From positions 620,001 through 684,000 of the forward strand of contig NZ_JASNRD010000001.1 of NCBI RefSeq assembly GCF_030412015.1: a stretch of 64,000 nt of DNA, read 5' to 3'. A program made the position numbers and the translations under genes. Source of the stretch: Massilia sp. YIM B02763. GTDB taxonomy: Bacteria; Pseudomonadota; Gammaproteobacteria; Burkholderiales; Burkholderiaceae_D. The notes beneath the pieces were generated by a model. That model searched no databases and was not told the origin of the DNA. It worked only from the letters and a program-made list of their open reading frames with translations. Positions 1-64,000 of the stretch are shown in pieces (the first letter of the stretch is position 1; every line of letters begins with the position of its first letter).

Positions 1-1117
1 AGTCGTTCGACGGGATCGGGCCCTTGATGGCGTCCGTCTTGTAGGTCGGCGGCGGCGGTTCGAGCTGGGCGATGTCGTTCACTTCGTAGCTGCCCTTGCC
101 GACGGCGACGCGCTTCGGCGCGGGCGGCAGGTCCGGCAGGGTGTAGACGGGCTTGGCGTCGCCGTCGCGCCACGGGAACACCTTGAACTCCAGCATCGAG
201 TAGCCGAACGAGGTGGCGCGCGCGATGCCGTGCATGCGCACGTAGCGGCCCGTCGCGTACAGGGGCACGCGGTCGTTGCCGCCGGGGCTGGCCAGCGTGC
301 GGTAGACGGTGGTCCAGGTCGAGGCATCGTCCGAGACCTGGATCTCGTAGGCGCGCCCGAAGGCGTTCTGCCAGTCGAATTCGACGGCGCCGATGACGGT
401 GCTCTGGCCGAGGTCGACGTAGATCCACTGGTCGTCGCCGTAGGTCGAGGACCAGCGCGAGCCGGTGTCGCCGTCCGTGACGTTGGTGGCCAGGTAGTCG
501 CGCGGAGTCAGCTCCTTCGGGTGGGCCGGATCGTCGATCTCCTGCGAGGATGCGACCACCGAGCGGCCCGCCGCGATATTCGGCGCCGGGGCCTGGACCG
601 CGCCCACGCCGCTGCCGTAGACGTTGAATTCGAGGATGGAGTAGCCGTAGGCCGGGTTGTTGCGCTCCGTGCCCAGCACGCGCAGGTAGCGGGCGTTCAG
701 GTCCAGCGGGATCCGGTTCACCAGCGACTGGTTCGGTTCCGGCGTGACGTACGCGCGCTCCCAGTGCACCTCGTCGTTCGACCACTGGATCTCGAAGGTC
801 TTGGCGAACGCGCCTTCCCAGTTGATCTCGACGCGCGAGACGTGGGCGTTGGCGCCCAGGTCGACGTAGAGCCACTGCGGGTCCTTGCCCCATGCGCTTT
901 CCCAGCGCGACTGCAGCGAGCCGTCGACGGCAAGGTCGGGCATGTTGTTGTCGCGCACCGACGAGGCGTACACGGGGCGGTCCACGGAAATGAGCTGGTC
1001 CTGCGCCTGGGCGGCGGGCCAGGCAAGCTGCAGCGCCAGCGCGATTCCCGCCAGGCGCAGCGCAGGACGGTTCGTACGCAGCGAGCGCAGAAGTACCGGT
1101 TTGGTTCGATGGGTCAT
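1..1117 (-). CDS. Secreted protein with two discoidin (F5/8 type C) domains, 3' part outside window
   Basis: The reading frame opens at the ATG at 1117, preceded by GAGGA five bases upstream, and stays open to base 1, so only the first 372 codons are present. A basic N-terminus followed by a hydrophobic stretch ending AQA gives a Sec signal peptide of about 39 residues. Two jellyroll carbohydrate-binding-like modules follow, roughly residues 40-175 and 185-325. Each has the discoidin pattern: an early DG..SRW element, then WxYVDLG, then RYLRV or RYVRM near the end, and SILEF or SMLEF. A short linker then runs into IKGPIPSND, and the next base is a t, compatible with W. This resembles the start of GH81 beta-1,3-glucanase modules, but too little is visible to claim it. 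Secreted glycan-binding is the supported role; the catalytic identity is open. Confidence 0.75.
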   Translation of the reverse strand, partial: MTHRTKPVLLRSLRTNRPALRLAGIALALQLAWPAAQAQDQLISVDRPVYASSVRDNNMPDLAVDGSLQSRWESAWGKDPQWLYVDLGANAHVSRVEINWEGAFAKTFEIQWSNDEVHWERAYVTPEPNQSLVNRIPLDLNARYLRVLGTERNNPAYGYSILEFNVYGSGVGAVQAPAPNIAAGRSVVASSQEIDDPAHPKELTPRDYLATNVTDGDTGSRWSSTYGDDQWIYVDLGQSTVIGAVEFDWQNAFGRAYEIQVSDDASTWTTVYRTLASPGGNDRVPLYATGRYVRMHGIARATSFGYSMLEFKVFPWRDGDAKPVYTLPDLPPAPKRVAVGKGSYEVNDIAQLEPPPPTYKTDAIKGPIPSND

Positions 1118-1392
1118 GGAGGTCCTCATGGAAGAAAAACGCGCACCGGCAGCGCGGGGTGGTGTCAAACGTGGAATATTGAACGGCGGAAACTCTAACA
1201 TAATGACACTGGATTTTTGTTGCCGTGCGGAACTATCTTTGGTAATGCCACCCGACAATTTCGGACAATTTGAAGACAAATAGCCGGGAACTTCGCTCAA
1301 CTGTTGACAGCGATAAAACGACCGTGTCAAAGAAGGCAAGTAGATTGATGAAAGCGCAATATAAATAAAGGAAAAATTTTCCGGGCTCAGCC

Positions 1393-1426
1393 TTGTCATC
1401 TTCCTGACATCGCGACGCACTAAGAT
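1393..1426 (+). promoter_or_regulatory. Pho box plus -10 element driving small-RNA candidate A
   Basis: TTGTCAT (1393-1399), four bases, then CTGACAT (1404-1410) form the 7-4-7 direct repeat of a PhoB site. Exactly ten bases later lies TAAGAT (1421-1426), a good -10. This spacing is that of classical PhoB-activated promoters, where the box replaces the -35. The neighbouring upstream gene runs the other way, so this promoter serves the short unit on its right. An imperfect dyad, GACGC...GCGTC (1414-1432), overlaps the -10. Confidence 0.7.
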
Positions 1427-1431
1427 GGCGT

Positions 1432-1502
1432 CACTCTCTTCGTGAGTTTCCTTATCGGATACTTCGTTCATCCGCCTTCCTCCGGGTCGGCGGATTTTTT
1501 TT
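1432..1502 (+). ncRNA. Small-RNA candidate A (Pho-regulated, about 70 nt)
   Basis: The predicted start is about six bases after the -10 at 1421-1426. The end is a Rho-independent terminator: ATCCGCC (1470-1476) pairs with GGCGGAT (1489-1495), with a 12-base loop, followed by a run of eight T. No start codon with a ribosome site or meaningful ORF lies between. The terminator loop carries CCTCC (1479-1483), a sequence able to pair with Shine-Dalgarno motifs. A second copy with the same order of elements lies at 23331-23396; segments shared include CTCTTC.GTAGTT- or GTGAGTTTCC-like stretches, TACTTCGTT or TACGTTGTT, and the CCGCC...GGCGGATTTTTTTT end. No known RNA family was recognised. The insertion sequence begins at the next base, leaving the T-run intact. 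Confidence 0.6.
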
Positions 1503-1525
1503 GGCGCTGTTCGCGTTAGTTATGT
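1503..1525 (+). repeat. Left terminal inverted repeat of the IS element
   Basis: Twenty-three bases beginning GGCGCTGTTCGCGTTAG match the reverse complement of 2552-2574 without mismatch. The left flank is the eight-T target duplication at 1495-1502. Confidence 0.9.
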
Positions 1526-1571
1526 GAACCGAACGCCATCGCTGCGGTCTTAGCCAAGGTCGAGGTAACTC

Positions 1572-2552
1572 ATGGGGACCGCAATGCGCAGCATGGTGTT
1601 CGACGACTTGTTGGCCGTCCTGAAGAACTTGCCGCTACGCTTCGACGATCTGGCGCGGCTACGTCACTGGCTGGCCTCCATCGCGCATCCGGGCGAATGC
1701 CTGGCCCTGATCGAAGGCGCGGCCGGCACGCCTGCTTGTCCCCACTGCGCATGTCTCCGCGTGCACCGCTGCGGCCAGGCCAGCGGCTTGCAACGCTTTC
1801 GTTGTTGCCGCTGCCGGCGCAGCTATAACGCCTTGACGGGAACGCCGCTCGCGCGGCTGCGCAAGAAGGAAAAATGGCTGCCTTATCTGCAGTGCCTGCT
1901 CGAGTCGCGCACGGTACGCGATGCCGCCACGGTTACCGGGGTACACCGCACGACCAGCTTTCGCTGGCGCCATCGTTTCCTGCCGGGGGCCATGCACGAG
2001 CGTCCGGCGGCATTGTCGGCCATCGTCGAGGCCGATGAAACTTATTTGCTCGAATCGCAGAAGGGCTCGCGCCACTTGAATCGGGCGCCGAGGAGACGGG
2101 GCGGCGTGGCACGGCGCCGCGGCATCAACCGCGAGCACGACTGCCTGCTGGTGGCGCGCGACCGTGGCGGTCACACGTTGGATTTTCATACGGGCCGCGG
2201 CGCCGTCACGGCAAGCCAGCTGGCGCGGTGCCTGGGACCGGTCCTCGCCGGTGACGCGCTGCTGATCAGCGATGCGGCGCCCGCTTATCGAACCTTTGCG
2301 GCGAAGGCGGGGTTCAGTCATGAAGTAGTGAACGTGAAAGCGGGAATCCGCGCACGCGGTGCGCTTCACATCCAGAATGTGAACGGTTGGCACAGCCGTT
2401 TCAAGACCTGGTTGCTGCGCTTTCGCGGCGTGGCCAGCCGCTATCTCATCCATTACTCCGGATGGCAGCGCATTCTGGACGACCGGCGCCTGACGACACC
2501 GGTCTTGCTACTGCGCGCGGCACTGCGTTGCCGCCGGTCTGCCGGCATCTAA
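1572..2552 (+). CDS. IS1595 family (ISXO2-like) transposase
   Basis: A 326-residue DDE-type transposase filling the IS element. Residues about 55-85 hold a zinc ribbon (CPHC, then CCRCRR) as in the Zn-ribbon domain preceding ISXO2-like transposases. The catalytic core starts at VEADETYLLESQKG, giving the first acidic residue near position 155. LLISDAAPAYRTF supplies the second Asp, and HIQNVNGWHSRFKTW carries the Asn/His-rich end of the core that replaces the usual Glu in this family. The ATG at 1572 is used; ATGs at 1584 and 1593 are also possible. The frame is intact, so the element may be active. Confidence 0.9.
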   Translation: MGTAMRSMVFDDLLAVLKNLPLRFDDLARLRHWLASIAHPGECLALIEGAAGTPACPHCACLRVHRCGQASGLQRFRCCRCRRSYNALTGTPLARLRKKEKWLPYLQCLLESRTVRDAATVTGVHRTTSFRWRHRFLPGAMHERPAALSAIVEADETYLLESQKGSRHLNRAPRRRGGVARRRGINREHDCLLVARDRGGHTLDFHTGRGAVTASQLARCLGPVLAGDALLISDAAPAYRTFAAKAGFSHEVVNVKAGIRARGALHIQNVNGWHSRFKTWLLRFRGVASRYLIHYSGWQRILDDRRLTTPVLLLRAALRCRRSAGI

Positions 2553-2574
2553 CATAACTAACGCGAACAGCGCC
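2552..2574 (-). repeat. Right terminal inverted repeat of the IS element
   Basis: This is the perfect partner of the left end; the transposase stop codon (2550-2552) touches it. The right flank is the eight-T duplication at 2575-2582. Confidence 0.9.
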
Positions 2575-2732
2575 TTTTTTTTGCCCGTTCGTGGTAACGC
2601 GAGAGGGAGGCGCGCACCGGCCTCCCGCTGCGAAGCAGGATTGGACGGTGGGGCCCTGAAAGGTTGCAGTCGATGGGTGGTCCCGGAGCAAGGACAGGGC
2701 GGACGTGAAGCGGAACGGGCCGTCGCCCGCCG

Positions 2733-3653
2733 TCAGTAGATATCCGGCACGATGATCTCCGGCGGCACCGGCCGGCGCACATAGTCGTCGTGGTACTCGC
2801 GCTCCGGCAGCTGGATCGTCGGCCGGTCGACTTCCTCGTACGGGATCTGCTGCAGCAGGTGGTGGATGCAGTTCAGGCGCGCGCGCTTCTTGTCCACGCC
2901 CTGCACGACCCACCAGCGCGCTTCCGGAATGTGCGTGCGTTCCAGCATGACTTCCTTGGCCTTCGTGTACTCCTCCCAGCGCCGGCGCGACTCCAGGTCC
3001 ATCGGGCTGAGCTTCCACTGCTTGAGCGGGTCGTGGATGCGGGACAGGAAGCGCGCGTTCTGCTCCTCGTCCGAGATCGAGAACCAGTACTTGATCAGCT
3101 GGATGCCCGAGCGCACCAGCATGCGTTCGAACTCGGGCACGGTCTGGAAGAATTCCTCGTACTGGTCGTCCGTGCAGAAGCCCATCACGCGCTCGACGCC
3201 GGCGCGGTTGTACCAGCTGCGGTCGAATAGGACGATCTCGCCGGCCGCCGGCAGGTGCGGGACGTAGCGCTGGAAATACCACTGGGTGCGTTCGCGGTCG
3301 TTCGGCGCCGGCAGCGCCACCACGCGGCACACGCGCGGGTTCAGGCGCTGCACGATGCGCTTGATGGCCCCGCCCTTGCCGGCCGCGTCGCGGCCTTCGA
3401 ACAGGATCACGACCTTGTGGCCCGTGTGCGCGACCCAGTCCTGCAGCTTGACCAGCTCGGCCTGCAGGCGGAACAGCTCGCGGAAGTAATCGCGCCGCGC
3501 GCTGCGCTCGGCCTCGGTCTGGGATTGCGCCGGCAGCAGCGTGTCCGGGTCGAGGTCGCGGTCGTCCAGCTCCAGTTCGAGCTCTTCGTCGTAGCTGTCG
3601 GCGATGTCGAGACGGACGCGCCGGACCAGGTCGGGGTGGTCGGTATTCCTCAT
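2733..3653 (-). CDS. ppk2: Polyphosphate kinase 2
   Basis: A 306-residue cytosolic PPK2 that uses polyphosphate to phosphorylate nucleotides (or the reverse). The Walker A loop GRDAAGKGG (about residue 87), Walker B FDRSWYNRAGVERVMGF and the lid region KYWFSIS are all present, as is DPLKQWKLSPMD, typical of single-domain PPK2 proteins acting on nucleoside diphosphates. The acidic N-terminal tail (ELELELDDRDLD) is common in betaproteobacterial members. The start ATG lies about 30 bases after the predicted transcription start of a Pho-box promoter at 3690-3723, so expression under phosphate starvation is expected. The gene faces the IS element across 150 bp that contain a GGGAGGC...GCCTCCC hairpin but no gene. 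Confidence 0.95.
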   Translation of the reverse strand: MRNTDHPDLVRRVRLDIADSYDEELELELDDRDLDPDTLLPAQSQTEAERSARRDYFRELFRLQAELVKLQDWVAHTGHKVVILFEGRDAAGKGGAIKRIVQRLNPRVCRVVALPAPNDRERTQWYFQRYVPHLPAAGEIVLFDRSWYNRAGVERVMGFCTDDQYEEFFQTVPEFERMLVRSGIQLIKYWFSISDEEQNARFLSRIHDPLKQWKLSPMDLESRRRWEEYTKAKEVMLERTHIPEARWWVVQGVDKKRARLNCIHHLLQQIPYEEVDRPTIQLPEREYHDDYVRRPVPPEIIVPDIY

Positions 3654-3689
3654 GGTGTGCCTTGTCAGGGTGGAGTTCGGGGTGGCCCG

Positions 3690-3723
3690 ACTCTACCCGG
3701 CCCCCATGACAGGGCCATGACCG
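3690..3723 (-). promoter_or_regulatory. Pho box plus -10 for ppk2
   Basis: Read on the minus strand: CGGTCAT (3723-3717), four bases, CTGTCAT (3712-3706), ten bases, TAGAGT (3695-3690). The geometry is identical to the two small-RNA promoters at 1393 and 23291. It ends 37 bases before the ppk2 start codon. Confidence 0.75.
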
Positions 3724-3729
3724 CGCGTG

Positions 3730-4995
3730 TCAGGCCAGGTAGGGTCCCGTGACGAGCGCCACGCGGTCGTCCTCGTCGCGGTTGTCCGTCACGGCCACGT
3801 GAAAGCGCGCGCCGCCCGGCGCCACGCGCACGACGACATGGCCGTCGTGGCTGCGCATGCGGCTGGTCAGGCGGCCGTTGGCGAGCATGTTCTCGCGCAT
3901 CACGGAAGTCGCGAACACGTCGCGCGGCCCCGGGTACAGGCGCTGGCTGAACATGCGCTCGAGCTGCAGCATGTCCGGATGCGCGATGTGCCAGCTCGGT
4001 ACCACCCATACCTGCGGCCGCAGCGCACGCACGACCTCGGCGTCGAGGCCGTCGAACATGCCGTGGTGGTCCGCCGTCGCCACGCTGGCCGGCCCGGCGG
4101 CCTTTGCGGCCGGGCCGAGGATATCGCGCCAGGGTAGCGCGCCGTCTTCCGTGTAGCTGGTCAGGTCCCCCGCCGTGAAATAGGAAAAGCGGCCGTAGCC
4201 GAGGCGGACCGCGATCGAGCACACGTTCTCGTTCGGCCAGTCGGCCCGCGCCAGCGTCGACAGCGGCGGAAAGTGCGCGACCGCCGACTCGCCCTGCCCG
4301 CTCCACACCTCGCCGTTGGCGGCCACGTTGCGGATCTCGAAGGCCGGCGCGCCCGGACGGTGGCCCATGGCGCGCAACTGGGTCGCGCTGCCGACCTTGA
4401 CGCGCTCGACGGCCCGGCCGGCGCGCCGGCGCTCCTGCACGAAGGCGCGGTAGTTGTCGGCGAACGCGCCCTGGATGGGCGCCGGATACGCGTAGTCCGG
4501 ATAGCCGCGGTCGACGACGGTGCCGATCTCCAGCAGCTCGGCCACGTCGGTGACGCCGCTCAGGCGGTACTTGCCGTTGGCCGCGAGCGGCGACGCCGCG
4601 CCGACGTCGCCCGTGTGGTCCGGGTGCACGTGGGTCACGAGCAGGTAGTCCAGGGCAACGAGTCCGGCGCGGCGCAGGTGGCGGCGCGCATAGCGGCCGA
4701 TCCACTCGCCCGCACGCCGGCTGGCATCCGGCCGTGGCGCCACCGAGGTATCGAGGCCGTTGTTCGATGCCCCCGCGTCGATCAGCATGCTGGTCCCGTC
4801 GGGCAGCATCACGAACGTGGCGTTGCCGCGGCCCGTGGCGATGTGGTGGATGTCGAGCCAGCCCGGCTGCCAGGGCGCGAGCGGGCTGCCGGCGCGATCG
4901 GGCAAGGCTTCGTCGGCGGCGGATGCGATGGCGGGCGACGCGGCCAGGGCGAGCATGGCGCGCAGCAGCGCGCGGCGCCGGGGTTGCGCGGGCAT
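3730..4995 (-). CDS. Exported metallo-beta-lactamase-fold hydrolase
   Basis: A 421-residue protein with an N-terminal RRRALLRAML and a hydrophobic stretch ending IASA, so likely exported (twin-arginine-like, but the motif is not perfect). THVHPDHTGD near residue 120 is the HxHxDH zinc-binding signature; the later TAGD, TADHHG and SWHIAHPD supply further metal ligands. The layout resembles ComEC/Rec2-type stand-alone hydrolases rather than true beta-lactamases; the substrate is unknown. The start is uncertain: ATG at 4995 begins MPAQPRRR, and an in-frame TTG lies 21 bases upstream; neither has a strong ribosome site. The gene is downstream of, but 13 bases beyond, the ppk2 promoter and transcribed toward it. 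Confidence 0.8.
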   Translation of the reverse strand: MPAQPRRRALLRAMLALAASPAIASAADEALPDRAGSPLAPWQPGWLDIHHIATGRGNATFVMLPDGTSMLIDAGASNNGLDTSVAPRPDASRRAGEWIGRYARRHLRRAGLVALDYLLVTHVHPDHTGDVGAASPLAANGKYRLSGVTDVAELLEIGTVVDRGYPDYAYPAPIQGAFADNYRAFVQERRRAGRAVERVKVGSATQLRAMGHRPGAPAFEIRNVAANGEVWSGQGESAVAHFPPLSTLARADWPNENVCSIAVRLGYGRFSYFTAGDLTSYTEDGALPWRDILGPAAKAAGPASVATADHHGMFDGLDAEVVRALRPQVWVVPSWHIAHPDMLQLERMFSQRLYPGPRDVFATSVMRENMLANGRLTSRMRSHDGHVVVRVAPGGARFHVAVTDNRDEDDRVALVTGPYLA

Positions 4996-5143
4996 CACGC
5001 GCGCACCATCGAGCAAGCAGGAACGACAAGGCTGGGACAGGAATGCGTCACGATGGGTCCTGAATAACGATCATCCTGCAAGCGTAGCACGCAGGCATGA
5101 CCCGACCGTGAAAAAAGAAAACCAAGCGGAAAAGCCGGGGATG

Positions 5144-5214
5144 AGGCGAGGGCAGGAATTGAACCTGCCTCCACGGCGTTGCAAGCCGTTGCATGACCTC
5201 TTTGCTACCTCGCC
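5144..5214 (-). tRNA. tRNA-Cys (GCA), no encoded CCA
   Basis: The minus strand folds as a full cloverleaf: acceptor GGCGAGG/CCTCGCC, D arm GCAAAGAGGTCATGC, anticodon stem ACGGC/GCCGT with loop TTGCAAC (anticodon GCA), T arm GCAGG-TTCAATT-CCTGC, and discriminator T73 as expected for cysteine. The genome continues CAT after the discriminator instead of CCA, so CCA must be added by the nucleotidyltransferase. In betaproteobacteria the CCA is normally encoded, so this may be a secondary or acquired cysteine tRNA. Confidence 0.85.
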
Positions 5215-5418
5215 GTGGATGATCATATGTTTTTCGCATTTGGCGGGCGTGCGCTGGATCAAGGGACTCCCCTTGACGGTGCATGTCACCGGCATGTGCG
5301 GAGACATGGGCATCGCCGACCGGCGAGCGACGCGGCTCGGCCGCATGCGTCCCATCCTGTCCTCATCCGCAATTATTTCTCTCTAGAAAAGTAGATCATT
5401 CGCCCACGCCTCGCTATA

Positions 5419-5437
5419 ATTGCGAATGATTCTTATT
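5419..5437 (+). promoter_or_regulatory. Fur box upstream of the siderophore receptor
   Basis: ATTGCGAATGATTCTTATT centres on the perfect palindrome GAATGATTC and matches the form of Fur sites found before siderophore receptors. It overlaps a TATAAT (5415-5420) and lies 43 bases before the start codon, so Fur with iron would block transcription. Confidence 0.75.
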
Positions 5438-5479
5438 AACTTTAGCCGGCACGACGCCGGCCACCAGCCAGGAGTTCCG

Positions 5480-7636
5480 ATGTCCCGCCCACGTTCGTCC
5501 CGCTTCCCGCAATCCGATTCCGCACGCCTGCTGCGCCTGCATCCGCTGGCCCTGGCTTGCGCCCTGCTCGCCGCGGGCAGCCCGGCGCTGGCCGCCGAGC
5601 CGGAGACGCCGGCCGTCCCGGAAGTGCAGGCGGACACGAACGTGGCCACCGTCACCATCACGGGCGCCAACGCGAAACAGGGCTACACGGTGCGCGACAG
5701 CGCCACCGCGACCCGCCTGGACCTGTCGCTGCGCGAGACCCCGCAATCGATCTCCGTGGTCACGCGCGAGAAAATGGACGACTTCAAGCTGAACTCCGTC
5801 AACGACATGCTGGCCAGCACGCCCGGCGTGACGGTGGAATCGATCGAGACCGATCGCGTCTACTACACGGCGCGCAGCTTCGAGATCACCAACTTCCAGT
5901 ACGACGGCGTCGGCATTCCCTTCGTGTTCGGCAATGTCACCGGCAACTTCGACACGGCGCTGTACGACCAGGTCGACATCGTGCGCGGCGCCAACGGCCT
6001 GCTGTCCTCGACCGGCAACCCGTCCGCCACCGTCAACTTCACGCGCAAGCGCCCGGGCGACAAGCTGGCCGCCTCCGCCGGCCTGACCTACGGGACCTGG
6101 GGCCACAAGCGCTTCGACGGCGACGTCACGATTCCCCTGAACGAACAGTGGGCGGCGCGCGTCGTGGTGGCGCGCGACCAGGGCGGCTCCTGGCTCGACC
6201 GCTACAACCTCACCAAGACCGTGGCCTCCGTCATCGTCGAAGGCAAGCTGGGCGCGAACGACAAGGTCGCCGCCGGCTACACCTACCAGAAGAGCGCGGC
6301 CGACGGCGCGATGTGGGGCGCGCTGCCGCTGTACTACACGGACGGCACCCCGACCAACTACCCGACCGCCGCCAACACGGCGCCGGGCTGGACCTACCAG
6401 GATGCCGCCGTCAACAGCACCTTCGCCGAATGGACGCACCGCTTCGGCAACGGCTGGACGGGCAAGGCGACGGCCACCTACAACCTGTCGCCCACCGATT
6501 CGAAGCTGTTCTTCGTGTCCGGCATCCAGGACCGCGCGACCGGCCTGGGCCTGACCAGCTACCCGTCGCTGTACCGCTCGAAGTTCAAGCAGAAGCTGGC
6601 CGACGCCTCGGTGACGGGCAAGTTCGACCTGGGCGGCCGCAGCCACGACCTGAGCTTCGGCGCCTCGTGGGCGGAGTCCCGGGTCGACCAGTTCTCGGGC
6701 TACGGCCAGGGCATCGGCACCGACCTGCCGGGCAATACCGCCGTCGACGGCAGCTATCCGGAACCGGCGTTCGACGCCAGCATCGCCAACAGCGGCTTCA
6801 CCGACAAGCGCAAGAACGCCTTCGTGGCCGTGCGCTGGAACCTGGCCGACGACTGGAAGCTGCTGACGGGCGCGAACCACGCCAAGGTCGACACCAGCGG
6901 CAACAGCTACGGCGTCGACAGCTACCGCTCGGCCAGCAAGACCTCGCCGTACGCGGGCCTGGTCTACGATATCAACCGCAACGTGTCGGCCTACGCCAGC
7001 TACACGGCCATCTTCAATCCGCAGAGCGAGATCGACGCCAGCCGCCAGCCGCTGGCGCCGGTCGAGGGCAAGACCTACGAACTGGGCGTGAAGAGCGAAT
7101 TGATGGGCGGCCGCCTGAACCTGTCCGGCGCCGTCTTCAAGACCAAGCAGGACAATGCCGCCCAGCTGCTCGGCTACCTGAACGGCGTCGACGCCTACTA
7201 CGAAGGCATCAGCGCCAAGTCGAAGGGCTTCGAGCTGGAGGCGAGCGGCCAGCTGACGCGCAACTGGAACGCCAACATCGGCTTCGCCCAGCTGTCGATG
7301 GAAGGCAACGAGGGCGAGGACGTCAAGACCTATATCCCGCGCAAGACGGTGCGCGCCGCCACCACCTACCGCTTCCCGGCGCTGCCGGAGCTGAAGGTGG
7401 GCGCGAGCGTCAACTGGCAGTCGCGGATCTACCTGGACGACGTCGCCGCCGTGATCCGCCAGGGTTCCTACGCCACCGTGGGCCTGATGGCCCAGTACGA
7501 CATCACGCCGCACCTGAAGCTCTCGGCCAACGTCTACAACCTGACCGACAAGCGCCACCTCCAGAGCCTGTACTGGAACCAGAGCTACTACGCGGCGCCG
7601 CGCAACGCCAGCGTCAGCCTGAACTGGACCTATTGA
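5480..7636 (+). CDS. TonB-dependent ferric-siderophore receptor
   Basis: A 718-residue outer-membrane receptor. The start at 5480 is set by AGGAG six bases upstream; an earlier in-frame start has none. A signal peptide ends near LAAGSPALAAE. The plug domain spans roughly residues 50-200 and shows the siderophore-receptor signature RETPQSISVVTREKMDD, NDMLASTPGV and the RGANGLLSSTGNPSATVNFTRKRP-type segment. The 22-strand barrel follows and ends in an aromatic residue (NWTY), as required for outer-membrane insertion; FNPQSEIDASRQPLAPVEGKTYELGVK is the classical barrel motif of this family. The overlapping Fur box indicates iron repression. The cognate siderophore cannot be read from the sequence. 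Confidence 0.92.
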   Translation: MSRPRSSRFPQSDSARLLRLHPLALACALLAAGSPALAAEPETPAVPEVQADTNVATVTITGANAKQGYTVRDSATATRLDLSLRETPQSISVVTREKMDDFKLNSVNDMLASTPGVTVESIETDRVYYTARSFEITNFQYDGVGIPFVFGNVTGNFDTALYDQVDIVRGANGLLSSTGNPSATVNFTRKRPGDKLAASAGLTYGTWGHKRFDGDVTIPLNEQWAARVVVARDQGGSWLDRYNLTKTVASVIVEGKLGANDKVAAGYTYQKSAADGAMWGALPLYYTDGTPTNYPTAANTAPGWTYQDAAVNSTFAEWTHRFGNGWTGKATATYNLSPTDSKLFFVSGIQDRATGLGLTSYPSLYRSKFKQKLADASVTGKFDLGGRSHDLSFGASWAESRVDQFSGYGQGIGTDLPGNTAVDGSYPEPAFDASIANSGFTDKRKNAFVAVRWNLADDWKLLTGANHAKVDTSGNSYGVDSYRSASKTSPYAGLVYDINRNVSAYASYTAIFNPQSEIDASRQPLAPVEGKTYELGVKSELMGGRLNLSGAVFKTKQDNAAQLLGYLNGVDAYYEGISAKSKGFELEASGQLTRNWNANIGFAQLSMEGNEGEDVKTYIPRKTVRAATTYRFPALPELKVGASVNWQSRIYLDDVAAVIRQGSYATVGLMAQYDITPHLKLSANVYNLTDKRHLQSLYWNQSYYAAPRNASVSLNWTY

Positions 7637-7654
7637 ACGCAAGCGCAATGAAAA

Positions 7655-7683
7655 TGTAACGGCGGGGCTGCTCTGCCGTTACA
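7655..7683 (+). terminator. 3' hairpin after the siderophore receptor
   Basis: TGTAACGGC pairs perfectly with GCCGTTACA around an 11-base loop. No T-run follows, so it is a stabilising or Rho-assisted 3' hairpin at best. Confidence 0.35.
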
Positions 7684-7748
7684 GTTGCCGCGCTCCGGCG
7701 GCAAACTGGCGTAGCATGGTGTCCACACCATTCGACCCGGGGGACTTC

Positions 7749-8906
7749 ATGAGCCTAGCCAGCGACCAGGACGCCGGCGAGCAGCGCCTGTCCGAGAACG
7801 CAAGGCGCATGCTCGCCCTGCGCGAACAGGTCTTCGACACCTGGTCCCGCCGCGTGCGCGACCAGGTCCTGCAGGCACGCGCCCTGCAGCAGCCGATCCT
7901 GATCGACACCCTGCCCGTCTTCTACGACAACATCGCGCAGAGCATCAGCCCCGACTACCCGCGCACCTCGGCCGTCGATGGCACCACGGTGGCGGCCGAG
8001 CACGGGGGCGAACGGGCCCGCATCACCACCTACGACCATGCCGCGCTGATCGAGGAATACCAGCTGCTGCGCTGGGCCATCTTCGAGGTGCTGCACCGCG
8101 AGGGGGTGGCCCTCGACCACGTCGAGACGCATGCCGTCCACGCGTCCATCGATTCCGGCATCCAGCAGGCCGTGGAAGCGTTCTCGCTCGTGCACAGCGG
8201 TTTTCGCGAGCGCTTCGCGGCGGCCCTCACGCACGACCTGCGCAATCCGCTGGCGGCGACCGTGACGGCGCTCGAAGTGATCCTGCTGACCAGCGACCCC
8301 ACCCGCATCAAGGCGGTGGCCGCCAAGGCGCTGGCGAACACCCGGCGCATGAGCGGCATGATCGACGAGCTGCTCGACACGATGGCGTTCCACGGCGGCC
8401 GCAAGATCCAGCTGGCCATCGAGCGGGTCGACATCCACGCGGTGGTCGAGGAGGTGCTGGCCGATGCCATCGCCGCCCACGGCAACCGCTTCGCGGTCGA
8501 AGGCGGCACCTTGCAGGGATGGTGGGACCGCGCCGCCATGAAGCGGGTGACGGAAAACCTGGTGACGAACGCCGTCAAGTACGGCAGCATGGGCACGCCG
8601 ATCACGATCCGCACGGGCGAGATCTACGGGCGCCTGGTGCTGACCGTCCACAACGAGGGCGAACCCATCCCCGCCCAGGAGCAGGAATGCATCTTCCAGA
8701 TGTACCGGCGCGCGGAATCGGCCAGGCGCGAGGCCAAGGGGGGCTGGGGCATCGGCCTTCCCTATGTGCGCGCCGTGGCCGAGAGCCATGGCGGCAGCAT
8801 CGGCCTCGACAGCAGCGTCGAGCGCGGCACCACCTTCGTCGTCGATATCCCGCTCGACGCGCGGGCGCACCAGAACACCAGCAGCCTGGCCCAGGAACAG
8901 GCGTGA
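7749..8906 (+). CDS. Cytosolic sensor histidine kinase with RsbRD-like N-terminus
   Basis: A 385-residue kinase without membrane segments. Residues about 10-150 (ALREQVFDTWSRRVRDQV..., PILIDTLPVFYDNIAQSI) look like the helical RsbRD/RsbU-N type sensory domain. The HisKA box is ALTHDLRNPLAATV with the phospho-accepting His near residue 166. The ATP domain has the N box ENLVTNAVKYG, and a G1-like GGWGIGLPYVRAV. The start at 7749 follows GGGGGA; the ATG-like start 33 bases earlier lacks a site. No response regulator is adjacent on the same strand; the convergent gene is a hybrid kinase carrying receivers, which is a possible partner. Confidence 0.85.
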   Translation: MSLASDQDAGEQRLSENARRMLALREQVFDTWSRRVRDQVLQARALQQPILIDTLPVFYDNIAQSISPDYPRTSAVDGTTVAAEHGGERARITTYDHAALIEEYQLLRWAIFEVLHREGVALDHVETHAVHASIDSGIQQAVEAFSLVHSGFRERFAAALTHDLRNPLAATVTALEVILLTSDPTRIKAVAAKALANTRRMSGMIDELLDTMAFHGGRKIQLAIERVDIHAVVEEVLADAIAAHGNRFAVEGGTLQGWWDRAAMKRVTENLVTNAVKYGSMGTPITIRTGEIYGRLVLTVHNEGEPIPAQEQECIFQMYRRAESARREAKGGWGIGLPYVRAVAESHGGSIGLDSSVERGTTFVVDIPLDARAHQNTSSLAQEQA

Positions 8907-8910
8907 GGCC

Positions 8911-11398
8911 TCAGGCCGCCGTGCCCGGCGCCGGCGCCAGCCCGGCCAGGGCCACCCGCAGGCTGTCCAGCGTATAGGGCTTGGGCAGCATGGCCGCGCC
9001 GGCCACCTGCGGGGCCCCGCCGTAGCCGCTCGCCAGCATCACCTTGATGCCCGGGAGACGCGCCAGCGCGGCCCGCGCCAGGTCCTCGCCACCCATGCCC
9101 GGCAATTGCAGGTCGGTCAGCAGCAGGTCGACGTCGGATGCCAGCAGGGGCAACGCGTCTTCCGCGCTGGCCGCCATGGCGACCTCGTGGCCCAGGAAGG
9201 CGAGCATGTCGCGGGTGTTTTCGCGGATGTCGTCCTCGTCCTCGACCAGCACCACCTTCAGGCGCGGCATGGACGGGGCGGACGGTGCCGCTGCCGCTGC
9301 CGACGCCGGTGCGGGTGCCGCCTGCGCGATGCGCTTCTGCTGTTCGTTGGCCAGCACGTGGCGGATCTTGCGCGCCAGGTGCTCCTTCGTGTACGGCTTG
9401 CCGATCAGCTCCACGCCGCGGTCCAGGCGGCCGCCGTGCACGATCGCGTTTTCCGTGTAGCCCGAGGTGAACAGCACGGCCAGCTCGGGCAGGCGCTCCC
9501 TGGCCTTGCGCGCCAGTTCGGGGCTGCGCAGCGGTCCCGGCATGACGACGTCGGTGAACAGCAGGTCGACGTGCACGCCGCTGTCGATGACGGTCAGCGC
9601 GGCGCTCGCGTCGCCCGCCTTGAGCACGCGGTAACCGAGCTCGGTGAGCATCTCGACCACCGTCGCGCGCACCGCTTCGTCATCCTCGGCCACCAGGATC
9701 GTCTCGCTGCCGCCGACCACGGGCTGCGTGTCCAGCGCCACGTAGGCGTCCTCCGACGCGTCCGAACGGGGCAGGTAGAGCTTGATCGTGCTGCCCTCGC
9801 CCGGTTCGCTGTAGATCTTGATGTGGCCGCCCGACTGCTTGACCAGGCCGTACACCATCGACAGGCCCAGGCCCGTGCCCTTGCCCTCGGCCTTGGTGGA
9901 GAAGAACGGCTCGAAGGCGCGGTTCACCACCTCCGGCGGCATGCCGCTGCCGGTGTCGCTGACGGCGATCATCACGTACTGGCCGGGCGCCACGTCCGGA
10001 TGGCCGGCGCAATAGGCGGCATCGAGCAGCGCATTGCCCACTTCGATGGTCAGCTTGCCGGCGCCGTCCATCGCGTCGCGCGCATTGATGGCCAGGTTGA
10101 GCAGGGCGTTCTCGAACTGGACGACGTCGATCGACGTGCCACCACAGGCCGCCCGACATCACGGTCTCGATCTCGATTTCCTCGCCCAGGCTGCGGCGCA
10201 GCATGTCCTCCATGCCCATGACGAGGCGGCTGACGCGGATCACCTTCGGCTCCAGCGGCTGCTTGCGCGCGAACGCCAGCAGCGAACTGGCGAGCTTGGC
10301 GCCGCGCTGCACGCTGGCCAGCGCGTTCTCGACGCGGCGGTGGCTTTCCGGCATGCCCGCCAGTTCCGGCGCCAGCAGCTGCAGGTTGCCGGAGATGACC
10401 TGCAGCAGGTTGTTGAAGTCGTGGGCGACGCCGCCCGTCAGCTTGCCGATGGTCTCCATCTTCTGCGCCTGCTGCAGCGCGGCCTCGGTGCGGCGCATGG
10501 TCTCGGCCTGCGCCAGGTCCGCGGTGATGTCGCGGCCGACGGCATGGATGAAGTCCGCGTCCGGCACCGCCGTCCAGGCCAGCGTGCAGTAGCTGCCATC
10601 CTTGCGGCGGTAGCGGTTCTCGAAGCGGTAGACGTGGCCGCCGCCGCTCAGCGTACCCACCTGCTGCAGCGTCGCCTGCAGGTCGTCCGGGTGCACGAGG
10701 TCGAGGAAGGAGGTGCCGACCACGTCCTGCTCGCGCCAGCCCAGCGTCGAGGTGAACGCCGGGTTCACCGCGGCCAGGCGGGCATCGAAGCCGGCGACCA
10801 GCATGATGTCCTTGGACAGGCGCCAGATGCGGTCGCGCTCCGCCGTGCGGGCCGACACCTGCTGCTCCAGCGTGGCGCTGAGCGCGCGGTACCTGGCCTC
10901 GCTCTCGCGCAGCGCCGTCTCGGCGCGCACCTTGGCCGTCGTCTCCACGACCACCGCGATCACGCCGGCGATGCCGCCTTCCTCGAACGCGGCCGGCGAG
11001 TAGTCGAGATTCATCCACACCTGCTCCGGCTTGCCGTTGCGGTGCAGCGTCAGTTCCTGGTCCGTGTAGCTGAGGATCCCGCCGCGCAGCACGACCTTCA
11101 TCACGTTGTCGTTGAAGTCCGCCACCTCGGGCCAGCCCTCGCGCACCTTCGAGCCCAGCAGGCGCGGATGGCGTCCGCCGGCAAAGACCGAATAGGCGTC
11201 GTTGTAGATCATGTAGCCGTCCTCGCCCCACAGCGTCACGATCGGCACGGGCGAGCGCAGGACGAAGGAGACCAGCGTCTTCAGGCCGCCGGGCCAGCGT
11301 TCGATGGGGCCGAGCGCGGTGCCGTCCCAAGGAAATGCACGGATGAGCTCTGCGGTCTTCCCGCCGCGGTCGAGAAAGGTCAAGGCGTTGTCGGGCAT
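8911..11398 (-). pseudogene. PAS hybrid sensor kinase with two receivers, interrupted by a one-base frameshift
   Basis: About 828 codons in two frames. The first frame encodes two PAS regions (about residues 30-150 and 190-310), then HisKA with GVAHDFNNLLQVISGNL (His near 330). After HVD at 10136-10128 the frame must shift for the protein to continue as DVVQFENALLNLAINARDAMDGAG, with the HATPase boxes DTGSGM and GTGLGLSMVYG and two receiver domains (LFTDVVMP and LLTDLQLP as phosphorylation sites). The lesion is one surplus base inside the repetitive GACGTCGATCGACGTG at 10123-10138. Without correction the kinase loses its ATP domain and receivers. The start is taken at 11398; no ribosome site is obvious, and an ATG at 11431 is possible. 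Sequencing error remains an alternative. Confidence 0.8.
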
Positions 11399-11587
11399 GA
11401 AATGTGAAATGTAACGCAGAGGAATGCACATTTTACACGGATGCGCTTGCCTGATCCGCCGGGAAACAATGCGATACAAGGAAGCGCCGGGGGGGGGGCG
11501 CAAGCGAACGATGGGCCCGGCGGCCATTCGGTATAGTGGAACGCTGACACTTGATGTTTTCGACGCCAGCAACATATGCGCACTACA

Positions 11588-11617
11588 GGACCTTGCGTTA
11601 CCGGCAAGGTCCCTTTT
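11588..11617 (+). promoter_or_regulatory. Terminator-like hairpin in the sodA leader
   Basis: GGACCTTGC pairs with GCAAGGTCC (9 bp, 7-base loop), followed by CTTTT. It lies between a possible -10 (TATAGT, 11532-11537) and the sodA ribosome site, so it would be inside the leader RNA. It could attenuate or stabilise the transcript; no alternative structure was worked out. Confidence 0.4.
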
Positions 11618-11647
11618 CCGAACCCATCCATTGAAGGGAGAACGAAG

Positions 11648-12283
11648 ATGCCTTATGAATTGCCACCCTTGCCGTATGCCTACGATGCGCTCGAACCGCA
11701 CTTCGATGCGCGCACGATGGAAATCCACCACACCAAGCACCACCAGACCTATGTCACCAACCTCAATAATGCCGTGGGCGAGGCCGGTGTCCAGGAAGAA
11801 CCGGTGGAACAGCTGATCACCCGGATCGATACCCTGCCCCAGCAGATCCAGACCGCCGTGCGCAACAACGGCGGCGGCCATGCCAACCACGCGCTGTTCT
11901 GGACCGTGCTGTCGCCGTCCGGCGGCGCGCCGTCGGGCAAGCTGGCCGCGGCCATCGACAGCGAGCTGGGCGGCTTTGACAAGTTCAAGGAAAGTTTCAC
12001 CAAGGCAGCACAAACCCGCTTCGGCAGCGGCTGGGCCTGGCTCACCGTGGGCAAGGACGGCAAGCTGCTCGTCGAGAGCAGCGCCAACCAGGACAATCCG
12101 CTGATGGGCGGATTCGCCGGCCTGTCGGGCGGCACCCCGATCCTCGGGCTGGACGTGTGGGAACACGCGTACTACCTGAATTACCAGAACCGCCGTCCCG
12201 ACTACATCGCCGCATTCTTCAACATCATCAACTGGGACGAAGTGGCACGCCGCTACGAGGCCGCCACCCAGTCCACCCGCTGA
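11648..12283 (+). CDS. sodA: Superoxide dismutase (Mn type)
   Basis: A 211-residue cytosolic enzyme converting superoxide to peroxide and oxygen. The metal ligands are visible: [13 protein letters not shown] gives the first His, [10 protein letters not shown] the second, and [20 protein letters not shown] the Asp and last His. The [10 protein letters not shown] stretch and Gly-rich [10 protein letters not shown] pattern fit the Mn rather than Fe branch. The ATG at 11648 follows AGGGAG eight bases upstream. It is divergent from the hybrid kinase and monocistronic. Confidence 0.95.
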
Positions 12284-12322
12284 AGCACGGCCAGTCCGGC
12301 CGGGCCAGGCCGGCCGGGGTCC

Positions 12323-12347
12323 CGGGGCGGCCTGGCGCGCCGCCCCG
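12323..12347 (+). terminator. Possible terminator after sodA
   Basis: CGGGGCGG pairs with CCGCCCCG over a 9-base loop, followed only by GCGCTCCTTTCG, a weak T-run. A strong hairpin but not a canonical intrinsic terminator. Confidence 0.35.
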
Positions 12348-12487
12348 GCGCTCCTTTCGTTCCGCCATCCCCCTCCTGCGTCCGCGCTTGTGAGCCGTCA
12401 ACGACGCGCCATGCCCCTTCACTACAATTTCTGTTGAGATTGTTCAACTGTCCTCGCTCATGTGTTGCTGATCAACGGAGGATGCCA

Positions 12488-13975
12488 GTGAAGGAAAGCG
12501 CGCCGCGGTTCGTCCGTCTTGGGCAGCGCGGCCGGCAGCGTGGCGCCATCGCCATCATGTCGGCCGCGCTGGTATTGCTCATCCTCGGCTTTTTTGCCCT
12601 TGCCATCGACCTGTCGCGCGTCTACAACCGCCGCGCGGAACTGCACACGGCCGCCGATGCCGCCGCGATCGCCGCGGCCGACAAGCTGAACGGGACGGCG
12701 GCCGGCGTCGCCGCCGCCCTGGCCGCGGCGCGCGGACTGATCGAGGATGGCGACAACGGCCCTAGGTATATGTATGTCAACAAGATGCGCTGGGACGATG
12801 CCGCCATCGCCTTCAGCACCTCGCGCGACGGCGCCGCCGGATGGCGCACGAGCACCCAGGCGTCGGCGGCGCCGGCCGGCCTGATGGTTGCCAAGGTCGA
12901 CACGAGCGCGCTCGACGACAGTTACGGACTGGTACAGGCTTTCTTCGCGCCGCTGCTTTCCGCCGGGGCGATCCAGGTCGGCCACGTCGCCGTCGCCGGG
13001 CGCAGCCGGGTGAACGTCACCCCGTTCGCCGTCTGCGCGATGTCGACCGACCCGCACGCGAAACGGACGAATACGGGCGGGTCGACGTACGACGAACTGG
13101 TCGAATACGGCTTTCGGCGGGGCATCAGCTACAACCTGATGCGCCTCAATCCCAATGGCACGTCGCCGCTCAATTTCCAGGTCGACCCCGTCGCGCTGGC
13201 GGGCAACGGGAGTTCGTCGACGCACTTCAACGCCTGGCTCTACGAACCGTATATCTGCAGCGGCACGATGACGGTGCCGCGCGTGACGGGCGCTTCCGTC
13301 GGCGTGCAAAGCCCGTTTCCGATCGGGACCTATTACACCCACCTGAATTCCCGCTTCGATCCTTACACGGGGTCCTGCGACCTGAATGCCGCGCCGCCCG
13401 ACACGAACGTCAAGCAATATCCGTACGCAAGCATCAGCTGGATGTCGCCGAAGCCGGCCAGCCAGAGCGCCACGTCGGACACGGCGGGAGACACGCGGCT
13501 GCAGACGATCGCCGACGCGGGTCCGCCGAACCATCCGGCCATCGCCAACTACGGGCCCTTGTGGAGCTTCGCGCGCGCCGTCCCGTGGTCGTCATACGAA
13601 CAGCAGGGATCGCCGGAGCCCGCCGGCGGATACACGACCTTCTCCGCCAACACGACGGTCTGGCGCGCCTTGTACGGAACGGACGCGGGAGCCACCACCG
13701 GCACCGGATCCTATCCGTCCGCGACGCCCTACCTGGCGACCAGCGGCAGCACGTTCGTGCAGACGCCTGGCACCAGCCGCTCCCCGGGCAGCAAGTTCCG
13801 GCGCGTGCTGAACGTACCCCTGCTGGCCTGCCCCGTCACAGGTTCCGCCGCGACGGTGCTGGCCGTCGGCAAGTTCTTCATGACCGTGCCGGCCGACGCG
13901 ACGTCGATTTACGCGGAATTCGGCGGCGTGGCGACAGAAGACGCGCTGGGCGGCCGGGTGGAGATCTTCCAATGA
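12488..13975 (+). CDS. TadG-like surface/pilus-assembly protein
   Basis: A 495-residue protein with a short basic tail (RQRGAIAIM) and one N-terminal membrane helix (SAALVLLILGFFALAIDLSRVY), then TADAAAIAAADKLNG, the hallmark of TadG-type proteins. The large remainder is extracytoplasmic, Ser/Thr/Gly-rich, and unrelated to known enzymes by eye. The start is best placed at GTG 12488: GGAGG at 12476-12480 is seven bases upstream, whereas the ATG at 12482 is only one base from it. The stop overlaps the next start (ATGA), so the three genes form one translationally coupled operon. TadG-family proteins accompany Flp/Tad pili, but no secretion ATPase or Flp pilin is nearby. Confidence 0.8.
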   Translation: MKESAPRFVRLGQRGRQRGAIAIMSAALVLLILGFFALAIDLSRVYNRRAELHTAADAAAIAAADKLNGTAAGVAAALAAARGLIEDGDNGPRYMYVNKMRWDDAAIAFSTSRDGAAGWRTSTQASAAPAGLMVAKVDTSALDDSYGLVQAFFAPLLSAGAIQVGHVAVAGRSRVNVTPFAVCAMSTDPHAKRTNTGGSTYDELVEYGFRRGISYNLMRLNPNGTSPLNFQVDPVALAGNGSSSTHFNAWLYEPYICSGTMTVPRVTGASVGVQSPFPIGTYYTHLNSRFDPYTGSCDLNAAPPDTNVKQYPYASISWMSPKPASQSATSDTAGDTRLQTIADAGPPNHPAIANYGPLWSFARAVPWSSYEQQGSPEPAGGYTTFSANTTVWRALYGTDAGATTGTGSYPSATPYLATSGSTFVQTPGTSRSPGSKFRRVLNVPLLACPVTGSAATVLAVGKFFMTVPADATSIYAEFGGVATEDALGGRVEIFQ

Positions 13976-14466
13976 GCCCGGCCTGGCGCAAGCGGGCCCC
14001 GCGCGCGCGCGGCAGCGTCGCCGTCGAGCTGGCGCTCCTCCTGCTCATGTTCGCGACGATGCTGTACGCGCTGCTGTTCTTCGGCTGGATCTTCTGGCAC
14101 TACACGGTCGCGACCAAGGCGGCGCACGACGCCGCCCGCTTCCTGGCGGCCGCCACACCCAGGGAAATCCAGGGGTCCGCCGGCGGCGCCGAAGTCCCGA
14201 TCGTGGCGGTGGCGCGGCGCATCGCGGCGCTGGAGGTGGGCGAGCTGAGCCCCGGCGGCGGCGTCTCGACCGGCATCTTCTGCTACGTCGGCGACAGCGG
14301 CGGCTACTGGAACGGCTGCTTCGGCTTCGACCGGCCGAAGAAGGTGATGGTGCGGGTCACCGTCTACATGCGCGATCCTTTTTTCGACATGATGATCGTG
14401 AAGTTCACGAACAGCACGCCGGTCGACCTGCGCACCGCCGCGGTCATGGAATATGCAGGAGGCTGA
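13972..14466 (+). CDS. TadE-like minor pseudopilin
   Basis: A 164-residue protein with a basic N-terminus, RGSVAVELALLLLMFATMLYALLFFGWIF, and then a periplasmic domain. The RG(S/A)(V/A)(A/V)VE(L/F)AL motif at the membrane entry is the TadE signature, with the conserved Glu. Two Cys (CYVG, NGCFG) may form a disulfide. Its ATG overlaps the stop of the upstream TadG-like gene by four bases. Confidence 0.8.
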   Translation: MSPAWRKRAPRARGSVAVELALLLLMFATMLYALLFFGWIFWHYTVATKAAHDAARFLAAATPREIQGSAGGAEVPIVAVARRIAALEVGELSPGGGVSTGIFCYVGDSGGYWNGCFGFDRPKKVMVRVTVYMRDPFFDMMIVKFTNSTPVDLRTAAVMEYAGG

Positions 14467-14467
14467 C

Positions 14468-15088
14468 ATGGACAACGCCCCTTTCCCGCCCCGCCGGGCA
14501 GCGCGCAAGGGCATCGCGGCCGTCGAATTCGCGCTGGTCGCCGGAATCTTCTTCACCGTGGTGTTCGGCATCGTCGAACTGGCCCGCATCATGTACATGT
14601 ACAACACGCTCGCCGACGTCACCCGAAGCGCCGCGCACGCCGCGGCGAACATCGACTGGCGCAATACCGCCGAGCTGGAACGCGCCAAGCAAAGGGCCGT
14701 GCTGCGCGACACGCCGGGCATGCTGCCGTTCGGCGCGCCCATCACCGAGCAGTACGTCCGCATCGACTACATGGCCCTGCGCCAGCAGGGCAGCACGCTC
14801 GTGCTGGAAGCCATTCCGGCCGGGCAGATGCCCACCTGCCCCGGCCGCAACCGCCACAACTGCCTGCGCAATCCCTACGGCGGGTCGGCGTCCGCCGCCG
14901 ATACATGCGTGCGCCTGGTGCGGGCGCGCATCTGCGCGCCCGGCAGCGCCGACTGCGACCACGCGAACTACCAGACGATGATCCCGCTGCCCAAGCTGAT
15001 GCCGCTGAACGTGGCCTTGCCCGTCTCGACGACCATCGCGAATGCCGAATCGCTCGGCTACCGCCCGGGCGACCCGGTCTGTCCCTGA
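14468..15088 (+). CDS. TadE-like minor pseudopilin (second copy)
   Basis: A 206-residue protein beginning with a basic segment, KGIAAVEFALVAGIFFTVVFGIVELARIMYMYN, again the TadE type with the Glu in the membrane entry. The C-terminal half has six Cys, suggesting disulfides. AGGAGG overlaps the stop codon of the previous gene and sits five bases before this ATG, so it is the third gene of the operon. It is distinct in sequence from the previous TadE-like protein, as is usual for TadE/TadF pairs. Confidence 0.8.
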   Translation: MDNAPFPPRRAARKGIAAVEFALVAGIFFTVVFGIVELARIMYMYNTLADVTRSAAHAAANIDWRNTAELERAKQRAVLRDTPGMLPFGAPITEQYVRIDYMALRQQGSTLVLEAIPAGQMPTCPGRNRHNCLRNPYGGSASAADTCVRLVRARICAPGSADCDHANYQTMIPLPKLMPLNVALPVSTTIANAESLGYRPGDPVCP

Positions 15089-15239
15089 CGCCGCCCGGCG
15101 TCGATGCCGCGCAGTCCTCCAGGCGCCTTGAGCATCGGCTAGCACCGATCGCCATGACCGCGCAACTACTCATATCTGAGGAGTCATTGACATAGGATAA
15201 TTGTCTATCATGGCATAAAACCACGATTACCCTCACGGA

Positions 15240-18200
15240 ATGCGCAGTCCGACCCGCTCTTCGCTGTTCATCGTCGTGCTCGCGCTCTGTATCCTGGGTG
15301 CGTCCACGGCATTTTCCACCGCCGGCGCCATGAGCGTCCCGCCGCGTTACGCACCCGATATCGACCTGGTGCACGGCAGCTGGACCGCCAGAGAAGGGGC
15401 GCCGACCGGCATCACGGGCATCGCCCAGACACCCGACGGCTGGATCTGGATCGGCAGCGCGTCGGGGCTGTACCGCTTCGACGGCGTGCGCTTCCTGCGC
15501 GCGACCGGGGACCAGGCGCCGCTGTCGTCGAATATCTCCGCCATCGGCATGCTCGAGGGCGGCACCATGTGGGTCGGCTACAAGTACGGCGGGGTCAGCC
15601 TGATGCAGGACGGACGGATGCGCCATTTCCGCCTCGACGATCCCGACACGCCGGCCGGCACCATCTTCTGCGCCACCCGCGACGGGTCGGGCCGCCTGTG
15701 GCTGGCGACCGCCCAGGGGCTGGTGTACTTCGACGGCCGCTGGCGGCGTCCGGATCCAGCGCTCGGCGCACCGACGGAACGCATCTACTCGCTGTTGTTC
15801 GACCGCCGCGGCGTGCTCTGGGCCCGCGGCGATACGGCCATATTCATGCTGCCCAAGGGCGGTGCCAGGTTCGTACAGGAGAGCGCGCTGAACGCCCAAG
15901 GCGTGCTCGCCCAGCATCCGGACGGCAGCGTCTGGACCACGAACCTCGAGACGCGCGGCCTGCGCATGCTGGCGCCGCCCGCGAAACGGCCGGCCCCGGC
16001 CTTCGACATCGCCACCAAGGTCGGCGTGTTCATGTTCGACCGCAAGGGCGACGCGTGGATGGACACCTTGCAGGGCGTCGTGCGGGTCCGCCATGCGGCG
16101 GATGGCAAACCCGTCGTCGAACGGCTGGGCGACCATGCCGCCAATGTCTTCCTCGAAGACCGCGAAGGCAATGTCTGGGTCGGCACGGAGGATGGACTGG
16201 ACCGCTACAAGCCGGCGCGCGTCAATGCGGTACCGCTGCCGGTATATGCCGCCGGCAACGCCAGGCCCGTCGCCGGCGGGCCCGGCGGCAGCGCGTGGAC
16301 CGACCGGGTGTCGCTGGCCGCATCCGGCGGGCCATTCCAGCCCTTCCTGCCGGCCCCCGGCACGCTCGGCGTGGTCACCGCCCTGCATCGGGCGCGGGAC
16401 GACACGGTCTGGGTCGGCCGCAGCGACGGCCGGATCGGCGTGCTGAAGAACGGCAGCCTGGAAACGATCCCCGCACCGGTGCCGTCGAGTCCTCCCGTCC
16501 CCCGCTTCGTCTATGCCTTCGCCCAGGACCGCGACGGCGCGATGTGGGTCAGCATGGGACGCAGGGGCTTGTACGCATGGCGCGCCGGCCAGTGGTCGGC
16601 CGGCGGGGGCGTGCCCGAACTGGCCTCGTTCGCGGCGACGACGCTGGCGGCCGACGCGCGCGGCCGGGTCTGGCTCGGCTCCGTGAACGACCAGCTTGCC
16701 GTGCTCGAGGGCGGACGCGTGCGCCGCTACGGCCACGCCGACGGGCTGGCCATCGGCACCGTGGTGCAGATCGTGCCCGGCGGCGCCGGCGCCTGGGTCG
16801 GCGGCGAGAACGGACTCGCGCACTTCGACGGCAAGCGTTTCGTCGCCGTCGCCGGCGCGCGCGGCGAGCCGTTCGCCGGCATCACGGGCATGGTATTCGA
16901 TGCGCACGGCACGCTGTGGCTCAACGGCGGCAACGGCATCTCCGGCATCGCGCCGGCGGAGCTGCAGCGCGCGCGCGCCACGCCGGGCTACCCGGTCCGC
17001 TTCCGCCGCCTCGACTACCGCGACGGCGTGGCCGGCACCACCAGTCCCATCATCCCGGTGCCGTCGGCGGCGCGCAGCGACGACGGCACGCTGTGGTTTT
17101 CGACCACCCGCGGCGTGTATGCCTTCGACCCGGCCCGCCTGCCGCGCAACGTCCTGGTGCCTCCCGTCGCCATCCTGGGCCTGAAGTCCGGCAACACCGT
17201 CCATGCGCCGGCAGACAGCGCCCGCCTGCCGGCCGGCACCGAGACGCTGGAGATCGACTTCACCGCCCTGTCCTACCAGGAGCCGGAACGGATGGAATTC
17301 CGCTACCGGCTGGACGGGGTCGACGCCGACTGGCGCGACAGCGAGGGCCGCCGCACGGCGTCGTACACGAACCTGGCGCCGGGCCGCTACCGCTTCCGGG
17401 TGATCGCCTCGAACAACGACGGCGTCTGGAACACGGACGGCGCCTCGATGACCTTCGATATCGCGCCGCGGACCACGCAGACGGTCTGGTTCCGCGCCGC
17501 CTGCGCCGCCGCCGTTGCCGGCCTGCTGGCGGGCCTGTATGCCTGGCGCACGCGCCGGCTCGCGCGGCGCTACGGCGAGCGGCTGCGCGAACGGCTGGCC
17601 GAGCGCGAGCGGATCGCGCGGACGCTGCACGACACGCTGTTGCAGAGCATGCAGGCCCTGATCCTGCGCTTCCACGGCGTGGCCAAGCGCCTGCCCGCGG
17701 GCAGCGAGGCGCAGCACGGCATCGAGGAGATCCTGGACCAGGCCGACGCGGTCATGGCCGAGGGCCGCAACGAGCTCATGAACCTGCGCAGCCGCCGCGG
17801 CGACGACAACGACATCGGCCGCGCCCTCGCCCGCTTCGGCCAGTCGCTGCAGGAGCAATTCGGTCCGCCGTTCACGCTGGTCGCGACCGGCACCGCGCGC
17901 GCCATCGAGGCCGGCGCGCGCGACGAGATCTACTGGATCGGCCGCGAAGCGCTGTTCAACGCCTACCAGCATGCGCGCGCCGGCCACGTGGAGGCGGAGA
18001 TCGTCTACGGCGACGAGCGCTTCGGCCTGTTCGTCAGGGACGACGGCGCCGGCATGCCGGACGACGTCGGTCCCGACGGCAGCAAGGACGGCCACTGGGG
18101 CGTGGCCGGCATGCGCGAACGCGCGCTCGCGCTGGGCGGCTCGCTCGAGATCTGGAGCCGCGCGCGGCTGGGTACCGAGCTCGCCCTGCAGCTGCCGGCG

Positions 18201-18275
18201 CAGCGCGTCTATGCCTCCCCGCGCCGCGCCGGTCCCGGGCGGCGCCTGCGCGCGTGGCTGGGCCGGATGCGCTAG
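15240..18275 (+). CDS. Large two-component sensor kinase with beta-propeller input (NarL-type partner)
   Basis: A 1011-residue protein. A signal-anchor (residues about 8-30) leads into a periplasmic double seven-bladed propeller built of two-component-regulator repeats (for example GITGIAQTPDGWIWIGSASGL, DREGNVWVGTEDGLDRY). A Y_Y_Y immunoglobulin-like domain follows (YRLDGVDADWRD...APGRYRFRV) and one membrane helix near residue 755. The cytoplasmic part carries a HisKA_3 box, RTLHDTLLQSMQAL, and a HATPase of the NarX class (GREALFNAYQHA, DDGAGM, GHWGVAGMRERA). The partner should be a LuxR-type regulator; none is nearby. Such propeller kinases often sense glycans or polymers. The start ATG has only a weak ACGGA upstream. 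Confidence 0.88.
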   Translation: MRSPTRSSLFIVVLALCILGASTAFSTAGAMSVPPRYAPDIDLVHGSWTAREGAPTGITGIAQTPDGWIWIGSASGLYRFDGVRFLRATGDQAPLSSNISAIGMLEGGTMWVGYKYGGVSLMQDGRMRHFRLDDPDTPAGTIFCATRDGSGRLWLATAQGLVYFDGRWRRPDPALGAPTERIYSLLFDRRGVLWARGDTAIFMLPKGGARFVQESALNAQGVLAQHPDGSVWTTNLETRGLRMLAPPAKRPAPAFDIATKVGVFMFDRKGDAWMDTLQGVVRVRHAADGKPVVERLGDHAANVFLEDREGNVWVGTEDGLDRYKPARVNAVPLPVYAAGNARPVAGGPGGSAWTDRVSLAASGGPFQPFLPAPGTLGVVTALHRARDDTVWVGRSDGRIGVLKNGSLETIPAPVPSSPPVPRFVYAFAQDRDGAMWVSMGRRGLYAWRAGQWSAGGGVPELASFAATTLAADARGRVWLGSVNDQLAVLEGGRVRRYGHADGLAIGTVVQIVPGGAGAWVGGENGLAHFDGKRFVAVAGARGEPFAGITGMVFDAHGTLWLNGGNGISGIAPAELQRARATPGYPVRFRRLDYRDGVAGTTSPIIPVPSAARSDDGTLWFSTTRGVYAFDPARLPRNVLVPPVAILGLKSGNTVHAPADSARLPAGTETLEIDFTALSYQEPERMEFRYRLDGVDADWRDSEGRRTASYTNLAPGRYRFRVIASNNDGVWNTDGASMTFDIAPRTTQTVWFRAACAAAVAGLLAGLYAWRTRRLARRYGERLRERLAERERIARTLHDTLLQSMQALILRFHGVAKRLPAGSEAQHGIEEILDQADAVMAEGRNELMNLRSRRGDDNDIGRALARFGQSLQEQFGPPFTLVATGTARAIEAGARDEIYWIGREALFNAYQHARAGHVEAEIVYGDERFGLFVRDDGAGMPDDVGPDGSKDGHWGVAGMRERALALGGSLEIWSRARLGTELALQLPAQRVYASPRRAGPGRRLRAWLGRMR

Positions 18276-18391
18276 GTGGCGCGTTGCGCCCGCGAGGACG
18301 CTTGCCCGGGGCGAATCCGCTCGGTGGCGCGCAGCCCGGGGCGCCCTCGTCTATGATGTGGCATGGCTTTTGAATTCCACGACGAGCGACC

Positions 18392-21289
18392 ATGAGCACA
18401 TTCGACCTTCTCCGCACCCATTCCATCCCCTCGCTGCAGGCGACGCTGGAAGAATACATCGCCCCCGCCACCGGCGCGCGCCACGTGCACCTGGCGACCG
18501 CGCAGCCCGACCTGGCCTTCCTGGTCGCCTTCCCGACGATTCCGCCCACGTCCGACGGCCGCGCCCACATCCTCGAACACCTGGCGCTGAGCGGCTCCGA
18601 GCGCTACCCGGTGCGCGACCCGTTCTTCTCGATGCTGCGCCGCTCCACGGCGACGTTCATGAACGCCATGACCTATGCCGACCGCACCGTCTACCCGTTC
18701 GCCAGCACCGACCGCAAGGACTTCGACAACCTGCTCGACGTGTACCTGGACGCCACCTTCTTCCCGCGCCTGGACTACCTGAACTTCCTGCAGGAAGGCT
18801 GGCGCCACGTGCTGGACGACGGCAAGCTGGCCTACCAGGGCGTCGTGTTCAACGAAATGAAGGGCGCGTTCGCCGATCCGTCGCGCGCGCTGTACCACGG
18901 CGTCGTCGCCAACCTGCTGGCCGGCACCACGTACGCTTCCGTATCCGGCGGCGACCCGCTCGCGATCCCCGACCTGACGCACGCGGCGCTGAAGGAATTC
19001 CACGCCACCCACTACCACCCGTCGCAGGCGCTGTTCATGACGGCCGGCCCGATCCCCGCGCGCGAGATCCAGCAGCGCATCGCCGAGCGCGTGCTGGTGC
19101 GCCTGCCCGGCACGGCGCCGCTGATGACGCCGCAGCTGGCCGCCGTCGACGCGCCGCGCACGACGGTCGTCACGGTGCCCGGCCAGGCCGGCCGCGAGGA
19201 CGGCCACGGCATCCAGCTCGCCTGGATCCTGGGCGAATCGGCCGACAGCGCCGCGCTGCACCGCGCCAACCTGCTGCAGGCCGGCCTGCTGGGCAATGCC
19301 TCGGCGCCCCTGCGCAAGGCGATGGAGACGGCCGGCTACGGCCGCCCCTCGCGCATCAACGGCATGGACCCGAACCCGCGCCAGCTGCTGTTCCACCTGG
19401 GGATGGAGGGATTGACGCCGGACCAGGTGGCGCCGGCCCGCACGCGCATCTGGGACGCGCTCGAACAGGCTGCCGCGACGGGCGTGCCGCAGGACGTGCT
19501 GGACGCGACGCTGCGCGATATCAAGTACGAGCAGCGCGACACCTCGAGCGGCAGGATGCCGAACGTCCTGGCGCGCATGCTGCGCGCCGTGCCGGTGGCC
19601 ATGCGCGGCGGCGACGTGCACGATACCTTCGACAGCGAACGCGTGCTGGACGGCCTGGAACGCCAGGTCGCCGATCCCGCCTTCTTCACCGGCATGGTGC
19701 GCGCGCTGCTGGATGCGCCGGCGCGCCTGGAAGCGACGATCGCCCCCGATCCCGACTATTTCGGCAAGCGCGGCGCGGCCGAGACGGCGCGCCTGGCCGG
19801 CGACACGGCACGCCTGACCGATGCCGACCGCGCCCGCATCGACGCCGACAATGCCGCCCTGCTGGCCCTGCAGGGCCAGCCGACCGACACGGCGGTGCTG
19901 CCGCGCATCTTGCCGGGCGACGTCGACGCGCAGCCGCTGCCGCTGCCCGCCGTGGAACCGGGCGCCGCCAACCGCTTCACGTTCCCGATCGCCTCCAACG
20001 GCATCTCGTATGCGCGCATCGAATACGACGTGTCCGCGCTGCCGGAAAGCGACTGGCCGTGGCTGCAGCTGTACGCCGACATGCGCCGCGGCCTGGGCCT
20101 GGACGGCATGGACTATGCCGAAGCGGACGCCTGGCGCCAGCGCGCCGTGCCCGTGTTCTCGCTGCAGCTGCTGCCGGCGCTGGTCGACGGCAGGCTGCGC
20201 CTGACGCTGCGCTTCCATGCCGATGGCCTGCGCGAGGAACACGCGCGCATCGCCGAGGTGCTGGCCGCCTTCATCGGCAAGCCCCGCTTCGACGAGGTCG
20301 ACCGCATCGCCTTCCTGGCCGCCCAGTCCGCGCAGCAGCGTTTGAACAACCTGGCGCAGGCCGGCGACCAGTACGCGGCCGTCGCGGCCGGGGCGCCGCA
20401 TTCGCCGCTGCGCGCGTTCGAGCACGCCACCGCCGGCATCCGGAGCCTGCCGTTCCGCGCGGGCCTGCAGCGCCTCGCGGCCACGACGGCAGGCGCGGCG
20501 CAGGTCGGCGCCCAGCTGGCGCGCATCCATGCGCTGGTGCTGGCCTGCCCGGCCGCCGTCGTGTGCGCCGGCAGCGACGGCGATGCGGCGGCCCTGGCCG
20601 GCCTGATCCAGGTACCCGCGGCCGCCGCGCCGGACGCGGCGGCGGCCGCGGCGCCCGACCTCGGCAAGGGCCCCGCCGTGCTCGCGCAACCCGGCAACCT
20701 GGCCTTGCACGCGCCCGGCCAGGCCAACCACTGCCACATTGCCTGGCCCGCGCCGAACGTGCGCCACGAGGATGCGCCCGCGCTGGCCGTGGCCGCCGAG
20801 CTGCTGACGCACCGCTTCCTGCACCGCGCGATCCGCGAACAGGGCGGCGCCTACGGCGGCGGCGCGTCGTACGCGTCCGGCGCCGGCCTGTTCACGATGA
20901 AGTCCTACCGCGACCCGCGCTTGAAAGCCACCTATGCGGACTTCGCGGCGGCGCTGGACGCCTTCGTGGAGGCCGACTTCACGACCGAGCAACTGGAAGA
21001 AGCGATCATCTCCGTCATCAAGAACCTGGACCGCCCCGGCTCCCCGTTCGATGCGGCGATGACGGCGCTGGACCTGTACCGGCGCGGCATCGGCCCCGCC
21101 GACCGGGCACGCTTCCGTGCCGGCGTGCTGGGCTGCACGGCCGCGCACGCGCAGGAAGCCGTGCAGCGCTGGCTGCGCGGCCAACCGGGCACGCGCGCGG
21201 CCTTCGTCGCGAACGCGGCCCAGGACCTGGACGGCCTGACGCTGGTGGAACTGCCGGCGCTGTTCCAGGAAGCGCAGCCGCCCGCATAA
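18392..21289 (+). CDS. M16C metallopeptidase (PreP/insulinase-type)
   Basis: A 965-residue zinc peptidase resembling mitochondrial presequence protease. The inverted zinc motif HILEH (residues about 68-72) and the downstream Glu in VVFNEMKGAF mark the active N-terminal domain, and the M16C-associated domain spans roughly residues 460-710. The C-terminal half is catalytically inactive (no second HxxEH) but carries the RxxGGAYG-type substrate-binding stretch (REQGGAYGGGASY), with no signal peptide. PreP proteins are closed chambers that degrade short unfolded peptides. The full length matches the family. It is monocistronic, with a weak GAG-type ribosome site. Confidence 0.9.
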   Translation: MSTFDLLRTHSIPSLQATLEEYIAPATGARHVHLATAQPDLAFLVAFPTIPPTSDGRAHILEHLALSGSERYPVRDPFFSMLRRSTATFMNAMTYADRTVYPFASTDRKDFDNLLDVYLDATFFPRLDYLNFLQEGWRHVLDDGKLAYQGVVFNEMKGAFADPSRALYHGVVANLLAGTTYASVSGGDPLAIPDLTHAALKEFHATHYHPSQALFMTAGPIPAREIQQRIAERVLVRLPGTAPLMTPQLAAVDAPRTTVVTVPGQAGREDGHGIQLAWILGESADSAALHRANLLQAGLLGNASAPLRKAMETAGYGRPSRINGMDPNPRQLLFHLGMEGLTPDQVAPARTRIWDALEQAAATGVPQDVLDATLRDIKYEQRDTSSGRMPNVLARMLRAVPVAMRGGDVHDTFDSERVLDGLERQVADPAFFTGMVRALLDAPARLEATIAPDPDYFGKRGAAETARLAGDTARLTDADRARIDADNAALLALQGQPTDTAVLPRILPGDVDAQPLPLPAVEPGAANRFTFPIASNGISYARIEYDVSALPESDWPWLQLYADMRRGLGLDGMDYAEADAWRQRAVPVFSLQLLPALVDGRLRLTLRFHADGLREEHARIAEVLAAFIGKPRFDEVDRIAFLAAQSAQQRLNNLAQAGDQYAAVAAGAPHSPLRAFEHATAGIRSLPFRAGLQRLAATTAGAAQVGAQLARIHALVLACPAAVVCAGSDGDAAALAGLIQVPAAAAPDAAAAAAPDLGKGPAVLAQPGNLALHAPGQANHCHIAWPAPNVRHEDAPALAVAAELLTHRFLHRAIREQGGAYGGGASYASGAGLFTMKSYRDPRLKATYADFAAALDAFVEADFTTEQLEEAIISVIKNLDRPGSPFDAAMTALDLYRRGIGPADRARFRAGVLGCTAAHAQEAVQRWLRGQPGTRAAFVANAAQDLDGLTLVELPALFQEAQPPA

Positions 21290-21395
21290 TCCGCAATACT
21301 GTTTGCATATTTGTTACAATTTTCGCGAGGCATGATCCAGCCGGGTCCTGCCTCGCGATCCCGTTTGTTTCCCCCATTTGCCAGCAGGAGCGTCC

Positions 21396-23291
21396 TTGAA
21401 GAAGATCATCGCCAGCCTCGTCGCGGCCACACTCACCCTGTCCTGCCTCGCGCCGAGCGCCGTCGCGCAGGATTACGCCAAATACAGCCCCGAGGCGATG
21501 GACAAGGAGCTGGCGAAGATCGCCACGTCCCGACTCGGCGTCCTGGTGCCCATGCGCGACAACGTCGGCCTGTCGACCGACATCTACATGCCCAAGGGCG
21601 CCAAGGGCCCGCTGCCCACCATCCTGTGGAAGACGCCGTACAACGAGCACAAGCTCAAGGGCGGCACCTACCGCTACGTGCTCGAATCCGTCAAGCGCGG
21701 CTATGCCTTCATCGTCCAGAACGAACGGGGCCGCTATTTCTCGCAGGGCAAGTGGGAAATCCTGGGCAACCCGCAGACGGACGGCTACGACACGCTGACC
21801 TGGATCGCCGGGCAGCCCTGGTCGAACGGCAAGGTCGGCACGCTGGGCTGCTCGTCCTCGGCCGAATGGCAGCTGGCGCTGGCCGGCATGAACCACCCGG
21901 CGCACGCGGCGATGGTGCCGATGTCGGCCGGCGCCGGCATCGGCAAGGTCGGCCGCTTCCAGGAACAGGGCAACTGGTACACGGGCGGCGTGCCGCGCAA
22001 CCTGTTCTTCGTGTGGCTGTACGGCGTCGACAATCCGCTGCGCGCGGAATTGCCCGCGTCGCTCACGGACGAAAAGCTGCGCGCCCGCATCGAAGCCTAC
22101 AACGACCTCGATCCGAGCAAGCCCAAGGTCGACTGGAACAAGCAGATCAAGCACCTGCCCGTCGACCAGATGCTGACATCGATGGGCGAGCCGCCGGCCA
22201 CCTTCGAGGACTTCATCCACCGCACGCCGGCCGATCCGGCCTGGCGCAAGGGCGGCCTGTACCACGAGGACATGGGCTGGGGCGTGCCCGCCCTGTGGTT
22301 CAACACCTGGTACGACGTGTCGATCGGCCCGAACCTGGAACTGTTCAACGTGGCGCGCGCCGCCAACACGGACAAGGAAGCGAGCGCCAACCAGTACGCC
22401 GTGGTGGCCCCGGTGCCGCACTGCGCCTTCGCGCGCCTCGGTCCCGATACCGTGGTCGGCGAACGCGACATGGGCGACACCAGCTTCGACGTCGACGGCG
22501 CCATCTACGGCTGGTTCGACCGCTGGCTCAAGGGCGACGCCAAGGCCTTCCCCGCCAAGACGCCGCGCGTCCAGTACTACATGATGGGCGAGAACCGCTG
22601 GAAGAGCGCGGCCCAGTGGCCGCCGCAGAATGCCAAGCCGATGCGCCTGTACCTGCGCTCGGGCGGCAAGGCGAACTCGCTGTACGGCGACGGCCGCCTG
22701 CTGCCCGAGGCGGCGCCCGCCGGCGAGGCCGTGGACCGCTACCGCTACGACCCGATGAACCCGGTGCAGACGATCGGCGGCGGCGACTGCTGCAACGGCG
22801 GCGTCGTCGTCCCGGGCGCCTTCGACCAGCGCCCCATCGAGGCGCGCAGCGACGTCCTCGTCTACACCACCGACCCGCTCGACAAGCCGGTCGACGTGGC
22901 CGGCTTCGTCGACGCCGTGCTGAAGGTCTCGTCCAGCGCCAGGGACACGGACTTCGCCGTGAAACTGGTCGACGTCGCACCGGACGGCACCGCCTGGATC
23001 ATCGGCGACACGATCTTCCGCGCCCGCTACCGCGACGGCTACGACAAGCCGGCCCCGATGCAGCCCGGCCAGGTCTACACGATCCGCCCGACCCCGATCA
23101 CGACGGCGACCCGCTTCGGCGCCGGCCACCGCATCCGCGTGGAGGTGACCTCGTCGAACTTCCCGAAATTCGTGCGCAACCTGAACACGGGCGGGCCGAA
23201 CGAGAGCGAAAAGGACGGCATCGTCGCCGACAATGCGATCCACCACGCGGGCGAGGCGCAGAGCTATATCGAATTGCCGGTGCTGCGCTGA
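21396..23291 (+). CDS. Secreted CocE/NonD-family (S15-like) hydrolase
   Basis: A 631-residue alpha/beta hydrolase. The start is TTG at 21396, chosen because CAGGAG ends five bases before it and the signal peptide LKKIIASLVAATLTLSCLA follows at once. The nucleophile elbow GCSSSAEWQ is an S15-type serine motif. VPHCAFARLG likely brings the catalytic His. The C-terminal jellyroll (SDVLVYTTDPLDKPVDVAG onward) is the X-Pro dipeptidyl-peptidase C-domain of the family. Substrates in this family include esters, glutaryl groups and X-Pro peptides; the specificity here is unknown. Its stop codon overlaps the Pho box of the following small-RNA candidate. Confidence 0.85.
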   Translation: MKKIIASLVAATLTLSCLAPSAVAQDYAKYSPEAMDKELAKIATSRLGVLVPMRDNVGLSTDIYMPKGAKGPLPTILWKTPYNEHKLKGGTYRYVLESVKRGYAFIVQNERGRYFSQGKWEILGNPQTDGYDTLTWIAGQPWSNGKVGTLGCSSSAEWQLALAGMNHPAHAAMVPMSAGAGIGKVGRFQEQGNWYTGGVPRNLFFVWLYGVDNPLRAELPASLTDEKLRARIEAYNDLDPSKPKVDWNKQIKHLPVDQMLTSMGEPPATFEDFIHRTPADPAWRKGGLYHEDMGWGVPALWFNTWYDVSIGPNLELFNVARAANTDKEASANQYAVVAPVPHCAFARLGPDTVVGERDMGDTSFDVDGAIYGWFDRWLKGDAKAFPAKTPRVQYYMMGENRWKSAAQWPPQNAKPMRLYLRSGGKANSLYGDGRLLPEAAPAGEAVDRYRYDPMNPVQTIGGGDCCNGGVVVPGAFDQRPIEARSDVLVYTTDPLDKPVDVAGFVDAVLKVSSSARDTDFAVKLVDVAPDGTAWIIGDTIFRARYRDGYDKPAPMQPGQVYTIRPTPITTATRFGAGHRIRVEVTSSNFPKFVRNLNTGGPNESEKDGIVADNAIHHAGEAQSYIELPVLR

Positions 23292-23324
23292 CGTCATGCT
23301 CCTGACATGAAGACGGCGTATCGT
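23291..23324 (+). promoter_or_regulatory. Pho box plus -10 driving small-RNA candidate B
   Basis: ACGTCAT (23291-23297), four bases, CTGACAT (23302-23308), ten bases, TATCGT (23319-23324). The arrangement is identical to the site at 1393. The first base is the last base of the upstream stop codon. A perfect dyad GACGGCG...CGCCGTC (23312-23332) spans the -10 and predicted start. Confidence 0.7.
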
Positions 23325-23330
23325 TGCGCC

Positions 23331-23396
23331 GTCTCTTCCGTAGTTCCACGCGAATCTACGTTGTTCCGCCGGCCGCAAGACCGGCGGATTTTTTTT
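23331..23396 (+). ncRNA. Small-RNA candidate B (Pho-regulated, about 66 nt)
   Basis: A paralogue of candidate A at 1432-1502. It follows the Pho-type promoter and ends in CCGCCGG (23366-23372), an 8-base loop, CCGGCGG (23381-23387), A and eight T. The internal segment from CTCTTCC through TACGTTGTTCCGCC parallels candidate A. No ORF with a start signal is present. The downstream gene gcd is on the other strand, ending 13 bases away, so this RNA could also touch the gcd 3' end. An alternative reading is a leaderless 3' extension of the upstream hydrolase message, but the promoter conservation argues for an independent unit. Confidence 0.6.
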
Positions 23397-23408
23397 GCGC
23401 GCCGTGCT

Positions 23409-25850
23409 CTACTGCGCCGCGCCGCCGTCCAGCGCATAGGCCACCACGTAGTCGCCGCTCCTCGTTCCCAGGCCGCCGTGGCCGCCGGCGGCGATGACGA
23501 CGTACTGCTTGCCGTCGACCGCGTACGACATCGGCGTGGCCTGGCCGCCGGCCGGCAGGCGGGCCTGCCACAGCAGCTTGCCGCTGCGCTCGTCGAAGGC
23601 GCGCAGGTAGTCGTCGGCCGTCGCGCCCATGAACACGAGGCCGCCCCGGGTCACGATATTGCCTCCGATATTGAAGATGCCCGTCGCGAGCGGCAGGTTG
23701 ACGTGGGTGCCGAACGGTCCCGTGTCGCGCGTGGTGCCGACCGGATGCTGCCAGGCGATACGGCGCGTCTTGAGGTCGATCGCCGTCAGCGTGCCCCAGG
23801 GCGGCGCGTTGCACGGGACGCCCAGCGGATTGAGCCAGGGGTGCACGCTGCCGATGTAGGGTGTGCCGTACTGCGGCGAGTACGCTTCCTTCGTCACCGG
23901 CTGGTCGCCCTTGCCGTTCCAGGCCTGGATCGTGCCCTTGCGCTCCAGTCCCTCGCGCGGGATCAGCTGGACGACGAAGGGAATGTAGTTGGCGTTCGCG
24001 AACACCACCTTGCGGTCCGGGTCCACCGAGGCGCCCATCCAGTCGATGACGCCGTCGAAGGCCGGATACACGATGGTCTTCCGCAAGCCGGGCGGCGTGA
24101 ACTGGCCGCGGTAGTTGAAGGATTCGAACTGGATGCGGCACACGAGCTGGTCGAACGGCGTCGCGCCCCACAGGCGGCTTTCCTTCAGGTCGGCCGGCGT
24201 CAGCGACGGCAGTCCCGTGGAGAACGGCTGCGTCCTGCTGACGTAGTCGCCAGGCGCGGCGCCCTGCGGCACCGGCTTTTCCTCGACCCGCGCCAGCGGC
24301 GCGCCGGTGCGGCGGTCCAGCATGAAGAATTCGCCGCGTTTGTTGGTCTGTACCAGCGCCGGGACCAGCTTGCCGGGGTGCGCGGGATCGGGCACGTCCA
24401 CCAGCGACGGGCCGATCGGCAGGTCCATGTCCCACAGGTCGTGGTGGGTGGTCTGGAAATGCCAGCGTTCCTCGCCGCTCGTGATGTCGAGGGCGACGAT
24501 GGCGCTCGAATACTGCTCGTCGAACGGGCGCCGGTGGCCGCCGAAGTAGTCCGGCGTCGCATTCCCCATCGGCAGGTAGACGAGGTTCAGGTCGGGGTCG
24601 GCCGTGTACACGCCCCACGCATTCGGCGTGCCGCGCGTGAGCTCGTCGTTCGGTCCCGGCTTCCAGGTATGCGGCGTGTGGCCCACGTCCCAGGCCCACA
24701 CCAGTTCGCCCGTCAGCGGATCGAAGCTGCGCACGGCGCCGGACGGCTCGTGCTCGGCCTGGTTGTCCCAGACCCAGCCGCCAAGGATCAGGCGATCCTT
24801 CAGCACCAACGGCGGCGAGGTGACGAAGTGGAAGCCCTTCTGCACATGGCCCAGGTACTTCGTCAGCGAGATGAAGCCGTGCGTGCCAAAGTCCTCGCAC
24901 GGCTTGCCCGTCTCGGCGTTCAGCGCCATCACGCGCGCATCGAGCACGGGGGCGATGATCCGGGTCGGGCAATCGGTCCGGGTGCCGGCCGGCGCCGCGT
25001 AATAGGCCACGCCGCGGCAGGCCAGGTACACGTCCGCGTCCGTGTCGGCGTGCGGATCGAAGCTCCATTTCTTCCTGCCGGTTTTCGCGTCGAGCGCCAC
25101 GACCCAGCTGTGGCCCGTGCAGACGTAGACGGTGTCGCCGATCTTGCTGGGCGTGTCCTCGAAATTGAATTCGTGGCCGGCATCGGTGCCGCCGACGTCC
25201 TCGCCCGGACGCATGGTGTCGCCCGTGCGGGCCTGCCATGCCACCTTCAGGCGGCCGACGTTGCCGGCGTTGATCTGGTCCAGCGGCGAATAGCGGTCGC
25301 CCTTCGCGCTGCGGCCGTAGAACTGCCAGTCGGCGTCCGGTACCGAGCGGTCGTGGGCGTCGGCCAGGTGCGCATCCGGCGGCAATTCGCCGGCGACGCC
25401 GGGCGCGTGGGACAAGGAGGCGGCGCCGGCGGCGACAGCCAGCACGACGGAGGCCAGCAGCGGCAGTTGCGCACGGCCGTATCCGCCGTCACGGTGCCCT
25501 GCCCCGGCGCGCAGCCGCGGCGCGACCCACGGCAGCAGCAGGTAGATGCCCAGCAGCGTGGGCACCAGCAGGCGCGGTTCGAGTTCCCAGCCGCGCAGGC
25601 CGACTTCCCACAGCGCCCACGCGACGGTGGCGGCGAGAACCAGGGCATACAGGTGCAGCGCCCAGCGCCGGCCGGCAAACAGGCCGGCGCCCGTGAGGAT
25701 CACGCCGGCCCCGGCGAGCAGGTAGTACCAGGAACCGCCGAGCATGGCGAGATAGACGCCGCCGCAGAACAGGAACAGGCCGGCGAGCACGAACAGTCCG
25801 CCTGTGATGCGCGGCGTGCGCGCGGCGGGGGGTGTGGATGGATCGGGCAT
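23409..25850 (-). CDS. gcd: Membrane-bound PQQ-dependent glucose dehydrogenase
   Basis: An 813-residue quinoprotein oxidising glucose to gluconolactone in the periplasm, passing electrons to ubiquinone. Five membrane helices occupy residues about 12-140, then the eight-bladed PQQ propeller begins at DADWQFYGRSAKGDRYSPLDQIN. Typical blocks are seen: VYVCTGHSWVVALDAKTGRKKW, QTTHHDLWDMDLP (His near the PQQ site), TNKRGEFFMLDRRTG and GGHGGLGTRSGDYVVAYAL at the end. The start at 25850 (MPDPSTPP) follows GGAA; the longer frame upstream lacks a site. Acid from this enzyme can solubilise mineral phosphate, which fits the Pho theme of the window, although no Pho box was seen before gcd itself. Confidence 0.93.
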   Translation of the reverse strand: MPDPSTPPAARTPRITGGLFVLAGLFLFCGGVYLAMLGGSWYYLLAGAGVILTGAGLFAGRRWALHLYALVLAATVAWALWEVGLRGWELEPRLLVPTLLGIYLLLPWVAPRLRAGAGHRDGGYGRAQLPLLASVVLAVAAGAASLSHAPGVAGELPPDAHLADAHDRSVPDADWQFYGRSAKGDRYSPLDQINAGNVGRLKVAWQARTGDTMRPGEDVGGTDAGHEFNFEDTPSKIGDTVYVCTGHSWVVALDAKTGRKKWSFDPHADTDADVYLACRGVAYYAAPAGTRTDCPTRIIAPVLDARVMALNAETGKPCEDFGTHGFISLTKYLGHVQKGFHFVTSPPLVLKDRLILGGWVWDNQAEHEPSGAVRSFDPLTGELVWAWDVGHTPHTWKPGPNDELTRGTPNAWGVYTADPDLNLVYLPMGNATPDYFGGHRRPFDEQYSSAIVALDITSGEERWHFQTTHHDLWDMDLPIGPSLVDVPDPAHPGKLVPALVQTNKRGEFFMLDRRTGAPLARVEEKPVPQGAAPGDYVSRTQPFSTGLPSLTPADLKESRLWGATPFDQLVCRIQFESFNYRGQFTPPGLRKTIVYPAFDGVIDWMGASVDPDRKVVFANANYIPFVVQLIPREGLERKGTIQAWNGKGDQPVTKEAYSPQYGTPYIGSVHPWLNPLGVPCNAPPWGTLTAIDLKTRRIAWQHPVGTTRDTGPFGTHVNLPLATGIFNIGGNIVTRGGLVFMGATADDYLRAFDERSGKLLWQARLPAGGQATPMSYAVDGKQYVVIAAGGHGGLGTRSGDYVVAYALDGGAAQ

Positions 25851-25902
25851 GGTGGATTCCGAATGACGTGCCGCGGCGGACCGGAACGGTATCGACGCGA
25901 CG

Positions 25903-25918
25903 TTTGTTAATGAACAAA
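25903..25918. promoter_or_regulatory. Inverted repeat upstream of gcd
   Basis: TTTGTT-AATG-AACAAA is a perfect 6-bp dyad about 53 bases before the gcd start, in otherwise GC-rich sequence. It could be an operator; no regulator is assigned. Confidence 0.35.
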
Positions 25919-26037
25919 TCACATTCGGAATCGTTATAGCACGCGTACTTTCGCGCACGGCACACCTTAGCGGCCTGTAATGTTCCGCTTTCGGCAACCG
26001 GGCGGGTAACGCGCCGTGCCACTCATCCATTTGCCGT

Positions 26038-26043
26038 TATAAT
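26038..26043 (+). promoter_or_regulatory. -10 element placed for a leaderless transcript
   Basis: A perfect TATAAT ends six bases before the start codon of the DUF4105 gene, which has no ribosome site. Transcription would begin at or next to the A of ATG. The -35 region is poor. Confidence 0.4.
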
Positions 26044-26049
26044 TTTTGC

Positions 26050-27105
26050 ATGACAAAAAGCCAGCCTGCATCCCTCCTCTTGCGCCTGCTGCGGTTCGCC
26101 GGGCGGATCGTGTCGACGCTGGTCCTGGTCGTGCTCGGCGCATGGGGTGCGGGCGCGCTGTGGTTCCAGCTGCCGCGGCCGGCCGCGCTCGTCGCGGTGC
26201 CTGCCTGGGGCCTGTTCGCCCTGGCCGCCGCGCTGGCGCCCTGGGCCTGGCCGGGCCGGCGCGGCACGCACAGGCTGCTCGCCGCATTCGCCGCCGCCAC
26301 CCTGATCCTGCTTGCATGGTGGCAATCGCTGGCGCCGTCGCACGACCGGGTCTGGGCGGACGACGTCGCCCGCCTGCTGGAGTCGGACGTCGACGGCGAG
26401 CGCGTCGTGCTGCGCAACGTGCGCAACTTCGACTGGATCACCGAGACGCGCTACGCGGCGCGCTGGGAAACCCGCGCCTACGACCTGTCGCATCTCGTGT
26501 CGGGAGACCTGATCCTGTCGTACTGGATGGGACCGCACATCGCCCACACGCTCGTCTCGTTCGGCTTCGACGACGGCCGCAAGCTCGTGTTCTCGCTGGA
26601 GATCCGCAAGGAACGGCAGGAGTCGTTTTCCGCCGTAGGCGGTTTCTTCAGGGAGTTCGAACAGGTGATCATCGCGGCGGACGAACGCGATATCGTCCGC
26701 ACCCGCAGCAACGTGCGCAAGGAAGACGTGTATCTGTACCGGCTGCGCGCGACGCCCGCGCAACTGCGCACGCTGTTCAAGGCTTACCTGGAGAGCGCCG
26801 AGCGCCTGCGCCGCCAGCCCGAGTTCTACAACACCCTCACCAGCAACTGCACCACGATCGTGTTCGATCTCGCGCGCCAGATCGATCCCGGCCTGCCGCT
26901 GGACATTCGCCTGCTGGCCTCCGGACACGTGGACGAATATGCGTACGACCAGCGCGCGTTGACGCCGGGCGTGCCGTTCGCCGAGCTGCGCCGCCGCGGC
27001 TACATCGACGCGCGCGCGCGCCGGGCGGACGGGGAAGACAGCCGCGGCTTCTCGAAGGCGATCCGCACCGGCATCCCGGGCGTGCCGCCTGCGGAAACGC
27101 AGTAG
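26050..27105 (+). CDS. DUF4105 membrane protein
   Basis: A 351-residue inner-membrane protein. Three hydrophobic segments lie in residues about 10-95, then a soluble DUF4105 domain starts with VRNFDWITETRYAARWETR and includes AHTLVSFGFDDGRKLVFSLEIRKE. YNTLTSNCTTIVFDLAR carries the conserved Cys of this domain, which has been compared to papain-like folds; catalysis is not established. The presumed active domain would face the periplasm. It has no visible ribosome site and may be leaderless. It is divergent from gcd and convergent with the response regulator eight bases downstream. Confidence 0.85.
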   Translation: MTKSQPASLLLRLLRFAGRIVSTLVLVVLGAWGAGALWFQLPRPAALVAVPAWGLFALAAALAPWAWPGRRGTHRLLAAFAAATLILLAWWQSLAPSHDRVWADDVARLLESDVDGERVVLRNVRNFDWITETRYAARWETRAYDLSHLVSGDLILSYWMGPHIAHTLVSFGFDDGRKLVFSLEIRKERQESFSAVGGFFREFEQVIIAADERDIVRTRSNVRKEDVYLYRLRATPAQLRTLFKAYLESAERLRRQPEFYNTLTSNCTTIVFDLARQIDPGLPLDIRLLASGHVDEYAYDQRALTPGVPFAELRRRGYIDARARRADGEDSRGFSKAIRTGIPGVPPAETQ

Positions 27106-27112
27106 CGCGTCG

Positions 27113-27547
27113 TTACGACACGGTCGACAGCAAGGGCGCGTCCGCGCCGCCAGCCGTCGGCGCCGGCCGCCGCTGGCTGCCCAGTTCCAGCGCCGCGAAC
27201 AGTTCCGGCAATTGGACCGGCTTGGCCAGGTGCAGGTCGAATCCCGCGCGGCGGGTCAGCGCGCGCGCTTCGCTGTCGTGCCGCCCGGTCAGGGCGATGA
27301 TATAGACGTCCTCGAACTTGCGGAGCTGGCGCAGCATCGGCGCGACCTCGTCGCCGGAAAACCTGGGCATCCCCAGGTCGAGGATGACGATATGGGGATG
27401 GAACGCCAGCGCGGCCTCGAGGGCCATGAAACCGTCGTAGGCGGTGCAGGTGGCGTAGCCCTGTTCGCTGACGAGTTCGCTCAGCAGCTCGGCGCCGTCC
27501 TGGTTGTCGTCGACGATCAGAATGCGGATAGGGAAATTGGATGGCAT
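27113..27547 (-). CDS. Single-domain response regulator (CheY-like)
   Basis: A 144-residue receiver without an output domain. The acidic pocket IVDDNQD, the phosphorylated Asp in HIVILDLGMP (about residue 60), the Thr in IALTGRHD and the Lys in LHLAKPVQ are all present. A 25-residue Pro/Ala-rich tail follows. Such receivers act as phosphate sinks or through protein contact; the kinase partner is unknown. ATG at 27547 is preferred over a TTG 18 bases earlier. Confidence 0.88.
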   Translation of the reverse strand: MPSNFPIRILIVDDNQDGAELLSELVSEQGYATCTAYDGFMALEAALAFHPHIVILDLGMPRFSGDEVAPMLRQLRKFEDVYIIALTGRHDSEARALTRRAGFDLHLAKPVQLPELFAALELGSQRRPAPTAGGADAPLLSTVS

Positions 27548-27798
27548 GGCATTCGATAAACGCAAGAAAGCACAGGAAGCGCTTCCGGGAATATCGGCGG
27601 AGTCTGGGCCGGGAAAGAGTGGGCGGGAGATGGCGGAACGTGGCGTTCTCCGGCTCCGGACGCAATTGTAACGTACTTTTTCACCGGAAATTTACGTTGT
27701 CTCGGGCCAACAACACAGCCGTTGAGCGGCCAGGACGCGCGCGTACCGGTGCGCACGACGGTCCTGCCGGCCGCGCCCGGGCCGGGTCCCGCGCGCAG

Positions 27799-27816
27799 CT
27801 TACAAAAACGTAATCT
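27799..27816 (+). promoter_or_regulatory. TTAC-N6-GTAA operator upstream of the TetR gene
   Basis: CTTACAAAAACGTAATCT, a member of a set of four such sites in the window (others at 29955, 30068 and 34103). It lies about 75 bases before the TetR start codon. Confidence 0.55.
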
Positions 27817-27890
27817 TCCGGACGGTGTTTCGTCAGGCGGGGTTGGTGACAATGACGGCCCCCGCCACCCGACCGTCGAGCATACCGCGC

Positions 27891-28460
27891 ATGGCCCGCA
27901 CCAAGACCGGAAACAAGAAAGAATGCATCCTCGCGGCCGCCACCGTGCTGGTGGCCGCGCACGGCGCCGCCGTGTCGGTCCGCCAGATCGCCGAGCAGGC
28001 CGAGGTCGCGCACGGGACGGTGTTCCTGTACTTCGCCAACAAGGAAGCGCTGCTGGGCGAACTGCAGGCCTGCCTGCGCGCCAGGATCCTCGCGTCGATG
28101 GCGCCCGCGCATGCCGCCCAGGCATGCCTGCGCGAGCGGCTGCGCGCCTGCTGGAACGGCTACATCGACTGGGCGCTCGCGCATCCGCTGGAGTACCAGG
28201 CCTTGAAGCGCCTCGCCGAGGACGACGGCCTGTCCGGCACCGCGGCGGCGCACGACGACCCGATGTTCCGCGATGCCGGCATCCTGCACGACATCCGCGG
28301 CTGCGCGGGCCTGCGCGATCGGCCGTTCGCTTACTTCGAGGCCCTGTTCCTGTCGCTTGCGCAGATCGCCATCCGCTTTTCCACGTCCGATCCAGCCGGC
28401 GTGGAAAAGTACAAGGCGAGCGGCTTCGACGCGATCTGGCAGATCCTGGCGAATCCCTAG
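27891..28460 (+). CDS. TetR-family transcriptional regulator
   Basis: A 189-residue repressor-type protein. The N-terminal helix-turn-helix is clear: [45 protein letters not shown]. The ligand-binding domain is divergent, as usual. The ATG at 27891 gives the usual short basic lead ([11 protein letters not shown]); an ATG at 27852 would add 13 residues. A TTAC-N6-GTAA site upstream suggests control by the neighbouring response regulator. Its end overlaps the end of ugd by four bases, convergently. Confidence 0.85.
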
Positions 28461-29887
28461 CCCAGCGCCTCGTCCACGACCGGCGCCGCGGCACGCGCGA
28501 TGGCGCCGGGCGCGTTCTTCCGCGCGAGCACGGAGCGGCCGATGCCGTGGTATTCGATGCCGAGGGCCGTCATGCCGCAGGGGTCGAACAGGTTGCGGCC
28601 GTCGATGACGACCGGCTGCTTCAGGCGCGCCTTCACCTGCTCGAAGTCGGGACTGCGGAAGGCTTTCCATTCGGTGACGATGACGAGCGCCTCGGCGCCG
28701 TCCAGCGCGTCCATCGGCGCGTCGTGGAAGACGATGCGCGCCAGCGCCCCGCTGCCCAGGTCCAGCGCCAGCACGCGGCGCGCCTCGGCCATCGCCACCG
28801 GATCGTGCACGGCGACGCTGGCGCCGCGCGCCAGCAGTTCGCGCAGCAGCACCCGCGACGGCGCCTCGCGCATGTCGTCGGTCTGCGGCTTGAACGCCAG
28901 GCCCCACACGGCGAAGCGCTTGCCGGACAAGTCCGCGCCGAAGCGCGCCACGACCTTGCGGCCGAGTACCCCCTTCTGGCCGTCGTTGACGGCTTCCACG
29001 GCGCGCAGGATCAGCAGGTCCTGGCCGTGCTGGCGCGCGGTGCGTTCCAGCGCCTGCACGTCCTTCGGGAAGCACGAGCCGCCATAGCCGGCGCCCGCGT
29101 ACAGGAAGCTGTAGCCGATGCGCGGATCGGACCCGATCCCCTGGCGCACCGCCTCGATGTCGGCGCCGACGCGGTCGGCCAGGTTGGCCAGTTCGTTCAT
29201 GAACGAGATGCGCGTCGCGAGCATGGCATTCGCAGCGTACTTGGTGAATTCGGCCGAGCGCACGTCCATCCAGTAGGTGCGTTCGTGGTTGCGGTTGAAC
29301 GGCGCGTACAGCAACTTCATCAACTCGCGCGCGCGCCGGCCGGCGGGCGTGTCGTCATGGCCGATGACGATGCGGTCGGGCCGCATGAAGTCCTCGACGG
29401 CCGCGCCCTCCTTCAGGAATTCCGGGTTCGAGACGACGGCGAAATCGATGTCGCGCGCGTCGCCCCGCACGGCGAGCTCCTCGCGCACCGCGGCGGCGAC
29501 GCGGTCGGCGGTGCCCACCGGCACGGTCGACTTGTCGACGATGACCTTGTAGCCGTCCATGTGGCGCCCGATATTGCGCGCCGCGGCCAGCACGTACTGC
29601 AGGTCGGCCGAGCCGTCTTCGTCCGGCGGCGTGCCCACGGCGATGAACTGCAGCTCGCCGTGCGCCACGGAGGCCGCCACGTCGGTGGAAAAGCGCAGGC
29701 GCCCGGCGGCGCGGTTGCGGGCGACGACGTCGTCCAGGCCGGGCTCGTGGATGGGAATGCCGCCGCTGTTGAGGAGGTCGATCTTGCGCTGGTCGACGTC
29801 GAGGCAGAACACGTCGTTGCCGAGTTCCGCGAGGCAGGCGCCTGTGACCAGGCCGACGTAGCCGGTGCCGATAATGGTAATCTTCAT
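28457..29887 (-). CDS. ugd: UDP-glucose 6-dehydrogenase
   Basis: A 476-residue NAD-dependent enzyme making UDP-glucuronate, the precursor of exopolysaccharide uronates and of 4-amino-arabinose for lipid A. The Rossmann start is [21 protein letters not shown]; the catalytic Cys lies in [14 protein letters not shown] (about residue 262), with [24 protein letters not shown] as substrate site and [17 protein letters not shown] in the second Rossmann domain. A TTAC-N6-GTAA operator sits 68 bases before the start, the same site type that precedes the two-component system and the ArnT-like gene, linking this copy to envelope remodelling. Confidence 0.95.
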
Positions 29888-29954
29888 GGTTCGCTGGTGT
29901 CCGAAGTTGCAGGCGCCATTGTGGGGGCCCGTGCCTGACTTGGCACCAACTAAA

Positions 29955-29972
29955 ACATTACAATTCGGTAAG
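29955..29972 (-). promoter_or_regulatory. TTAC-N6-GTAA operator upstream of ugd
   Basis: Read on the minus strand: CTTACCGAATTGTAATGT. It lies between ugd and the divergent two-component operon. Confidence 0.6.
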
Positions 29973-30067
29973 CCGGGCTCGCTACCGGCAGCGGATCGGC
30001 CGTCTTCCATGCATCCGCGCCCCGGGATATCATGCAGCGCGCACATGCTGGCCGACGCAGTTGCCAC

Positions 30068-30085
30068 CTTACGAAAATGTAATGT
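30068..30085 (+). promoter_or_regulatory. TTAC-N6-GTAA operator upstream of the two-component operon
   Basis: CTTACGAAAATGTAATGT, 77 bases before the response-regulator start. It is almost identical to the ugd site and close to the CATTACAAAATTGTAATG box described for E. coli HprR, so autoregulation is likely. Confidence 0.6.
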
Positions 30086-30161
30086 CCCTGCACGGCTGCC
30101 GTCATGCGTTGCTCCGCACAATGGCGGCCTGTTCATTCACTCTGGATCGCACACGATTCGC

Positions 30162-30851
30162 ATGGCAAAGATTCTCCTGGTAGAAGACCAGGCTACCGCC
30201 GCGGCCTACCTGTCGCAGGGCCTGAAGGAAGAAGGCATGGTGGTCGACGTCGCGTCGAACGGCCCGGACGGGCTGCACCTGCTGTTGACGGCCGATTACG
30301 ACGTCGCCATCCTCGACGTCATGCTGCCCGGCCTGGACGGCTGGACCATCCTCGAGACGGCGCGCCGCGCCCGGCGCCAGACGCCGGTGCTGTTCCTGAC
30401 CGCGCGCGACGCGATCGACGACCGCGTGCGCGGCCTCGACCTGGGCGCCGAGGACTACCTCGTGAAGCCGTTCGCCTTCAGCGAGCTGCTCGCGCGCGTG
30501 CGCGTCATCCTGCGCCGCAACGACCGCTCGTCCACCCATGGCGAGCAGACCATCTTCCACATGGACGACCTCACGCTGGACCTGCTCAAGCACCGCGCCA
30601 CCCGCGGCGGCGAGCGGCTCGACCTGACGCCGAAGGAATTCGCCCTGCTGTCGCTGCTGATGCGCCGCGCCGGCGAGGTGCAGTCGCGCACCGTGCTGGC
30701 CGAACAGGTGTGGGACATGCATTTCGACTCCGACACCAATGTGGTCGAGGTGGCGGTGCGGCGCCTGCGCACCAAGCTGGACGACCCCTTCCCCGTCAAG
30801 CTGCTGCACACCGTGCGCGGCGTCGGCTATGTCCTTGAAGTCCGGGCCTGA
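30162..30851 (+). CDS. OmpR-family response regulator of the CusR/HprR/IrlR type
   Basis: A 229-residue regulator: receiver (EDQ pocket, [13 protein letters not shown] with the phospho-Asp near residue 51, FLTARD, and Lys in YLVKPFAF), then a winged-helix DNA-binding domain. [24 protein letters not shown] and [13 protein letters not shown] are characteristic of the copper/heavy-metal branch (CusR, IrlR, HprR). The kinase gene begins inside its 3' end (23-base overlap). TTAC-N6-GTAA sites upstream of this gene, ugd, the ArnT-like gene and TetR are its probable targets. Confidence 0.9.
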
Positions 30852-32322
30852 CGCCGCGGCCGCCCCGCGCGGAAGCGCCGCCTGGTCGCTCACGCTGCGC
30901 ATGACGGTGTTCGTCGGCGTGGCGATCACGGTCATCGTGCTGGGCGTGTCGGCCATGATGTATGCCGAGCTGCTGGGCCGGCTGCACGACAAGGAGGAGG
31001 CGGAACTCAGGGACGACCTGCAGATCCAGCGCGACACGCTCGAATACCTGGTGGGACGGCGCGTCCCGCACTCCCAGTGGAAGTACGAGTGGGAGGAATA
31101 CCAGGAAGCCAACCAGGCCTTCGCATGGCAGCTGCTCTCGCCGGACCGCTCGGTGCGCGACGCGTCGCCGAATGCGGGCGTGTTCGCGGCGGCGCTGGCC
31201 GCGCCCGTGACGCCGGGCCGGCACACGCGCGTCGACGACGCCGCGCGCCGCCGCTCCTACCTCGTGTTCGACCTGCCGGTGCACACGCGCGGCCCCGAGG
31301 CCATCGAGATCGAGGGGCCCGCGATCGGTCCGCAAGGGGCCATCCTGCGCGGCGTGCTCGACGTGACGGAAAACCGCAAGCTGCTCGAGGCCTACCGCAA
31401 CAAGCTGGCCGCCGTGATCGGCATCGCGATCGCGCTGTCCGGCGGCATCAGCTGGCTGCTCGCGCGGCGCGGCCTGGCGCCCGTGCATGCGATGTCGCGC
31501 GAGATCGGCCGCATCAACGCGGAAAAGCTGCATGCGCGGATCGCGCGCGAGGACTGGCCGGCCGAATTGCGCGCGCTGGCCGGCAGCTTCGACGAGATGC
31601 TGGCCCGCCTGGAGCGCTCGTTCGAGCAGCTGACGCGGTTTTCGTCCGACATCGCCCACGAATTCCGCTCGCCCGTCAACAACCTGGTCGCCGCGGCCAG
31701 CGTGACGCTGGCCCGCGCCCGCACGCCGGCCGAATACCAGAACACGCTCGAAGTCGTCGTCGAGGAAGGGAGCCGGCTGTCGCGCATGGTCGCCAGCATG
31801 CTGTTCCTGGCGCGCGCCGACAACGCCGAGCAGCACATCCATCCGGAGCCCGTCAAGCTCGCCGACGAGTTCCGCCGCCTGGTCGAATTCCACGGCATCA
31901 GCGCCGACGAACAGGGCGTGGCGCTCGTCGCCGAGGGCGATTGCGAGGTCATGGCCGATCCGCTGCTGCTGCAGCGCGCGCTGTCGAACCTGCTCTCGAA
32001 CGCGCTGCGCCACACGCCGCGCGGCGGCACCGTGCGCCTGCATGCCGAGCGTACCCGCGACGCGGTCCGGATCGCCGTCGAGGACAACGGCAGCGGCATC
32101 GCCGGCGAACACCTGCCCCACCTGTTCGAACGCTTCTACCGCGTCGACGCGTCGCGCAGCGCGACCGACAGCACGGGGCTGGGCCTGGCCGTCGTCAGCT
32201 CGATCGCCGAGCTGCACGGCGGACGCGCGGAGGTCGCCAGCATCCTGGGCCGGGGCAGCACGTTCACGCTGACGTTCCCGGATGCGCGCAAGGCGCCGGG
32301 GCGGACGCCGCGCAGTTCCTGA
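30829..32322 (+). CDS. Membrane sensor histidine kinase, CusS/IrlS type
   Basis: A 497-residue kinase: TM1 at about residues 22-45, a periplasmic domain of about 130 residues, TM2 near 180-200, HAMP ([23 protein letters not shown]), HisKA with [19 protein letters not shown] box [29 protein letters not shown] and [16 protein letters not shown]. The FSxDIAHExRxPxNNL pattern is that of heavy-metal sensor kinases. The start at 30829 overlaps the regulator gene, so they are coupled. The signal could be metal, chlorine/peroxide stress or envelope damage; the regulon around it favours the envelope. Its 3' end overlaps the ArnT-like gene on the other strand by 59 bases. Confidence 0.88.
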
Positions 32323-34036
32323 TCACGGTGCGGCGCGCGTCCGCGGCGACGATCCGCAGCGGAACGCCCGCGCGCCGCAGCGCCGGCACCAGGTCGTTGC
32401 GCACGATCGCCAGCGCCGGCCGGCCCGCGGCCATGTCCGCGCGCCAGCGGGCCACGAAATCGTCCACCGTATCCAATCCCAGCGCCGGCTCCTGGCGCAG
32501 CCCGAAATCGAATTCGTCGCGGTAGCCGGCCAGCACGGCGGTGTGGCGCAGGTAGAACGCGAGCGACTGCTCGTAGATCCCGACGGAATACAGTCGGGTC
32601 GCCGGCGTCAGCGCCGCGCGCGTCGCCGGCAGCAGCTCGGTGCCCGCCCGCAGCTGCGCGATCGGCGCGAAGCCCGCCAGCAGCAACTGGGTGCAGGCGA
32701 AGCCGGCCAGCGCCAGCGCGAACACCGACCGGTCGCGCAAGCCGTCGTGCGGCTGGCGTGGTGGCATCTGCAATGCCTGGTGCAGCGCCAGCGCGCCGCC
32801 GGCCAGCGCCGCCAGCCCGGCGCCGGCGATCCACGGCGTACATGCCCCGAACTGCGCCGCTTCGCCGGCGCGCCGGCCGAACTGCGCGGCGAACGGCGCG
32901 ACGCCAAGCAGGGCCAGGCCCAGCACGGGCAGCACGGCGGCGTTGGCGGCGAGATGGCGCCGCGGCGCCGCGGCCAGCCAGTCGCCGGCCAGCAGCGCCA
33001 CCGCCGGGAACACGGGCAGGATGTAGCCGGGCAGCTTGGAGCTGGACAGCGTGAAGAAAAGGAGGATGAACGCCACCCAGGCCAGCAGCAGCATGCGCGG
33101 CTGGAACGCGCCGGCCCGGCGCCGCAGCGCCGCCGCCAGGCTGCGCACGAGGATCCATGGCCACGGCAGGCTGCCGATCGCCAGCAGCGCGGGGAAGGTC
33201 CACCATGCCGCCTCGCGGTGGTGTTCCTTCAGCAGGAAGCGTTCGACATGTTCGTGGATGAAGAAGAAGTGCGGCTGTTCCGGGTTGCGCAGGCCGACCA
33301 GCACGAACCACGGCGCCGCGACCAGCAGGAACAGCGCCAGGCCGCGGCAGGCATACAAACGCGCCAGGATGGCCCGGTCTCCCGCCGCGGCGGCGTAGAC
33401 CAGCAGCACGCCGGCCGGCAGCACGATGCCGATCAGGCCCTTGGACAGCACGGCCAGCGCCATGCCCGCCCAGCAGGCCAGCATCCAGCGGCGCCGCGCC
33501 GCTGCCGGAAGGCCGTCGCGCTGCGCCAGCAGCAGGCCGCACAGCGCCACCGTCATCATCGCGGACAAGCCCATGTCCAGCGAGTCGATCTGGCTGCACG
33601 CCGCCCAGTAGAAACAGGAGCCCAGCACCAGCGCGGCGTAGGCGCCGGCACGCCGGCCGAACAGGCGCGCGCCGGTGAAGCCGGCCAGGCCGACGCCCAG
33701 CAGGCCGCACAAGCCGGTCCAGAGCCTGGCCTGCCACTCGCCGAGGCCGAACGCGGAGAAGGCCAGCGCCGTCATCCAGGTCTGCAGCGGAGGCTTTTCG
33801 AAATACTTGATGCCGTTCAGGCGGGTCGTGATCCAGTCGCCGGAGGCGAACATCTCGCGCGCCATCTCGGCATAGCGCCCTTCGTCCGGTGGTACCAGCG
33901 CGCGCACGCGCAGCACGTACAGCGACACGGCGACGAAGGCCAGGGCCAGCAGCCCGACCAGCCAGGATTGGCGCGACAGGGTTCGCCGGACAGGAACGAC
34001 GACGGGCCGGTCGTCGACGAGCAGGGTTTCGGGCAT
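32264..34036 (-). CDS. ArnT-like glycosyltransferase (GT83/PMT superfamily)
   Basis: A 590-residue inner-membrane enzyme with 11-13 predicted helices. The first loop has VPPDEGRYAEMAREM and YFEKPPLQTWMTALAF, the catalytic-loop motifs of ArnT and related lipid-linked sugar transferases. LSSSKLPGYILPVFPA marks a later conserved helix. ArnT uses undecaprenyl-phosphate aminoarabinose to modify lipid A; here the sugar is not proven, because no arnBCADF genes are in view. The start at 34036 follows GGAG five bases away; the longer frame upstream has none. A TTAC-N6-GTAA operator 67 bases upstream ties it to the adjacent two-component system. Confidence 0.88.
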   Translation of the reverse strand: MPETLLVDDRPVVVPVRRTLSRQSWLVGLLALAFVAVSLYVLRVRALVPPDEGRYAEMAREMFASGDWITTRLNGIKYFEKPPLQTWMTALAFSAFGLGEWQARLWTGLCGLLGVGLAGFTGARLFGRRAGAYAALVLGSCFYWAACSQIDSLDMGLSAMMTVALCGLLLAQRDGLPAAARRRWMLACWAGMALAVLSKGLIGIVLPAGVLLVYAAAAGDRAILARLYACRGLALFLLVAAPWFVLVGLRNPEQPHFFFIHEHVERFLLKEHHREAAWWTFPALLAIGSLPWPWILVRSLAAALRRRAGAFQPRMLLLAWVAFILLFFTLSSSKLPGYILPVFPAVALLAGDWLAAAPRRHLAANAAVLPVLGLALLGVAPFAAQFGRRAGEAAQFGACTPWIAGAGLAALAGGALALHQALQMPPRQPHDGLRDRSVFALALAGFACTQLLLAGFAPIAQLRAGTELLPATRAALTPATRLYSVGIYEQSLAFYLRHTAVLAGYRDEFDFGLRQEPALGLDTVDDFVARWRADMAAGRPALAIVRNDLVPALRRAGVPLRIVAADARRTVIRNCAASAPAPCAHPGTSA

Positions 34037-34102
34037 GCTGGCTCCATCGAATAGCAACAGGCGCCATTCTGATGGAAGCAGGCTGACGGCAGGCAGCCCG
34101 GC

Positions 34103-34120
34103 AGATTACATTTACGTAAG
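34103..34120 (-). promoter_or_regulatory. TTAC-N6-GTAA operator upstream of the ArnT-like gene
   Basis: Read on the minus strand: CTTACGTAAATGTAATCT. Same form as the sites at 27799, 29955 and 30068. Confidence 0.6.
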
Positions 34121-34159
34121 GCGGCGCGCATGCGGGCGTCAACCGGCCGTGCAAAACAA

Positions 34160-34185
34160 AAGCGGCGGAAATCGTTCCGCCGCTT
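34160..34185 (-). terminator. Intrinsic terminator of the 53-aa gene
   Basis: AAGCGGCGGAA pairs perfectly with TTCCGCCGCTT (11 bp, 4-base loop). On the minus strand it is followed by TTTTGTTTTGC, a good U-tract; on the plus strand by GTTTCATTT, so it may work both ways. Confidence 0.8.
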
Positions 34186-34249
34186 GTTTCATTTGCCTTT
34201 TCGCGGCACGCGCCTGCCGGTCGCAGGCTGCCGCGACATGGTGCTCGCC

Positions 34250-34411
34250 TCAGTGTTCGCAGATGATATTGCCGTCCTTGTCGATGCGGCTCTCGTACGA
34301 GCGAACCCAGGCATCGAACAGGCGGCGCAAGATCGAGCGCTTGGGAGCGGAGGCCTTGCGTGCCGGCGCTGCCACTTCTTCGGACATGACTGCAGTGTGT
34401 TGGTTCGACAT
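34250..34411 (-). CDS. Small conserved-looking hypothetical protein, 53 aa
   Basis: A basic 53-residue protein, start at 34411 with GGAA nine bases upstream and its own intrinsic terminator 65 bases after the stop. The C-terminal half, RRLFDAWVRSYESRIDKDGN, is predicted helical and amphipathic. Function unknown. The promoter region upstream is AT-rich (TATGTTAGGAAAA, CATATG), unlike the surrounding GC-rich sequence. The gene-like signals (ribosome site and terminator) are the main reason to believe it. Confidence 0.6.
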   Translation of the reverse strand: MSNQHTAVMSEEVAAPARKASAPKRSILRRLFDAWVRSYESRIDKDGNIICEH

Positions 34412-34481
34412 GGCTTGATTTTCCACAACATATTGAGCAATCGCATATGTTAGGAAAATCCAGTCATGTTTTCCAATCATA

Positions 34482-34515
34482 TGTTCACATGCCTGTCATC
34501 ATTCGGGTGTATGGC
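34482..34515 (+). promoter_or_regulatory. Weak Pho-box-like site in an otherwise gene-free stretch
   Basis: TGTTCAC, four bases, CTGTCAT (34493-34499), ten bases, TATGGC (34510-34515). Only the second half-site is good. Downstream there is no ORF or terminator before the sox remnant at 34651, so the site may be a decayed promoter or chance. Confidence 0.2.
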
Positions 34516-34650
34516 CGGGTGCCTGTTCCACTTGTCATGGATGAATTCATATTTCGACAACGCCAGATGTGCCCGGTGCCGTTACGAAGCGCATGAGCTT
34601 ATCCGGAATCGTTCTAGCCCATCGATTGACGACAGGTTTTGCATGACCGG

Positions 34651-35336
34651 AACGGCGAGATGCTGCGTCCCGAACAAGGCTATCCGCTGCGCCTGCTGCT
34701 GCCAGGCTACGAAGGCAATATGAACATCAAGTGGCTGCGCCGCCTGAAGGTGGGCGATGCGCCGTTCCAGACGCGCGAGAGACGTCCAAGTACACCGACC
34801 TGATGCCCGACGGGACGGCGCGCCAGTTCACCTTCGTGATGGGCGTGAAGTCCGTGATCACGACGCCCTCGGCGCGCCAGGTGCTGGACGGCCGGGGCTT
34901 TCGCGAGATCGCCGGCCTGGCCTGGAGCGGCCATGGACGCATCGTGCGCGCCGACGGCGCCGGCCTGCCCCCGGGGCGGGGCTCCGTGGCCCAGGGCCGC
35001 GCGCTCTACGCGGCGCGCTGCCAGGCCTGCCACGGCGCGAACGGAACAGAGAGCACGGCGCCGCGCCTGGCCGGCGGCCAGGACACGCTGGCGACGCGGG
35101 CGCCCGTGCTCACCGTGGGCAGCTACTGGCCATATGCGACGACCTTGTTCGACTACATCCACCGCGCCATGCCGCTGGACGGCCCGCAATCGCTGACGCC
35201 GGACGAGGTGTATGCGGTGACGGCCCATACGCTGCACCTGAACGGTATCGTCGGGGCGGACGCGGTGCTCGACGCGGCATCGCTGGCGGCCGTCAGGATG
35301 CCGAACAGGGACGGGTTCAGGCCGGTATCGAAGTAA
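34651..35336 (+). pseudogene. soxCD deletion remnant: SoxC fragment joined to SoxD cytochrome c
   Basis: Reading starts abruptly with NGEMLRPEQGYPLRLL and NMNIKWLRRLKVGD, a block of SoxC (sulfane dehydrogenase Mo subunit). A one-base deletion near 34779 shifts the frame, after which SoxC continues as ETSKYTDLMPDGTARQFTF and ITGLAWSG-like GLAWSGHGRI. It then changes within a few residues to the SoxD pattern ADGAGLPPGRGSVAQG, CQACHG (haem c site) and YWPYATTLFDYIHRAMPLD. The SoxC N-terminal molybdopterin domain, its C-terminus and the start of SoxD are gone. There is no start signal. It is a remnant of sulfur-oxidation genes, non-functional as SoxCD. Confidence 0.75.
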
Positions 35337-35445
35337 GGCCGAATCAGAGGTAAGCGGCAGAGAAAAGTTGCGTCTTGTGTATGTTTCCGCACTGAACGCT
35401 TTATCGACCGGTCGTATGCTGCAGGCGTAAACCTGAAAGCATCAC

Positions 35446-37311
35446 ATGACGACGCTTACCTCCGCCGACACCGGCACCCAGCGCGACGACGCTCCGGCCC
35501 AGCCGGCGCGGAAACGCCGCATTCCTCCCCTGTCGCTCGCGGCATGGAAGCAGTTCCTCAACGTGGCCAAGCCCTACTGGCAGCAGGAGGCCAAGGGCAA
35601 GGCCTGGACGCTGCTATTGCTGCTGATCGTGCTGATGCTGGTCGATACCCGGCTGGCCGTGATGTTGAACAACCAGGCCGGCGAGATGACGTCGGCGCTG
35701 GCCGGCAAGGATGGCGACCGCTTCTGGGCGGCCGTGCGCGCTTGCCTGTTCACGCTGGCGTTCGCAATCCCGATCTACGCCTTCTATTACTACATGCGGG
35801 ACGTGTTCGCCAACCAGTGGCGCGACTGGCTCACGCGGCGCTTCCTGGACGGCTACCTGAACGGTCGCAAATACTATGCGCTGGGCGCCGTCGGCGACCT
35901 CGACAATCCTGACCAGCGGATCGCCGAAGACATCAACACCTTCACCGGCAGGTCGATCAACTTCCTGCTGATCTTCCTCGGCTCGCTCATGCAGCTGGTG
36001 GCGTTCAGCGCCGTGCTGTGGTCGATCTCCCACTTGCTGGTCGGCGTGCTGGCCGTCTACGCGATTGCCGGCACGGTCATCGCCCTGTACGTGTTCGGCA
36101 CCCCGCTGATCCGCCTGAATTTCTGGCAGCTGCGGCGCGAGGCGGACTTCCGCTTCAGCCTGATCCGCCTGCGCGAGAACGCGGAATCGATCGCCTTCTA
36201 CCGCGGCGAAGCGCAGGAACGCGAACACATCGACGCCAAGTTCGGCCTCGTCATCGACAACTTCGGCAAGCTGATCAAGAAGCAGCGTTCGCTCAACTTC
36301 TTCCAGCGCACCTTCAGCCAGCTGACCCTCGTGCTGCCCGGCGTGATCCTCGCCAACGGCGTGCTGTCCGGCGAGCTGGAAGTGGGCCGCGCGATCCAGG
36401 CGACGGGCGCGTTCACGGCCGTCCTCGGCGCCGTGGGCGTCATCGTGGACAACTTCGAAAGCCTGTCCCGCTTCGTGGCCGGCATCGACCGCCTGCAGGC
36501 GCTGTCGAACCTGGTGCTGGCCGACGCCAAGGGCCAGTCCGGGCCGGCCGCGAACGACAAGCGGCCGCGCATCACGATGCGGCCGGGCGAGCACCTGGCG
36601 CTGGAATCGCTGACGCTGCATCCGCCGGAATCGGAGCGGGTGCTGATCAAGGAGCTGAGCCTCGAGGTGAAGCCGGGCGACGCCCTGCTCATCACCGGCG
36701 ACAGCGGCTGCGGCAAGAGCTCCCTGCTGCGCGCCATCGCCGGCCTGTGGGGCACGGGTGCCGGCACGATCCAGCATCCGCGCGCGGACGACATCTTCTT
36801 CCTGCCGCAGCAGCCCTACCTGCAATCCGGCACGCTGCGCAGCCAGCTGATCTACCCGAGCGCGCGCTGCGAGCTGGACGACGAACAGCTGCTGGCCATC
36901 CTGGAGCAAGTCCACCTGCCGCACCTGGCCCAGCGCGTGGGCGGCCTGGACGCCGTGCGCGACTGGGAAAAGCTGCTGTCCGTCGGCGAGCAGCAGCGCC
37001 TGGCGTTCGGCCGCGTGCTGGTGCATGCGCCAGCCATCGTCATCCTCGACGAGGCTACCAGCGCCCTGGACAGCGGCAACGAAGCCTCGCTGTACGGCCG
37101 CCTGCGCGCCAGCCGCACGACGCTGGTCAGCATCGCCCACCGCCCCGCCGTGCTGCGCCACCATACGCATGTGCTGAAGCTGATGGGCGACGGGGCGTGG
37201 GAATTGGTCGACGCGAAGGTATTCCGTTTCGACGAGCCGGAGTCCGGCGAGGATGGGGCGTCCAGGCGCGCAGGCAGCGCGTCGGCGATGTCCGTGGCGG
37301 CATCGGCGTAG
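35446..37311 (+). CDS. SbmA/BacA-type ABC transporter, half-size with ATPase
   Basis: A 621-residue fused permease-ATPase. Six membrane helices in residues about 50-330 belong to the SbmA/BacA-like (ABC_membrane_2) class, with the typical FYYYMRDVFANQWRDWLTRRFLDGYLNGRKYY and NPDQRIAEDIN. The ATPase carries Walker A GDSGCGKSS, the Q-loop FLPQQPYLQSGTLRSQL, signature LSVGEQQRLAFGR, Walker B IVILDEATSALD and the H-loop. It matches YddA/ABCD-family proteins; substrates there include peptides and very-long-chain acyl compounds, unknown here. Monocistronic. Confidence 0.9.
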   Translation: MTTLTSADTGTQRDDAPAQPARKRRIPPLSLAAWKQFLNVAKPYWQQEAKGKAWTLLLLLIVLMLVDTRLAVMLNNQAGEMTSALAGKDGDRFWAAVRACLFTLAFAIPIYAFYYYMRDVFANQWRDWLTRRFLDGYLNGRKYYALGAVGDLDNPDQRIAEDINTFTGRSINFLLIFLGSLMQLVAFSAVLWSISHLLVGVLAVYAIAGTVIALYVFGTPLIRLNFWQLRREADFRFSLIRLRENAESIAFYRGEAQEREHIDAKFGLVIDNFGKLIKKQRSLNFFQRTFSQLTLVLPGVILANGVLSGELEVGRAIQATGAFTAVLGAVGVIVDNFESLSRFVAGIDRLQALSNLVLADAKGQSGPAANDKRPRITMRPGEHLALESLTLHPPESERVLIKELSLEVKPGDALLITGDSGCGKSSLLRAIAGLWGTGAGTIQHPRADDIFFLPQQPYLQSGTLRSQLIYPSARCELDDEQLLAILEQVHLPHLAQRVGGLDAVRDWEKLLSVGEQQRLAFGRVLVHAPAIVILDEATSALDSGNEASLYGRLRASRTTLVSIAHRPAVLRHHTHVLKLMGDGAWELVDAKVFRFDEPESGEDGASRRAGSASAMSVAASA

Positions 37312-37447
37312 ATGCCGCTCGATGCGCGGTCGAGCGCCGGCTCAGGCCGACGCCTTCCGGTGCTTCATCAGTTCCACGGCGATGCCGGCATGGGCCTCCG
37401 GCACGGGCCCCGGTACCGGTCCCTGCTCCGCCATGCCGGCCGCCGAT

Positions 37448-39106
37448 TCAGCGGGCTGCCACGGCAAGCGGGAGCCGAGCGGCCTGCGGCTTGTCCGCCG
37501 CGGCGGCAAGCCGGCCCCGCCGCGCCGCCAGTTCCTGCTGCAGGGACGCGTCGCGGCCGTAGATGTCGGCGACGAAACGGGGACTGCCGTCGCTGTCCAC
37601 GATGGCCGTGGCATAGAAGATCACGACCGGAATCGCGCGGGCCAGGTCCACGTGGCGGGTGGGGCCCGGCTGCAGCGCGTCCTGGATGGCGTCGGCGTTC
37701 CACTGGCGCTGGCGGCCGAGCACGAACTGCGCCAGCGCGGCCGGATGCTCGACGCGGATGCAGCCGTGCGACAGGTCGCGCCGGGTGCGCTCGAAGGCGC
37801 CGCGCGCCGGGGTCGAGTGCAGGTAGATGTCCATCGGATTGGGCATCGCGAACTTGATCGCCCCCAGCGCGTTCTTCGCCCCCGGACGCTGGCGCACGCG
37901 CGCGCGGCCAGCCTTGAGGTCGGCCGTGCTCGCATTGGGCGGCACCGTCTCCATCTCGTTCTGCGCGAGATAGCCGGGCTTGCGCGCGATCTTGGGCAGG
38001 ATTTCCTTTTCCAGGATGCTGCGCGGGACGTTCCAGTACGGATTGAACTCCAGGTAGCGCATCTGGCCGACGAACAGCGGCGTCTCCGTCTTGACGGCGC
38101 TGCCCACCACCACGCGCATCTCGAGCGGCGCCTCGTCGCCGCTATTCTCCAGCGCCCACAGGCGGTAGGCCGGCAAGTCGACCATGATCAGCGGGCCGGG
38201 ACCGACGTCCGGCAGCCAGCGCAGGCGCTCGAGGGTCAGTTCGAGCTGCTTGACCCGCCGCGCGGGCGGCACGTTGAGCGCGTCGACCGTGCCGCGTCCC
38301 AGCACGCCGTCGTCGTCGATCCCGTGGCGGGCCTGGAAGTGGCGCAGGCCCTCCTCCATCCGCTCGTCGTAGACGCCGTCGGCCGGCGCCGCCGCATCGG
38401 CGGGCAGGTCGCCCAGCAGCACGAGGCGCTCGAACAGTTCCTTTGCGGCCGGATAGGCGCCGCCGGGCACCACCTTCGCGGACGGTGCCGGCAGCGCCGG
38501 ATACGGCTGCCCGGCCAGCTCGCGGTAGTGCGCCAGCGCCGCCTTCGCCTGGCCGTAATGCCGCAATGGCGGCTCGGCCGCCTGCACGGCGGCGCGCAGC
38601 TTGCCGGCCGCGAGCCCCGTACGCAGGCGTTCGACGGGATCGTACTGCTTCAGGCGCGCATCGGGCAGCTTCGTGTGGTATTCGGAACGCACGCGGCCGA
38701 CGCGCAGGTCGGCCAGGTAATGCAGCATCGCCGACGTCAGCGCGACGTCGAAACGGGCCGTGCCGGCGGCGCCGGCGCGCAACTGGCGCTGCAGCGCGTC
38801 GGCATCGTAGTCGGCCGGATCGAGCCCCTGCACCGTGGCCTGGCGCAGCACCCATAGCGCGGCCGCGGCGGTCGACGCATTCCAGGCGGGCGCGTACTTG
38901 CGCGGCGCGTAGAAGCGCTCGAGCCAGCCGCGTTCGTCGTACGGGCCGGACGGCGCCACGCGCGCGTGCGACGCCTGGATGGCCAGGGCGCGGATGTCGG
39001 CACGACTGGATGGTGCAGGAGCGGTTTGTGCAAGGGTGGGACCGGGGACGAGCGCCACGGCTGCGCAAAGCGCGAGCGCGACGCCGAGTTGTTGGGTGAG
39101 CTTCAT
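37448..39106 (-). CDS. YcbB-type L,D-transpeptidase
   Basis: A 552-residue periplasmic peptidoglycan cross-linking enzyme making 3-3 bridges. A signal peptide ends TLAQ; an N-terminal scaffold domain holds WNASTAAAALWVLRQA and GLDPADYDADAL; a peptidoglycan-binding domain surrounds EGLRHFQARHGIDDDGVLGRGTVDALN; and the YkuD domain carries the catalytic SHGCIRV (Cys near residue 440) with the conserved HS earlier. FNPYWNVPRSILEKEILPKI is the family capping segment. The start at 39106 is set by the signal peptide; the longer frame upstream is not credible. The 135 bases to the ABC gene hold no gene. Confidence 0.92.
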   Translation of the reverse strand: MKLTQQLGVALALCAAVALVPGPTLAQTAPAPSSRADIRALAIQASHARVAPSGPYDERGWLERFYAPRKYAPAWNASTAAAALWVLRQATVQGLDPADYDADALQRQLRAGAAGTARFDVALTSAMLHYLADLRVGRVRSEYHTKLPDARLKQYDPVERLRTGLAAGKLRAAVQAAEPPLRHYGQAKAALAHYRELAGQPYPALPAPSAKVVPGGAYPAAKELFERLVLLGDLPADAAAPADGVYDERMEEGLRHFQARHGIDDDGVLGRGTVDALNVPPARRVKQLELTLERLRWLPDVGPGPLIMVDLPAYRLWALENSGDEAPLEMRVVVGSAVKTETPLFVGQMRYLEFNPYWNVPRSILEKEILPKIARKPGYLAQNEMETVPPNASTADLKAGRARVRQRPGAKNALGAIKFAMPNPMDIYLHSTPARGAFERTRRDLSHGCIRVEHPAALAQFVLGRQRQWNADAIQDALQPGPTRHVDLARAIPVVIFYATAIVDSDGSPRFVADIYGRDASLQQELAARRGRLAAAADKPQAARLPLAVAAR

Positions 39107-39307
39107 TGACACTTTCGGACTTCGGCAACCGGATGTTACAGGCAGCATCATACCCGTTTCGGTGCCGCGGCAAGGCGAACGGATGTGTATCGAGCGCAAC
39201 ACGGAGGCCGTCAATACAGCGCAATGCAGCGGGTCTGGAGCAGTGAAACAATGCCGACGGCCTCCACGGTTCGACATTCGCCACCCACCAACCCGCAAAG
39301 GAAAATC

Positions 39308-41005
39308 ATGGTCAGGATAAGGCAGTTGGCTGTTTCCACGCTGTTGTGCATGTCATTGACGGCGTACGTGGCCCAAGCGGCTTCCGGCACCCCCTCCCTC
39401 GGCAATACCCCGCAGCTGCAGCCTGGCGACGCTCCCTGGAAAGACTGCGCCACCGAAAACCAGACCTGCAGCTTTCCCGGCACGCGATCCGTACGCTACG
39501 GCGCCGGAGACACGTACGTCGAGCGCAGCCTGACCGGACCGGTCGCGTGCAGCAATGCCGTCTTCGGCGACCCGCTGCCTGGCGTCGCCAAGTCGTGCGG
39601 CTTCAGGAACGACCCGCCCGTCCCCGAGACCTGGACGTATTGCGGCGCCGAGGCGACGGCCGACATCTGCGCGTTCTTCGGCACCCGGCTGGTACGCTAC
39701 GGCGCCGACGGCAGCTACGTCTATCGAACGGCGTCCAACGCCATCCGCTGCGCCAACCCCTCGTTCGATGGCGATCCCGCCATCGGTGTCGACAAGACCT
39801 GCAGCTATGCCAGCGACGACCTGGCGACAGCGCGCAGCGCATGGACCGAATGCGCGGCGGAAGACCGGCAATGCAATGCCTCGGGTACGGGCCAGGTCCG
39901 CTACGGCGGCGCCGCCACCTTTGTCTATACAACCGTGACCGGCCCGTTCGAATGCAGCAATACGGTGTTCGGCGATCCGATTCCCAAGGTCGACAAGTCG
40001 TGCAGCTCCCTGGCCAATACCGCGCCGGCTCCCGGCGAGGCCTGGACGGTGGCCGACATCGGCACGCTCGGCGGCGGCGAGACGATGGTCGCCGATATCA
40101 ACGACAGCGGCAGCATCGTCGGCTGGAGCCGGCTCGCCAATGGCAGGCGGCACGCTTTCCTTTACCGTAACGGACAGATCGGCGACCTGGGAACGCTCGC
40201 CGGCGACGATACCAGCCAAGCCGTGGCGATCAACAACCTGGGAACGGTGCTCGGCGTCAGTGCCACCGCGACCGAGGATGCTTACACGAATGCGCGCGTG
40301 TTCGTTTCCGGCAACGGCAGCATGGGCGAAGTGGCGATACCGTTCGCCGGATGGTACGTCCCCAGGGACATCAACGACAACGGCGACATGCTGATCAACT
40401 ATCAGGCGGGAATCTGCGGCATCTGCGTCCTCGTCGCACGGAGCGACCATCGCATCATCGACCTGAAATCGACGATTCCTCCGGGAGTCGGCATCGACAA
40501 TGCCGGCACGATCATCGCCAACAGCGGTAATTCGTTCGCCCCGATCACGCTCTACAATATCGACGACGGTACCCGCGCACAAATCAACAGTGTCTCCGGC
40601 GCCTACGGAGGCGTCGCCAACATGATCCCCCGCGGCTGGAACAATAACAGGGAGATCGTGGGTACGTACGGCGCCGTCCCTCCTCTCGCCGGCCCGCCGA
40701 CCAGCTTCCTGTATCGCGGCGGCTCCGCCTACGATCTCCGCACGGCGATCCCGGGAGACATCGGCTTCGTGGGCGGCATGAACGACAACGGCGACTTGAT
40801 CGGCTATATCGGCGCACGGGAAAACAGGATCTTCTTCCTGTACGAAAACGACGGCAAGGCGCTGATCACGCTGAACGATCTTCCCGCCGTGAAGAACGGG
40901 GGCTGGCAACTGGACGAGATCGTCCGGATCAACAACGCGCGCCAGATCATCGGATACGGCGTCAAGGACGGCCGGCGGCGCGCGATCCTGATCACGCCGA
41001 TCTGA
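39308..41005 (+). CDS. Secreted protein with three Cys-rich repeats and HAF repeats
   Basis: A 565-residue exported protein (signal peptide ending VAQA, start at 39308 with AGGA seven bases upstream). Residues about 40-225 are three tandem repeats of about 60 residues following W-x2-C-x2-E-x3-C-x6-VRYG-x4-YV-x7-C-N..FGDP-x3-V-K-(S/T)-C, each with four Cys. From about residue 235 there are HAF-type extracellular repeats (VADINDSGSIVGWS, AINNLGTVLGVSA, DINDNGDMLINY, GMNDNGDLIGYIG) in which RHAFLYRNG occurs. The repeats suggest a beta-propeller. Function unknown; adhesion or binding of carbohydrate is a guess. GC content is lower than in the neighbours, suggesting transfer or relaxed constraint. 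Confidence 0.75.
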   Translation: MVRIRQLAVSTLLCMSLTAYVAQAASGTPSLGNTPQLQPGDAPWKDCATENQTCSFPGTRSVRYGAGDTYVERSLTGPVACSNAVFGDPLPGVAKSCGFRNDPPVPETWTYCGAEATADICAFFGTRLVRYGADGSYVYRTASNAIRCANPSFDGDPAIGVDKTCSYASDDLATARSAWTECAAEDRQCNASGTGQVRYGGAATFVYTTVTGPFECSNTVFGDPIPKVDKSCSSLANTAPAPGEAWTVADIGTLGGGETMVADINDSGSIVGWSRLANGRRHAFLYRNGQIGDLGTLAGDDTSQAVAINNLGTVLGVSATATEDAYTNARVFVSGNGSMGEVAIPFAGWYVPRDINDNGDMLINYQAGICGICVLVARSDHRIIDLKSTIPPGVGIDNAGTIIANSGNSFAPITLYNIDDGTRAQINSVSGAYGGVANMIPRGWNNNREIVGTYGAVPPLAGPPTSFLYRGGSAYDLRTAIPGDIGFVGGMNDNGDLIGYIGARENRIFFLYENDGKALITLNDLPAVKNGGWQLDEIVRINNARQIIGYGVKDGRRRAILITPI

Positions 41006-41017
41006 CCATCCGCGTCC

Positions 41018-42220
41018 TCATGCCGCCGCCGGGAAACCGACACCGGTCACGAGCGCGGCAAGGATGACGACGAGCCATGGCGGCCAGCGCCAGAACACCA
41101 GCAGAAGATACGCTGTCGCCGCCAGCGCCAAATCCGTGGCGCCTTGGATCGCGCCCGTCCAGACGGGGTGATAAAAAGCCGCCAGCAGCAGGCCGACGAC
41201 GCCGGCATTCACGCCCAGCATGGCGCGCTTGATGCCGGCATGACGGCGCAGGCCGTCCCAGAACGGCATGGCGCCGGCGACGAGGAGGAAGGCCGGCAGG
41301 AAGATGGCGACGCTGGCGATGGCGGCCCCCGTCCAGCCGGACGGCGACCCTGTCGAGATGGCGCCGAGGTAGGCCGCGAACGTAAACAGCGGGCCGGGCA
41401 CGGCCTGCGCGGCGCCGTAGCCGGCGAGGAAGGCATCGTTGGACACCCATCCCGCAGGCACGACCACGGACTGCAGCAGGGGCAACACGACGTGGCCGCC
41501 GCCGAACACCAGCGCCCCCGAACGGTAGAAGCCGTCGAACAGCTTCAGCGCATACGCGCCCGTGCCTTGCGCAAGGAGCGGCAGCGCGAACAGGATCACG
41601 AAAAATCCCGCCAACAGGAGCGCGCCCGTCGAACGCTTGACCGGAACGGGCACCGCGGAATGCGGCAATGCCGCGTCGGTGCGCAAGAAGTACCAGCCGA
41701 CGATGCCGCAGCCTGCGATGGCGCCGATCTGCCCGAGCGCGGACGGTACCGCGGTCACCAGCGCGGCCGACGCGACGGCCAGCGTCGCGCGCTGCCTGTC
41801 CGCCGCCAGGCTCCTGCCCATGCCCCACAATGCCTGCGCCACGACGGCCACCGCGACGACCTTGAGCCCGTGCAGCCAGCCGCCGTCGACCTGGCTGCCG
41901 AACCTGGCCACGCCCAGTGCGAACAACGCGAGCAGGATGGCCGACGGCAGCGTAAAACCGAGAAAGGCGGCGACTGCACCGGGAATGCCGGCCCGCGACA
42001 AGCCCAGTGCCATGCCGACCTGGCTGCTGGCGGGCCCCGGCAGGAACTGGCACAGCGCGACCAGGTCGGCATACGCGTGTTCGTCGAGCCAGCGCCGCCG
42101 TTCGACGAATTCCGCGCGAAAGTAAGCGAGGTGGGCGACCGGGCCGCCGAAGGAGGTCAGGCCCAGACGCAGGAAGATGAGGAGGATGGCGAGGAGGCTG
42201 GACGGCGCCTGCGCCGTCAT
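41018..42220 (-). CDS. chrA: Chromate transporter, ChrA family
   Basis: A 400-residue inner-membrane protein with two tandem CHR halves. The first has FLRLGLTSFGGPVAHLAYFR and ALCQFLPGPASSQVGMALG; the second has FYRSGALVFGGGHVVLPLLQ and FLAGYGAAQAVPGPLFTFAAYLG. Both halves show the FGGP/FGGGH and PGP motifs. The length is that of the long ChrA class, and chromate efflux is the usual role, but housekeeping anion transport has been suggested for some members. The ATG at 42220 starts right at the first helix; the ribosome site is weak. Convergent with the HAF-repeat gene, 12 bases apart. Confidence 0.9.
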   Translation of the reverse strand: MTAQAPSSLLAILLIFLRLGLTSFGGPVAHLAYFRAEFVERRRWLDEHAYADLVALCQFLPGPASSQVGMALGLSRAGIPGAVAAFLGFTLPSAILLALFALGVARFGSQVDGGWLHGLKVVAVAVVAQALWGMGRSLAADRQRATLAVASAALVTAVPSALGQIGAIAGCGIVGWYFLRTDAALPHSAVPVPVKRSTGALLLAGFFVILFALPLLAQGTGAYALKLFDGFYRSGALVFGGGHVVLPLLQSVVVPAGWVSNDAFLAGYGAAQAVPGPLFTFAAYLGAISTGSPSGWTGAAIASVAIFLPAFLLVAGAMPFWDGLRRHAGIKRAMLGVNAGVVGLLLAAFYHPVWTGAIQGATDLALAATAYLLLVFWRWPPWLVVILAALVTGVGFPAAA

Positions 42221-42464
42221 GCTGGTCGGTCGTCGATTCACGGGATGATGCGGGCGCTGGGAGCGAAATCCGGTACGGGCGCCAATGGTACACCGGACTT
42301 GAGGGGAGGAAAGACCGCCCTTGCCTGCCCCGGTGTGGTGCTGCACCGCGGCATGGGTGCAGCACCGCACCGATCCCGTCGGGCCGCCGGCGTATGGTGG
42401 CGACACGAGCGCACGCCGCCCCCGGACAGGCGCGTCCCCACACCGACATTTTCACGGGAATCGC

Positions 42465-42923
42465 ATGCAAAAGCACAAAGCCGCCATTTTGGGAGGACTG
42501 GTCGCCGGCGTCGTCACGACCGCCTTCATGGTCGCGGGCCGCAAGACCGGCCTGCTGACCAAGACCCTGGACCGCGACGCGGTCGACTGGATCGACCGCA
42601 CGACGGGCTCGCGCGCCGTCATCGGCGACACCGGCACCAGCGTCGTCGAATTCGCCAACCACCTGGGCGCTTCGGCGGCCTTCGGCGCCGCCCTGCCGAC
42701 GCTGCGCGAATGGGCGCCGAACCTGTCGCCGGTGGCGCTGGGCACGCTGTACGGCACCGCGCTGTATGCCGTCAACATCGCCGGCATCGCGCCGGTACTG
42801 GGCATCACGGAGGGCGAAGTGCAGGCCGGACCGCGCAAGGCCGGCGAACGCTGGGCCGTGCACGTGCTGCAGGCCGTGGTCACGGCGCTGGTCGCCGAGC
42901 GGCTGGAGAAGCAGCCCGATTGA
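42465..42923 (+). CDS. Small membrane-associated hypothetical protein
   Basis: A 152-residue protein with a hydrophobic N-terminal segment (AAILGGLVAGVVTTAFMVAG) and another near LGTLYGTALYAVNIAGIAPVLG. The start at 42465 follows GGGAA. It resembles small inner-membrane proteins of the YagU type only loosely. No recognisable motif or partner; divergent from chrA and convergent with the LysR gene. Confidence 0.6.
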   Translation: MQKHKAAILGGLVAGVVTTAFMVAGRKTGLLTKTLDRDAVDWIDRTTGSRAVIGDTGTSVVEFANHLGASAAFGAALPTLREWAPNLSPVALGTLYGTALYAVNIAGIAPVLGITEGEVQAGPRKAGERWAVHVLQAVVTALVAERLEKQPD

Positions 42924-42953
42924 TGCGCTTTTCCCGCCCGGCGCCGGCCTCGC

Positions 42954-43868
42954 CTACGGGGATGCCGGCGCCGGCGGAACGAGCGATTCCACCAGCATGT
43001 CGAACAGCGTGCGCGCCGCCGGCGCGATGCTGTGGCCGCGGCGCGTGATCAGGCCGAGCGTGCGCTTGATCTCCGGGTTCGCCAGCGGCACGCCGACGAT
43101 GCCGTCCTGCCGCCCCGGCAGCACGGACAGGCCCGGCACCGCGGCGACGCCCAGGCCCGCCTCGACGAGGGCCAGCACGCCGGACACGTGGTTCACCTCG
43201 CACAGGATCACCGGGTGCTTCTCGATGCCGGCCAGCGCCGCGTCGATCACGGTGCGGTTGCCGCTCGACTTGGCGACCGAGATGTAGCGCTCGTCCACCG
43301 TCTCCTTCCAGTTCAGCACCTTGCGCGTCGCCAGCGGATGGTCGCTGCGCATCGCCAGCACATAGCTTTCGACGTGGATCGGCTCGAACACGATCTCCGG
43401 ATTCTCCGCGCCGGCGAAGTTGATGCCGAAATCGGCCTCCCCGCTCAGCACCAGGTTCAGCACGTCCTGGGCGCTCTCGTCGTGGATGCGCACCCGGATG
43501 CGCGGATAGCGCGCGGAAAAGCGTGCCAGCACCTCGGGCAGGAAATGCCAGACCGCCGACGGCACGCACGCCAGCGTGACGGTGCCGGTGCGGTGCGCGG
43601 CCAGGTCGGCGATGCCCAGCACGGCATCCTCCAGGCCGTCGAGCGCCGTGCGGACGTTGACGAGGAAGGTCTCCCCCACGTTGGTCAGCTGCACGCGCCG
43701 CGTCGTCCGTTCGAACAGCTTCACGCCCAGGCTGTCCTCCAGCTTGTCGATGCGCCGGCTGAGGGCCGACTGCGACAGGAACAGGTCGGCCGCCGCCTGG
43801 CGGAAGCTGGCCCGTTCGGCGACGGCGACGAAGGCCTGCAGGTCGAGGATGTCGTAATTGATGCGCAT
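42954..43868 (-). CDS. LysR-family regulator, divergent from the trans-aconitate-type operon
   Basis: A 304-residue LysR protein: helix-turn-helix FVAVAERASFRQAAADLFLSQSALSRRIDKLEDSLGVKLFER, then an effector domain (GEADFGINFAG, NHVSGVLALVEAGLGVAAVP). It is divergent from the porin gene with 109 bases between. That gap is AT-rich (AAATTGCAATTATCAAAT) and would hold its binding sites. Its location indicates control of the five genes to the right, with the substrate acid or a catabolite as likely inducer. Confidence 0.9.
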   Translation of the reverse strand: MRINYDILDLQAFVAVAERASFRQAAADLFLSQSALSRRIDKLEDSLGVKLFERTTRRVQLTNVGETFLVNVRTALDGLEDAVLGIADLAAHRTGTVTLACVPSAVWHFLPEVLARFSARYPRIRVRIHDESAQDVLNLVLSGEADFGINFAGAENPEIVFEPIHVESYVLAMRSDHPLATRKVLNWKETVDERYISVAKSSGNRTVIDAALAGIEKHPVILCEVNHVSGVLALVEAGLGVAAVPGLSVLPGRQDGIVGVPLANPEIKRTLGLITRRGHSIAPAARTLFDMLVESLVPPAPASP

Positions 43869-43977
43869 GGCACAAGAATAAGCCAGAAAATTGCAATTAT
43901 CAAATCAGTCATTCTGGCGGATGATATCCCATATAACAACACGCAGCCTCGACAAGAAGGCCTTTCATGGAGACACC

Positions 43978-45069
43978 ATGCGCCATCCAAGCATCTTCGC
44001 GGCACTGCTCGCTACAAGCATTCCCTGCTTCGCACAGACGAGCGTCAACCTCTACGGCATCGTCGATGTCGGCCTGCGCTCGTTGAACGGGCTGGGCGCC
44101 AACAACACCCCCCTGCCCTCGGGCACCGTGAACTCGGTCGCCAGCGGGGTCAACAACACCAGCCGCTGGGGCATCCGCGGCCAGGAAGCGCTCGGCGGCG
44201 GCTGGAACGCCGTGTTCCGCCTCGAGGGCGGCATGAACGCGGACAACGGCACCCAGGCCAAGACCGACCGCCTGTTCGACCGCCAGGCCTGGGCCGGGCT
44301 CGAGACGCCCTACGGCACGGTGGCGCTGGGCCGCCAGCCGAACCTGATCTCGGATGCGCTGATCCCCGTCGACCCGCTCGGCAAGCGCTTCGCCTCGTTC
44401 AACCCGAACATCAACGTCGCGGGCCTGAGCAACACGAAGTTCGGCACCCATGCATTCGGCACCCAGTACGGCCCCAGCGGCTATGCCGACAATTTCTACC
44501 GCCTCGACAACACGATCAAGTACACGGCCACCGTCGGCCCGTGGCAGGCACGCGCCGCCTACTCGGCCGGCGAGGTGGCGGGCGACGCCGACGCGTCCTC
44601 CGCCCAGGGCGTGGCGCTGGCCTACCAGCGGCGCGACTGGACGGTGTCCGGCGCCACCATGCGCTTCCGCAGCCGCGAAGGCTTGCCGCTCGATGCGTGG
44701 TCGCTGGGCGCGGCCGTGCGCGTGGACGCCTGGCAGTTCAAGGCCAACGCGGCCCGCAACACGGCCGACACCGGACCGGGCCAGACCGTCCACCAGCGCA
44801 TCCTGTCGGCCGGCGTGAACCGCGCCATCGGTCCCGGCCTGCTGCTGACGGCCGCCTGGTACGGCGTGCGCCGCGACGCCACCGGCCACGTGGACGACGG
44901 CTTCGACCGCGAATTCCTGTTCATCGAGAAGTCGCTGGCGCCGCGCACCACCGCCTACGTCGAAGCCGACTACACGACCTGGCGCGGAGACGCCGCCGGC
45001 ATGACCGGCCCCCATCCCAACGACCGCCACGGCGCCGGCCTGACGCTGGGCCTCAAGCAGGTATTCTAA
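43978..45069 (+). CDS. Outer-membrane porin (Gram-negative betaproteobacterial type)
   Basis: A 363-residue porin, start at 43978 with GGAG six bases away. A signal peptide ends CFAQ, followed by TSVNLYGIVDVGL, the standard first strand of betaproteobacterial trimeric porins. SRWGIRGQEALGGGWNAVFRLEGG, FDRQAWAGLETPYGTVALGRQ and the terminal GLKQVF (C-terminal Phe) are typical. In this locus it probably admits small di- and tricarboxylates to the periplasm. Confidence 0.9.
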   Translation: MRHPSIFAALLATSIPCFAQTSVNLYGIVDVGLRSLNGLGANNTPLPSGTVNSVASGVNNTSRWGIRGQEALGGGWNAVFRLEGGMNADNGTQAKTDRLFDRQAWAGLETPYGTVALGRQPNLISDALIPVDPLGKRFASFNPNINVAGLSNTKFGTHAFGTQYGPSGYADNFYRLDNTIKYTATVGPWQARAAYSAGEVAGDADASSAQGVALAYQRRDWTVSGATMRFRSREGLPLDAWSLGAAVRVDAWQFKANAARNTADTGPGQTVHQRILSAGVNRAIGPGLLLTAAWYGVRRDATGHVDDGFDREFLFIEKSLAPRTTAYVEADYTTWRGDAAGMTGPHPNDRHGAGLTLGLKQVF

Positions 45070-45081
45070 GGAGACCACACC

Positions 45082-45876
45082 ATGCGACCACACCACACCC
45101 TGCTTCGCGCCGCGGCGTTCGCGGCCATCGCTTTCGCTGCAGGCGCGGCCCACGCCGCCGACCTGCGCGTCGTCAGCTCGGGCGGCTTCGCCCAGGCCTA
45201 CAAGGACTTGTCCGGTCCCTACGAAAAGACCAGCGGCGACCACCTCGTTTCCGAATGGGGCCCGTCGATGGGCGCGACCAGGAACGCGATTCCCGCGCGC
45301 CTGGCGCGCGGCGAACCGATCGACGTCGTCATCATGGTCGGCGACGCCCTCGACAAGCTGATGGCCGAGGGCAAGCTGGAGCCGGGCAGCAAGGTGGTTC
45401 TGGCGATGTCGCCGATCGCCTGCGCCGTGCGCCACGGCGCCGCCAAGCCGGACATCCACACCGTCGACGGCCTGCGCAAGGCCTTCCTGCAGGCGCAGCA
45501 CGTGGCCTATTCGGACAGCGCCAGCGGCGAGTACATCAAGCGCGAGCTGATGGACAAGCTGGGCATCCGCAAGCAGATGGAAGGCAAGGCCGCCCAGATC
45601 CCGGCCACGCCGGTCGGCGAGATCGTCGCCCACGGCGACGCCGACTTCGGCTGCCAGCAGCGCAGCGAACTGCAGCCCGTGAAGGGCATCGACATCGTCG
45701 GCCTGCTGCCACGGGAAGTGCAGCTCGAGACCGAATTCTCCGCCGCCATCGTGCGCGGCAGCCGCCATCCGGACGAGGCGCGCGCGCTGCTGCGCTTCCT
45801 CGCCGCCCCGGCCAACGCGCAAGCCATCGCGGCGACCGGCCTCGAGCCGGCGGCGCCGGCCGGCGCGGCGCGCTGA
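45082..45876 (+). CDS. Periplasmic ModA-like protein, probable aconitate isomerase
   Basis: A 264-residue protein with a Sec signal (ending AHAA) and the type-2 periplasmic-binding fold: [69 protein letters not shown]. There is no ABC permease or ATPase nearby, which argues against a transport role. Aconitate isomerases described in Pseudomonas belong to this ModA-like family. The neighbours are a porin, an MFS tricarboxylate-type permease and a methyltransferase resembling trans-aconitate methyltransferase, so cis/trans aconitate interconversion in the periplasm is the best guess. AAGGAG lies eight bases before the start, and the gene follows the porin by 12 bases. Confidence 0.7.
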
Positions 45877-45904
45877 ACGACCCACCATTTTTCGAGAGGC
45901 CACC

Positions 45905-47245
45905 ATGTCCATCCAATCCACAGCCAAGGCGGAACACGCCGCCCCATCCGCTCCGGCGGCGCATGCGCACGCCCAGCCGGCGCGCGCGCAATCGAAGCTG
46001 GCGACCGTCATCCGCGTGACGAGCGGTAACTTCATCGAGATGTACGACTTCTTCCTGTTCGGGTTCTACGCCAGCCATATCGCGGCCGCGTTCTTTCCGG
46101 CCACGAGCGAGTACGCGGCGCTGATGATGACCTTCGCGACCTTCGGCGCCGGCTTCTTCATGCGTCCGCTGGGCGCGATCTTCCTGGGCAGCTACATCGA
46201 CCGCATCGGACGGCGCAAGGGCCTCGTGCTGACGCTCGCCATCATGGCCTCGGGCACGGCGCTGATCGCCTTCGTGCCCGGCTACGCCACCATCGGCATG
46301 CTGGCGCCGCTGCTCGTGCTCATCGGCCGCCTGCTGCAGGGCTTTTCCGCGGGCGTGGAACTGGGCGGCGTGTCCGTCTACCTGTCCGAGATGGCCACGC
46401 CCGGCAACAAGGGCTTCTACGTCAGCTGGCAGTCGGCCAGCCAGCAGCTGGCCGTGATCTGCTCGGCCGCGCTGGGCTATGGACTGAACCAGCTGATGCC
46501 GAAGGACCTCATCGCCGACTGGGGCTGGCGCATCCCGTTCTTCATCGGCTGCTCGATCATCCCGGTCGTGTTCTACATCCGCAAGTCGCTGCAGGAAACG
46601 GAAGCCTACCTCGCGCAGAAGACGCGCCCCACCTTCGGCCAGATGATGCGCACGATCGGCGCCAACTGGCTGCTGGTCACCGTCGGCACCATGCTGATCG
46701 TGCTCACCACCGTCGCGTTCTACCTGATCACCGTCTACACCCCGACCTTCGGCAAGAGCGTGCTGAAGCTGACCACCGAGGAAAGCCTGCTGGTGACGCT
46801 GTGCGTGGGCGTGTCGAACTTCTTCTGGCTGCCCGTGATGGGCGCCGTGTCGGACCGCATCGGCCGCTGGCCCGTGATGGCCACCTGCGCCGCGCTGACG
46901 GCCATCACCGCCTACCCGGCGCTCTCGTGGCTGATCGCCAACCCGAGCTTCGGCCACATGGTCATGATCGAGCTGTGGCTGTCCTTCCTGTACGGCAGCT
47001 ATAACGGCGCGACCATCGTGGCGCTCACCGAGATCATCCCCGTGCAGATCCGCACCACCGGCTTCTCGCTGGCCTACAGCCTGGCGACCGCGCTGTTCGG
47101 CGGCATGACCCCGCTGCTGTCGACCTGGCTGATCGAGACCACCGGCGACAAGGCGGCGCCCGGTTACTGGATGGCGGGCGCCGGCGCGATCAGCCTGGTG
47201 GCCACGTTCCTGATCTACCGCGGCATCGTCAAGGCGCGCACCTGA
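45905..47245 (+). CDS. MFS permease, citrate/tricarballylate type
   Basis: A 446-residue 12-helix transporter of the metabolite:H+ symporter family. [46 protein letters not shown] (the loop 2-3 motif) and [24 protein letters not shown] are the family signatures, closest to citrate- and tricarballylate-type permeases. Loop [27 protein letters not shown] is also typical. It would carry the tricarboxylate into the cytosol. The start has GAGAGG upstream; it is 28 bases after the isomerase-like gene. Confidence 0.88.
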
Positions 47246-47297
47246 CGCGGCGGGCCGGGGCGGGTATCATGGCGGCGACGAATCCAGGATGACGACC

Positions 47298-48080
47298 ATG
47301 CCGACGCCCCCTTCCTCTTCCCCCGCCGTTGCCCCCAACCCAGCCCGCAACTGGTTCGACCAGGGCGGCAGCGCCTATGCGCGCTTCCGCCCCGAGTATC
47401 CGCCGGAACTCGCGGCCTTCCTCGCGCAAGCGGCCCCGGCCCGGGGCCTGGCGGTCGATGCCGGCTGCGGCAACGGCCAGCTCACCCAGCTGCTGGCGCC
47501 CTGCTTCGCGCACGTGGTGGGCGTCGACCCCAGCGCCGACCAGATCGCGAACGCGGCGCTTGACCCCCGCATCGACTACCGCTGCGCGCCGGCGGAACAC
47601 CTGCCCGTCGCGGACGGCAGCGCCGACCTGGTGACGGCGGCGCAGGCCGCGCACTGGTTCGACCTGCCCGCGTTCTACGCCGAAGTGCGACGCATCGGCC
47701 GCCCCGGCGCCGTGCTGGCGCTGGTCAGCTACGGGGTGCTGCGCATGGACGCGGCGCTCGACGCCCGCTTCCAGTCCTTCTACCGCGACGAGATCGGCCC
47801 CTACTGGCCGCCGCAGCGGCATCTCGTCGACACGGGCTACGCCACCATCGACTTTCCGTTCGCCGAGTTCGCGGCGCCGCCGATGGAGATCCGCCGCGAC
47901 TGGACGCTGCCGCAGTTCCTCGGCTACCTCACGACGTGGTCGGCCGTGCGCAGCGCCCGCGAAGCGGGGCGCGAGGCGCTCTTGACCGCCTTCGCCCAGG
48001 ACGTGTCGGCGGCCTGGGGCGATCCGGACGCCACGCGCACGGTGCGCTGGCCGCTGAACATGCGCATCGGGCGCCTGTAG
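47298..48080 (+). CDS. SAM-dependent methyltransferase, Tmt1/Crg1-like
   Basis: A 260-residue class I methyltransferase. Motif I is AVDAGCGNGQLTQLLA, the acidic loop is GVDPSADQI, and the region after motif IV is the telling part: TAAQAAHWFDLPAFYAEVRRI, IGPYWPPQRHLVDTGY and FLGYLTTWSAVRS, which parallel yeast trans-aconitate 3-methyltransferase. In this operon it may methylate trans-aconitate or a toxic analogue. The start is placed at 47298 because AGGA lies eight bases upstream; the ATG at 47289 overlaps that site. It is 52 bases after the MFS gene. Confidence 0.8.
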   Translation: MPTPPSSSPAVAPNPARNWFDQGGSAYARFRPEYPPELAAFLAQAAPARGLAVDAGCGNGQLTQLLAPCFAHVVGVDPSADQIANAALDPRIDYRCAPAEHLPVADGSADLVTAAQAAHWFDLPAFYAEVRRIGRPGAVLALVSYGVLRMDAALDARFQSFYRDEIGPYWPPQRHLVDTGYATIDFPFAEFAAPPMEIRRDWTLPQFLGYLTTWSAVRSAREAGREALLTAFAQDVSAAWGDPDATRTVRWPLNMRIGRL

Positions 48081-48090
48081 CGGGACCCGG

Positions 48091-49296
48091 GTGGCGCGCC
48101 CGCCATCGATCCTGCCGCTGGCCGCCGCCATCGCGGCGGGCCTCGCGCTCGGGATCGCCGCTCCCGCGGCGGCCGTGACGACGCACGTGCTGAGCGAGGT
48201 CTTCATCCGCCTGCTCGGCTGGATCATGGCGCCGCTCGTGTTCTGCATGCTGGCCGACGGCGCCGCCGCGCTGGGCCGCCACCGCGACGCCGGCCGCACC
48301 GGCCTGTCCATGCTGCTGTACTTCGGCGCGATGTCGCTGCTGTCGATGCTGGGCGGCCTCGTGGCCGGTGTGGTGCTGGAGCCGGGCATCGGCATGGCCG
48401 CCAGCGCGGACGGCAGTGCGGCGCTGGCCCGGCACGGATCCCTCGCGCCGCATGCGCTGCCGCACTGGATGGCCTGGCTGCCGGCGCTGCAGCCGAACAA
48501 CCTCGCCGTGCTGGCGCTGGCCCTGCCCTTCGGCCTGGTGGCCGGGCTACGCCCCGGCATGCGCCTGCTCGGCTGGATCGGCGCCGTGCGCGGCGGCCTG
48601 CTGGCGGCGACCCGGATCGTGTTGTGGCTGGCGCCGGCCGCGGCGTTCGGCGCCATGGCGTCGGCCGTCGGCCGCTCGGGCCTGGGCTCGCTGCTGCCGC
48701 TGCTGCGCTTCGTCGTCGCCATCAACCTGGCCAGCATCCTGTTCGTGTTCCTCGTGTACGGCGGCGTCGCGCGCCTCGTGCGCCTGCCGCTGGGGCGCTT
48801 CCTCTTCTTCCTGCGCAACGAGCTGGTCCTCGTCGCCTCCACCGGCGCCACGCTGGCGGCGCTGGCGCCGCTGAGCGAGCGGCTCGCGCGCCTGGGCTGC
48901 CCGCGCCGCCTCGTCGACGTCGTGCTGCCGTTCTCGTATTCGCTGAACCTGTCCGGGACCTATTTGTACATCGCCATGGCGCTCGTCTTCCTCGCCGAGG
49001 CGTCGGACGTCCATCTCGGCTGGCACGAACTGGCGCTGATGTTCGGCGTCGGCCTCCTGTCCAGCAAGGGCGCGGCCGGCGTCGCCGGCTCCGCGCTGGC
49101 GACGCTGGTGGCGACGGCGGCGCTGCTGCACGTCGCGTCGGCCGACACGGTCGCGCTGCTGGTCGCGATCGACCGCACGATGAAGTGCCGCCTGCTGACC
49201 AACGTCATCGGGCACAGCCTCGCCTGCGTGGTGCTGGCCGCGCGCGACGGGAGCCTGGACCGGGACGCACTGGGCAGGGAGCTGGGACGCCCCTAG
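48091..49296 (+). CDS. Dicarboxylate/amino-acid:cation symporter (DAACS), divergent
   Basis: A 401-residue membrane protein of the DctA/GltP family, GTG start 10 bases after the methyltransferase stop. Family blocks are visible: FIRLLGWIMAPLVFCMLADGAAALG, STGATLAAL in place of the TSSS hairpin, LPFSYSLNLSGTYLYIAMALVFLAEA, GLLSSKGAAGVAGSALATLVATA and RLLTNVIGHSLACVV. The usual Asp of NxDGT, a sodium ligand, is Ser here (NLSGT), so cation coupling may differ. It is the last gene of the presumed tricarboxylate operon, probably taking up a dicarboxylate product or substrate. Confidence 0.85.
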   Translation: MARPPSILPLAAAIAAGLALGIAAPAAAVTTHVLSEVFIRLLGWIMAPLVFCMLADGAAALGRHRDAGRTGLSMLLYFGAMSLLSMLGGLVAGVVLEPGIGMAASADGSAALARHGSLAPHALPHWMAWLPALQPNNLAVLALALPFGLVAGLRPGMRLLGWIGAVRGGLLAATRIVLWLAPAAAFGAMASAVGRSGLGSLLPLLRFVVAINLASILFVFLVYGGVARLVRLPLGRFLFFLRNELVLVASTGATLAALAPLSERLARLGCPRRLVDVVLPFSYSLNLSGTYLYIAMALVFLAEASDVHLGWHELALMFGVGLLSSKGAAGVAGSALATLVATAALLHVASADTVALLVAIDRTMKCRLLTNVIGHSLACVVLAARDGSLDRDALGRELGRP

Positions 49297-49312
49297 CGCC
49301 TCCCGGGCGACG

Positions 49313-50248
49313 TCAGCCGCCCTGCTTCAGGTAGCCGTGCATCTCCAGCCAGCGCGCGAACGCGTCGAACCATCCGGTGCTGGTGGTCGTCTTCGGGTAC
49401 ATGCCGAAGCCGTGGCCGCCCTGCTCGTACAGGTGGAACTCGACGGGGCGGCCGGCCGCGCGCCAGCCCTCCACGAGGCCGAAGCCGCCCTTGGCGAACA
49501 GCGGATCGTCGGCCGCCAGCGCGACGAACATCGGCGGCGCATCGGCCGGCACCTTCATCGCGGACAGCGGGCCGTAGATGTTGGCGATGAACGCCGGTTT
49601 CGCGTCCTGGCCGTGCAGCGCGGTGGCCATCGTCAGCATCGCGCCGGCCGAGAAGCCGGCCATGCCGATGCGGTCCGGCGCCACGTGCCACTCGCCGGCG
49701 CGGGCGCGCACCAGGGCGAAGGCGGCGCGGGCGTCGGCGATCTGCGGCGCCAGCGTCCTGGCCGGATCGTCCTGGCCCGGCGGGCGGGCCGCGCGCGCGG
49801 CGCCGGAAAACATCTCGGCCATCGAGCGTTCGAACGCCGCCATGTCGGCCGGCGTCTGGTTCAGGCGGTACTTCAGCACGAAGGCGGCGACGCCGCGCGC
49901 GTTCAGCGCCTTGGCGACGTCCCAGCCCTCGTTGCTCATCGAGAGCGTGCGGAAGCCCCCGCCCGGCGCCACGATCACGGCGGCGCCCGTGGCCCTGGCC
50001 GGATCGGGCAGGAACGGCGTCAGCGTGGCGACGGTGACGTTGCGCGCGAACTGGCTGCCGTACTGCGTGTGCCAGCTTTCCTGCACGGTGGCGCCCGGCA
50101 ACGGCCCCGTATTCAGCACGATGGCGCCCGGCTGCGCGGGCGTCGCGATGGGCGTCATCTTGTCGTTCTGCGCCAGCGCGGGGCCGGCGCACAGGACGGC
50201 GGTCACGACGGCCGCACCGAGGGCGCGGCGGATTCCTTGCATGGTCAT
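49313..50248 (-). CDS. Secreted alpha/beta-hydrolase esterase (acetylxylan-esterase type)
   Basis: A 311-residue exported protein: signal peptide ending PALAQ, the oxyanion-forming HGGG-like region is PGGGFRTLS, nucleophile elbow GFSAGAMLT, the acid in ADDPLF and the His in GGHGFGMYP. This is the layout of BD-FAE/Axe-type sugar-ester hydrolases. AGGAG precedes the start. It is the last gene of the minus-strand glycan cluster, 24 bases after GH3, and would remove acetyl groups from the polysaccharide. Confidence 0.85.
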   Translation of the reverse strand: MTMQGIRRALGAAVVTAVLCAGPALAQNDKMTPIATPAQPGAIVLNTGPLPGATVQESWHTQYGSQFARNVTVATLTPFLPDPARATGAAVIVAPGGGFRTLSMSNEGWDVAKALNARGVAAFVLKYRLNQTPADMAAFERSMAEMFSGAARAARPPGQDDPARTLAPQIADARAAFALVRARAGEWHVAPDRIGMAGFSAGAMLTMATALHGQDAKPAFIANIYGPLSAMKVPADAPPMFVALAADDPLFAKGGFGLVEGWRAAGRPVEFHLYEQGGHGFGMYPKTTTSTGWFDAFARWLEMHGYLKQGG

Positions 50249-50272
50249 GGTGTCTCCTTTGTCATCGAATGG

Positions 50273-52951
50273 TCAGCGCGGCAGAACGTCGGAACGCTTC
50301 AGCACCACCGTGGCCGCCTGCCCGGCGACGCCGGTGCCCGGCTGCCCGCTCCCCACGGTCACGCCCAGCGTGCCCGGCATCAGCTGGCGCACGCCGTCGC
50401 GCGTGACGAAGCTCAGGTCGCGCGGCGACAGGCGGAAGCTGACGGTGCGGCGCTCGCCCGCCTTCAGCGACAGGCGCTGGAAGCCGCGCAGCGCCACGCG
50501 CGGCGCGCCCTCGAAGGCCGGCGGCGTCAGGTAGAGCTGGGCGACCTCGTCGCCGTCGCGCTTGCCGGTATTCGACACCGTGGTGGTGACGAGCACGCCG
50601 TTTTCCGGCGCGCCGTCGACGGGCTCCACTTGCAGCGGCCCGTAGGCGAAGGTCGTGTAGCTGAGGCCGAAGCCGAACGGATAGACGGGCGTGCCCGTGA
50701 AGTAGCGGTAGGTGCGGCCCTTCATGCCGTAGTCGTCGAACGGCGGCAGGTCGGCCACGCTGCGGTAGAACGTCAGCGGCAGGCGGCCGCCGGCATCCGA
50801 CTTGCCGCTGACGACGTCGGCCACGGCCTGCCCGCCGGACTGGCCCGGATACCACGCGGCGACGATGGCCGACGCATTGTCCTTCGCCCACGACAGGTCG
50901 ATGGCGCTGCCGCCCATGACGACGACGACCAGTGGCTTGCCCGTCGCCTTGGCCTGTTCCAGCAGGCGGCGCTGGTCGCGCGGCAGGTCGAGCGAGGTCC
51001 GGTCGCCGCCCGCGAAGCCCTCGATCTTCAGGGCCAGTTCCTCGCCCTCCAGGTCCGACGTCAGCCCGACGACGGCGACGACGACGTCCGCGTCGGCGGC
51101 GGCTTTCTTCAGCTCCGCCTGCGGGTTCCTGGAGATGCGTTTCCAGAACAGGCCCGGCACGGCGGTGACGCCCGTCTCGGTCTGGTAGCGGATCGGATAC
51201 GACTTCCCCTTTTCCAGGGAAACTTCCGCCAGCTGCAGCGGCTCGGCCCAGCGCGAATAGCTTTTCGCGGCGGCGGCCGGCTTGCCCGCCACCGTCATCT
51301 GCCCCTGCACGCCCGTCACGCCGATGCGGTAGGTGCCCGTCTCGGGCGCGACGAGAGAACCCGTCCAGACGACCTTGTGGTGGTCCGCCACCTCCTTCAG
51401 TTCGAGCGCGTGCGATTCCAGTCCGGGCTCGACCCGCACGGCGGCTGGCTTGGCCTCGAACGGCGTCTTGCCCGGCACCGCGGCGCCGGCCGCGCCGCCG
51501 TTGCGGTTGAAATACTCCGCGCGCAGGCCTGGCTTGCCGTCCGGCGTGCGGAATGCCGACGGCGGCACGGGGTCGCCGTCCGTGATCGAGGCGCCGAACG
51601 GCACCGCCTGGATGCGCGCGCCGGGTAGCGCCGCGCGCAGGCCGTCCAGGACCGAGACGGGCGGCGCGCTCTGCGTCGACGAATAATTCCCGCGCAGCAC
51701 GCGCGTCGCGTCCGCGAGCGGCCCGGCGACGGCGATGCGGACATCGCTTCTCAACGGCAGCACGCCGTCGTTCTTCAGCAGCACCAGGCTCTCGACGGCA
51801 GCCTTCAGCGCGAGCGCGCGGTGTTCCGGCGTATCGATCGCCGTGACCGGCACGGGCTCGTGCGCGCGCGCCGGCAGGCCGGCGAGGTCGCCATTGCGCA
51901 GGCGCGCCGAGAACAGCCGCACCAGCGCGCGGTCGATGTCGGCCATGCCGATCAGGCCGCGCTGGTACGCCTCGCGGTAGCGCTGGTCCAGGCCCGGCGT
52001 GTCGCTGAGGGTCTGGGTATTGCACTCGTTGTCCGTGCCGGCCTTGAGCGCGACGGCGACGGCGGCGGCCGGGTCGGTCGCGTACTTGCTGTGGATCGAG
52101 ATGTCGGTGACGGCGTCGCAGTCGGACACGACGTAGCCCTTGAAGCCCCAGGCGCCGCGCAGCGTGCGCTCCAGCAGCAGGTTGCTGCCGCACGCCGGCT
52201 GGCCGTTGATGCGGTTGTAGGCGCACATGACGGAGCCGGCCTTGCCGTCGACGATGGCGGCTCGGAACGCGGGCAGGTAGGTGTCTTCCAGGTCGTGGTC
52301 GGACACGAACACATTGGCCACGTGGCGCGTCGGCTCCGGACCGCTGTGCACGGCGAAATGCTTGGGCGTGGCGATCACCTTCGGCAGCTCCGGATCCGGG
52401 CCCTGCACGCCCTGCACGAAGGCCACGCCCAGCACCGCCGTCAGGTACGGGTCTTCGCCGTACGTCTCCTGGCCGCGGCCCCAGCGCGGATCGCGGAAGA
52501 TGTTGATGTTCGGCGACCACGTGTCCAGGCCCGTGCCGATGCGGCCCAGGCGGCCCGTCTCGCGGCCCAGCGTGTGCAGCGCCTGCACCTCGGTGCCGAT
52601 GGCGGACGCCACGTCGCGCAGCAGCTTCTCGTCGAACGTCGCGGCCAGGCCGATCGGCTCGGGGAAGTTCGTCGTCGGCACGGGTCCCAGCGCCCCGTGC
52701 AGCGATTCGGTCCACCAGTTGTACGCCGGGATGCCCAGGCGCGGCAGCGCCGGCGCCACGTTCAGCAGCTGGGCGATCTTCTCGTCCAGCGTCATCCGCG
52801 CCACCAGCGCGCCGGCCCGGGCATCGGCGTCGGCACGCACGTCCGCGCGCACATCCACGCGCATTTCGGCGCCATGGGCCAGCACGGGCAGCGCCAGCAG
52901 CACCGCATGGCAGAGGGCCGTGCGGCCCAGTCGTGTGAATGTCGTGCGCAT
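50273..52951 (-). CDS. GH3 beta-glycosidase with PA14 insertion
   Basis: An 892-residue exoglycosidase with a signal peptide. The N-terminal barrel has WWTESLHGALGPVPTTNFPEPIGLAATFD, DTWSPNINIFRDPRWGRGQETYGEDPYLT and the nucleophile Asp in YVVSDCDAVTDIS. KHFAVHSGPE holds the KHF substrate motif. A PA14 domain (GLRAEYFNRNGG through FWKRIS) interrupts the second domain. The C-terminus has the Fn3-like module. The SDCDAV form and length match beta-xylosidase/glucosidase branches. It overlaps nothing: its ATG is three bases from the stop of the upstream beta-helix gene, so they are cotranscribed. Confidence 0.9.
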   Translation of the reverse strand: MRTTFTRLGRTALCHAVLLALPVLAHGAEMRVDVRADVRADADARAGALVARMTLDEKIAQLLNVAPALPRLGIPAYNWWTESLHGALGPVPTTNFPEPIGLAATFDEKLLRDVASAIGTEVQALHTLGRETGRLGRIGTGLDTWSPNINIFRDPRWGRGQETYGEDPYLTAVLGVAFVQGVQGPDPELPKVIATPKHFAVHSGPEPTRHVANVFVSDHDLEDTYLPAFRAAIVDGKAGSVMCAYNRINGQPACGSNLLLERTLRGAWGFKGYVVSDCDAVTDISIHSKYATDPAAAVAVALKAGTDNECNTQTLSDTPGLDQRYREAYQRGLIGMADIDRALVRLFSARLRNGDLAGLPARAHEPVPVTAIDTPEHRALALKAAVESLVLLKNDGVLPLRSDVRIAVAGPLADATRVLRGNYSSTQSAPPVSVLDGLRAALPGARIQAVPFGASITDGDPVPPSAFRTPDGKPGLRAEYFNRNGGAAGAAVPGKTPFEAKPAAVRVEPGLESHALELKEVADHHKVVWTGSLVAPETGTYRIGVTGVQGQMTVAGKPAAAAKSYSRWAEPLQLAEVSLEKGKSYPIRYQTETGVTAVPGLFWKRISRNPQAELKKAAADADVVVAVVGLTSDLEGEELALKIEGFAGGDRTSLDLPRDQRRLLEQAKATGKPLVVVVMGGSAIDLSWAKDNASAIVAAWYPGQSGGQAVADVVSGKSDAGGRLPLTFYRSVADLPPFDDYGMKGRTYRYFTGTPVYPFGFGLSYTTFAYGPLQVEPVDGAPENGVLVTTTVSNTGKRDGDEVAQLYLTPPAFEGAPRVALRGFQRLSLKAGERRTVSFRLSPRDLSFVTRDGVRQLMPGTLGVTVGSGQPGTGVAGQAATVVLKRSDVLPR

Positions 52952-52954
52952 GGC

Positions 52955-55900
52955 TCAGATCCTCGCCGAATACAGCGCATGGTGCGTCAGGATGAACAGC
53001 GTGCGCTTGTCGGCACCGCCGAACAGCAGCTGCAGCGGCCGCGCCGGCACGTCGATGCGGCCCACTTCCTTGCCATTGCCGTCGTAGACGAATACCTGGC
53101 CGTTGGCCACGTAGACGCGGCCGTCCGGGCCCAGCGCCGCGCTCTCGCCGCCGCGGTCGGCCACGCGCTTCAGGTCCGTCAGCGCGCCTCCCGCGCCAAC
53201 GAGCGCGCTGTAGGTGATGTTGCGCGACGCGTTGGTGACGAGCGCGCGTTCGCCCGACTTGGCGGTGACGAAGCCGTGCGCGTCCAGCGTGTCCGACCAG
53301 CGGTGGCCCAGGTGGTCGGGCGAGCCGTGGCGCGTGACGCGGAAGGCCGGCAGCACCAGGCTGCCGTCGGGCGACACGTATTCGCGCGCCTTGGCCTGGC
53401 CGACGTCGCGCGCGAACATCTCGTCCAGCGTCGTGAACTCGTAGGTCTGCAGGTCCAGCTGGTCCTTGAACTCGCCGTTGTTCCAGAAGTTCACGGGCAG
53501 CGCCAGGCGCGCCTTCGCGTGCTGCGCCGCCGGCGTGGGCGCGATGAAGGCGGGCTGCGCCCCCGGCACGCGCGGGTCGAGCGCGTACACGGTGGCGTCC
53601 TTGCCGCTGGAGGACAGCACCAGCAGCTTGCCGCTGTCCTCGACGGCCAGGTTGACGGGGTCGAGCGGATAGTCGCTGGCGACCTTCAGGCCCTCGCCCG
53701 CCGCCCAGCTGAAGATGCGCTGGAAGTGGCGGTCGATGAAGTACAGCCGCCCGCTCGCGTCGACGGCGCCGCCGGCGATGGAATAGAAGCCGTCCTGCAG
53801 CTTGTCCACGGTGGCCATCGACGGGGTCGGCGCCGCGGTCGGCTTCGCGCCCGTGTAGTCGTACACGGAGAACATGCGCTCGCGGATCTCGAGGCCGTTG
53901 GTGACGTCGGTGATCGCGTTCTCGTACGGGTATTTCGACGCGCGCAGGTAGGCGGTGCAGCCGTTCTCGTCGCAGGTGGGGAAGCCGCTTTCGGCGTTCA
54001 CGGCCACGTTGCGGAAGCGGATGCCGCTCGAATTGGCCAGGCGCACGGCGGTCGGCGCCGGCTTCATCGAGCGCGTGACGCGGTAGGCGTGCAGGTTCGC
54101 GAGCAGGATGTTCTTCGAGTTGCGGATGTCGACCGCCACCGAGTCGGCGCCGTCGCGCACCTCCTCTTCCGTCTGCGGCGCGTGGAATTCCCAGTTCTCG
54201 ACGCCGTCCAGCACGATCTCGTTGCGGATGTGGTGCTCGGCCGAGAGCTCGTAGACGCGGCCCGGGGTCTTCGTGTTGGTGACGTAGAAGCCCGCCTGCG
54301 CGTGGCCGGCCGGGACCCACACGCCGGTGAACGTGCCGCCGCCCCCGTCCGTGACCCAGACGTTCGGGTACTGGCGGTCCCACCACGCGCTGGTGTCGAA
54401 GCGCGGGCCCTTCTTGTACGGGTCGGTGTCCGCGCCCATGCTCCACTGGAAACGGATGTCGTCCACCAGCGACTTCGCGCCGGCGCGCCACAGCAGGCCC
54501 ACGGCGCGGTTGTTGACTTCGCCCGTATTGATGCCGATGCCCGTCACGACGGCGTCGCCGCCGCGCGCGCTCTCGATCACGGCCTTCGGCACGCCGGCGC
54601 CCTGGTACAGCGGCGAGCCGTTCGGCAGGCGCAGCTGCGTCAGGCCCGGGTGCAGGCCGATCAGCACCGTGTCGGGCTTCAGGCGGATCGTGTCGTTGAC
54701 GACGTAGATCCCGAGCGGCAGGTAGACGGCGCGGCGGCTGTCGATCGCCTTCTGGATGGCGGCCGTGTCGTCGGTCACGCCGTCGCCCTTGGCGCCGAAG
54801 CTCTTCGCGCTGGCCCACTCGGCGCTGGGCGGCAGCGCGCGCAGCACGCGCCCGCCCCCCTCCTTCGCCCTGGCCGGCAGCGCCGCTGTCTTGAAATAGG
54901 TGTCGAACGCACCCGGCGCACCCGCGTTCGCGACCTTCAGCCCGTGGTTGAATTCGGCCACCTGGTAATCGCGGCCGGTGCCCGCCAGCGTCTTGCCGCT
55001 GTCGCGGAAGCGGGCAAAGGTCGGCACGTTGCGCGCGCTGGCGCGCTCGAAGCCGACCTGCGTGTAGACGTTGTTCTCGTTGCTGACGATGACGCCCGCC
55101 TTCGACACGTTCTCGAAGCGCACGTCCTGCCCCCACAGCCAGTCGCCGTAGCCGCGGTCGATCTCGATGCCGACCGGGGTGTTGCGGATCTCCGTGTTCG
55201 CCAGCGTCAGCGCCGCCTCGTGCTCGCGGATGGCGGCGTCGCGCTGGCCGTCGAAGTGGGAATCGAGCAGCGTGAACTGCCAGGCCGGCGAGGTCTTCTC
55301 GGCCAGGATGCCGTAGCGGCCGCCGTAGAAGCGCAGGTTGTAGGCGATGTTGCCCACCTGGTAGACGCCGGCCAGGCCCGAGCCCATGCGAAAGTCGATG
55401 TGCGACAGGTTCGAGTGCTGCGCCGTGTGCATGCGCACGCCGCTGGCGGCCGGGTTGCCGTCGCCGACCTCGAAGTCGACGTTCGACAGGGCCGAATAGA
55501 AGGTCGAGGAATTCGCGTCGCGCACCGGCTTGTTGGCGGGGTCGAACGGCACCGCGCCCGGCACGGGCATGGCCACGCCGCCGATATTGTAGGTGTCGGT
55601 GCCGGTGAAGATCACCATGTTCGCCAGGCCCTTCTGGAAGCCCGGCGTGTTCGGGCCCAGCACCAGCACGGGACGCGTCTTGCCGACGCCGTACAGGCGC
55701 ACGGCGATCGGGATCAGGATGCTGCGGCTGATGCGGTAGCGGCCCGACGGCAGGAACACGACGCCGCCGGCGCCATTGTTCGCGGCGCGGTCGATGGCCT
55801 GCTGGATGGCGTCCGTGTCGTCGGCCTTGCCGTCGCCCTTGCCGCGCACGACGATGGCGCGCGCATCCTCGGGCATGGCCTGGTAGGCGGACACGGACGG

Positions 55901-55990
55901 CGGCGGCGCGCTGGCGGCGAAGGCGGCGCCGTGCAAGGTCAGGATGGCGGCGAGCGCCACGGGGAGCAGATGGGTCGATCGGTCTTTCAA
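52955..55990 (-). CDS. Tandem pectate-lyase-3 (GH55/GH28-like) beta-helix protein with C-terminal propeller
   Basis: A 1011-residue exported protein. The start is TTG at 55990, with AGGAG ending seven bases before, and the signal peptide (LLPVALAAILTLHGAAFAA) follows. Two right-handed beta-helix units each start with the family's entry motif: VVRGKGDGKADDTDAIQQAIDRAANN (about residue 45) and SFGAKGDGVTDDTAAIQKAIDSRR (about residue 400). Two such helices in tandem is the GH55 exo-1,3-glucanase plan. From about residue 740 a different module with GAVDASGRLYFIDRHFQRIFSWA, LGPDGRVYVANGQVFVYD resembles SMP-30/gluconolactonase-type propellers. Together with gluconate permease this may be a coupled oxidative use of glucose. 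Confidence 0.8.
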   Translation of the reverse strand: MKDRSTHLLPVALAAILTLHGAAFAASAPPPSVSAYQAMPEDARAIVVRGKGDGKADDTDAIQQAIDRAANNGAGGVVFLPSGRYRISRSILIPIAVRLYGVGKTRPVLVLGPNTPGFQKGLANMVIFTGTDTYNIGGVAMPVPGAVPFDPANKPVRDANSSTFYSALSNVDFEVGDGNPAASGVRMHTAQHSNLSHIDFRMGSGLAGVYQVGNIAYNLRFYGGRYGILAEKTSPAWQFTLLDSHFDGQRDAAIREHEAALTLANTEIRNTPVGIEIDRGYGDWLWGQDVRFENVSKAGVIVSNENNVYTQVGFERASARNVPTFARFRDSGKTLAGTGRDYQVAEFNHGLKVANAGAPGAFDTYFKTAALPARAKEGGGRVLRALPPSAEWASAKSFGAKGDGVTDDTAAIQKAIDSRRAVYLPLGIYVVNDTIRLKPDTVLIGLHPGLTQLRLPNGSPLYQGAGVPKAVIESARGGDAVVTGIGINTGEVNNRAVGLLWRAGAKSLVDDIRFQWSMGADTDPYKKGPRFDTSAWWDRQYPNVWVTDGGGGTFTGVWVPAGHAQAGFYVTNTKTPGRVYELSAEHHIRNEIVLDGVENWEFHAPQTEEEVRDGADSVAVDIRNSKNILLANLHAYRVTRSMKPAPTAVRLANSSGIRFRNVAVNAESGFPTCDENGCTAYLRASKYPYENAITDVTNGLEIRERMFSVYDYTGAKPTAAPTPSMATVDKLQDGFYSIAGGAVDASGRLYFIDRHFQRIFSWAAGEGLKVASDYPLDPVNLAVEDSGKLLVLSSSGKDATVYALDPRVPGAQPAFIAPTPAAQHAKARLALPVNFWNNGEFKDQLDLQTYEFTTLDEMFARDVGQAKAREYVSPDGSLVLPAFRVTRHGSPDHLGHRWSDTLDAHGFVTAKSGERALVTNASRNITYSALVGAGGALTDLKRVADRGGESAALGPDGRVYVANGQVFVYDGNGKEVGRIDVPARPLQLLFGGADKRTLFILTHHALYSARI

Positions 55991-56035
55991 TGTGGTCTCC
56001 TTGTTATCTTCTTCAATATTGTCGGCCTCAGTACC

Positions 56036-56118
56036 GTCGCCCCGGCGCAGGCCGGGCCCAATCTGGTCGTGCAACGGGTGCGCACGAAGCATTGGGCCCC
56101 GGCCTGCGCCGGGGCGAC
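56036..56118. repeat. Long inverted repeat (REP-like palindrome)
   Basis: The left arm (56036-56062) GTCGCCCCGGCGCAGGCCGGG... is repeated inverted at 56091-56118, ending GGGGCGAC, with a 28-base loop. The arms differ by one missing G. This GTCGCCCCGGCGCAGGCC form resembles dispersed palindromes of GC-rich bacteria. It sits alone between the beta-helix gene and the permease gene and could stop or process the polycistronic RNA. Confidence 0.65.
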
Positions 56119-56146
56119 GTGCCAGGCAACGTGCCGGTACGGCGCT

Positions 56147-57457
56147 TCACCCGACTAACAGCGACAGGATCAGCACGAACACGATGCCGAAGGTGCCGGC
56201 CAGCGTCTCCATCGCCGTCCACGAGCGGAAGGTGTCCTTCAGCGACAGGCCGAAGTATTCCTTGAACATCCAGAACGCCGAGTCGTTCACGTGGCTGAAC
56301 ATCAGGCTGCCGGCGCCGACGGCCAGCACCATCAGGTTCGGGTTCACACCCGTCGATTCGACCAGCGGCCCGACCACGCCGGCCGCCGTGAGGCCGGCGA
56401 CGGTGGCGGATCCGAGGCATACGCGGATCAGCGTCGCCACGGCCCATCCCAGCAGCAGCGGCGGCACCGGCAGGCTGGCCAGCTGCGCGCCCAGTTGCGC
56501 GCTCACGCCCGCTTCCGTCAGCACCTGCTTCAGCGCGCCGGCGCCGGCGATGATCAGGAGGATCGGCGCGATCTCGCGCAGCGCCTCCTGCGCCGAGGCC
56601 ATCACCTGCGCCAGCGTGCGGCCCCGCCCCAGGCCCAGCGTGTACACGGCCACCAGGTAGGACGCCAGCATCACGACGAGCGGGTTGGCGAAGAACGCCA
56701 GCGGCCGTGAGAGCGCCGGGTCCAGCAGCGTGGCCAGCGTGAAGGCGCCCAGCAGCAGCACGGGCAGCAGCGCGGTGGCGAAGCTGGCGAAGGCACCGGG
56801 CAGTTCGTGCTCGGGGATCGGTGCGCCCTGGAACACGGGTGCCGGCTGGGCGCGGATGCGCTTGAGCGTGAGCGCGAACAGTGGGCCGGCGATGCACAGC
56901 GTCGGCAGCGCGACGATCAGGCCGTACAGCAGCGTCGTGCCCAGGTCCGCCTGCACGGCCGCGACCAGCGCCGTCGGCGACGGGTGCGGCGGCAGGAAGC
57001 CGTGCGCGATCGACAGGCCGGCCAGCAGGGGCATGCCGAGCGCCACCGCCGGTCGGCCCGATTGCGCCACCAGCGAGAAGATCAGCGGGATCATCAGCAC
57101 GAAGCCGACGTTGTAGTACAGCGGCAGCCCGACGACGAAGCCGGTGACCGTCATGGCGACGGGCATGCGCGCCGGGCCCAGCGTCTCGACCAGGCCGATG
57201 GCGATGCGCCGCGCGGCGCCGCTGTCGGCGATCAGCTTGCCGAACACGGCGCCCACGCAGATGACGACGACCAGCGACCCGAGCAGGTCGCCGATCCCTT
57301 TCTCGATGGCGCCGGGTATCTTCTCGGACGGCACCCCGAGCATCAGGGCGGCGGCCATGGCGGCCACCACGAACGCCAGCAGGGGCTGTACCTTCCCCCA
57401 GGCGATCATGACGGTCAGCATGACCACCACCAGCAGTACGGCACACAGGCTCCACAC
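56147..57457 (-). CDS. Gluconate:H+ symporter (GntP/GntT family)
   Basis: A 436-residue 12-helix permease. GAVFGKLIADSGAARRIAIGLV, LPLYYNVGFVLMIPLIFSL, AHGFLPPHPSPTALVAAVQADLG and VNDSAFWMFKEYFGLSLKDTFRSWTAMET are exact-type GntP signatures. The start GTG at 57457 is 13 bases after the stop of the TonB receptor, with no ribosome site, so it is probably translationally coupled. Gluconate, the product of Gcd, is a possible substrate, but a sugar acid from the glycan cluster is as likely. Confidence 0.9.
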   Translation of the reverse strand: MWSLCAVLLVVVMLTVMIAWGKVQPLLAFVVAAMAAALMLGVPSEKIPGAIEKGIGDLLGSLVVVICVGAVFGKLIADSGAARRIAIGLVETLGPARMPVAMTVTGFVVGLPLYYNVGFVLMIPLIFSLVAQSGRPAVALGMPLLAGLSIAHGFLPPHPSPTALVAAVQADLGTTLLYGLIVALPTLCIAGPLFALTLKRIRAQPAPVFQGAPIPEHELPGAFASFATALLPVLLLGAFTLATLLDPALSRPLAFFANPLVVMLASYLVAVYTLGLGRGRTLAQVMASAQEALREIAPILLIIAGAGALKQVLTEAGVSAQLGAQLASLPVPPLLLGWAVATLIRVCLGSATVAGLTAAGVVGPLVESTGVNPNLMVLAVGAGSLMFSHVNDSAFWMFKEYFGLSLKDTFRSWTAMETLAGTFGIVFVLILSLLVG

Positions 57458-57469
57458 GCCGGTGGGCCC

Positions 57470-60469
57470 TCAGAACGTCATGCGCACGCCGGCGCGGTAG
57501 GTACGGCCGATGGCATCGTACACGGCCGGGTTCAGCGCCAGGCTCAGGTTCGTCTGCGGCACCAGCACCGGATCGCGGTCGGCCAGGTTGTCGACCTTGA
57601 AGTAGGCCGTGACCTGCTTCGAGACGTTGTACGTGGCCCCGAAGTCGATATACACGGCGCCCGGCATGTGGTTGTCGTAGATCGTCGGGTGCGCCGCCGT
57701 CGGCAGCGGGCAGTTGGTCCGGCACTCGATGTATTCGTTATTGAATACGCCGGCGCCGATCCAGCGCTCGCTCAGCGTCACGCCCAGCTTGCCCTGCAGC
57801 AGGCCATCCCAGGACTGCGACACCAGCGCCTTCCACTTCGGCGTCGCGCCCGTCATGTTGCCGGCGCCTTCGCTCGGCGTGGTGCCCGGCACGCCCGGAT
57901 CGGAGATCGAGTGGATGGTGCGCGTGGCCAGGCCGCGCAGCGTCACGGCGCCGGGCAGGCCGAAGTCGCCCATGTTCAGCCGGTAGGCCGTCTCGAAGTC
58001 GACGCCGCGGGTGTGCAGCGAGGCGAAATTGAAGCTCTGCGCCAGCACGTAGTTCGTCCCCGCCGGCCCGTTGATCGACACGGAATTGCAGACCTCCTGG
58101 TTGCCCGCGTAGCACAGGTCGACTTCCTGCTGCGGGTTCAGGGAGCTGATCACGTTCTTGACCTTGATGTCGAAGTAGTCGACGGAGAAGTTGAAGTTGC
58201 GCGCCCAGCTCGGCTGGCTCAGGATGATGCCGAACGAGTTGTTGCGGGCGACTTCCGGCTTCAGGTTCGGATTGCCGACGTTGCGCTGCTGGATCTAGAT
58301 CGACTGGCCCTGGTTGTTGTTGACGGCCTGGTTGGTGACGGTCATGGCCGCGTACAGCTCGGACAGGTTGGGCGCGCGCACGTCCTTCGAGCTCACCGCG
58401 CGCAGGCGGATGCCGTCCAGCGGCGTCTTCCACGTCGCGCCGATCTTCCAGGCGCTGGCCTTGCCGGCCGTGCTGTATTTTTCCTCGCGGTCGGCGAGGT
58501 TCAGGTTGGCCTCGCCCCAGGTATCCGACTTCAGGAACGGCACGTTGAACTCGACGTAGGCCTCGCGCACGTTGAAGCTGCCCTTGCCGTTGTGGTAGTT
58601 GCCCGCGAACCAGTTGTCGCCCGTCCGGGACAGCGTCGGGTCGGCCGGATAGCTGGCCGAGTACGGCGACTCGTAGGCCTCGCCCGCGCCGTAGGGGTCG
58701 CCATACACCGCGTATTTCTCGCGCCGGTATTCGGCGCCGAAGGCCATGGAGACGGGACCGGCCCAGCCCTTCCAGACTTCGCCGTTGATATTGACGCTGG
58801 CGACGTCCTGGCTGGAATCCGTGTGCTGCATGGGACCGTTTTCCGGCGCGATGTAGTTCCAGCCCGCCAGGTTGATGGGGACGTCGCCCAGGATGTTGAT
58901 CGGCTGGCAGCCGGCGGCGCGCGCCGCGGCGCTGCGGCAGACGACCTGGCCGCTGGCCGGGTCGCGCACGGCGTCGATGGCGAAGTTGTAGCGAGGGTTG
59001 AGCGTGATGTCCTTCACGTGGATGACGGTGGTGTTCTCGCCGTGCTCGATGTAGGCGTCGTAGCGCCAGTTCCTGCCGAACAGGCCGAACTGGCCGTCGG
59101 CGCCGATCACGAAGCGGCGCTGGGTGCGGGTCGGGTGCACGTTGATGTCGGCCGGGAACTGGGCGTTGGCCGTACCGACCGGCATCGCGCCGCTCGGATA
59201 GCCCGCCAGGCAGGGCGCGACGAGCGAAGCCGGCAGGTAGGCGTTGTCGCAGCGGATCGACAGGTTGCCCTGCTTGGCGGCGCCCGGATTCGGCTGGAAC
59301 ACGGACTTCACCTGCGCCCAGTTACCCGTGAAATAGATCTCGTTGTCCGCGTCGAGGTCCCAGGAGATGCGGGTATAGGCCACCTGGCGCTTGAAGTTCA
59401 TCGCCAGGTTGGTGCCGTTGCCGACGCTGCCCGAGCGGTCGCCGCCGACGCAGAAGTTGCCGACGCAATCGGTGCCGTACTCGAACGGGTACGGCGTGCC
59501 GCCCGGACCGAACGCCGTGCCGCGCAGCGGACCGCCCGTGATCAACCCGTATTTCGCGTACTGGATGTGCTGGGCATTGTGGATGTACTTGTAGCGCGGC
59601 GCGCCGGCCGCCTGCATCGCCGGCGTCGATTCCTGCAGCGCCGGGTTGTCGTACCACGAGCGGCCGCCCGCGTTGACCTGGCCGAAGCGCGGCGCGTCGA
59701 TGCCTTCGTGCTTGGTGAACTCGCCGCTGGCCGTCACGTGCAGGCGGTCGTTCAGGAACGCCTTGCCCCACGCCGCCTGCAGCGTGCCGTTCTTGTCGTC
59801 GCTGTACTTGGTCATGCCCCCTTCGACGTTGGCCTTGAAGCCGGTGAACTTCTTGTCCGTGATGAAGTTGACGACGCCGCCGATGGCGTCCGACCCGTAG
59901 GAGGCCGAAGCGCCGCCGGTGACGACGTCGACGCGCTTGACGAGCAGTTGCGGGAACTGGCTGACGTCCGTCACGCCGGTGACGTTGGCGCCCACCACGC
60001 GCTGGCCGTCCAGCAGCGTCAGCGTGCGCAGCGTGCCGAGGCCACGCAGCGACAGCGAGGACAGGCCCTGGATGCCGCTCGAGGTGCTGAAGGTATTCGT
60101 GGTGCGCCCCGTGCTGCCCTGCAGCGCGGGCAGTTCGGTAAGGGTGTCGAACAGGTTCGGCTTGGCCGCCTTTTCGATGTCGGCCGTGGACAGCGTGGTG
60201 GTCGGCGTGGGCTGGTTGAAGCCGCGCGTGGCGATGCGCGAGCCGGACACGACGACGGTGCTGACACCGTTGGCCGCCGTCGCGGCAGCAGGTGCGGCAG
60301 GCGCGGCGGTCGGCGCGGAAGCGGGCGGCGCGGCATCGGTGGCGGCCGCCGCGTCCGGCGGGGTTTGCTGGACTTGCCGGGCTTCCTGCGATTGGGCAGG
60401 CATGGCGAGCATGCCGCAGGCGCTGGCCACGGCAAGGTGAACCAGCGTCTTCTGGAATGGCGTTTGCAT
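57470..60469 (-). pseudogene. TonB-dependent receptor interrupted by an in-frame amber codon
   Basis: A 999-codon outer-membrane receptor, start at 60469 with GGAG. Signal peptide ends SQE; a Pro/Ala-rich linker; plug motifs VSGSRIATRGFNQPTPTT, LSSLSLRGLGTLRTLTLLDGQRV, VDVVTGGASASYGSDAIGGVVNFIT. The frame meets TAG at 58297-58295 (codon 725) and then continues without shift as IQQRNVGNPNLKPEVA, to the last strand RMTF. One C-to-T change in CAG would explain it. As read, the barrel is truncated and non-functional unless the amber is suppressed or is an error. This large class transports oligosaccharides, matching the downstream permease and glycosidases. Confidence 0.85.
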
Positions 60470-60595
60470 CGTGTCTCCGTTCTTATAGTTGGCGTACCGG
60501 TCGGGTATGGGCACCCGTACTCGTCGTTCGATGACTTTCCATGAAGCTGAAACGATTGATGTGTGTGGCGGTCTCCTCGGTGATGGTGATGCGCT

Positions 60596-60639
60596 GTTAG
60601 CGCTAACTCCGTAATAAGTATTTTATGCCTGGATGTAAA
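60596..60639 (-). promoter_or_regulatory. Promoter with LacI-type operator for the glycan cluster
   Basis: On the minus strand: -35 TTTACA (60639-60634), 17 bases, -10 TATTAC (60616-60611), and then GTTAGCGCTAAC (60607-60596), a perfect 12-bp palindrome at the predicted start of transcription. The palindrome is the form used by LacI/GalR-family repressors, but no such regulator gene is in the window. Confidence 0.6.
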
Positions 60640-60744
60640 CACCCAGCCAATAACTTTTTTAATTGTTGCGATATCGGAACAGATATCGGTGGCGGCGGCG
60701 CGCGCGGCGCCCAACCCAGGATGCATGCGGAGGATTCCCTTCCA

Positions 60745-61742
60745 CCGCGATCATCCTGCAATTCGTGCTCAGCTTCGGCGTGTGGATCGCGGCCGAACGC
60801 CTGGGCCTGTCCGCCGTCCTGACCATGGTGTGCTTCGCCGTGACGCTCAAGCGCACCCGCCGCCGCCCCATGGCGGCGCGCATGCGCATCGCCACCAATG
60901 CCGTCTGGTCGGCCGTCGTGTTCGCCCTGAATATCCTGGCCTTCATCTTCATCGGCCTGCAGGTCCGCCCCATCCTCGGCGGCCTGGACCGGGCCGAGCT
61001 GCATCTCTACCTGGGCGTGACGGGCGCCGTGCTGGCCACCGCCATCGGCGTGCGCCTGGCCTGGCACATGTCGTTCAACGCCGTCCTGCGCTGGCGCCAC
61101 CGCCGCTGGGGATACCACCCGCCGCGTCCCCTGATGCGGCCGACCGTGGGCACCGGCCTGGTGCTCTCGTGGGCCGGCATGCGCGGCATCGTGACGCTGG
61201 CGGCGGCGCTGGCCCTGCCCGCCGCCTTTCCCCAGCGCGACCTGATCCTGTTCGCCGCGTTCGGCGTCGTGCTCGGCACGCTGGTGGTGCAGGGCCTGAC
61301 GCTCAAGGCCCTGCTGCGCATGCTGCGCCTGCGCGACGACGACCCGGTCGGCCGCGAGACGGGGGCGGCGCGCGAACGCGCTTACCAGGCCGGCCTGGCC
61401 AGCCTGACGGACGTGCAATCGCCGGATGCGGACAAGGTCAGGGAAAAACTGCGCACGCTGCTGGTATCGCCCGAAGCGGACGACGACGCGGCGGAGGATG
61501 CGGCCGACGGCGCCGCGCGCCAGCGCGCGCTCTACCGCCAGGCCCTGGGCGCGGCCCGCGAAGCGATCCAGGCGATGCGCGACGAAGACGAGATCGGCGA
61601 CGACGCCTTCCTGCAGATCGAACAGGACCTCGACTGGCGCGAGATGGCGATCGGCGGCGCCGCGCGGGCGGGCCGGCCTGCCCCCGCGCCGCGCCCGGAG
61701 GCGCTGGCCGGGGCAGGTCCGGGCCAGCCGGCGCCACCGTGA
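60745..61742 (+). pseudogene. 5'-truncated CPA1-type Na+/H+ antiporter
   Basis: The readable homology begins at ILQFVLSFGVWIAAERLGLSAVLTMVCFAVTL, about two thirds of the way into the transport domain of NhaP-type antiporters, and continues with AFIFIGLQVRPIL, GTGLVLSWAGMRGIVTLAAALALP and a cytoplasmic tail to 61742. The first ten or so helices' worth of sequence, including the ion-binding Asp pair, is missing and no start signal precedes. The open frame extends a little upstream (60663) with unrelated sequence. A remnant left by a deletion or rearrangement at about 60740. Confidence 0.75.
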
Positions 61743-61802
61743 TAAGCCTGACGAGCACTTGGGACGACGCATCACTGCAGGCTGCTTGCCGCGATGCCAG
61801 AT

Positions 61803-61836
61803 CTGATGCAGAATCGTCTCAAATGTGATGCAGAAG
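61803..61836 (+). promoter_or_regulatory. Direct repeats before vapBC
   Basis: TGATGCAGAA occurs at 61804-61813 and 61826-61835, 22 bases apart (two helical turns), just before the antitoxin start at 61842. Autoregulatory binding by the VapBC complex is plausible. Confidence 0.4.
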
Positions 61837-61841
61837 CTGAC

Positions 61842-62045
61842 ATGCGTACTACCGTGACCATCGACGACGAGCTGTACGCCAAGGCACTCGACATGGCCGA
61901 TCCCGACATGGACAAAGCGGACCTGTTCAGGGAGGCGATCAAGACCTCCGTGCGGGTACAAGCTGCCAAACGGCTTGCCGCACTCGGCGGGGCATCGCCC
62001 GGAATGGCGGACATTCCGCGACGCGGCGCGGACGTGGCGACGTGA
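61842..62045 (+). CDS. vapB: VapB-type antitoxin
   Basis: A 67-residue protein with an N-terminal ribbon-helix-helix-like [20 protein letters not shown] and a Lys/Ala-rich helix ([19 protein letters not shown]), ending in a flexible toxin-wrapping tail. Its stop overlaps the toxin start by four bases (GTGA), the usual antitoxin-toxin coupling. ATG at 61842 is preferred to upstream starts. Lies in a decayed region, consistent with a mobile stabilising cassette. Confidence 0.8.
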
Positions 62046-62425
62046 ACGAAGTGCTGGTCGACACATCGATCTGGGTAGATCATTTTCGCCGTACTAACGA
62101 GAATCTGGTCGATCTCTTGTCGCTGGACCTGGCCATTACCCATCCCATGGTTGTCACTGAACTGGCATGCGGAACCCCGCCGGCGCCACGCCGACGCACG
62201 CTATCCGACCTTGCGGCGCTGACGCAGTCGCGGCAGGCCAGTCTTGCGGAAGTCCGGGAACTCATCGAACGCGAACACCTGTATGGACTCGGATGCCGCT
62301 TGGTGGATCTGACGCTGCTGACATCGACAATGCTGACTACCGGCGCCCGGTTGTGGACGCTGGACGAACGCTTGCGCAAGCTGGCCGAACGGTTTCAAGT
62401 AGCGTATCTGCCCGCAAGTCATTGA
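62042..62425 (+). CDS. vapC: VapC-type PIN-domain toxin
   Basis: A 127-residue PIN ribonuclease with GTG start. The acidic residues of the Mg site are visible: [11 protein letters not shown] (first Asp), VVTELACG (Glu), RLVDLTLL (Asp) and [13 protein letters not shown] (last Asp). VapC toxins cleave tRNA or rRNA; the target is unknown. Intact and paired with the upstream antitoxin. Confidence 0.85.
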
Positions 62426-62502
62426 GCAGGTCAGTACACCACACGCCCCGGCATCGCTTGTCTAGTTTCTGAACCGGACCGGCCGAAAGCCCGCATTCCA
62501 AT

Positions 62503-62796
62503 TCACAAGCAGACGAGCACTAGTACCAGGCTCAGAATCAAGACAATCCAGCACCATGCTCTTACGCTAGAGGACGCATTGACGCGTGGTGGTTCGCGCG
62601 GCGCGCTGGTTTGTGCGCCCAAAGCCTCGGCCCCAGGTGACGGTCTGCTCGGGAGCCAACGACCTGTCGAATCTGGCGTGTAGGGCGGCGTCTCGCCTGG
62701 CAGAGGTTCAGGCCGGCCGATCGGCTGTTGGCACCAATCACAAATCCTGCCGGTGTATGGTCCGTCCGGATTACTGCGGCATTGCTCGCATGACAT
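62503..62796 (-). CDS. Small zinc-ribbon, tail-anchored hypothetical protein
   Basis: A 97-residue protein: four Cys in MSCEQC and ICDWCQ form a zinc-ribbon-like N-terminus, a Pro/Ser-rich linker, and a C-terminal hydrophobic helix, CWIVLILSLVLVLVCL, that would anchor it in the membrane. GGAG lies eight bases before the ATG. The base composition is lower in GC than the neighbouring genes. Function unknown; the design resembles small zinc-ribbon membrane proteins. Confidence 0.55.
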   Translation of the reverse strand: MSCEQCRSNPDGPYTGRICDWCQQPIGRPEPLPGETPPYTPDSTGRWLPSRPSPGAEALGAQTSAPREPPRVNASSSVRAWCWIVLILSLVLVLVCL

Positions 62797-62925
62797 ATAG
62801 AACGCTCCTCTTGACAGCTCGCGAAGACGCTATCACGAGAAGCCGCCTACAAAACAGCGAAATGCATCAGTCGATTTGACACGGCGCAAGGAGCGTCGCG
62901 ATAGCGCACGCGGCGTGCCTAAGCC

Positions 62926-63270
62926 TCAGTGCAGGCCCACCTGCGCGCGCAAAGCCGGATCGCCGCCGCGCGGCTTGCGCTGGTCGATCAGGAACTTGAC
63001 GACGAGGGCGGACGTGGAGACCACGGCGGCGGCCGCGACGACCGTGAACACGTCGCCGAACGGCAGCTGGCGGCGCGTCAGTTCGGCGACGAGGAAGGAG
63101 CCCGCGATGCCCCCGAAGCGGCCCACGCCCAGCATCCAGGCGGCCCCGGTGGCGCGGCCCCGGGTCGGGTAGTACATGGCCGCCAGCGCGGGCAGCGAGG
63201 ATTGCGCGGTATTCATCAGCGTGCCCGCCAGGAACACGGTCGCCGTCAGCAGGCCGAGGTTGCCGACCAC
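62926..63270 (-). pseudogene. 5'-truncated MFS permease (aromatic-acid:H+ symporter type)
   Basis: Only the last 114 residues of a 12-helix MFS protein remain, starting at a GTG directly after an in-frame TAG: GNLGLLTATVFLAGTLMNTAQSSLPALAAMYYPTRGRATGAAWMLGVGRFGGIAGSFL, a block typical of benzoate/4-hydroxybenzoate-type permeases, and two more helices. No ribosome site, no N-terminal half. Beyond 63270 the sequence toward the LysR gene is unrelated. A remnant. Confidence 0.75.
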
Positions 63271-63356
63271 CTACCTGGTCGGCGTTCACGTGCATGGAGA
63301 TTCCGCGCACGAACCGATCGGCACTCGCATGTGAGGCAGCAAGTTCGCCACCGGCG

Positions 63357-64000
63357 TTATGGGATATGCGATGCAGCATCTACCTTGGCCAGATGCTCGG
63401 ACAACAATTCGACAAACGCGTGGATTTTTCGCGAGCCACGCCGGTTGGCCTGGTACAGGGCGTACATCGCCACATCCATCGAACCGGGATTCACGTCGTA
63501 TCCGTCCAGGACCTGTACGAGCCGCCCTGCCCGCAGGTCGTCCCGCACCAGCCACTGCGCCAGCATCGCGATGCCCAGGCCGGCGATGCTGGCCTGGCGC
63601 AGCAGTTCGCCGTTATTCACCTGCACCACGCTGTTGACGGCGATGTCCTCGATCGGCATGTGTTCCGCCTTCACGTCACCCACGGCATCGTTGCGGCGCA
63701 GGCGCCAGGTCCTGCGGTTGTCGGCGAACGAGAACTGCAGGCAATCGTGTTCGAGCAGGTCGGCCGGATGACGCGGCGTGCCCCGTTCGGCCAGGTAGGC
63801 CGGGCTGGCGCACAGCAGCCGCCGGTGCGCCCCCAGGCGGCGCGCCACGAGGTTGGCCTGCGCATCGACGTTGCCGATGCGGATGGCGACGTCGATCGAT
63901 TCGTCGATGAGATTGCTGGCGTTGTCGCTCAGCCGAAGATCGACGGCCAGACGCGGGTGGCGCCGTCGCAACTCGAGCAGGATCGGCGAAAAGTACATCG
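63357..64000 (-). CDS. LysR-family regulator, 5' end outside window
   Basis: The last 214 residues or so of a LysR protein are in frame to the window edge; the helix-turn-helix is outside. The effector domain is clear: VDLRLSDNASNLIDESIDVAIRIGN, RLGAHRRLLCASPAYLAERGTPRHPADL, NNGELLRQASIAGLGIAMLAQWLVRDDLRAGRLVQVL. This is the CrgA/DhcR-like branch of LysR proteins. Its target may have been the truncated MFS gene or genes outside the window. Confidence 0.88.
   Translation of the reverse strand, partial: MYFSPILLELRRRHPRLAVDLRLSDNASNLIDESIDVAIRIGNVDAQANLVARRLGAHRRLLCASPAYLAERGTPRHPADLLEHDCLQFSFADNRRTWRLRRNDAVGDVKAEHMPIEDIAVNSVVQVNNGELLRQASIAGLGIAMLAQWLVRDDLRAGRLVQVLDGYDVNPGSMDVAMYALYQANRRGSRKIHAFVELLSEHLAKVDAASHIP

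Follow-up and report, generated by a model that had tools for sequence, protein, structure and literature searches.

The genomes of Burkholderia and Herbaspirillum carry double-hairpin RNAs in multiple copies, and overproduction of one of them slows growth, according to the accounts consulted. The Burkholderia RNAs (ncS03, ncS05, ncS27, ncS62 and bdhR1) and the Rfam family RF02278, multi-copy and known from Herbaspirillum in the excerpt consulted (PMC7011215), have two hairpins and dispersed copies. In the part of the Burkholderia report considered here, the RNAs are 57-92 nt long and their 5' CU-rich stretch is complementary to ribosome-binding sites; overexpression of ncS27 slows growth, and expression of its CU-rich part in reverse complement has the opposite effect (PMC5688073). 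The same part states that the driver of small-RNA accumulation in B. cenocepacia is unknown, names no regulator of the double-hairpin RNAs, and reports that three of four of them share an upstream motif (PMC5688073, Fig. S3).

S17 of Bordetella pertussis is a betaproteobacterial, Hfq-dependent RNA. Its 5' end (Site 1) brings about repression of a target, as supported by compensating mutations; in the sections considered S17 is likened to bdhR1 by its authors and is not similarly toxic in E. coli (PMC11722255). In the NmsR sibling RNAs of Neisseria meningitidis, according to the same part of the Burkholderia report, CU-rich stretches that complement ribosome-binding sites are left unpaired (PMC5688073). 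Small RNAs that act on phoB appear in the portion consulted of another report (PMC12506140). No description of PhoB control of RF02278-type RNAs was found in searches of open-licence literature on PhoB, small RNAs and the Oxalobacteraceae/Burkholderiales.

Two elements in Massilia sp. YIM B02763, here called A and B, share with the Burkholderia RNAs and RF02278 the two hairpins, the dispersed copies and the CU-rich 5' stretch. They would also resemble S17 as betaproteobacterial, Hfq-dependent RNAs acting through the 5' end, and NmsR in their unpaired CU-rich stretches. They differ from the Burkholderia RNAs as described there, with no regulator named, in having a PhoB-type promoter. They also differ from S17, the short form of which is cut by RNase E from a longer transcript and is tied to the Bvg state, not to phosphate, in the account consulted. 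The NmsR genes are in tandem, whereas A and B lie 22 kb apart, and the likeness to NmsR is drawn from its description.

Layout of the two elements

Both elements lie on the plus strand of the window, the whole stretch of 64,000 nucleotides that was analyzed. The initial annotation had placed at each site a 7-4-7 direct repeat with a -10 hexamer 10 nt further on, and a terminator that ends in GGCGGA and eight T, all of which were read directly from the sequence. The Pho box of A, TTGTCAT-cttc-CTGACAT (1393-1410, with TTGTCAT at 1393-1399 and CTGACAT at 1404-1410; box score 20.1), is followed after 10 nt by the -10 hexamer TAAGAT (1421-1426). The predicted RNA of A, about 70 nt long (1433-1502), has a putative start 7 nt 3' of the -10 and consists of the 5' single strand ACUCUCUUCG, hairpin 1 (1441-1466, from the predicted fold) and an intrinsic terminator (1470-1502, from sequence and fold) with its T8 at 1495-1502. 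The Pho box of B, ACGTCAT-gctc-CTGACAT (23291-23308, with ACGTCAT at 23291-23297 and CTGACAT at 23302-23308; box score 17.1), likewise stands 10 nt from its -10 hexamer, TATCGT (23319-23324). The RNA of B, predicted from a full-length RF02278 alignment, the body model R2 described below and the fold, has 66 nt (23331-23396) from a putative start and comprises the 5' strand GUCUCUUCC, hairpin 1 (23339-23360, predicted fold) and an intrinsic terminator (23365-23396, sequence and fold) with T8 at 23389-23396. In both terminators a GC-rich hairpin is followed by GGCGGA and T8, and the proposal of two similar RNAs of about 70 nt agrees with these predictions.

No credible open reading frame was seen in A or B among frames of at least 60 aa, in agreement with the initial reading. 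The minus-strand frame across A has coding-like third-position GC only past its first ~150 codons, and the long plus-strand frame beginning in B is antisense to the PQQ dehydrogenase gene. Two other features that had been pointed out were rejected as traits of the family. A dyad at the -10 covers 5 bp in A and 8 bp in B, but it spans only 2-5 bp in the promoters of 22 relatives; the 5-bp dyad of A is equalled by 19% of random sequences. The CCUCC in the terminator loop of A, previously suggested as able to pair with Shine-Dalgarno sequences, is real but is absent from the other Massilia copies folded; activity is more likely to reside in the conserved 5' GUCUCY-type strand than in this loop, for which it is improbable.

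PhoB-type promoters

The textbook Pho box and -10 were used to choose pstS promoter sites for comparison. A search for pstS gave 40 matches in 24 of the 31 genomes searched, and the 30 loci that were fetched yielded 26 distinct promoter sites. At each locus the upstream site closest to the textbook box and -10 was taken, so the resulting matrix is drawn somewhat towards the textbook box. The pstS gene of the Massilia genome itself, which scores above its cut-off (G000:C27:30187-31113), has the promoter CTGTCAT-AAAG-CCGTCAT-N10-TACACT, and A and B match this geometry, whose spacing had been noted as that of PhoB-activated promoters. In the same genome PhoB is best matched at C27:25730-26392, 3.8 kb from pstS, with 292 bits, just under the curated cut-off of 296.2.

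Both strands of the window, 127,932 positions in all, were scored with the pstS matrix. The region upstream of ppk2 ranked first (29.2), A second (22.6) and B third (18.4). In 200 dinucleotide shuffles a mean of 0.01 sites per window scored at least 18.3, the level of B, compared with these three observed. The boxes of A and B have CTGACAT where CTGTCAT is expected, and both -10 scores are weak. The ppk2 site (CGGTCAT-ggcc-CTGTCAT-N10-TAGAGT, 3690-3723, minus strand), the top site of the window, served as an internal comparison; judged by its function, ppk2 is plausibly a Pho gene. The pstS and ppk2 promoters thus have the same 7-4-7 box, 10-nt interval and -10 hexamer as A and B but differ in having protein genes downstream, where A and B have predicted RNAs.

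Two further sites are recorded here. A gene at 3730-5016, of the metallo-beta-lactamase fold, has the fourth-best Pho-like site (17.2) upstream of it, at 5081-5114 (minus strand). In the relative G019, the region upstream of ppk2 (L075:1538-1646, minus strand) has a Pho box and then a terminator-like hairpin, a possible attenuator.

Relation to RF02278

At Rfam's own thresholds, tRNA alone was reported in the window. No described RNA family had been recognized in the elements. Their layout is that of RF02278 and the double-hairpin RNAs, although A (13.7 bits) and B (25.7 bits) do not reach the RF02278 gathering score of 50 bits. B aligns over the whole model below threshold, and the idea that A and B are unlike any described family was rejected on this layout, together with matches above and below threshold elsewhere.

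When 18 loci were compared with all of Rfam, RF02278 was the sole family above threshold, its matches including L074 of the same genome and the Pho-box locus L060 (52.6 bits); eight Pho-class loci in that scan (L044, L048, L051, L054, L055, L061, L064 and L079) had no RF02278 match at E<=1. Another 20 Pho-box loci were scanned, five of which scored at least 50 bits (L178, 56.0; L174, 53.7; L170, 52.5; L179, 51.6; L165, 50.0) and four of which matched below threshold (L164, L186, L166 and L193); the remaining 11, all from the group g74 (Herbaspirillum), had no match at E<=0.5. Six Pho-box loci in all reach the RF02278 threshold, and they come from g76 (Collimonas) and from another genus, g63; most of the copies in Herbaspirillum and Massilia gave no match. 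Among the 150 of 294 candidates scored in the Massilia genome itself, two RF02278 loci were above threshold and seven more had E<=6.3e-4, and neither A nor B was one of these. The family is wider than was initially envisaged, and besides A and B the genome has RF02278 matches of this quality at nine or more places.

A body-only covariance model, R2, was built from 15 non-Pho members (alignment A6) and contained no Pho members. In the window R2 scored highest at B, with 46.7 bits, and second at A, with 28.8; the next place had 11 bits. The score of A was left out as evidence because a bare terminator used as a control, L029, reaches 33.1 bits. Among the 16 control loci, L014, L015, L017 and perhaps L040 are, or appear to be, members, and L029, L032, L126 and L037 are fair controls. 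Most Massilia Pho copies scored 19-37 bits with R2, as against 57-67 bits for the Collimonas copies. Judged from sequence, the homology of the RNA body to RF02278 appears good for B and Collimonas; for A and many other copies the kinship is indirect and is drawn from layout. A and B differ from RF02278 in scoring below its threshold and, together with many relatives in Collimonas, Herbaspirillum and Massilia, in having PhoB-type promoters. The two are most readily placed in a divergent, PhoB-wired branch of the double-hairpin RNAs.

Some observations concern the genome and the other double-hairpin genes. Non-Pho copies in several genera (L063, L067, L070, L072, L082 and others) have an upstream motif of approximately AATAAAGCAGACAT before the -10, and often a GTGAATATC-like sequence further upstream, possibly for a second regulator. 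Double-hairpin genes also come in pairs, spaced closely (about 150-410 bp) in L103, L094, L067 and, in the Massilia genome itself, at C67:165520-165740, and more loosely (1.2 and 5.5 kb) in L090 and L104. Within the window, ARAGORN called a tRNA with a two-base anticodon at 60201-60279 (plus strand), which is without Rfam support and is probably false.

Distribution in relatives

The initial annotation had made its proposal depend on presence of the element in related genomes, and DNA, covariance-model and pattern searches all gave matches there. By DNA search of 120 relatives, the genome itself included (E<=0.01), A was matched in 12 genomes and B in 18. In many of these cases just the terminator matched; several loci have the whole element with a Pho box.

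A covariance model that included the promoter, R1, was made from nine copies and gave a match at E<=1 in 215 of the 294 family genomes, many of them weak or confined to the terminator. The strong matches show two promoter classes, Pho-type and non-Pho, over similar RNAs. After two duplicates (L090) and one partial match (L108, plus strand) were removed from 80 matches, 77 were scored with the promoter matrix. The scores split: 32 were at least 16.7 with the exact geometry and the others at most 10.9, a split biased towards the Pho box because R1 contained the box. Two of the 32, L075 (a ppk2 promoter) and L112 (no convincing RNA), were not counted as small RNAs. The two pattern searches and the loci L014 and L015, described next, are less subject to the bias of R1.

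A pattern of promoter and 5' seed, which made no demand on hairpins, gave 61 matches in 59 of the 294 family genomes, and the reversed control gave none. Counted by hand, genomes with a match were concentrated in g74 (Herbaspirillum, 25/26), g76 (Collimonas, 14/15) and g1 (Massilia, 9/27), followed by g88 (5/25), g63 (2/5) and g6 (2/26), with one genome each in g5 and g80. Thirty of the 61 matches were fetched; 29 run into two predicted hairpins and a U-run, and in the thirtieth the U-run is interrupted. In the Massilia genome itself the pattern matches B; A falls outside it because its seed is ACUCUC.

A stricter pattern gave 32 matches in a collection of 84,980 species, where chance matches were roughly estimated at about 15. 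In 19 of the 32 the pattern is followed by two hairpins and a U-run, and these belong to Herbaspirillum (8), Collimonas (7) and Massilia (4) and to no other genus. In the remaining 13 (from one Janthinobacterium, a Variovorax, a Comamonadaceae bin, a Pseudomonadota bin and remoter organisms) no convincing RNA follows.

The loci L014 and L015 were found through the 3' part of A only, the match covering the terminator in L014 and the terminator with the end of hairpin 1 in L015, and their Pho boxes score 28.6 and 25.8. The 3' half of A is 83% identical to the G059 and G019 copies over 53 nt (blastn, 1e-7). This 3'-half similarity and the promoter of A link it with the Massilia ortholog group. 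No ortholog of B was recognized among the relatives searched. What was proposed as a small family of elements 22 kb apart is broad and recurs in Collimonas, Herbaspirillum and other Massilia.

Predicted fold and conservation

All 34 chosen Pho-class RNAs, which are all distinct and include A and B, fold into two hairpins, the second being an intrinsic terminator. The seed is paired in four of the 34 predicted folds (G012, G027, L180 and L199). The CU-rich 5' strands of A (ACUCUCUUCG) and B (GUCUCUUCC) are unpaired in the predicted folds; the canonical seed is GUCUCCUCC. In a stem alignment of 75 matches, fitted to the model structure and mixing both promoter classes, 96.6% of cells are paired and 14 of 15 pairs have changed on both sides, figures that far exceed those of shuffled and slid controls. 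These two-sided changes, on an alignment of that kind, agree with the compensatory changes in the stems that the initial annotation had named as support.

The RNA body is more conserved than its flanks in most ortholog sets. Among five Massilia orthologs, identity is 0.97 in the body, 0.78 upstream, 0.72 downstream, 0.73 in the spacer, 0.96 in the box and 1.0 in the -10. The corresponding values for body, upstream and downstream are 0.80, 0.72 and 0.62 in eight Massilia orthologs, 0.86, 0.76 and 0.58 in Collimonas (13), and 0.93, 0.69 and 0.72 in Herbaspirillum (9). In two further g74 sets (n=6, 0.87, 0.60 and 0.84; n=4, 0.84, 0.73 and 0.87) the downstream flank is about as conserved as the body.

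Genomic neighborhood

A is situated between a divergent gene, encoding GH81 C-terminal and discoidin-type domains, and ppk2, the polyphosphate kinase 2 gene (2733-3653, minus strand; PF03976, 5.7e-110), which is convergent with A and separated from it by an insertion sequence. The frame of the divergent neighbor turns coding-like only beyond A. In G006 a similar RNA faces ppk2 directly. B is located between an S15-type peptidase gene and the convergent PQQ dehydrogenase gene, 12 nt away, and its Pho box overlaps the stop codon of the gene upstream by a single base. The neighbors vary between species groups, which argues for a role in trans.

The insertion sequence, an IS1595-type element (1503-2574), is bounded by perfect terminal repeats of 23 bp and has entered A at its U-tract (window 1495-2582). 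The terminator of A survives the insertion because the 8-bp target duplication is the T8 itself. The sole other copy found in the genome (at most one mismatch in the 16-bp end; C11:86198-87271) is also at a terminator U-tract, with TTTTTCAT duplicated, and similar ends adjoin T-runs in L019, L020, L022 and L023. The IS1595-type element may target intrinsic terminators; a limited search of the open-licence literature found nothing on such targeting.

Discussion

A and B are probably genes for trans-acting RNAs of 66-70 nt that are activated by PhoB, belong to a divergent branch of the double-hairpin RNAs, and cover ribosome-binding sites with their 5' strand. This reading draws on the promoter geometry, conservation in relatives, the predicted fold and the relation to RF02278, which is good for B and Collimonas and indirect for A. 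PhoB, phosphorylated at low phosphate, would bind the box and activate transcription. An RNA of 66-70 nt would then be made and ended by the terminator, with a single-stranded CU-rich 5' end, hairpin 1, and the terminator as hairpin 2. By analogy with S17 and ncS27, the probable role of the 5' strand is to pair with the purine-rich ribosome-binding sites of a number of mRNAs, which would block their translation. The core shared by A and B, UCUCUUC, is complementary to GAAGAGA, and the canonical seed to GGAGGAGAC; this difference suggests other targets. For A and B themselves, PhoB binding, the phosphate response, the use of Hfq, the targets and the direction of regulation are putative.

The possibility was considered that the RNAs are controlled by PhoB but titrate a protein or RNA, as a sponge for sibling double-hairpin RNAs or for a chaperone, instead of pairing with ribosome-binding sites. 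The seeds of A and B are unlike the canonical GUCUCCUCC, and with at least nine further RF02278 matches in the genome (E<=6.3e-4) a Pho-induced sibling could compete with the others. The 5' strand, however, is strongly kept in orthologs, and in the sections of the S17 report considered, the 5' strand of that related RNA represses its target directly, with compensating mutations (PMC11722255); titration is accordingly judged unlikely. A different role would be that the sites respond to PhoB while the transcripts are mere by-products, promoter and terminator serving to insulate neighboring genes, the peptidase and PQQ dehydrogenase genes at B and ppk2 at A. The position of B, from the upstream stop codon to 12 nt short of the convergent gene, would suit such a role, as would the like Pho box and terminator-like sequence that precede ppk2 in G019 (L075). 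Similar RNAs nevertheless adjoin different neighbors and show paired stem changes, and the 19 matches in named genera that have a terminator also have the seed and two hairpins in common, so that insulation is rather improbable.

Finally, the elements could be functionless terminators with a Pho-like sequence upstream by chance. With R2, the model of the body, bare terminators can score as much as 33 bits, and 13 of the 32 pattern matches in the species collection are without a convincing RNA. These points are set against the expectation of 0.01 sites per window at the score of B and the 61 promoter and seed matches compared with none in the reversed control, and coincidence is considered very improbable. 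The preferred reading remains that of PhoB-activated RNAs acting in trans through their 5' strand.

RF02278 is already known, and its Pho-wired branch was not found described in the literature searched. A broader scenario, to which we give an even chance, is that one interchangeable double-hairpin body is placed under various promoters and that PhoB captured copies in the Oxalobacteraceae, which made a brake on the translation of selected mRNAs during phosphate starvation, with the seeds diversifying in Massilia to suit new targets. Capture by PhoB in Collimonas, Herbaspirillum and Massilia perhaps took place more than once. A conserved PhoB-type promoter on one branch of the double-hairpin RNAs supplies a named signal, a regulator and an easily testable trigger. 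Under the broader scenario these RNAs would be an RNA arm of the Pho regulon so far undescribed in betaproteobacteria, and control of this branch by PhoB would give the phosphate response of the Oxalobacteraceae a post-transcriptional arm.
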